Of a stretch of DNA of 26,018 nucleotides, positions 1 to 26,018 are shown in pieces. A program made the position numbers and the translations under genes. The DNA comes from a virus, in the IMG/VR virus record IMGVR_UViG_3300049846_002181, positions 1 through 26,018 of that record. One strand, written 5' to 3'. Every line of letters begins with the position of its first letter. Position 1 is the first letter of the stretch. The notes below the pieces were generated by a model. The model saw nothing but the letters and a program-made list of their open reading frames with translations, was not told where the DNA came from and did no database searches.

Positions 1-123
1 CTCGTTTTTATCTGTAATATCCCAGACCTTTATATTTACTTTTAAATCCGGAAGATTCAAATGCGTTGACATCTCGTTATAGTTTATGTTATACTCTTGC
101 AATAGTTCAATTATCTTTTTCAT
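1..123 (-). CDS. Leftward gene, 5' end only (hypothetical)
   Basis: The reverse strand reads from an ATG at 123-121 through 41 codons to the window edge with no stop, so only the N-terminus is visible (it begins MKKIIELLQEYN). A strong ribosome binding site (AGGAG, reverse complement of 131-135, inside a longer AAGGGAGGAG) sits 7 nt before the ATG, and an extended -10 promoter lies just upstream. The visible part is charged, Asn/Leu-rich and probably starts with a helix. The pattern could open a small DNA-binding domain, but nothing diagnostic is present. It is the only leftward gene in the window and is transcribed away from the virion genes, so it probably belongs to another transcription unit. 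Function unknown. Confidence 0.75.
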   Translation of the reverse strand, partial: MKKIIELLQEYNINYNEMSTHLNLPDLKVNIKVWDITDKNE

Positions 124-142
124 AAGTTAACTCCTCCCTTTA

Positions 143-172
143 TTTATAACACACACATAACCAGTTTGTCAA
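143..172 (-). promoter_or_regulatory. Leftward sigma70-type promoter with extended -10
   Basis: On the reverse strand a perfect -35 TTGACA (172-167) is followed after 18 bp by TATAAA (148-143), preceded by TGT, which makes an extended -10 (TGnTATAAA). The start site would fall near 136, leaving a leader of about 15 nt that still contains the AGGAG site. The -35 overlaps that of the rightward promoter candidate. Confidence 0.65.
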
Positions 173-194
173 CCCCTATTCTACAGTTTATTAT
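166..194 (+). promoter_or_regulatory. Rightward sigma70-type promoter candidate for the fibre genes
   Basis: TTGTCA (166-171, 5 of 6 matches to TTGACA) and TATTAT (189-194, 5 of 6 matches to TATAAT) are separated by 17 bp. The start would lie near 201 in a seven-C run (199-205), about 40 nt before the ATG at 244. It overlaps the leftward -35 box on the opposite strand, so the two promoters stand back to back. Confidence 0.5.
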
Positions 195-243
195 CCCTCC
201 CCCCCTTAACAACTATATTCAGCAGACTTCTAGAGGCTTATCC

Positions 244-714
244 ATGTCACAAACCGTCACAATAGGCTCAAATTCGTTCATTATCCCCAATGCGGGCGAA
301 AACCCAGGCTGGGCAGAAGAACTAACGGCGTATTTAGTAGCCATTGCGGATGCACTCGCCAGTGTTCAAGGTCCTCACGATATATTAATCACATCTGCCA
401 CCCTAGCCAACAATCAGACAGTTCCAACTAACATTCCCGGCCTTTTATTCAATACCGGCGAAGTTCAAGCCATAGAAATCGACTACTTAGTTCTCCGCAG
501 TTACGACAGCGGTTCATCCACTGTCAGCGAAAGCGGCAAAATCCTCGGTAACTTCGACGGCACAACCTTCACAATAGCTGTCGAGTCTGTTAGAGATGCC
601 GGCATAGACTTTAGCATCACCAACGGTGGTCAAGTCCAATACGTATCAACCAATCTATCCAATCATATTAGTTCAATAATCAGATTCCGTGGAAGAACAA
701 TAGATCAGCCTTAG
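244..714 (+). CDS. Small virion-associated protein, first gene of fibre cluster
   Basis: The 156-aa product starts MSQTVTIGSNSF. I chose the ATG at 244 because AGAGG (232-236) lies 7 nt before it. A TTG at 166 in the same frame falls inside the promoter and has no ribosome binding site. Residues from about 15 to 45 look helical (GWAEELTAYLVAIADALASV) and the rest is beta-rich and Ser/Thr/Asn/Gly-rich, as in phage tail appendage proteins. Its TAG stop (712-714) is built into the AGGAG site of the large fibre gene that follows, so translation is probably coupled and the protein may help attach or assemble that fibre. No named family is recognised. Codons end in C more often than in the genes further right. 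Confidence 0.85.
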   Translation: MSQTVTIGSNSFIIPNAGENPGWAEELTAYLVAIADALASVQGPHDILITSATLANNQTVPTNIPGLLFNTGEVQAIEIDYLVLRSYDSGSSTVSESGKILGNFDGTTFTIAVESVRDAGIDFSITNGGQVQYVSTNLSNHISSIIRFRGRTIDQP

Positions 715-725
715 GAGACAATACA

Positions 726-3491
726 ATGGCAACATCACCACGAACATTCCACGTAGGCCTACGCCTTAAGCCAGACACTACGGGATACACATTAGCTTCA
801 GCTGGCGAAATGAAAGTTGACAGCACTTTGTTAAAAATATTTTTGGATGGAGCAATCCGCACCGTATCCACCACCGACCAGTCACAAACCCTCACCAACA
901 AGACTATTGATGCCGACCTTAACACTATCAGCAATATCGACAATGCTGACATCAAAGCAGGTGCAGCAATTGATGCCACTAAAATTGCGGACGGTACTGT
1001 AACCAGTGCTGAATTCCAGTACTTGGGTGGGGTTACATCTGATATCCAAACACAAATTAACAGTAAACTAGACAGTTCAGCCCTCACAACGCACGAAAGT
1101 GACACCTCAACCCATGGGGTGGGATTAGTTGTAGGATCTACAGAGGTACAAGCCCTCAGCAATAAAACTATCACAAGCTCAACAATTGATGCTGATTTAA
1201 ACACAATAAGTAATATTGACAACGCAGATATTAAAACTGGTGCAGCTATTGCTCGCGCTAAACTAGCATCTGGAACTGCTAATAGAGTTGCTGTAAACAA
1301 TGGAACCGGCGTACTTACCGATGCGGCAGCTATCACAGCCAGTCGCGCACTTATATCTGATGCAAACGGAATACCAACCCATTCAACCGTTACGGATACC
1401 GAACTTGGGTATGTTTCCGGAGTAACTTCTGCTATTCAAACTCAGTTAAACGCTAAAGCAAGCTCCACTGACCTAACAACGCATACTGGCGCATCAACTG
1501 GCGTACACGGAGTAACTGGCAGTGTTGTCGGAACAAGCGATACACAAGTCTTAACAAACAAAGACATCAACGGAGGCACAGCCTCTAACACAAGCCGTAT
1601 AACTATACCTAAGGCAGCTAAGTCGACATTAGACGCCCTTACCCGCAAAGAAGCAACTGCTGTATACGCCACAGATGAGCAGAAGTTATACATCGATAAT
1701 GGTTCAGCGCTAGTTGCAGTAGGTAGCGGTGGAGTAGGTTCACCAGACACTATCCTTGAGATCAATGCCGATGATTATACAACGCTTTCAGGATGGTCAT
1801 CTGGTGATGGAACAATCACTGATGGATCTGCGCTTCCTGGTGGAACATTTCAAGGCACTCTCGCGCTTGTAACTTCTTCACCAGCAGAAGGCACTCAACA
1901 CTTCAGATATACTCAGGCTGCTGGCTCACTTGATTCTTATTGGTTTACAGAGGCACAAACCATCGCCGAAATTTGGCGAGGGAAAGACGTTGGTTGCAAC
2001 GTGTCTTGCAAATATGATGGCGCTGATAATGATCTAGTTATTATCGTTTGGGATGCCACTAACAATCGCCGACTAACTTCGACCGATTTCTATGTGAAGG
2101 CATCTACTACTTATAAAAATTATCAGATGGTTTTCACTATTCCATCTACATGCACAAGCATCCAATTGGGTTTCCAAGTTAAAGCACTAAATAGCGGTAA
2201 AATAATCAACTGGGATAAGTTCAGTTTATTTGATCGGCCGTTTGTGATGGCGAATGTGAGTGATACCCAATACCTATCTTTTGTGGCTTCTCAAAACACA
2301 TACCAAGATCTAACGGCAGGGAATCACAGGCTACCAACAAGTTTAACTACTGCTTCGTTTGTTGGATCTGGGATATTGAGGGTAGAAGATGATGCTGGCG
2401 GAACACAGACTAAATTCGTTGCAGTGAGACCGTGTATTGTTAACTTAAATTATTCTGCCCAAGTATCAACTTCTTCTAATCTGATAGCTGTTTACAAAAA
2501 CAACGGAGCTAATTCAATAGCAAGAAGCCCTCTGTCCACAACCTCAAACCAGATGCTTGAGGTAACTTCAAACATTGGACTAGCAGCAGGTGACTACCTA
2601 ACACTTTCTAGTTCTATAGCTTTAACCAATGATGCTACATTAATGTATCTAGGTATCACCGCCGAAGCCCAAGTCGAATCAATCATCACTCCGGCGAGTC
2701 CTTCCCTTGTTTATAGCGCTCTAATCGCTAATAACGGAACTGCTTCAATAACAAATCAAGGGCCACAAGATTGGATTTCGTCAGTATCTCGAAGTGCTCT
2801 TGGGAGAGTTACCATTACGTTCACGTCAGGGTTTTTTTCGGTTGAACCAAATGTCACAGTCACGGCTTGGCATACTAATGGCTATATAATGGGTACCGAG
2901 TCAGGGTCATCTTCATCTATAGTAGTTTCTTGTCTAGACGATTTGGGGACCTCAGTAGACAAAACATTCATGATTGTCGCAACAAGGGCTGGAAACGATG
3001 CTAAGTCTGCTTCACGAGCACTCGTCGCCACTCCGGTGGATCGGGTTGCTTACCTTAAAGATATAAAAGCAGACAATACATCAGGTGGTACATTTACTAG
3101 TGGTGCTTGGCAAACTAGAACATTGAATACGCTCGAAGGTGATTCTTCATTTGTCACTCTTTCATCTAACCAATTTACACTCGCTCCAGGTACTTATGAC
3201 TTAGAATGGACTGCTCCGGCTTGCAGAGTGACTGGGCACCTGACAAGAATCTTCAACACAAGTGGTTCTACTCCTACAATCTTAGGGAAACACAACTACG
3301 CACCAGCTGGGGTAGATGAACATAATAATAGTGAAGGCATGGGTCGTTTAACATTTACAACTCAGCAGACATTTGAATTACAACACTATTGTTTAGTCAC
3401 TCAAGCATCATACGGTTTTGGTCAGAATGTTAGTTTTAGTATTTCAAACTCAAATCAGTTTAGTAATATAAAAATAACTAAAGTTAAATAA
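726..3491 (+). CDS. Tail fibre protein 1 (921 aa) with C-terminal beta-sandwich tip
   Basis: Likely a trimeric receptor-binding fibre. AGGAG (713-717) lies 8 nt before the ATG. Residues 1-50 form a short N-terminal segment that may dock to the virion. Residues 52-113 and 142-243 hold two copies of a Thr/Asn/Asp-rich repeat (TIDADLNTISNIDNADIK), each ending near a GVTSxIQTQ heptad-like segment. Residues about 340-515 resemble a jelly-roll carbohydrate-binding module, followed by further beta-rich domains. Residues 774-921 match the C1q/TNF-like tip pattern recalled from many fibre ends (GGTFTSGAWQTRTLNT and FTLAPGTYDLEW). The module at 205-244 recurs in the second fibre. A fibre-assembly-like gene follows 12 nt after the stop. 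The fibre role is secure from domain style; the receptor is unknown. Confidence 0.88.
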   Translation: MATSPRTFHVGLRLKPDTTGYTLASAGEMKVDSTLLKIFLDGAIRTVSTTDQSQTLTNKTIDADLNTISNIDNADIKAGAAIDATKIADGTVTSAEFQYLGGVTSDIQTQINSKLDSSALTTHESDTSTHGVGLVVGSTEVQALSNKTITSSTIDADLNTISNIDNADIKTGAAIARAKLASGTANRVAVNNGTGVLTDAAAITASRALISDANGIPTHSTVTDTELGYVSGVTSAIQTQLNAKASSTDLTTHTGASTGVHGVTGSVVGTSDTQVLTNKDINGGTASNTSRITIPKAAKSTLDALTRKEATAVYATDEQKLYIDNGSALVAVGSGGVGSPDTILEINADDYTTLSGWSSGDGTITDGSALPGGTFQGTLALVTSSPAEGTQHFRYTQAAGSLDSYWFTEAQTIAEIWRGKDVGCNVSCKYDGADNDLVIIVWDATNNRRLTSTDFYVKASTTYKNYQMVFTIPSTCTSIQLGFQVKALNSGKIINWDKFSLFDRPFVMANVSDTQYLSFVASQNTYQDLTAGNHRLPTSLTTASFVGSGILRVEDDAGGTQTKFVAVRPCIVNLNYSAQVSTSSNLIAVYKNNGANSIARSPLSTTSNQMLEVTSNIGLAAGDYLTLSSSIALTNDATLMYLGITAEAQVESIITPASPSLVYSALIANNGTASITNQGPQDWISSVSRSALGRVTITFTSGFFSVEPNVTVTAWHTNGYIMGTESGSSSSIVVSCLDDLGTSVDKTFMIVATRAGNDAKSASRALVATPVDRVAYLKDIKADNTSGGTFTSGAWQTRTLNTLEGDSSFVTLSSNQFTLAPGTYDLEWTAPACRVTGHLTRIFNTSGSTPTILGKHNYAPAGVDEHNNSEGMGRLTFTTQQTFELQHYCLVTQASYGFGQNVSFSISNSNQFSNIKITKVK
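879..1454 (+). repeat. Two protein-level repeats in fibre 1 shaft
   Basis: Residues 52-113 and 142-243 of fibre 1 share NKTI..., then IDADLNTISNIDNADIK, GAAI and GVTSxIQTQ. The DNA copies differ at many third positions (compare 908-956 with 1190-1238), so the duplication is old or has been synonymously diversified. Confidence 0.75.
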
Positions 3492-3503
3492 TATAGAGGC
3501 AAT

Positions 3504-4196
3504 ATGACATTAGAACAACTACAACAACTAAGCTTTTCCGACGAGCATCTAGTCGCAATGATCTGCCGACTATCTGACTTCTCAGCTATCCCAGAAGGCG
3601 AATCACAATACACCATCGCAGAAGGAGAAGAGTCTCTGTATTCTCGCCTCGAGATGCATCCAAGTCTAGCTAAACCTTCACTAAACGATTTAGAAGCCGA
3701 ATTCCTTGTCTACAAAGCAGAACTTATCGCAGCAGAAGAAGCACGTCTAGCCGAGCTTTCTCGTATTGCAGCTTTAAGAGCCCGTTTAGCAGCTTTTGAC
3801 GCCGATCCAGCACTCCCATGTGCCAGACTAGGGCTGCACCTACAACAACCTAACTGGGCAATTATCCATAAAGAAATTATCGAACAGAATAACGTAGCCT
3901 TACTAGAACAAATGGAAACTGAGTGGGCAGCTTTTCAAGCCGAACAGTCAGCTCAAGCACAAGTTAACGTTATGGATCAGCTACGTGCTGGACGTGACGA
4001 TGCACTAGCTGCAAGTGATTTTACCCAACTAGCAGACGCCCCGTTAACCAGTGAAGAGAAAGCAGAATACAGAACATACAGATCGTATTTACGTAGTTTA
4101 CCTGCTATATACGAAGGCGGTCACCAGATTGAACCTATCGTATTAACTTTTGCACAATGGAAACTTAACCCACCAAGTTATCCAGCAGGAATTTAA
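3504..4196 (+). CDS. Tail fibre assembly-like protein (230 aa)
   Basis: The N-terminal 50 residues are acidic, residues 60-95 are Ala/Glu/Leu/Arg-rich and probably coiled coil, and residues 158-200 carry the pattern LRAGRDDALAASDFTQLADA followed by Ala/Leu-rich spacing and RTYRSYLRSLP. That C-terminal pattern (RD, then D-W/F-T, then YRxxLRxLP) is typical of phage tail assembly chaperone domains such as the Phage_tail_APC and XkdW-like families. It sits directly downstream of fibre 1, with AGAGG (3495-3499) 4 nt before the ATG, which is the usual place for a fibre chaperone. I infer that it helps fibre 1 fold or attach. A structural role in the virion is an alternative. Confidence 0.75.
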   Translation: MTLEQLQQLSFSDEHLVAMICRLSDFSAIPEGESQYTIAEGEESLYSRLEMHPSLAKPSLNDLEAEFLVYKAELIAAEEARLAELSRIAALRARLAAFDADPALPCARLGLHLQQPNWAIIHKEIIEQNNVALLEQMETEWAAFQAEQSAQAQVNVMDQLRAGRDDALAASDFTQLADAPLTSEEKAEYRTYRSYLRSLPAIYEGGHQIEPIVLTFAQWKLNPPSYPAGI

Positions 4197-4199
4197 TAT

Positions 4200-4415
4200 A
4201 TGATGTTGAAAGATGAAAGCGGTCAACCATCACTTACCAGAACTCTGTATGCTGCTGGGTTTATCATCTGCAGTATAAAACTCTTACTGGCGGGAATTCA
4301 GGTTGGCGGATTTAAAATGAGTGATTTTTCCGGTATAGACTTTGGAGCAGCAATCGCAGCTCTTGGCGGAGTCTATCATATGAAAAAAGTACAAGATACA
4401 AAAAAGGCTGAATAA
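4200..4415 (+). CDS. Small two-helix membrane protein, holin-like
   Basis: The 71-aa protein starts MMLKDESGQPS, with AGGA (4187-4190) 9 nt before the first of two adjacent ATGs. Two hydrophobic stretches are visible: residues about 15-37 (around AAGFIICSIKLLLAGIQVGG) and about 45-60 (IDFGAAIAALGGVYHM), followed by a Lys-rich tail (MKKVQDTKKAE). Size, two membrane spans and the charged end fit small phage holins, and the opening LKDESG resembles membrane proteins found near phage lysis genes. No endolysin gene is adjacent, so the lysis role is inferred. It could instead be a virion membrane-interacting protein. The stop overlaps the next start by 1 nt (TAATG). Confidence 0.7.
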   Translation: MMLKDESGQPSLTRTLYAAGFIICSIKLLLAGIQVGGFKMSDFSGIDFGAAIAALGGVYHMKKVQDTKKAE

Positions 4416-5086
4416 TGAGTAAACTACTCGAAGAACGTCGACTAGCTAGACAACGCAGTATTGCTGAAAAAATGTATTCAGATGCTGCCACTAAAACTCG
4501 TGGAACTAGCCTAAATGAACCAGAAGTTAAAGACCTTAAGCCGACATTAATTAAAGATGAACCAGTTAAAATAGCTAGCGCAGAAGAAACAATGGCGCGT
4601 AACCTCAATAGAGGAAAGCAACCAACGGACGTGTTAGACTACGGAAAACTTAAACAAGAGTTTCTTCAAAAACAGAAGTTATTAGATGCTGAAAAACTCG
4701 CCGGTAGAATGGCTCAAGCAAGAAATGTTGCCAGAGGCGTAGCAAGCAAAGCGGGCCTTGGCGGATTAGCCGCTGGTTTAGGCGCGTATAGCGCCCTTTC
4801 GAGTGACGACGCAAGTGCAGCTACCCCCGACTATAAAGAAGCAGCAGTGCAAGGTGCATTAGGGCTAGGTTCGGCATTAGATCCAGTGGGCGTAGTTGAT
4901 GCAGCAGCTGAAGTTAGGCGTAGACTAAAAGCCTCTCCAGAAGAGAGAGCAGATATACGAAAAGAAGACTATAGGGGCGTATTAGCCGATCGATTAGGTG
5001 CTTCTGATAGTGACATTGAAGCCATGGGATATGAAGACGGCGGAGCAATACGTAAACAACTACTTAAGAAACTAGCTGGGAGATAA
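4415..5086 (+). CDS. Putative ejection/structural protein ending in a DGG motif (223 aa)
   Basis: The N-terminal half is charged and helical. Residues about 100-130 are Gly/Ala-rich and hydrophobic (SKAGLGGLAAGLGAYSALSS) and could insert in a membrane. A second Ala/Gly/Val segment lies at about 145-165. The C-terminus reads YEDGGAIRKQLLKKLAGR. The DGG motif with a basic tail also appears in the ejection-type proteins at 21511-26018, which suggests that this protein is packaged or injected too. It starts on the TAATG overlap with the membrane protein, with AAAGG 7 nt before the ATG. No named family is recognised. Confidence 0.8.
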   Translation: MSKLLEERRLARQRSIAEKMYSDAATKTRGTSLNEPEVKDLKPTLIKDEPVKIASAEETMARNLNRGKQPTDVLDYGKLKQEFLQKQKLLDAEKLAGRMAQARNVARGVASKAGLGGLAAGLGAYSALSSDDASAATPDYKEAAVQGALGLGSALDPVGVVDAAAEVRRRLKASPEERADIRKEDYRGVLADRLGASDSDIEAMGYEDGGAIRKQLLKKLAGR

Positions 5087-5088
5087 AA

Positions 5089-5472
5089 ATGGCACAAGTT
5101 CTTGACAAAATTATTGTAAAAGACCTTGTTGGCAGCCGTGGTAATACAGCAGGTTCTATTAACTACGAATCAATCAACTCTTCTGGCAATGCAGAAAAAT
5201 CGGCCGACACATCTAAGTCAGAAGATAATATATTAATTTCCATGTCATATGCAAATGGTGTTGCTAATAACATTACCTTTGTTGTACAAGGTTCAGCTGA
5301 TAATCTTGTATTCTCCGATATAACCGATACGCAAGTTGCCGTAACTGATTCTAGTGGGACAATTACCTGGGATCTAGTTGGCGTAAGACCAAATTATACA
5401 CGCATTAAATGGACTGTTAGTGCTGGCTCTTTAGATATTCAAGCAACCTTGTTTGCTGGAAGGAGACATTAA
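5089..5472 (+). CDS. Small beta-rich virion protein (127 aa)
   Basis: The protein alternates short beta-type stretches with Ser/Asn/Asp-rich turns, for example ILISMSYANGVANNITFVVQ and RIKWTVSAGSLDIQATLFAG, and ends in GRRH. This style fits a fibre tip, collar or decoration protein. GGGAG (5078-5082) precedes the ATG by 6 nt, and the TAA stop shares one base with the next start (TAATG), so it is cotranslated with the glycine-run protein. I cannot assign a family. Confidence 0.8.
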   Translation: MAQVLDKIIVKDLVGSRGNTAGSINYESINSSGNAEKSADTSKSEDNILISMSYANGVANNITFVVQGSADNLVFSDITDTQVAVTDSSGTITWDLVGVRPNYTRIKWTVSAGSLDIQATLFAGRRH

Positions 5473-5786
5473 TGGCCAGTGTTTACAAAATCGTCGGTTC
5501 AACCGGCGGTGGAGGCGGAGGGGGCGGAGGCTCACTAGTCAAATACTCTGCCACTTTCAACAACAATAGTGACTGGGGTGCAGCTTCTGGTGGCTATTAC
5601 ACACTAACCGTATTAGAAGCAATACATGAAAAGGGACCAAACCCAACAATTGAAGTTTATGAAGCTTCTGGTGGGTCATATGAGAATGTACAACTGTATA
5701 TTTCATACGATGCATCAGGAAATGTATCATTAAAAGTAGTAGAAACCCCCGACTGCCGAGTTACCGGTAAAGTCGTTATTTTTTAA
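5472..5786 (+). CDS. Small fibre-tip-like protein with nine-glycine run (104 aa)
   Basis: After MASVYKIVGST comes a run of nine glycines (residues 12-20), then a single beta domain (from SLVKYSATFNNNSDW to the C-terminal CRVTGKVVIF). The domain resembles a C-terminal piece found on many phage fibres, here encoded as a separate protein with a flexible glycine linker. It may be an accessory tip or adhesin bound to fibre 2, whose gene starts 13 nt downstream. GGAAGGAG lies before the ATG, which overlaps the previous stop. The glycine codons are mixed (GGC, GGT, GGA, GGG), so the run is not a simple slippage tract. Confidence 0.8.
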   Translation: MASVYKIVGSTGGGGGGGGGSLVKYSATFNNNSDWGAASGGYYTLTVLEAIHEKGPNPTIEVYEASGGSYENVQLYISYDASGNVSLKVVETPDCRVTGKVVIF

Positions 5787-5798
5787 GGAGTATTAGCA

Positions 5799-8201
5799 AT
5801 GGCTAATGAGATTAAGTACAGGACCGCGGTCATCGCAAAATCGACTTTAACGGCTGAGTCGGTATTGCGGTTAACATCACTAACAGCCTCAAGAGCACTT
5901 ATCCTCAATGCGTCTGGTGAAGTAGCACATTCTGCCACTACAGATACAGAACTCGGATATTTGTCAGGTGTAACATCGTCTGTTCAAACTCAGTTGGGCG
6001 ATAAGTTTAGCAAGTCTGTAGACGATACGGATGACATCACGGAAGGCGTTAGTAAATTATTTTTTACTGACGAAAGAGCACAAGATGCTGTTGGAACAAT
6101 CTTAGTTGATTCTTCTAACATTGACTTTACTTATAGCGATGGTACTCCATCAATTACTGCTGATCTAACAAACTCGGGGGTTTCAGCAGGAACTTATGGT
6201 AGTGCAACTCAAGTAGCTCAAGTAGTAGTAGACGCTAAAGGTCGTATTACTTCTGCTACAAATATTTCAATTTCTGGCGTAGATACTAAAGAAATTAAGG
6301 TATCTGCCAATGACTCAACTCCTGGATATTTAGAAGGAAAAGTTGTTGGAGCATCCGGAAAGATTGCTATCTCTACATTAAACGATGGTGGAGACGAAGA
6401 TCTTCAAATCACAATTGGTGCTGACGTTTTTGATAAGACAACTGATGACTCTGGAGATATCACAGAGGGAAGTAATCTATTTTTTACCGATGAACGTGCT
6501 CAAGATGCAGTTGGTGGAATGGTTGCTAACTCATCTAACGTATCATTAACATACGTAGATGGAACTCCTTCTCTTACTGCTGATCTTGTCAATACTGCTG
6601 TATCTGCTGGATCATATGGTTCATCTTCTCAAGTGGGAAGTTTTACTGTTGATGCAAAAGGTCGTTTAACTGCGGCTTCTAACGTATCTATCGACCACGG
6701 TTCTATCTCAGGACTTGGTGATGATGATCACACTCAATATATTCTAGTTGCTGGAACAAGAGCTTTCTCTGGCAATCAATCAATGGGTGGAAATAAGTTA
6801 ACTTCTCTTGGAGCACCAACTGCTTCTTCTGATGCAGCTACTAAGGGATACGTTGACTCGGTTGCTGAAGGTCTTAAGCCAAAGACTGCTGCTCGTGTTG
6901 CCACTACTGCTAACATCACAATCGCTACTGCTTTAAATTCTGGCGATTCAATTGATGGTGTTACACTTGCAGATGGAGATCGCGTACTCGTTAAAGATCA
7001 GTCTACAGCTTCTCAAAACGGTATTTATATCGTTGGAGCTACACCAGCTCGTTCTTCTGACTTCGACAGTTTGTCACCAATCGATGAAATCAATGGTGCA
7101 TTAGTTGCTGTTCAAGAAGGTTCTACCCACGCTGGTAAAGTATTTGTTCAACAAGGAACTGTTGCCACTCTTGACACTGATCCTATAACCTTTGTATTCT
7201 TTAACTCGTCTGCTACATTGGTTGGTGGAGATGGTATCACTATCTCTGGTTCTAACGTATCAGTTGACCATGATGGACAAGGTTTACAATTTGTTGCCAC
7301 TCAATTATCTCTTGAATTAGACGGATCTACTCTTTCTAAGTCAGCTTCTGGTCTTAAGTTAAGTGATACTGCTGTATCTGCTGGATCTTATGGTTCTGCT
7401 TCACAAGTTGGAACATTCACTGTTGACGCTCAAGGTAGATTAACTGCTGCTGCCAGCACTTCAATTTCTATCACTGCTTCTCAAGTAAGTGATTTTAACG
7501 AAGCTGCACAAGACGCAGTTGGTGGAGCTTTAACAGACAGTGCTTCTATCGACTTTACATACAACGATGGAGCCAACACAATAACAGCTGTAGTTCTTCC
7601 TGCTGGTGTTGATCACGATTCTCTTCAGAACTTTGTTGCTAATGAGCACATTGATCACTCTTCTGTAGTATTGAGCGGTGCTGCTAATGGTGGTATTTCT
7701 TCATCTATCGGAGATATCACTGCTTCTCGTTCAATCTCTATCGACATCACAAATGCAACAGCTGAAACTTCTGCTGCTGATGCCGATCTAGTTCTAATCC
7801 ACGATGCATCTGCTAATGCACTTCGTAAGATGACTAGAGGAAACTTCTTGAGTGGTGCTATGGGCGCTTCTCCAGATGATATTTCTGAAACCAGTTTTTC
7901 TGGATCACAATCTGCTTCTAGTGCAACAGTAACTGGTTTTGCTTTTGCCAATGCAAACGTAAGAAGTTTTAGAGCACAAGTTTCAATCAGTATCGATGCA
8001 ACTTCTGATCTTTTTGAGACTTACGATTTACTCGGAGTACAAAAATCTGGTTCATGGGAAATGAGTCAGTTGTCAACTGGTGATGATACTCTTGTAACTT
8101 TTAGTATCAACTCTAGTGGTCAAATTTTATACTCTAGCTCTACTTATGCGGGATTTGCTTCTATGACAATCAAGTTCCGTGCATGGTCCATTCACGTATA
8201 A
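5799..8201 (+). CDS. Tail fibre protein 2, repeat shaft (800 aa)
   Basis: AAGGAG (5785-5790) lies 8 nt before the ATG. The N-terminal region (residues 28-70) is homologous to residues 204-245 of fibre 1 (TDTELGYLSGVTSSVQTQL). Two long shaft repeats at 79-158 and 219-298 share LFFTDERAQDAVG, TYxDGTPSxTADL and FTVDAKGRLT-type blocks; a rearranged third copy lies at 526-599. Residues 306-314 carry GLGDDDHTQ and residues 387-421 carry VTLADGDRVLVKDQ, both motifs familiar from phage fibre shafts. The last 100 residues form a beta-rich end without the tip seen in fibre 1. It is probably a second trimeric receptor-binding or side fibre. Codons are strikingly T-ending (TCT, GCT, ACT) compared with the first genes. 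Confidence 0.88.
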   Translation: MANEIKYRTAVIAKSTLTAESVLRLTSLTASRALILNASGEVAHSATTDTELGYLSGVTSSVQTQLGDKFSKSVDDTDDITEGVSKLFFTDERAQDAVGTILVDSSNIDFTYSDGTPSITADLTNSGVSAGTYGSATQVAQVVVDAKGRITSATNISISGVDTKEIKVSANDSTPGYLEGKVVGASGKIAISTLNDGGDEDLQITIGADVFDKTTDDSGDITEGSNLFFTDERAQDAVGGMVANSSNVSLTYVDGTPSLTADLVNTAVSAGSYGSSSQVGSFTVDAKGRLTAASNVSIDHGSISGLGDDDHTQYILVAGTRAFSGNQSMGGNKLTSLGAPTASSDAATKGYVDSVAEGLKPKTAARVATTANITIATALNSGDSIDGVTLADGDRVLVKDQSTASQNGIYIVGATPARSSDFDSLSPIDEINGALVAVQEGSTHAGKVFVQQGTVATLDTDPITFVFFNSSATLVGGDGITISGSNVSVDHDGQGLQFVATQLSLELDGSTLSKSASGLKLSDTAVSAGSYGSASQVGTFTVDAQGRLTAAASTSISITASQVSDFNEAAQDAVGGALTDSASIDFTYNDGANTITAVVLPAGVDHDSLQNFVANEHIDHSSVVLSGAANGGISSSIGDITASRSISIDITNATAETSAADADLVLIHDASANALRKMTRGNFLSGAMGASPDDISETSFSGSQSASSATVTGFAFANANVRSFRAQVSISIDATSDLFETYDLLGVQKSGSWEMSQLSTGDDTLVTFSINSSGQILYSSSTYAGFASMTIKFRAWSIHV
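6033..6692 (+). repeat. 80-residue shaft repeats in fibre 2, 140 residues apart
   Basis: Residues 79-158 and 219-298 of fibre 2 align without large gaps (DITEG, LFFTDERAQDAVG, DGTPS, VSAG, YGS, VDAKGR). The unit between them (161-210) is different, so the repeat alternates with other shaft material. The VSAGSYGS block recurs once more near 7372-7452. Confidence 0.8.
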
Positions 8202-8210
8202 TAATTAACT

Positions 8211-8250
8211 AGGAAGGAGAGGGAAGAAATTCTCTCTCCTCTTTCTCATG
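8211..8250 (+). promoter_or_regulatory. Hairpin between Shine-Dalgarno and start of the 49-aa gene
   Basis: AGGA (8211-8214) is followed directly by an 11-bp stem (8215-8225 with 8230-8240, one G-U pair) closed by the GNRA tetraloop GAAA (8226-8229), then 7 nt (8241-8247) and ATG (8248). Unfolded, the AGGA core is 33 nt from the start, too far for initiation; folded, 7 nt remain. The geometry matches a second site at 11041-11078. CTTTCTC after the stem is a poor terminator tract. Confidence 0.65.
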
Positions 8251-8397
8251 ATTAAAAAGCAAGGTAAAAAATATACTCTCTATAGTAAAGATGGCAGTCG
8301 AAATCTCGGCTCTGCTTCTTCATTAGAAGGTATAAAAAAAAGAGAAAAACAAGTTAATTTTTTTAAACATCTACGCAATAAGCTTAAAGGAAAATAA
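8248..8397 (+). CDS. Small basic phage protein, 49 aa
   Basis: An ATG at 8248 opens 49 codons and a TAA. The product is very basic. It contains YTLYSKDGSRNLG (residues 9-21) and a Lys/Arg-rich helix ending QVNFFKHLRNKLKGK. This pattern (a short beta hairpin with YSxDGxxxLG, then a helix with RxxQVxxFKH) resembles small proteins I recall from many tailed phages, whose function is not known to me. It fills most of the gap between fibre 2 and the next gene, which starts 2 nt after its stop. Its start is served only by the Shine-Dalgarno site in front of the hairpin at 8215-8240. It may bind nucleic acid or an acidic partner, but that is inference from charge only. Confidence 0.8.
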   Translation: MIKKQGKKYTLYSKDGSRNLGSASSLEGIKKREKQVNFFKHLRNKLKGK

Positions 8398-8399
8398 GC

Positions 8400-9494
8400 A
8401 TGGCTATGGATGGGATGCGCAAAAATTTAAGTCAGTTCGATGGAATGGAAACCCTTCGTTCTGTTCACGAAGATAAAAATCAAACATTACGTGTAACCAA
8501 TGGTCTATCATCAATACCCCCTTGGTATTCTCGCGCCGAATTAGCGTATAATGGCGCTGGCTCAGTAACTCATGTTGACTTCTACGGCGGTATCCTACAC
8601 GAGATACGTGAGGTTCTTTGTACTGCAGACTTACTAGGCTCGCTTAGTGGGACGTATTTCAAAGTATATTCAGAGTACGATGAAAGTACATACTATGTTT
8701 GGTATAACGTTGATAATTTAAGTGTAGATCCTTCACCAGTAAGTGCAATAGGCATTGAAGTTCCAATACAGTCAAATGATGCCGCTGATGTAGTTGCGTT
8801 TGCGACAGAACAAGCACTTCGACCAATAGAAGACTTCAAGGTTACTCGGACTAAGAACCGAGTAAGAATAGAGAATACAAGAAAAGGAACTAGTAGTTCA
8901 ATAGCTGATTTTGGCACAGGATTTACTCTTACAACAGTACAAGAGGGATCTGAGCAGTTAATTAAATCGGTTGATATTCCATATGATGGAAAAACTAAAT
9001 ATTTATTTAATGGGCAAGAACGTAAATTTGAAGTAGTGCCGATAAGCTCTGCCACAATAGATGTAGATATAAGCGCCGAGAACGGTGATACAATAGCCAT
9101 ATCTCGCCATGACAATCCAGTTAGACTAACATCAGAAACAAACTATTTGCCAGGTGCACTATCGACTTCTGCATATACACAAATATACACGTACACTGCT
9201 ACATATGATTTTCGTATTCGCATGTTAAAGGTAAAAGCAGATACATTCGGATCATTTAGAATAAAGAAAAATGCAACAATAGAAGATTACTCACAAACCA
9301 GCCAGTTACTTCGTAATGCCGAGTTTGAGTTTATCGAAGATCTTGATGTCATAATCGGTGATATCATAACTATTGAGTTTTTACCAGACAGAATACAGGG
9401 GTTAGCCAACTATAACTTTTTCTTTAGAGTGGAAGGTTACGAACCTATATCAACTATATATAGGACAATAAACATGGAGGATATATGTTTGTAA
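8400..9494 (+). CDS. Tail appendage protein with YxVWF-type module (364 aa)
   Basis: AAAGGAA (8386-8392) precedes the ATG by 7 nt. Residues 1-80 form an N-terminal domain (PPWYSRAELAYNG, then beta segments). Residues 84-183 are a compact module with YYVWYNVD (98-105), a GIEVPI strand, a helix, RVRIENTRKGTSSSIADFG and a terminal TTVQEG. The same module occurs twice in the 1270-aa nozzle-like protein. Residues 184-364 are beta-rich with a probable jelly-roll fold. It is most likely a virion protein of the adsorption apparatus, perhaps one that contacts the nozzle. The last 10 nt overlap the next gene. No named family is recognised. Confidence 0.82.
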   Translation: MAMDGMRKNLSQFDGMETLRSVHEDKNQTLRVTNGLSSIPPWYSRAELAYNGAGSVTHVDFYGGILHEIREVLCTADLLGSLSGTYFKVYSEYDESTYYVWYNVDNLSVDPSPVSAIGIEVPIQSNDAADVVAFATEQALRPIEDFKVTRTKNRVRIENTRKGTSSSIADFGTGFTLTTVQEGSEQLIKSVDIPYDGKTKYLFNGQERKFEVVPISSATIDVDISAENGDTIAISRHDNPVRLTSETNYLPGALSTSAYTQIYTYTATYDFRIRMLKVKADTFGSFRIKKNATIEDYSQTSQLLRNAEFEFIEDLDVIIGDIITIEFLPDRIQGLANYNFFFRVEGYEPISTIYRTINMEDICL

Positions 9495-9784
9495 GATTTG
9501 ACAAGAAGTCATTAAATGTTGACGTGCTAGTGGGAGTTGCCGAGGAGTACAAGCCAAATGAAGAAATCATTGGTTTGTATAATGAGGCACAAGAGTTGAA
9601 AGAGTCGATTAATAATTACCTAGACTCAAAATTCGCCACTAGAGACCAGGCAGCAATACTTAAGGTTCTTTCAGAAAATAAAGAGTTAGAAGACGAGTGG
9701 AAGAACTTTTTGAAAAATGACTTTAGTGCAAAAGTTCAACAGATACAAGAAAAAATAGATGGAATAAACAAACAGGGACAATAA
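9485..9784 (+). CDS. Small helical protein, possible chaperone (99 aa)
   Basis: The protein is almost wholly helical and charged: residues about 25-48 (EEIIGLYNEAQELKESINNY) and 60-99 look like amphipathic or coiled-coil helices, ending KINGQ-type polar residues. GGAGG (9476-9480) lies 4 nt before the ATG and inside the last codons of the preceding gene. The gene overlaps that gene by 10 nt, so the two are probably translationally coupled. Small helical proteins in this position are often chaperones or linkers for appendage proteins, but the sequence gives no direct proof. Confidence 0.75.
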   Translation: MFVRFDKKSLNVDVLVGVAEEYKPNEEIIGLYNEAQELKESINNYLDSKFATRDQAAILKVLSENKELEDEWKNFLKNDFSAKVQQIQEKIDGINKQGQ

Positions 9785-9815
9785 ATATATCGTCCCTGAT
9801 TAGGGGAGGTAGTTA

Positions 9816-11033
9816 ATGTTATCAGATTTTTCATTGTTGGTCGCAAAGTATAACTCCTCGCTGCCTACGTTATCAGACGGGCAAGCGAATAGTTTACAGG
9901 TCGACGTAAATGGACGGTTACTCGTCCAAGCTGACGTTACGGTCTTAATTGATTTTTTAGGACTTAACGGAGCAGCAAACAGCGCTAACATTCTTATTGT
10001 TGGTACTGAAGATGGAACAGGCGGTGGTACAGCACATGCGGTTAGATTAGCTTCTGATGGCGCTGTAATGATCAATGATAACGGTGGATCAATTACGGTT
10101 GATGCTAGTAATCTCGACATAAGAGATTTGGTATTTGCCACCGATAAAGTTGATGTATCTGGTTCTTCAAACGTAGCAGTTACAGACGGCGGCGGATCTC
10201 TTACCGTAGATGCTTCTGACTTAGACATCCGTGACTTGTCCCACTCACAAGACTCCATTAAGGTGGGAGATGGAACTGATTTCTTAGCAGTTAATACAGA
10301 CGGATCTATCAATATTACCGATAATGGTGGGTCACTTACTGTCGATGCGGTTAATCTCGATATCCGCGACTTGGCATTTTCTACCGATAAAGTTGATGTT
10401 AGTGGGTCAGTAGTTGCTTTAGATGCACCTACGCTTGCTGCTCTTGAATCAATTACTGTTCAAAACGGCGCAGGTGCTGCAGCAGTAAATATCCAGGATG
10501 GCGGAAATTCCATTACTGTCGATGCCAGTGATTTGGACATCAGAGATCTATCGCATTCACAGGACAGTGTTAAAATTGGCGATGGTACAGACTTTTTGGC
10601 AGTTAATGCCGACGGGAGTATCAATGTTCAAGCTACTGTATCATTTGCTGGTTCTGAAGAGTATGCAGCTACAGATGCTTTGGCAGCCGGAGCCGATGGT
10701 CTTGTTACTATCACAGCTGCTGCAACTCCCTGGATAGATGCAGCAACTATTGCAGTTGGTGCTGGTCAAATTCTACACTTGTATGGATTCGATTGGACTT
10801 GTGATCAAAACGCCAATGCTCGTTTAATTAGCGACGACGGCGTGGATATTATTGTATATAAACATTCACTAAATTCTTCAGCTATGCCAGATCAATTTAA
10901 GTATTGGGGTGAAGCTGGAAGAATTGAGATTGCCGGAGCTGCTGGAAAGTCTGTAAAGTTACAGATTAAGAAGCGTTCTACTACAGGTGGAAACGCACAA
11001 TCGTTCGGTTCGCTACACGCACGTTTAGTTTAA
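9816..11033 (+). CDS. Repeat-rich tail appendage protein (405 aa)
   Basis: GGGGAGG (9803-9809) lies 6 nt before the ATG. Residues 1-45 form an N-terminal segment with NGRLLVQADV. Residues 87-270 contain four copies of a LDIRDL beta repeat (at 101, 137, 182 and 241) that alternate between two forms: one ends in TDKVDVSGS, the other in SHSQDSxKxGDGTDFLAVN and DGSIN. Residues about 275-405 form a distal globular domain (TPWIDAATIAVGAGQILHLY, ending SFGSLHARLV). The alternating repeats suggest a beta-helical or stacked-strand shaft, so a short fibre or collar appendage is likely. Related LDIRDL/GDG repeats are familiar from uncultured phage structural proteins. Confidence 0.85.
   Translation: MLSDFSLLVAKYNSSLPTLSDGQANSLQVDVNGRLLVQADVTVLIDFLGLNGAANSANILIVGTEDGTGGGTAHAVRLASDGAVMINDNGGSITVDASNLDIRDLVFATDKVDVSGSSNVAVTDGGGSLTVDASDLDIRDLSHSQDSIKVGDGTDFLAVNTDGSINITDNGGSLTVDAVNLDIRDLAFSTDKVDVSGSVVALDAPTLAALESITVQNGAGAAAVNIQDGGNSITVDASDLDIRDLSHSQDSVKIGDGTDFLAVNADGSINVQATVSFAGSEEYAATDALAAGADGLVTITAAATPWIDAATIAVGAGQILHLYGFDWTCDQNANARLISDDGVDIIVYKHSLNSSAMPDQFKYWGEAGRIEIAGAAGKSVKLQIKKRSTTGGNAQSFGSLHARLV
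10116..10625 (+). repeat. A-B-A-B protein repeat in the 405-aa appendage
   Basis: Form A (FxTDKVDVSGS) at residues 101-117 and 182-198 alternates with form B (SHSQDSxKxGDGTDFLAVN) at 137-166 and 241-270. The two B copies are nearly identical in protein but differ at many synonymous positions in DNA (10228-10313 against 10540-10625). Confidence 0.8.
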
Positions 11034-11040
11034 TTATTTT

Positions 11041-11078
11041 AGGAGAGGAGGGAAGCAATTCCCTCCTTCATAATTATG
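11041..11078 (+). promoter_or_regulatory. Hairpin between Shine-Dalgarno and start of the 105-aa gene
   Basis: AGGA (11041-11044) is followed by a stem of nine Watson-Crick pairs (11046-11054 with 11059-11067) plus a G-U pair (11045/11068), closed by the GNRA tetraloop GCAA (11055-11058). Then come 7 nt (11069-11075) and ATG (11076). No Shine-Dalgarno sequence lies between stem and start. The layout is the same as at 8211-8250, including the AA/TT pairs closing the loop. TTCATAATT after the stem is not a terminator tract. Confidence 0.68.
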
Positions 11079-11393
11079 GCGGAGTTCTCAAATTTTGAAT
11101 TATCAACTAGTGAGGGAGTAGAAGACAGTTACGTTGCGGGAGTTGTTTCTGTATCTACGTCACAAGTAGAAGCTAAAGTTGGCGGATCTCCACTGACTGG
11201 CAGAGAAGTACTACGTATTTTCAATAATTCAAACACAACAATTTACTTTGGACCATCTGGTTTAACTGCATCTACAGGTGAACCTATATATAAAAATCAG
11301 TGGGTTGAAATAAAAGCTAAAGATTCATTATCTGTATATCTATTAACAGCTTCTGGAACTGCAAGTGATGTGCGTATACAGGAGATGGCATGA
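11076..11393 (+). CDS. Small beta-rich virion protein (105 aa)
   Basis: The product (MAEFSNFELSTSEGVEDS...) is beta-rich with EVLRIFNNSNTTIYFGPSGL and a closing DVRIQEMA. The pattern of a bonding domain followed by 'xIYxGPSGxTxSTG' is common in small phage appendage proteins. The only plausible start is the ATG at 11076, because no other Met, GTG or TTG with a nearby Shine-Dalgarno sequence is present. That start depends on the hairpin at 11045-11068. The stop overlaps the next start (ATGA), so it is coupled to the genes through 12648. Exact role unknown. Confidence 0.82.
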   Translation: MAEFSNFELSTSEGVEDSYVAGVVSVSTSQVEAKVGGSPLTGREVLRIFNNSNTTIYFGPSGLTASTGEPIYKNQWVEIKAKDSLSVYLLTASGTASDVRIQEMA

Positions 11394-11860
11394 GTATTGT
11401 TACCAAATCCCCCGTTGCACGTAGTATACCATTTGATAATTCAACTAATGGGTTTACTTCAATAGAAGTGCAGGGTGCGATCGAAGAAGTAAAGGTAACT
11501 GCTAGCCCAGGCTACTCATTCGGACGTTCGGGAACGGTGGTATCCGGTACATGGCTTTTGCGTCCGGGCGAAGTTCCCAGTAACAAGACAGGAATAGCGG
11601 TAGGACTAATAACTCCAAGTATAAAAAAAATACAGATAGGCAATGAAAATATATCAACCTTTACTCTCGAAATATATGAACACGAAGGTGATGAGATAAA
11701 TTTAACCTTACTAACAACAGTCACTATAACTGCAGCTAGGACGGCAACATTTACTTCTTCAGCAGCAATTACCAGTGGAAGACAAATAGCAGTTAAGTTA
11801 TCTTCTGGCTCAGCGAAAAATGTTGGAGTGGACCTAATACTGTCAGGATCAGTTACATGA
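11390..11860 (+). CDS. Appendage protein with VQGAIEE linker (156 aa)
   Basis: The N-terminus carries SIPFDNSTNGFTSIEVQGAI (residues 12-31) followed by EEV. This is a well-known phage fibre linker pattern (FDNSTNGF...VQxAIEE) that forms a short trimeric stalk. Residues about 45-156 form one beta domain (GTWLLRPGEVPSNKTGIAVG, then several strands, ending VDLILSGSV). AGGAG (11380-11384) lies 5 nt before the ATG. The gene overlaps its neighbours by ATGA on both sides. It is probably a short tail fibre or collar whisker subunit; the ligand is unknown. Confidence 0.83.
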   Translation: MSIVTKSPVARSIPFDNSTNGFTSIEVQGAIEEVKVTASPGYSFGRSGTVVSGTWLLRPGEVPSNKTGIAVGLITPSIKKIQIGNENISTFTLEIYEHEGDEINLTLLTTVTITAARTATFTSSAAITSGRQIAVKLSSGSAKNVGVDLILSGSVT

Positions 11861-12648
11861 GTAAGATATTAAAAAATACAACGGGGAGTCCAATAAGTAT
11901 ATCAGATACTGGAGTCCTATTACCAGCATCTCCAGTTGTGTACACCATCCCACCACAAGATTACTTACTATGGGCTGCATCGTCTAATATAATCACATAT
12001 ATAGGTAATGGAACGGTCATAGTCAACGATGGATCAACAAATCTTTCTATAAGTGATGGAATAGATTTAATTAAGGACATATTCCCTAAAAAAATAGGAG
12101 TACTATCTGGAAATGATCTAACGCCCATAGGTCATGTGGGAGATAGGTTAAAGGTAGACACTCAGATTACATCCATAAGTGGAGGAATTTCAGCTAGCTA
12201 TTCATCTAAACTAAGAATGGAAGATATGAATGCAACAACCGGCGGTATAGCCAGAGGTGCTACGGTTTCAAATGCAGCATGGTCTTCTATCTATTACTAT
12301 TTAGGATCTGGATTATTTACTTCTGCTGTAATTAATATAGAAGGAAAAGATGGTTGGTTGCTTAGAATAGTTATTGATGGAGAGGAAATATTGGGTTCAG
12401 GTGGATTAAAGACAACAGATTTACATAGTGACAGTGTTTATGATCTAGATGTTGCAGGAAAAACTAACAACGATGTAGATTCGGCTGTCGGATTATATTT
12501 TGGAGAACATGATAGAATTATATTTCAAGGACCTTTAGGGATTCCTATCAAATATAACTCCAGTGTCCAAATTTTATTAAGAAGAGATGTCGGGCAATCT
12601 TCTAAAAAATTCCAAGCCGGATTAGCTGTATTAACAAAGGAAACATAG
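11857..12648 (+). CDS. Appendage protein with N-terminal docking domain (263 aa)
   Basis: Residues 1-70 (SKILKNTTGSPISISDTGV, then IPPQDYLLWAASSNI, NGTVIVNDGS and LSISDGIDLI) match a recurrent N-terminal domain of phage appendage proteins, presumed to dock them to the virion. Residues 105-118 contain DLTPIGHVGDRLKV, a short linker, and residues 135-263 form a beta-rich head with several Gly-rich loops (IVIDGEEILGSGGL, ending FQAGLAVLTKET). The start overlaps the preceding gene (ATGA) and an AGGA precedes it. The TAG stop abuts the GTG start of the next gene. The role is inferred from domain order. Confidence 0.83.
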   Translation: MSKILKNTTGSPISISDTGVLLPASPVVYTIPPQDYLLWAASSNIITYIGNGTVIVNDGSTNLSISDGIDLIKDIFPKKIGVLSGNDLTPIGHVGDRLKVDTQITSISGGISASYSSKLRMEDMNATTGGIARGATVSNAAWSSIYYYLGSGLFTSAVINIEGKDGWLLRIVIDGEEILGSGGLKTTDLHSDSVYDLDVAGKTNNDVDSAVGLYFGEHDRIIFQGPLGIPIKYNSSVQILLRRDVGQSSKKFQAGLAVLTKET

Positions 12649-14037
12649 GTGAATGGATATTTAGAAGTAAGTTGGGCACAACTAAAATCATTTATAGTAA
12701 GTAGAAATCTTTCAATACAATGGATAGATTTTGGTGATCACTATGAATTAAGAGCTGCAGATAATTTCTTCTCAATGAGAAATCATATGGACAAAAGTCC
12801 ATCCGATACCACTGATTTATTGGACTTTGAAAATAATTTTAAAAATAATGGGAATAAACCACAAGGGATAAGATTGGGAGATTCTGACGATCCTTCTTTT
12901 TTAGCAGATATAATGGAAATTGGAGCAGATGGAATAAGAAGACTTAGAACTGATTCAGGGTATGGAATATCTTCGTATTGGCCGCAAAGCATCGACATAT
13001 CTAAATTACTACCAATTGGTTATGGGGCATCTCTTACTGTACCGGCATTTCCCACTATTAAACCGCTGGGGCATTATGCTGTTCCAGAAGGTAAAAAATT
13101 TAGATTAGTGGGAGTCATGTTTAAAACGTCGTCATCAACCAATTATCTACATCTGTATACTAGAAAAGTTTTATGGAATTTTTCAGCAACTTCATTAGGA
13201 ACCCCGGCTACTCCAACACTAACTGCTAAAACAATAACGGGATCTGGATTGTCACTATTAAGTACGTATAGATATAAGATTGTAGCTTATAATATGTTGG
13301 GTAATTCAATATCTAGTAATGAAGTTAGTATCACCTTAAGCGGAACACAGAACGCAGTATCATTAACTTGGACAAATTTAACCGGGGCACTAGATTATTC
13401 TATTTACAGAACAACAGCAAATGGTGCAACTGGAACACAAAAATTACTGGCATCAACAGATCAATTGAGTTTTATAGATATCTTACCAGATTCTGATCTA
13501 GATAGCGAAACAGTTCCGGCTATTGGAACAACCTCGGGGAATATTGATGGGGAAGCGTTTCCTTTAAACTATGGAACTACGTATGCTGTAATAGATACGA
13601 TGTCACCAATTACTACACCTACGCCACTAGATATAATATATAAAAATATATATGGTGAGAAATGTCATATTAATGCAACACCAGGAGCTGCTGCTGGAAG
13701 TCAAGTTGCTTTATCTATTAAGGGACTATCTAACCCACTAGATAGTCGTCGTATTAAAAAGGGAGTGGCTGGCAAAAACAAAAAAAGAATTTTTGATGTT
13801 GGAGTAAATGATATATTAAGTGTAGGAAACACTCCTGCAACTGGATCTTTTGTTATATATGGTCATCAGCATTTTTTTCATATGGCTTCAGATTATTCAA
13901 ATAGGTGGAATACAGTTATTTTTGAAAGTTCTTTTGTTTTTAATTCAAATGAAGAAGTTATATTTGGGATTAGTGGCAATGCCGCTTCGACTACAACCTC
14001 AAGAAATGATGTTATTTTATTAGGAATAGTGGAGTAA
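12649..14037 (+). CDS. Appendage protein with FN3-like domain, GTG start (462 aa)
   Basis: The start is GTG at 12649, immediately after the previous TAG, with AAAGGA (12636-12641) 7 nt upstream; the nearby ATG at 12653 is out of frame. Residues 10-70 (LKSFIVSRNLSIQWIDFG, LDFENNFKNNGNK) are homologous to the N-terminus of the protein at 14685. Residues about 140-180 form a beta segment. Residues 185-292 look like a fibronectin type III domain (PATPTLTAKT, YRYKIVAYN, ISSNEVSITL, ALDYSIYRTT). The remainder is beta-rich. It is probably an adhesion or baseplate appendage with an Ig-like module that binds host surface sugars or stabilises the particle. The region is A/T-rich with many ATA and AGA codons. 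Confidence 0.83.
   Translation: MNGYLEVSWAQLKSFIVSRNLSIQWIDFGDHYELRAADNFFSMRNHMDKSPSDTTDLLDFENNFKNNGNKPQGIRLGDSDDPSFLADIMEIGADGIRRLRTDSGYGISSYWPQSIDISKLLPIGYGASLTVPAFPTIKPLGHYAVPEGKKFRLVGVMFKTSSSTNYLHLYTRKVLWNFSATSLGTPATPTLTAKTITGSGLSLLSTYRYKIVAYNMLGNSISSNEVSITLSGTQNAVSLTWTNLTGALDYSIYRTTANGATGTQKLLASTDQLSFIDILPDSDLDSETVPAIGTTSGNIDGEAFPLNYGTTYAVIDTMSPITTPTPLDIIYKNIYGEKCHINATPGAAAGSQVALSIKGLSNPLDSRRIKKGVAGKNKKRIFDVGVNDILSVGNTPATGSFVIYGHQHFFHMASDYSNRWNTVIFESSFVFNSNEEVIFGISGNAASTTTSRNDVILLGIVE
12700..12737 (+). repeat. Duplicated N-terminal domain, copy 1
   Basis: These 38 bases encode SRNLSIQWIDFG and match 14724-14761 at 32 of 38 positions. The protein similarity extends over residues 10-70 of this gene and 5-65 of the gene at 14685. 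Confidence 0.85.
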
Positions 14038-14040
14038 TAT

Positions 14041-14676
14041 ATGGCATTAAGCATTACACGAAAAGGCTCTATAGCATCTGGAAGGTCTAAATTACTAGAT
14101 ATTCCTCTAAATTCTTCTTACAATATAACTCTAATAACATTATCATGTGGAGGATCTGACCCTATATGGGAAATATATTTAGATAAGGATATTAATGATT
14201 TAGCACAACCAACCGCCCCTTCTTTAACAGTGGCAACTACCGGAGGGGGGTTGCCTAGGAATAAAAAGGTTTTTGTTAGAATAAGTACGGTAGACTCCAA
14301 TGGCATAGAGGGCCCATTGAGTGATGGGGCTAATTTTAAGATTACAGGAAGCTCCACAGACACAAATAAAGTAACAGCATCCTGGTCTTCTATTTCCGGT
14401 GCAGAATCTTACAATGTATATGTTAGTTATGAACCAGGGCAGGAAATGTTCATTGCTAACACAAGTGGGACATCGTATATAATAACAGAAAACCCTCCAA
14501 GTTTTGATTTGTCGAAACAGCCTATCGGACTTTGTGATATACATGTCATAGGGAAAAAGGGAGGTGTTGAGCCGATCCCATTAGCCGGAGGAGGGCTACA
14601 AATTGGATATAGAATAATAGTATATGTAACGGTGGGGGCCTCAGCAACACCGTCCTTCTCATTGTTGGCTCAATAA
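14041..14676 (+). CDS. FN3-like appendage protein (211 aa)
   Basis: GGAG (14031-14034) lies 6 nt before the ATG. Residues 1-50 form an N-terminal beta segment (IPLNSSYNITLITLSCGG). Residues 57-152 resemble a fibronectin type III domain (APSLTVATTGGG, KKVFVRISTVDSNGIEGPLS, VTASWSSISGAESYNVYVS), similar in layout to that in the preceding protein. Residues 165-211 end in a beta hairpin with a Gly-rich turn (LAGGGLQIGYRIIVYV). It sits between the two genes with the duplicated N-terminal domain and is probably part of the same appendage. The FN3 assignment is by eye. Confidence 0.82.
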   Translation: MALSITRKGSIASGRSKLLDIPLNSSYNITLITLSCGGSDPIWEIYLDKDINDLAQPTAPSLTVATTGGGLPRNKKVFVRISTVDSNGIEGPLSDGANFKITGSSTDTNKVTASWSSISGAESYNVYVSYEPGQEMFIANTSGTSYIITENPPSFDLSKQPIGLCDIHVIGKKGGVEPIPLAGGGLQIGYRIIVYVTVGASATPSFSLLAQ

Positions 14677-14684
14677 GGATTGTT

Positions 14685-15287
14685 ATGCAAGTAAAATATG
14701 AAATCTTAAAAAACTTTACAACAAGTCGTAATCTATCAATGCAATGGATAGATTTAGGCGAAACTTACTGGATATCGGCGTTTGAAGGAGCGTTTAACTT
14801 AGAATGCTTACTGCATAAAAAATTAGAAGAATCTGAAGTTATAGATTTTGAAACTAATTTTAAACCAAGCGGTAACAGGACGATAACCAGCAATCATCTT
14901 CCATTTGCAGCAAAAACACTACCAAACGGAAAGAAGCTATATAAAAGAGAAACAGGTATACAGTCAACGTTAATTCAAGGGGAGAATATTATAATATACA
15001 CAGTTCCATATAATTGGGTAAAGATGATTGGGGTGGATATCCTATATGGGGAAAAACTTGACAAGTGTGATTTAATGATATTGGATACAGCCGCCGGTAC
15101 TTATTCTACAGTCCCCAATTTACAACTCAACCAGTTTGGATTTATGGTTAATATATCGGAAGGAAAACATGAAGAAAATTCAGAGTATGATGCGGATCTT
15201 TACGTTGGGATGCAGATTAAAATAGTCTACTACTCACAATCCCCAAAAACAATAGGTATTAATTTTAACTTAAATGAAGTTAAATAA
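14685..15287 (+). CDS. Appendage protein, paralogue of the 12649 N-domain (200 aa)
   Basis: AAGGA (14675-14679) lies 5 nt before the ATG. Residues 5-65 (LKNFTTSRNLSMQWIDLGET, VIDFETNFKPSGNR) duplicate the N-terminal domain of the protein at 12649. Residues 70-200 are a different beta-rich domain (LPNGKKLYKRETG, PYNWVKMIGVDILYG, LNQFGFMVNISEG, YDADLYVGMQIKIVYYS). The shared N-domain and different C-domain suggest two appendage types using one docking site. The stop overlaps the next start (TAATG). Confidence 0.83.
   Translation: MQVKYEILKNFTTSRNLSMQWIDLGETYWISAFEGAFNLECLLHKKLEESEVIDFETNFKPSGNRTITSNHLPFAAKTLPNGKKLYKRETGIQSTLIQGENIIIYTVPYNWVKMIGVDILYGEKLDKCDLMILDTAAGTYSTVPNLQLNQFGFMVNISEGKHEENSEYDADLYVGMQIKIVYYSQSPKTIGINFNLNEVK
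14724..14761 (+). repeat. Duplicated N-terminal domain, copy 2
   Basis: These bases encode SRNLSMQWIDLG and match 12700-12737 at 32 of 38 positions; most differences are synonymous. Confidence 0.85.
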
Positions 15288-15796
15288 TGAAATTAATAAT
15301 AGGTTTTTCCAAAGCTAAATCACCATATAAAATAGGCAGTTGGCTTATACGAAAGTACTTGGGTACTGAATATAGCCACGTATATATGAATTTCCATTCC
15401 TGTAAATTCGATCGAGATATAGTTTACGAAGCAGTGGGCAGTGGGGTAAGATTTGTTGGTATAAAAGAATGGAAAAAACACGCAACTGTAGTAGTTCAGT
15501 ATGATATTGAAATAAGCGATACTAGTTATATAAAGTTAATGCAATTTTGTATAGATAATTCAGGTAGAGATTATGGATTTTTACAAAATATAGGTATTGT
15601 TTTTGCTAGGTTATTTAAGTTAACTAAAAATCCCTTTAAGTCCGGGGTAAATTGCTCCGAATTGTTGGCAGATATTCTGGAATTAGAGGGTTACAAATGG
15701 GGTATTCCAAAGGATTTGATTACACCAAAAGACATAGAAAACAGTTTATTAAGTTTTAAAGATATAACAACTATAACTAGGGATGACAGACAGTAA
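15287..15796 (+). CDS. Permuted papain-like (NlpC/P60, YiiX-type) cysteine peptidase (169 aa)
   Basis: A likely cysteine peptidase or amidase with the circularly permuted papain order: His first (EYSHVY, His31, codon 15377-15379), an acidic residue after a strand (VYEA, Glu48), then Cys last (GVNCSELLADIL, Cys123, codon 15653-15655). The opening IGSWLIRKYLGTEYSHV and the NCSELL helix are characteristic of the permuted NlpC/P60 fold. The domain fills the protein, with no signal peptide or added wall-binding domain. The start sits on a TAATG overlap with only a weak Shine-Dalgarno sequence, so it is coupled to the appendage gene before it. Roles could be peptidoglycan or ester cleavage at entry, lysis, or virion maturation. 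The family is fairly secure, the substrate is not. A terminator follows. Confidence 0.8.
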   Translation: MKLIIGFSKAKSPYKIGSWLIRKYLGTEYSHVYMNFHSCKFDRDIVYEAVGSGVRFVGIKEWKKHATVVVQYDIEISDTSYIKLMQFCIDNSGRDYGFLQNIGIVFARLFKLTKNPFKSGVNCSELLADILELEGYKWGIPKDLITPKDIENSLLSFKDITTITRDDRQ

Positions 15797-15803
15797 GTTT
15801 GCA

Positions 15804-15859
15804 CCCATTTACTTAAAATGGGGCTAAACATGGATATGACGGTTTAGCCTATTTTATTA
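15804..15859 (+). terminator. Tandem hairpins ending in a T-rich tract
   Basis: A 7-bp hairpin (15804-15810 with 15816-15822, loop ACTTA) is followed by an 8-bp perfect stem GGCTAAAC/GTTTAGCC (15822-15829 with 15842-15849, 12-nt loop), then TATTTTATTA. The second stem with its tract fits an intrinsic terminator of moderate strength. It closes the appendage block. No good promoter lies between it and the ATG at 15878, so read-through is likely. Confidence 0.55.
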
Positions 15860-15877
15860 ACCTTTCTGGAGAGATCA

Positions 15878-16279
15878 ATGAAAAAGCTACAGTCCCAAGA
15901 AGACAGCCTAAAACCAATGCGTATGAAGGCTAAAAAAGACATGCTAAGCTCTTTGAAGTCTATGATGAGAGAAGATATGCATGGTAAACTTAAAGATGGT
16001 TTAAAAGGCAAAATGAAGGTCGTAGTGGCCTCTGATAGTCCAGAAGGTCTAGAAGAAGGCGTTGATCAAGCTAAAGAAAGTTTAGCTGATATGATCAAAG
16101 CTGGCTTCCTTAAGAGCAAAGGCAAAGATGCTGAATCTATGGATGAATCATCTGAGCATGAATCAGAAGAATCGCCAGAGATGGAAATGGGAGAAGAAGA
16201 GGAAGAAAGCGAAGGAGAAATGTGTCCAAAGTGCGAAGGTAAGGGATGCATGGCTTGTGGCGGAATTGCTAAGAAATAA
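15878..16279 (+). CDS. Acidic protein with C-terminal Cys4 cluster (133 aa)
   Basis: GGAGA (15868-15872) lies 5 nt before the ATG. The N-terminal 50 residues are basic and Met-rich (MKAKKDMLSSLKSMMREDMH), the middle helix carries EGLEEGVDQAKESLADMI, residues about 84-114 are strongly acidic (ESEESPEMEMGEEEEESEGE), and the end reads CPKCEGKGCMACGG (Cys116, 119, 124, 127). The Cys4 cluster resembles half of a DnaJ-type zinc-binding repeat. The charge split suggests a chaperone-like or scaffold-like helper that binds the adjacent adaptor or nozzle proteins. It opens the tail block and lies 2 nt before the adaptor-like gene. No named family is recognised. Confidence 0.82.
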   Translation: MKKLQSQEDSLKPMRMKAKKDMLSSLKSMMREDMHGKLKDGLKGKMKVVVASDSPEGLEEGVDQAKESLADMIKAGFLKSKGKDAESMDESSEHESEESPEMEMGEEEEESEGEMCPKCEGKGCMACGGIAKK

Positions 16280-16281
16280 TA

Positions 16282-17235
16282 ATGTCACACCCTACAACCT
16301 CCAATCGACTTATTACTAGCGTTAAACGAAGGGCAATGATCCCTTCTGATGATAAGACGTTTACTAATGAGGACATTCTAGAAATAATTAACGAAGAAAT
16401 TGCTGTATTCGGTATTCAACATCTTATGTCTACTCATGAAGAGTATTTATTGACATATGAAGATAAAACTATTGTTAGTGGGCAGGCTGCCTACGCTATT
16501 CCAGAAAGAGCAATAGGAAATAAACTTCGAGATGTTCAATACATAGACAGCAGCAATAATGTATTTGAATTATCTAGAATTTCAGTCGATGATTTATCAG
16601 ATTATAATGATTCATCTGCACTAGAAAGACCACAAATATTCTATATACAAGATAACAAAATCGTATTAGTTGACGGACTCCCACAAGATGGCAGTCTTCG
16701 TATGTATTTCTATCTTCGTCCAAATGATCTTGTTGAAGATAAATATGCTGCAACTATTACAGATATTAACCGAACTACAGGTGTAATCACGGTATCTAAC
16801 TTCCAGTCTGACTTTTCCACATTACCAGAATTAGATTTCGTTCAAGTTAAGTCACCAAATAAAATACTAGATTATGATATTACCCCAACTGCAGTTGATT
16901 CTAACACAAGTTCAATTACATTTTCACTGACTGATATACCAGCTGATCTAATTGTTGGCGATTATCTAATGCTTCAACACGAAGCTATTGTACCGCAATT
17001 ACCAGTTGAACTTCATCCAATAATCTCACAGAGAGCAGCAGTTCATTGTTTAGAGGCAATGGGCGATGCACAGGGTCTACAAGTCGCACAAGCTCGACTT
17101 CAAATGATGGAAAAAGCAACTCTTGATTTAATCGACAATAGAGTTGAAGCTGCCCAGCAAAAAATAGTCAATAGACATGGAACTCTCAGACAAGCAACCC
17201 TTGGAGATCCAGCACGACGCACCAAGTTGCTATAA
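16282..17235 (+). CDS. Tail adaptor-like protein (317 aa)
   Basis: The first 40 residues (TSNRLITSVKRRAMIPSDDK, then a helix EDILEIINEEIAVFG) and the last 85 (PVELHPIISQRAAVHCLEAM, a long helix to the C-terminus) are helical and flank a beta-rich middle (residues 60-220). Helices at both ends around inserted beta domains, and a position just before the large nozzle-like gene, fit the gp11-type adaptor or tubular A protein of podoviruses. Length exceeds T7 gp11 (about 200 aa), with the extra residues in the central beta domains. The start lies 2 nt after the previous stop and has almost no Shine-Dalgarno sequence, so coupling is likely. The assignment is by architecture and context. Confidence 0.8.
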   Translation: MSHPTTSNRLITSVKRRAMIPSDDKTFTNEDILEIINEEIAVFGIQHLMSTHEEYLLTYEDKTIVSGQAAYAIPERAIGNKLRDVQYIDSSNNVFELSRISVDDLSDYNDSSALERPQIFYIQDNKIVLVDGLPQDGSLRMYFYLRPNDLVEDKYAATITDINRTTGVITVSNFQSDFSTLPELDFVQVKSPNKILDYDITPTAVDSNTSSITFSLTDIPADLIVGDYLMLQHEAIVPQLPVELHPIISQRAAVHCLEAMGDAQGLQVAQARLQMMEKATLDLIDNRVEAAQQKIVNRHGTLRQATLGDPARRTKLL

Positions 17236-17247
17236 CGGAGCGGCTAA

Positions 17248-20200
17248 ATGAACCTCAGAATATGCAGAGGTCTAATAACTCTACCTTCAGAATTAAACAC
17301 TAAAGAAGGGGCACTTGAGGTAGCCGATAATGTAGTTATCGATGCAGATGATACAATCGAATCTCGCAGAGGATATGAAAACTTCGGTAATTCATTTGCA
17401 ACAGCATCTGATAGGCTAAAACAACTTCTTGTCTATAAAAATAGAATTCTTCGCCACTACAACAACACGCTACAATTTGACTCTACAGGAAGCGGAAGCT
17501 TCTCGACGTTTAATGGAAGTTATAGCGAACTTGAGTCTGGCCTTAGAATTAAGGGGATTGAAACTAGCGGTAACTTCTATTTCACTACTTCCGATGGTAT
17601 TAAAAAAATATCAGCAAGATCAACATCTGAACTATCAACAGCAAGTGGATACATAACTGATTCTGGTGGCGTAAAAGCAGTGGATGTTAATGCATCGCTT
17701 CTATACACTAGTGGTGGATTTCTTCCCCCACAATCAAAATGCGCATATAGACTAGTTTGGGGAATACGAGACAACAACAATAATCTTATTCTTGGATATC
17801 CATCATCCCGATTTGTATTAACTAATAGTTCAAAAAATATTAAAACTCCAGAAACATTTACTTATACATTCACGTCTGGCTCTGGTAATGATTATGATGG
17901 TTCAACCGCTAATCGATATCTAACCTTTGATTCTAAAGATAATAAGTATTTTGTATGGTTTGAACATAGTACATATACCGATAGACCAAATGATTCTGCA
18001 ACCATTGGTCGAACAGAGATTAAAGTTAATATTGATGGACTATCAACTTCTACCCAAATTGCTGCCACTACTGCCAATGCAATAGCTAATATTGTAACTG
18101 AGTTTGAAGTAACAGTCAATACATCAACTATTACATTTGTAAGTTTAGAAGATGGCGAAGATCTCATCGATGCAACATCTAGTGCTGCACTAACTGTAGT
18201 CACTGCGACTATCTCAAAAGATGGGACTATTGCTCAAGGTCAAAATGCAAATGCTGAAGTAACATTTAATATCCCGACGGCAGCACAAAGCACTAATTAT
18301 TTCTATCAACTATATAGAACTGCAATTATTACGGCTACTGATGACCAAACTGTCGACGATATAGATCCAGGTGATGAGATGAATCTTGTTGCCGAATATA
18401 ATTTAACTGACGCGGAAGTGTTAGCGGGGAGCGTTACATATGAAGATATTACTACAGAAACTTTTAGAGCTTCTGGGGCTTTTCTCTACACCAATCCTAT
18501 CACCGGTTCCGGTATCCTCCAAGCCAACGAAAGACCGCCAGTCGCGAAGGACTTAGCCCTATTTAGAAACTCTACATTCTACGCCAATACAAAAACCGCC
18601 CACAAGAAACAATTCTCGCTACTCGGAGTGAGTGACTTTGTATCAGGAACCTCTAGCCTACTAGTGGGGAATGGCAGCGGAATACGTGAATATGTATTCT
18701 ATGGTGTAACTGAAGTCAGTCAGATAGTCACTGATACATTTGCTAATACAACAGCTAATTCATGGATAGAACTTAACTCTGCAAGGGATGAAAGAGCATA
18801 CTATGTTTGGTTCAATAAAGGAAGCGGTAGTGATCCTAGTGTTAGTGGGCGCATTGGTATCGAAGTTGATATATCATCTTTGGTATCAGCTAATGATGTG
18901 GCAACTAAACTAAAAGAAGTCATTGATTTAATGGATGACTTTAGTGCAACGGTTTTGACTAATACTGTAACTATCACCAATCATAAATATGGAAAAACAA
19001 CTGATATAGCCATGGGATCAACTCCTCCTGGAGGCTCATGGGCGGTATCCGTTACAACACAAGGTGATGGAGAAGATACCAGTCTACAAAAGGTTCAATT
19101 GTCTAGTCTAGTTTCTGCCGGACAGTCAATTGATGAGACAGCACGAAGTTTGGTCAAGGTAATCAACAGCGATACTTTATCTCCAGTTAATGCATACTAT
19201 TTGTCTGGTCCAGATGATCTACCTGGCATTATCCTATTTGAAGCTAAATCACTCACTGATGACTCTTTTTATATTGCAGTTGATGATGCCCTTATTGGTG
19301 ACAATTTCAATCCTGAAATGCCACAAATTGAGACATTAACTGCTATCTCATTGGTAAATCCAACACAAATTACAGCAGCTGCTCATGGTTTAGTTAGTGG
19401 GGACGAAGTTTATATATTTAACACAGACTCAACTCCTGCCTTACTTGGAAATTATGTAGTTACTTTTATCGACGTAAATACATTCAGTGTTCCAGTTAAC
19501 GTTACTACAGCGGGAACTACCGGGCTATGGTTTAAATCGAATGTTGTTTCTGATAATGAAGAAACCCCAAATCGTGTATTCTATTCTAAACTAGGTCAAC
19601 CAGAAGCTGTGCCACTAGTTAATTATATTGATATTGGTCCAAAAGATCAAGAAGTTAAACGAATACTTGCGTTACGTGACAGTCTTTTTGTGTTAAAAGA
19701 AGATGGCGTTTATATCATCACTGGAACCACCGCCCCCAACTTCAGTGCTCGACTATTGGATGGAAGCAGCGCAATAACTGCCCCAGACACAGCAATGGTA
19801 CTGAACAATAAGATATATTGTTTAACAGATGATGGTATAGTGTCAATATCAGAGTCTGGTGTTGAAGTTGTATCTCGCTTTATTGAAAATAAAATATTTG
19901 ACATAGCAAACGTTAGGCATCCTTATAAAACATTAAGTTTTGGTGTATCTTATGATAAGGATAGAGCATACTTAATCTGGATGCCATCTAAGACGACAGA
20001 TACTGTGGCAACTCAATGTTATAGATACAATATATTTACACAAACTTGGACACGTTGGACTTTATCCGCAACTTGTGGAATTGTCAATAATGCACAAGAA
20101 AAGATGTATTTAGGTTCTGGTAACAGCAACTATATATTTGAAGAACGCAAGAATGGCGATAGAACTGACTATGCCGATATCAGTTTAGTTAAAAGCATCA

Positions 20201-21060
20201 ATAATGCCGCTATTTCCGGTACAACAATTGAACTTTCTAACGTAGTTGGTGTTGCGGTGGGAGATGTTCTTGTACAGAGTCAAACTGTAACCATTTCACA
20301 GGTAAAACGGTTACTGCTAAAGTTGGATAGAGATCTTGGTTTAGATGATTCTAACTATTATAGCACGCTTGCCCCACAAGAAGGGGATTCACTAACTACT
20401 GTCCTAGATAGCTTAAATATTAAGCTAAATGCGGATGACGCTAGTGGGACAATAACTAGCAGGTCATTTAGTAATGATTTTGCGATAATGCAAACTCAAT
20501 TTAACGACTTAATTGGTGAACTAAATAACTTGGCTTGTGATACATCATTTAAAGACTATGCCGAGTCCACAGGAACCGTCCCAGTTGAAACAATAATTAG
20601 ATCAGTTAATACACAAAATAATAAAGTAACTGTTCCGTATCTGCTGCCATTTGTTGTTGGAGATATTACAGTTTATAAGAGCATTTACACAGAAGTACAG
20701 TGGGCTCCACAATATTTTGGTTCTCCTGAAGTTACTAAGCAAGTGAGAGAAGGAACTGTTATATTTGACCAGAATAACTTCTATAGTGCGACTGTTATGT
20801 ATGCTACTGATAGATCTGCTGCCTTTGAAGGCGAAGAGTTCTTTAATGCTGGTGTAGGTTACTGGGGCGGAAACGTTTGGGGTGAAGGAACTTGGGGTGG
20901 AGAAGGCAACGAGATCCCAGTTAGACGTATTCTTCCAAAAGATAAGCAACGCTGTCGCTATGTAAAAGTTAAGTATCTGCATAAAAATGCCAGAGAAATA
21001 TTCCGTATTCTTGGTATCTCCCTTGAACCTCGTGAACTATCAACCAGGGGATACAGATAA
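17248..21060 (+). CDS. Tail nozzle-like protein (1270 aa)
   Basis: GGAG (17237-17240) lies 7 nt before the ATG. Residues 8-45 (LITLPSELNTKEGALEVADN, VVIDADDTIESRRGYENFG) match the N-terminal signature of podoviral nozzle or tubular B proteins. Two copies of a YxVWF module lie at 205-330 (YFVWF at 234) and 495-610 (YYVWF at 518); the first is followed by a beta region to 430. Residues about 710-760 hold a small inserted beta domain (AAAHGLVSGDEVYIFNTD). Residues about 790-960 look like propeller strands (LRDSLFVLKEDGVYIITG, NKIYCLTDDGIVSISESG). The C-terminal part ends WGGNVWGEGTWGGEGNEIPV and RYVKVKYLHKN. Length is well above T7 gp12 (about 794 aa). It should form the hexameric tail end. Confidence 0.86.
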   Translation: MNLRICRGLITLPSELNTKEGALEVADNVVIDADDTIESRRGYENFGNSFATASDRLKQLLVYKNRILRHYNNTLQFDSTGSGSFSTFNGSYSELESGLRIKGIETSGNFYFTTSDGIKKISARSTSELSTASGYITDSGGVKAVDVNASLLYTSGGFLPPQSKCAYRLVWGIRDNNNNLILGYPSSRFVLTNSSKNIKTPETFTYTFTSGSGNDYDGSTANRYLTFDSKDNKYFVWFEHSTYTDRPNDSATIGRTEIKVNIDGLSTSTQIAATTANAIANIVTEFEVTVNTSTITFVSLEDGEDLIDATSSAALTVVTATISKDGTIAQGQNANAEVTFNIPTAAQSTNYFYQLYRTAIITATDDQTVDDIDPGDEMNLVAEYNLTDAEVLAGSVTYEDITTETFRASGAFLYTNPITGSGILQANERPPVAKDLALFRNSTFYANTKTAHKKQFSLLGVSDFVSGTSSLLVGNGSGIREYVFYGVTEVSQIVTDTFANTTANSWIELNSARDERAYYVWFNKGSGSDPSVSGRIGIEVDISSLVSANDVATKLKEVIDLMDDFSATVLTNTVTITNHKYGKTTDIAMGSTPPGGSWAVSVTTQGDGEDTSLQKVQLSSLVSAGQSIDETARSLVKVINSDTLSPVNAYYLSGPDDLPGIILFEAKSLTDDSFYIAVDDALIGDNFNPEMPQIETLTAISLVNPTQITAAAHGLVSGDEVYIFNTDSTPALLGNYVVTFIDVNTFSVPVNVTTAGTTGLWFKSNVVSDNEETPNRVFYSKLGQPEAVPLVNYIDIGPKDQEVKRILALRDSLFVLKEDGVYIITGTTAPNFSARLLDGSSAITAPDTAMVLNNKIYCLTDDGIVSISESGVEVVSRFIENKIFDIANVRHPYKTLSFGVSYDKDRAYLIWMPSKTTDTVATQCYRYNIFTQTWTRWTLSATCGIVNNAQEKMYLGSGNSNYIFEERKNGDRTDYADISLVKSINNAAISGTTIELSNVVGVAVGDVLVQSQTVTISQVKRLLLKLDRDLGLDDSNYYSTLAPQEGDSLTTVLDSLNIKLNADDASGTITSRSFSNDFAIMQTQFNDLIGELNNLACDTSFKDYAESTGTVPVETIIRSVNTQNNKVTVPYLLPFVVGDITVYKSIYTEVQWAPQYFGSPEVTKQVREGTVIFDQNNFYSATVMYATDRSAAFEGEEFFNAGVGYWGGNVWGEGTWGGEGNEIPVRRILPKDKQRCRYVKVKYLHKNAREIFRILGISLEPRELSTRGYR

Positions 21061-21470
21061 TGGCACAGATAGAAACACCCATAAAACTCAACGTATCTGA
21101 CTTCCCTCCCGAGCAGCAACAGACAGTTGAACGCCTAGCTGACATATATAACTTCTTTGTTGATAATGTGGCCAATGTTGTTAACGGTAACATTAGCTAT
21201 GATAATTATAACAAAAAACTGGTGACATTACAGGTGACTGTAGACTCAACTGGGAAACCCTCTCAGACGCTCAAATTTAGCTCTAGCACGGGGGCAATTG
21301 GTTCTGTGGTGATCTCTGCCAAGAACCTCACAAACACCGCCATATACCCTAATTCGCTGCCATTTATAAGCTTTACGGCAGGTGGAACTGGTATCTATAC
21401 AATCAATAATATCGCTGGTTTACCAGCTAATAATAAGTTTGAACTGACATTTGAATTGTGTTTTCCATAA
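21060..21470 (+). CDS. Small structural protein after the nozzle (136 aa)
   Basis: The protein begins MAQIETPIKLNVSDFPPEQQ, has a helix at residues about 18-40 (TVERLADIYNFFVDNVANVV) and a beta-rich remainder with a hairpin around residues 55-65. Its position directly behind the nozzle gene, with a TAATG overlap, is where podoviruses keep a small tail or fibre-attachment protein. The role is inferred from context. No named family is recognised. Confidence 0.8.
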   Translation: MAQIETPIKLNVSDFPPEQQQTVERLADIYNFFVDNVANVVNGNISYDNYNKKLVTLQVTVDSTGKPSQTLKFSSSTGAIGSVVISAKNLTNTAIYPNSLPFISFTAGGTGIYTINNIAGLPANNKFELTFELCFP

Positions 21471-21475
21471 GTTTA

Positions 21476-21505
21476 TTAACCTGTGTCAAATATAACAACT
21501 ATAAT
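21476..21505 (+). promoter_or_regulatory. Possible promoter with -10 close to the start codon
   Basis: A perfect -10 TATAAT (21500-21505) lies 5 nt before the ATG at 21511, with a 4-of-6 -35 (TTAACC, 21476-21481) 18 bp upstream. No Shine-Dalgarno sequence precedes the ATG. A start site near 21511-21513 would give a leaderless or nearly leaderless mRNA. The weak -35 keeps confidence low. Confidence 0.3.
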
Positions 21506-21510
21506 TAGCC

Positions 21511-23148
21511 ATGGCATATTTAAACTACAACCAGCAATCTCAGAATAACCAACAGCAGGGGATGAACCAGCAGCAACAGCAGGGTCAGATTCCTACGACA
21601 GGGGCTCCAGCAGTCTCTAATCCTGCTCCTTTGCCAATGCCTAACCAGCAAACTCAGCAACAACAAGCTAGACAGTCCCAGAAAGGATCTGGACAGTTTG
21701 TCAATTTACGTGGATATATTCAGCAAAACCAACCTAAGGCACAAGAAATTTCTGGAGCAGTGGGGCAAAACATTGGTCAACAAGCTCAACAAATTGGCCA
21801 ACAAGTGCAAAAGCAGCAACAAGATTTATCGGCAAGAATTGCTGAAAATCAGGGAAGAATTGGGGAACAACAACAATTTGGTCAACAACAAATACAACAA
21901 GCGTTAGCACAAGAAAAGACGGGAACACAAAATCCTTTTTCTGCTGAAAATTTAAATAGATTTAGAGACATTGTATCAGGAAGAGAGACATTTGGAACTG
22001 TTGCGGGATTGAATTTAGCTCCAGCACAACAGCAGTTTGGAGAATTAAGCAGATACACACAGAATGTTGGACAAGCTCCAGTTAGGAATGAATTACTAAG
22101 AGATACATTTTCGAAAGTTGGCCAATATGGAACAGGTCAACGTAGCCTAGATGAAATGTTACTAGCTTCAAGTCAACCAGCAATGCAATCACTAGTTGAA
22201 GGGGCAAAAGCAACTCAGCAACAATATGCAAATCAATTACAACAAGCGCAATCACAAGCCGCAATACAACAAGCCGCTTTAGCCGAAGCACAAAAAGCAG
22301 CTAGTAAGGGGTTACAAGAGCAATTGACTGGTGAACAAACCGGTATTAAGTCTGCGGTCGATTTAAGTGCGCAACAAGCTAAAGATGAAGTTACACAATT
22401 GTTTAATCGCATAAAAAGTGGACAAATATCAAAGGCAGATGCAGAACTTCTTGGTATCAAACAAGGTCAAATTTTAATGAAAGACGTTGTTGATCCTAAT
22501 AGAGCAGCTGCTGAAAGAAGTTTAAGTCAATATACAAATCAAGGTTTAAGAGATCTTACTCCATATTCATCAGAAACTCGTGCTATTGCCGGTGGAACTG
22601 ACTATCAAGACTACTTAGATAGAATTGGGGTATCAGCAGAAGATGTAATTAATGAGAAACAATTAGCTCAATCACGAGCGTTGGCACAACTCGCTGGACA
22701 AACAGATCCGTATCTTAATGCTAATGTTGGCGGATTTCAAAAGTCTAAAGAAGCTATACTTGGTGAATTAAAGCAACAACAAGAACTAGCCAATAAGTCA
22801 TATGAACATATGGTTAAGAACGCTGTTGGTTCACAAATCGCGGCTGATATACTAGGGCTAGATGTTGGTAAAATAGATAATTGGGATCTCAGATTTAACC
22901 CTTATGTACAGTATTATCAAACTCCAGAAAATGTATTATCTGCTAGAATGCACGGAGCTGGATTAACTGATCCTAGATTCTCTGGTAAGATAGAAGATAT
23001 GAACCGTCGATTGGCACAGTATATGGACACATATCGGGGAAAAATCAATGAATCACTCGGTGCCAGACAGGCACAGATAGTTCAAGATGGTGGGATAATC
23101 AAACCAAGATACCAACGCTTTGGAAGAATACGTGGAAAAATTAAGTAA
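21511..23148 (+). CDS. Ejection-type internal virion protein, Gln-rich (545 aa)
   Basis: The first 60 residues are extremely Gln/Asn-rich and disordered (NYNQQSQNNQQQG). GSGQFVNLRGYIQQNQ (residues 59-74) begins the conserved-looking core, followed by long helical and coiled-coil stretches to about 330. A mixed domain covers residues about 340-480. The C-terminus carries VQDGGIIKPRYQRFGRIRGK, a DGG motif with a basic tail. Context (after the nozzle gene, before two more such proteins) fits proteins stored in the head and injected with DNA, comparable in role to T7 gp14-gp16. No Shine-Dalgarno sequence is seen before the ATG; the next in-frame ATG (21562) also has no suitable spacing. The last 17 nt overlap the acetyltransferase gene. 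Confidence 0.83.
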   Translation: MAYLNYNQQSQNNQQQGMNQQQQQGQIPTTGAPAVSNPAPLPMPNQQTQQQQARQSQKGSGQFVNLRGYIQQNQPKAQEISGAVGQNIGQQAQQIGQQVQKQQQDLSARIAENQGRIGEQQQFGQQQIQQALAQEKTGTQNPFSAENLNRFRDIVSGRETFGTVAGLNLAPAQQQFGELSRYTQNVGQAPVRNELLRDTFSKVGQYGTGQRSLDEMLLASSQPAMQSLVEGAKATQQQYANQLQQAQSQAAIQQAALAEAQKAASKGLQEQLTGEQTGIKSAVDLSAQQAKDEVTQLFNRIKSGQISKADAELLGIKQGQILMKDVVDPNRAAAERSLSQYTNQGLRDLTPYSSETRAIAGGTDYQDYLDRIGVSAEDVINEKQLAQSRALAQLAGQTDPYLNANVGGFQKSKEAILGELKQQQELANKSYEHMVKNAVGSQIAADILGLDVGKIDNWDLRFNPYVQYYQTPENVLSARMHGAGLTDPRFSGKIEDMNRRLAQYMDTYRGKINESLGARQAQIVQDGGIIKPRYQRFGRIRGKIK

Positions 23149-23467
23149 CTACGCTCTGTATGCCAAAGAGCGAATGAATGAAGATACGTTAGAAGACGAC
23201 CGAGGGTTTACTACATACGAAATAATCAATGACTGTCTTTGGATAAAAGACATGTTTGTGAGAAAAGAATATCGAGGACAGAAAGTAGCTAGAGAATTTT
23301 TTAATACGTTATTCGAACTAGCTAAAGAACGTAACTGTAAAGAACTAAAAAGTCACGTAGATGTTAAGACAAATGGTTGGAATCTTTCGTATGATATGTT
23401 AGTTCGAGAAGGTTTTATACCTTATGTATTCGATGAACAAATGATTTATTTAGTCAAGGAAATATAA
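23132..23467 (+). CDS. GNAT-like N-acetyltransferase (111 aa)
   Basis: I chose the GTG at 23132 because GGAAGA (23122-23127) lies 4 nt before it. A TTG at 23120 and an ATG at 23174 are in the same frame and possible. The pattern LWIKDMFVRKEYRGQKVARE (residues 36-55) followed by FFNTLFELAKERN is the strand, acetyl-CoA loop and helix of the GNAT fold; the loop reads RGQKVA, with Lys where many members have Gly. The C-terminal strand (MLVREGFIPY) fits the final GNAT element. Length (111 aa) is short for the family but matches compact phage versions. It overlaps the ejection protein before it and stops 1 nt before the next one, so it could modify a virion protein or be injected. The substrate is unknown. 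Confidence 0.78.
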   Translation: MEKLSNYALYAKERMNEDTLEDDRGFTTYEIINDCLWIKDMFVRKEYRGQKVAREFFNTLFELAKERNCKELKSHVDVKTNGWNLSYDMLVREGFIPYVFDEQMIYLVKEI

Positions 23468-23468
23468 T

Positions 23469-25154
23469 ATGGGTAGCAAGAAAAAACAAGATCCTCAGTC
23501 GGCAATTGCTGGAGCAGCGGCTGAACAATCTCGCCAATCGATGGAATATGCTAAGGCTAAACTTGAGGGTCGTGAACCAACACTCGAAGAACTTGCTGTC
23601 AAAGAATTTGAAAAATATAAGTTAGCCGGTGAACTTTCTCCAGAACAATTAGCTAGAACAGAATTTGAATCGGTATCTGAAGATCCTCGATATTTACGTG
23701 CTAAGATGGCCGCTCTTTCTGACTTAGAGAAGAGAGCTAAAGTGGGACTGACGCCCGAAGAAATGTCCCGTATTGCCGATCTTCGTGAACAAACACTGTC
23801 AGATGAAAGAGCACAACAAGCTGCTATGGTTCAACAAATGGCTGAGAGAGGTGCCTTGGACTCAGGAGCACAACTTGCCGCCCAGTTAGCAGGCAGTCAA
23901 CAAGGCACTCAACGCCGATTACAACAAGCTAGACAAAATGCTGCTGACATAAACACTGCACGCCAGCAGGCTATGGGACAAATGGCTAATGTAGCACAAG
24001 GCTTTTCACAAGCTGACCTTCAACGACAAGCACAGCAAGCTCAAGCAAAAGACACACTAAACCAATACAATGCACAACAAAGATATGATGCTGCTATAAG
24101 AAATCTTGGTGGAAAGCAGAATATAATGAGCCAGAATACGGCACAAGAAAATCAACGCAGACTACAGAATATTGATGCAAGACAACAGCAATACCAAAAC
24201 TTGTTGAGTCAAACGGGAGCAATCACCGGAGCACAACAACAATATGCCAATAGTTTGTTTAATCAAGCTAGACTGACTACAGCTCCTCAAAAAACTAATT
24301 GGGGACAAGTGATCGGCACTGCAGCCGGTGCTGGTCTAGGTTCATTTGCGGGTCCTATGGGAGCAATGGCAGGAGCACAAGTTGGTGGAACAGTAGGGGG
24401 TCAGTTTAAAGATGGTGGCTTAGTTAAAGCACAGGATGGAATGGTTACTCCAAGTTTAGCAGATATGCAACAAGTTGATAGAATGAAGATGCAGTCTGGT
24501 GTAACACAAGGTGAGGCAATTGATAATATTGCCGAAAGAAATGATGTAGCATCTGAATTAGTTAAAGCAGAAGATCAAGCAGCTGCTGACCAAAAAATGA
24601 AAGATATGCAAACATACGGTCAGATTGCAGGTGGACTTGCAGATGCATTATCGCCAAAAGCTCCAGTTAATAGAGCAGGAGCAGATATTGACTTATCTAA
24701 ACCAAATATAGACTGGTCAGCTCCTAATATTATGAAAGGCAAGTCGTCAATGATGGCACAATATGGTGCTGCTCCACAATTCGCACAAGGTGGATTTTTA
24801 AAAGCAGAAGACGGTGCCGTTGAGCATGATGGATCTGGTGATGTTGTCCCTGGACAATCATTTGCTGGTGATAAAGTTGATGCTCGTGTAAACTCTGGTG
24901 AAATGGTGCTAAATCTTGAACAACAAGAACGACTTAACCAATTACTACAAGACTATAAGAGATTAAAAACAGGTAAACGAGTTGATGAGCAAGTTGATGG
25001 TGGAGAGAAGCAAGTTAATGAAAATCAACAAGATGCGCTTATGTCAGTAGTTAAAGGTGAAGCTGATGTAACTGAGTTACCAGAATCTCCTGTATTAGAA
25101 GACATGAGTCTTGACGAACTCAAGAAACTTATGTTAATGTTAGGGGAAGAATAA
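23469..25154 (+). CDS. Ejection-type internal virion protein with Gly-rich hydrophobic segment (561 aa)
   Basis: AAGGA (23457-23461) lies 7 nt before the ATG. Residues 1-270 are charged and Gln/Ala-rich with long coiled-coil helices. Residues 278-311 (VIGTAAGAGLGSFAGPMGAM, AGAQVGGTVGG) form a glycine-zipper-like hydrophobic segment that could span a membrane. Two DGG-type motifs follow: FKDGGLVKAQDG (313-324) and FAQGGFLKAEDG (438-449). Residues 467-485 carry GDKVDARVNSGEMVLNLEQ, a motif known from phage tape-measure and internal virion proteins. It is probably injected into the cell and may form part of a channel through the envelope. Confidence 0.83.
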   Translation: MGSKKKQDPQSAIAGAAAEQSRQSMEYAKAKLEGREPTLEELAVKEFEKYKLAGELSPEQLARTEFESVSEDPRYLRAKMAALSDLEKRAKVGLTPEEMSRIADLREQTLSDERAQQAAMVQQMAERGALDSGAQLAAQLAGSQQGTQRRLQQARQNAADINTARQQAMGQMANVAQGFSQADLQRQAQQAQAKDTLNQYNAQQRYDAAIRNLGGKQNIMSQNTAQENQRRLQNIDARQQQYQNLLSQTGAITGAQQQYANSLFNQARLTTAPQKTNWGQVIGTAAGAGLGSFAGPMGAMAGAQVGGTVGGQFKDGGLVKAQDGMVTPSLADMQQVDRMKMQSGVTQGEAIDNIAERNDVASELVKAEDQAAADQKMKDMQTYGQIAGGLADALSPKAPVNRAGADIDLSKPNIDWSAPNIMKGKSSMMAQYGAAPQFAQGGFLKAEDGAVEHDGSGDVVPGQSFAGDKVDARVNSGEMVLNLEQQERLNQLLQDYKRLKTGKRVDEQVDGGEKQVNENQQDALMSVVKGEADVTELPESPVLEDMSLDELKKLMLMLGEE

Positions 25155-25155
25155 T

Positions 25156-26018
25156 ATGAAATTTAAAAAAGAACAAGTTAGACAAGCATATTTGAAGAAA
25201 CTAATGCAAGAATATGGCAAGTATTCTAAGCCTAAGTTTGCCGATGGTGGTGCAGTTGAAAGACTTTTGACTCCAAAAGATCAGGATTTAGTCGATCAAT
25301 ATAATGCAATGAATAACCCCCTGGAATTGCAGAAGGTACTTCCTGGAAATATTGCAGCATTAGAAGAAGTTAAAAATGAAACACAAAGTAAACTAGAGCC
25401 AATTACCATGGCAGCAGCTCAACTTCCTGAGTTAAATATACAACAGGAAATTAAAAAGCAAACAATTCCACAACCAGAATTACAAGATATAAAGCCAGAG
25501 CAACTGTCTCAAGATTCATTGTTAAAACAAATGTTATTGGCCAAAATAAATCAACCAAACCAAGATAATAGTAAAGAAAATAAACGATTGGAAACATTAT
25601 TAGAACAAGCACGAGATAAAACTAAATCAGAAAAACAAAAAGCGGAATGGGCAACTGCTATTTCAAATATAGCATCTTCCATAGGTAGAGCACTAGGAAC
25701 GGATGTTGGTCCAGCCATGCAATTTACTGCGGATGACTTAGAAACTAAAACTCTCGAAAATGAACTTAAAAGACAACAAATTTTAAAACAACCATCGATG
25801 GGGGATGACAAATTATTGGGTTATCTAGCAGCTGCCGAAAGACTTGACTTTGCTAAACAAAAAGAACTACAAGATACTGAAGAAAATAAATTAAACCGCG
25901 AATTAAGACAGCAGGGATTAAATATATCTAAACAAAATAAAGTTAATGAAACTTTACAAAAATTAGATAAAACAACACAGAGCCAGCGTACGGTTCTTAA
26001 TGCATTTAATAATCTAAA
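25156..26018 (+). CDS. Ejection-type protein, 3' end outside window (at least 287 aa)
   Basis: AGGGGAAG (25142-25149) lies 6 nt before the ATG, and no stop occurs before the window edge. The protein starts MKFKKEQVRQAYLKKLMQEY and has FADGGAVERLLTP at residues 28-40, another copy of the DGG motif. Residues about 65-140 are Gln/Glu/Lys-rich, residues about 165-185 include a hydrophobic helix (WATAISNIASSIGRALG), and the rest is charged coiled coil. It is the third in a run of internal virion proteins and is probably injected with DNA. The true length is unknown. Confidence 0.8.
   Translation, partial: MKFKKEQVRQAYLKKLMQEYGKYSKPKFADGGAVERLLTPKDQDLVDQYNAMNNPLELQKVLPGNIAALEEVKNETQSKLEPITMAAAQLPELNIQQEIKKQTIPQPELQDIKPEQLSQDSLLKQMLLAKINQPNQDNSKENKRLETLLEQARDKTKSEKQKAEWATAISNIASSIGRALGTDVGPAMQFTADDLETKTLENELKRQQILKQPSMGDDKLLGYLAAAERLDFAKQKELQDTEENKLNRELRQQGLNISKQNKVNETLQKLDKTTQSQRTVLNAFNNL

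Follow-up and report, generated by a model that had tools for sequence, protein, structure and literature searches.

Two hairpins within a closely packed array of viral structural genes are probably gene-end hairpins accommodated inside split ribosome-binding sites of the T4 gene 38 type, in which a folded stem would bridge a Shine-Dalgarno (SD) sequence and a distant start codon. The two sites most likely represent further cases of this known, rare arrangement rather than a new device. The window, i.e. the whole stretch of DNA analysed, corresponds to a complete virus record (26,018 bases), which may cover only part of the genome; its structural genes, and the features of both sites described below, lie on the plus strand.

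Two stable hairpins lie between presumed SD sequences and start codons

The first site follows a gene for an 800-aa fibre-like structural protein (5799..8201), homologous segments of which occur in relatives. A presumed SD sequence, AGGA (8211..8214), overlapped by an in-frame TAG (8210-8212 region), is followed directly by hairpin H1 (8215..8240; -16.4 kcal/mol), located 13 nt past the stop codon of the fibre-like gene. H1 has the sequence AGGAGAGGGAA-GAAA-TTCTCTCTCCT, with a purine 5′ arm, 11 bp including one G-U, and a GAAA tetraloop closed by AA/TT. The 7-nt spacer CTTTCTC (8241..8247), which doubles as a weak U-tract of H1, leads to the ATG at 8248 of a gene (g8248; 8248..8397) for a 49-aa protein. 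At the second site, a gene for a repeat-bearing, fibre-like protein of 405 aa (9816..11033) is followed by the presumed SD sequence AGGA (11041..11044; AGGAG to 11045) and by hairpin H2 (11045..11068; -16.2 kcal/mol), which begins about 12 nt past the stop codon. H2, GAGGAGGGAA-GCAA-TTCCCTCCTT, likewise has a purine 5′ arm and a loop closed by AA/TT, here a GCAA tetraloop, and comprises 10 bp, or 9 without the terminal G-U that forms its outermost pair. Then come the spacer CATAATT (11069..11075) and the ATG at 11076 of g11076 (11076..11393), encoding a structural-region protein of 105 aa. The 7-nt spacing at this site requires counting the terminal G-U; otherwise it reads AGGAG, 9 bp and 8 nt.

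Both downstream genes look real when compared with their relatives. The g8248 family is widespread in viral contigs (288 relatives found), and the protein shares 61-67% identity with those of contigs L101, L050 and L051, the L101 protein being at 67%. g11076 is 38-60% identical to its relatives over its length, and its start is backed by alignment with the homologues of L013, L003 and L004, with which it coincides.

H1 and H2 are the top two short hairpins by stability in the 26-kb window, and when sub-windows containing them are folded and compared with dinucleotide-shuffled sequences, z lies between about -2 and -4. The AGGA-to-ATG distance is 33 nt for g8248 and 31 nt for g11076, both above the roughly 20 nt beyond which a site counts as split in the manner of T4 genes 38 and 25, and folding of the stems would leave 7 nt. 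No SD pairing was found 3-12 nt before either ATG (+0.2 kcal/mol for g8248 and -0.3 kcal/mol for g11076), as against -4 to -12 kcal/mol for most other genes in the window. Genes 15287 and 21511 also have no SD sequence there, the latter having none at all, so that a missing SD is not peculiar to the two genes downstream of the hairpins. The intergenic gaps at the two sites (46 and 42 nt) are the sole gaps exceeding 40 nt between positions 244 and 15796. Thus, what a preliminary description had noticed, namely an AGGA, a 10-11-bp GNRA-capped stem, exactly 7 nt and an ATG at both sites, with no other usable SD, with a spacing above 30 nt that becomes normal upon folding, and within the only sizeable gaps of this region, is borne out by the sequence and by folding.

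Alternative starts, such as might apply to T4 denA (see below), were ruled out for both genes. The frame of g8248 contains no ATG, GTG or TTG back to the TAG at the AGGA, that of g11076 runs into a nearby upstream stop with none of these codons before it, and neither gene has a further in-frame start codon within its first 30 codons. In the predicted ensemble, the AGGA of H1 is mostly paired with UCUU (unpaired fractions 0.02-0.32) and that of H2 is about half open (0.27-0.59). Removal of 8215-8240 in silico yields TAATAATTAACTAGGA-CTTTCTC-ATG, an ordinary site. An Rfam search with the hairpins matched no family. That H1 and H2 are recent copies of one element is unsupported, since they align with each other no better (score 16.5) than H2 does with unrelated terminators (16.5-19.5).

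Resemblance to split ribosome-binding sites of phage T4

In T4 genes 38 and 25, SD-AUG distances of 22 and 27 nt are shortened by RNA structure to 5 and 11 nt, mutations that destabilise the structure reduce initiation, and the gene 25 structure, for which there is reporter and DMS probing evidence, occurs only in close T-even phages (PMC3014915, a 2010 review). The preliminary description had invoked gene 38 as a precedent, and the T4 sequence indeed has the same anatomy: its leader, located directly after fibre gene 37, reads TAAGGAG-AGGGGC-UUCG-GCCCUU-CUAAAU-ATG (-14.1 kcal/mol). As at the window's sites, a purine-rich SD sequence (AAGGAG) is flush with a short stable stem bearing a stable tetraloop, the stem ends about 6 nt before the ATG, no SD lies past the stem, and the whole follows the stop codon of a long tail-fibre gene. 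Gene 38 has a UUCG loop, an SD overlapping the stop codon and a shortening from 22 to 5 nt, whereas the window has GNRA loops, presumed SD sequences 8-10 nt past the stop and a predicted shortening from 31-33 to 7 nt; moreover, its arrangement is present in two copies before unrelated downstream genes. The gene 25 structure resembles those of the window in cutting the distance between SD and AUG and in being restricted to a lineage, but it belongs to another gene, is less simple, and has its SD still inside the gene upstream, gene 26, which abuts gene 25.

H1 and H2 have the anatomy of gene-end hairpins

Relatives were gathered as contigs sharing the tail adaptor (37-55% identity) and contigs sharing g11076, retrieved in full or almost in full. 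Across 907 kb of this sequence, we found 35 hairpins of -12 kcal/mol or better right after stop codons, many of which resemble H1 and H2 in their purine-rich 5′ arm, often a GAAA, GCAA or UUCG loop, and a tail rich in T (in most cases 5-7 of 8 nt). Such hairpins are terminator-like and follow structural genes, and the relatives mostly carry the SD of the next gene 3′ of them; at L101 5268, L103 2779 and L105 5976, for example, it is placed after the hairpin, unlike in the window, where it precedes it. Apart from H1 and H2, which are among the 35, every one of these hairpins is separated from the next start by at least 13 nt. In addition, a core identical to the window's, AGGAGGGAAGNAATTCCCTCCT, carries a full T-run in unrelated viruses, and the core GAGGGAAGNAATTCNCTC recurs in other virus contigs, usually 9-47 nt past a long open reading frame and often followed by a T-run. 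Given this resemblance and the cores shared with T-run hairpins, H1 and H2 are, by their anatomy, members of the gene-end, terminator-like class.

Like intrinsic terminators, they combine a purine 5′ arm, a tetraloop and a pyrimidine 3′ arm in a G+C-rich stem 12-13 nt after a stop codon; they differ in their weak U-tracts (4 T in 8 nt), which run directly into the next start codon. The T tracts had been judged too poor for terminators. This argument is indecisive, as the U-tracts are weak but within range, scoring at the 41st (H1) and 29th (H2) percentile of gene-end hairpins, and near-identical hairpins have full T-runs.

The hairpins are missing from the homologous junctions assessed

Among 34 assessed g8248 junctions, a hairpin is present in one, that of the window itself. 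L101, the nearest relative to share this junction, has the same order of fibre gene, g8248 and g8400 and a similar end of the fibre gene (TAATAAT), followed by the hairpin-free leader TAATAATAAGGAGTATCT-ATG, an ordinary AAGGAG-ATG site whose build is similar to that left in the window by removal of H1. The stem is missing in the homologues of L101, L013, L003, L055 and L059 and in the remaining assessed g8248 junctions, and the stem of H2 is absent from the g11076 homologues examined. L004 and L005 have a UUCG terminator upstream of their g11076 homologue, yet an AGG 8 nt before its ATG. In most relatives of g8248, the start is found at or close to the upstream gene's stop and has no SD, suggesting that an SD may be dispensable for this gene. 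No homologue carrying the same stem and no virus close enough for covariation analysis was found among the viral contigs, and a tail adaptor profile run against GTDB genomes returned no relatives.

The location of H1 inside the SD-ATG spacer is, as read from these junctions, a lineage-specific difference; a gain here appears likelier than a loss in L101, since none of the 33 other assessed g8248 junctions has a hairpin. A conserved device in homologous genes is hence rejected: the homologues assessed keep the genes, lack the stem, and have near SD sequences or begin at the upstream stop, which is the kind of outcome that the preliminary description had named as a refutation. The earlier proposal of a regular translational device rather than chance is only partly supported: a conserved, family-wide element finds no support in these junctions, and the non-random geometry finds support in the following comparison.

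SD words at the stem edge accompany closely following start codons

We selected gene-end hairpins of -11 kcal/mol or better with an ATG 4-10 nt behind them that opens a reading frame of at least 40 codons, and with no AGGA, GGAG, GAGG or AAGG between hairpin and ATG. This selection retained 5 of 97 hairpins. Four of the five bore an SD word at the stem's 5′ edge, as did one of the remaining 92 (p = 7e-6); exclusion of the window gave proportions of 2/3 vs 1/92 (p = 0.002). An added 1.12 Mb of viral contigs contained one qualifying hairpin, without an SD at its edge (3/46 others had one), and thus no SD-hairpin-ATG case; as an independent enlargement, it speaks neither for nor against the association. 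Pooling both sets gave 4/6 vs 4/138 (p = 6e-5), numbers that are small, partly post hoc and inclusive of the window's two hairpins and of T4; with the window removed, the similarly small and partly post hoc counts were 2/4 vs 4/138 (p = 0.009). It is otherwise rare for a gene-end hairpin to adjoin an SD directly on its 5′ side (about 3%). An SD at the stem edge is associated with an ATG that follows the hairpin by 4-10 nt, and the geometry is unlikely to have arisen by chance.

The positives outside the window were L054 and T4 denA. At L054 4759-4792, AAAGGC is followed by a 13-bp stem, TTTTAAAC and the ATG of a small gene that precedes the g11076 homologue of this contig. T4 had been included as a control because of its genes 38 and 25, and the hit in denA was unexpected. 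The denA leader after nrdB, TTTTAAGGAG-UGGGCC-GCAA-GGCCCA-UUUUAUU-ATG, in which the stem end shares one A/U, apparently shows the same anatomy as gene 38. Its predicted folds partly hide the SD, the same ambiguity as for H1.

A model for initiation across the hairpins and its alternatives

Comparison with the relatives indicates that H1 and H2 are gene-end hairpins of the kind usual after structural genes in this group, placed in this lineage within the spacer from SD to start of the next gene and not upstream of the SD. With only 7 nt between each hairpin and the start codon, there is no room for a promoter that could give a leadered message free of the hairpin, and readthrough transcripts would carry it in the region where the next gene is initiated. 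Judging from T4, the 30S subunit would pair with the AGGA(G) adjoining the stem on its 5′ side, the folded stem would remove the extra 24-26 nt, and the AUG would then be presented at a normal spacing of 7 nt; that is, ribosomes would initiate across folded H1 and H2. The weak U-tract would permit readthrough, and the hairpin may also attenuate transcription or protect the 3′ end of part of the upstream message. Taken further, and with considerable reserve, both sites might be dual-purpose intercistronic elements, partial terminator or 3′-end cap and ribosome-binding-site spacer in one, such that translation would continue only on readthrough transcripts, while the stem stays folded; such elements would have arisen on several occasions, behind fibre genes of phages and behind others (twice in this virus, in L054, in T4 gene 38 and perhaps in T4 denA).

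The SD-less starts of most g8248 relatives make SD-independent initiation or reinitiation the main rival: H1 and H2 would be terminators or 3′-end stabilisers only, with an incidental AGGA. Their membership in the same hairpin class as the relatives' gene-end hairpins fits this view, as does the SD-less gene 21511. It nonetheless leaves unexplained why a rare placement of the SD at the stem edge is seen at both sites; the U-tracts are below the median, and, with no room for a promoter between hairpin and ATG, readthrough and initiation beyond the hairpin are required in any case. Furthermore, 42-46 nt past a stop codon with a stem of -16 kcal/mol intervening is a poor distance for reinitiation. 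We therefore regard this alternative as unlikely, though it deserves to be taken seriously. Much less probable is a regulated switch in which a GNRA-looped stem, acting through temperature, a helicase or a bound protein as formerly suggested, turns both genes on or off. Two such similar stems in one genome and the ability of the AGGA of H1 to pair with UCUU of the 3′ flank might hint at it; yet ordinary gene-end hairpins in this group often have these loops as well, and homologues and Rfam, as described above, offer no counterpart. RNA thermometers melt in the physiological range and free the SD, unlike the predicted stems, which still have about -8 kcal/mol at 65 °C and leave the presumed SD outside the main stem. 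Tuning by temperature, a helicase or a protein has no support.

The stem-loops occupy the widest gaps between genes in a long array on one strand, as might processing sites, e.g. for RNase III, that separate messages. RNase III substrates span about two helical turns, for which 10-11 bp are short, and short GNRA-capped stems are typical of terminators instead, which makes processing very improbable. Equally improbable is a boundary at the DNA level, with hairpins marking junctions where viruses exchange fibre modules: gene content near fibre genes does vary among relatives and the hairpins lie at such junctions, but their orientation tracks transcription (purine arm 5′), and a DNA-level search of phage records gave a single 90-bp match and no similarity to other viruses across the hairpins. 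A chance coincidence of hairpin, AGGA and ATG seems the most remote of these explanations. Although A-G-rich arms raise the odds of AGGA-like words near a stem, the purine arms of the relatives' hairpins do not extend into an SD (the 1/92 given above), and the window's top two hairpins both share the layout.

Implications for start-codon annotation

SD-hairpin-AUG sites were previously known from a couple of T4 genes, to which the window adds two probable ones in an unrelated virus. Together with the L054 match and the likely unrecognised denA case, they suggest that hairpins at gene ends can be turned by phages into functional ribosome-binding sites. Where a gene caller expects an SD 4-12 nt before the start, starts of this kind can be misplaced, and denA may be an instance: the annotated GTG start in the T4 record falls within the stem, and the crystallised endonuclease II (2wsh) starts, behind a tag, at the downstream MKEIATEYS.

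Probable Shine-Dalgarno-hairpin-ATG starts in T4 and a comparison virus

In phage T4, in which gene 38 is the known precedent for a Shine-Dalgarno (SD) sequence separated from its ATG by a hairpin, the denA leader likewise consists of AAGGAG, a stem with a GCAA loop and an ATG (minus strand of the fetched T4 sequence L148, 27928-27960, corresponding to NC_000866 about 137927-137959). The ATG behind the stem opens MKEIATEYS, while the GTG annotated as the denA start lies within the stem itself. In the crystallised denA protein (2wsh), the first native residue, preceded by a tag, is that of the downstream ATG. The annotated GTG is likely a mis-annotation, and denA likely an additional T4 case of this arrangement.

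A candidate beyond T4 was found in comparison sequence L054 (4750-4803), comprising AAAGGC, a 13-bp stem, TTTTAAAC and the ATG of a small gene that precedes the homologue of window gene 11076-11393 (g11076). The tail following this stem (TTTTAAAC) is terminator-like. A small gene (about 45-85 aa) also lies immediately 5′ of the g11076 homologue in L013, L003, L055 and L059; the window lacks it, the junction being taken up by the hairpin at 11045-11068 instead.

Other starts and gene families in the window

An additional window hairpin, CAGGGACAATAAATATATCGTCCCTG (9773-9798; -11.3 kcal/mol), overlaps the stop of gene 9485-9784 and is followed by the SD AGGGGAGG, i.e., in the conventional order.

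The 49-aa product of window gene 8248-8397 has 288 relatives in viral contigs. Genes of this family (window; comparison sequences L207-L286) usually start without an SD and overlap or abut the stop of an upstream ORF of at least about 500 codons. The Vibrio phage pYD38-A and the Klebsiella phage KpV2811 carry the same 47-residue stretch of this product as the N-terminal part of a ~470-residue protein annotated as hypothetical. Gene 21511 (545 aa), whose A+T-rich leader (21471-21511) has no SD-like word near the ATG, shows that this virus has a second way of starting genes without an SD.

Finally, the 364-aa (gene 8400) and 1270-aa (gene 17248) proteins have a repeat domain in common (window regions 8600-8970 and 18700-19070, respectively): in many virus contigs, both proteins find their matches in one and the same set of segments.
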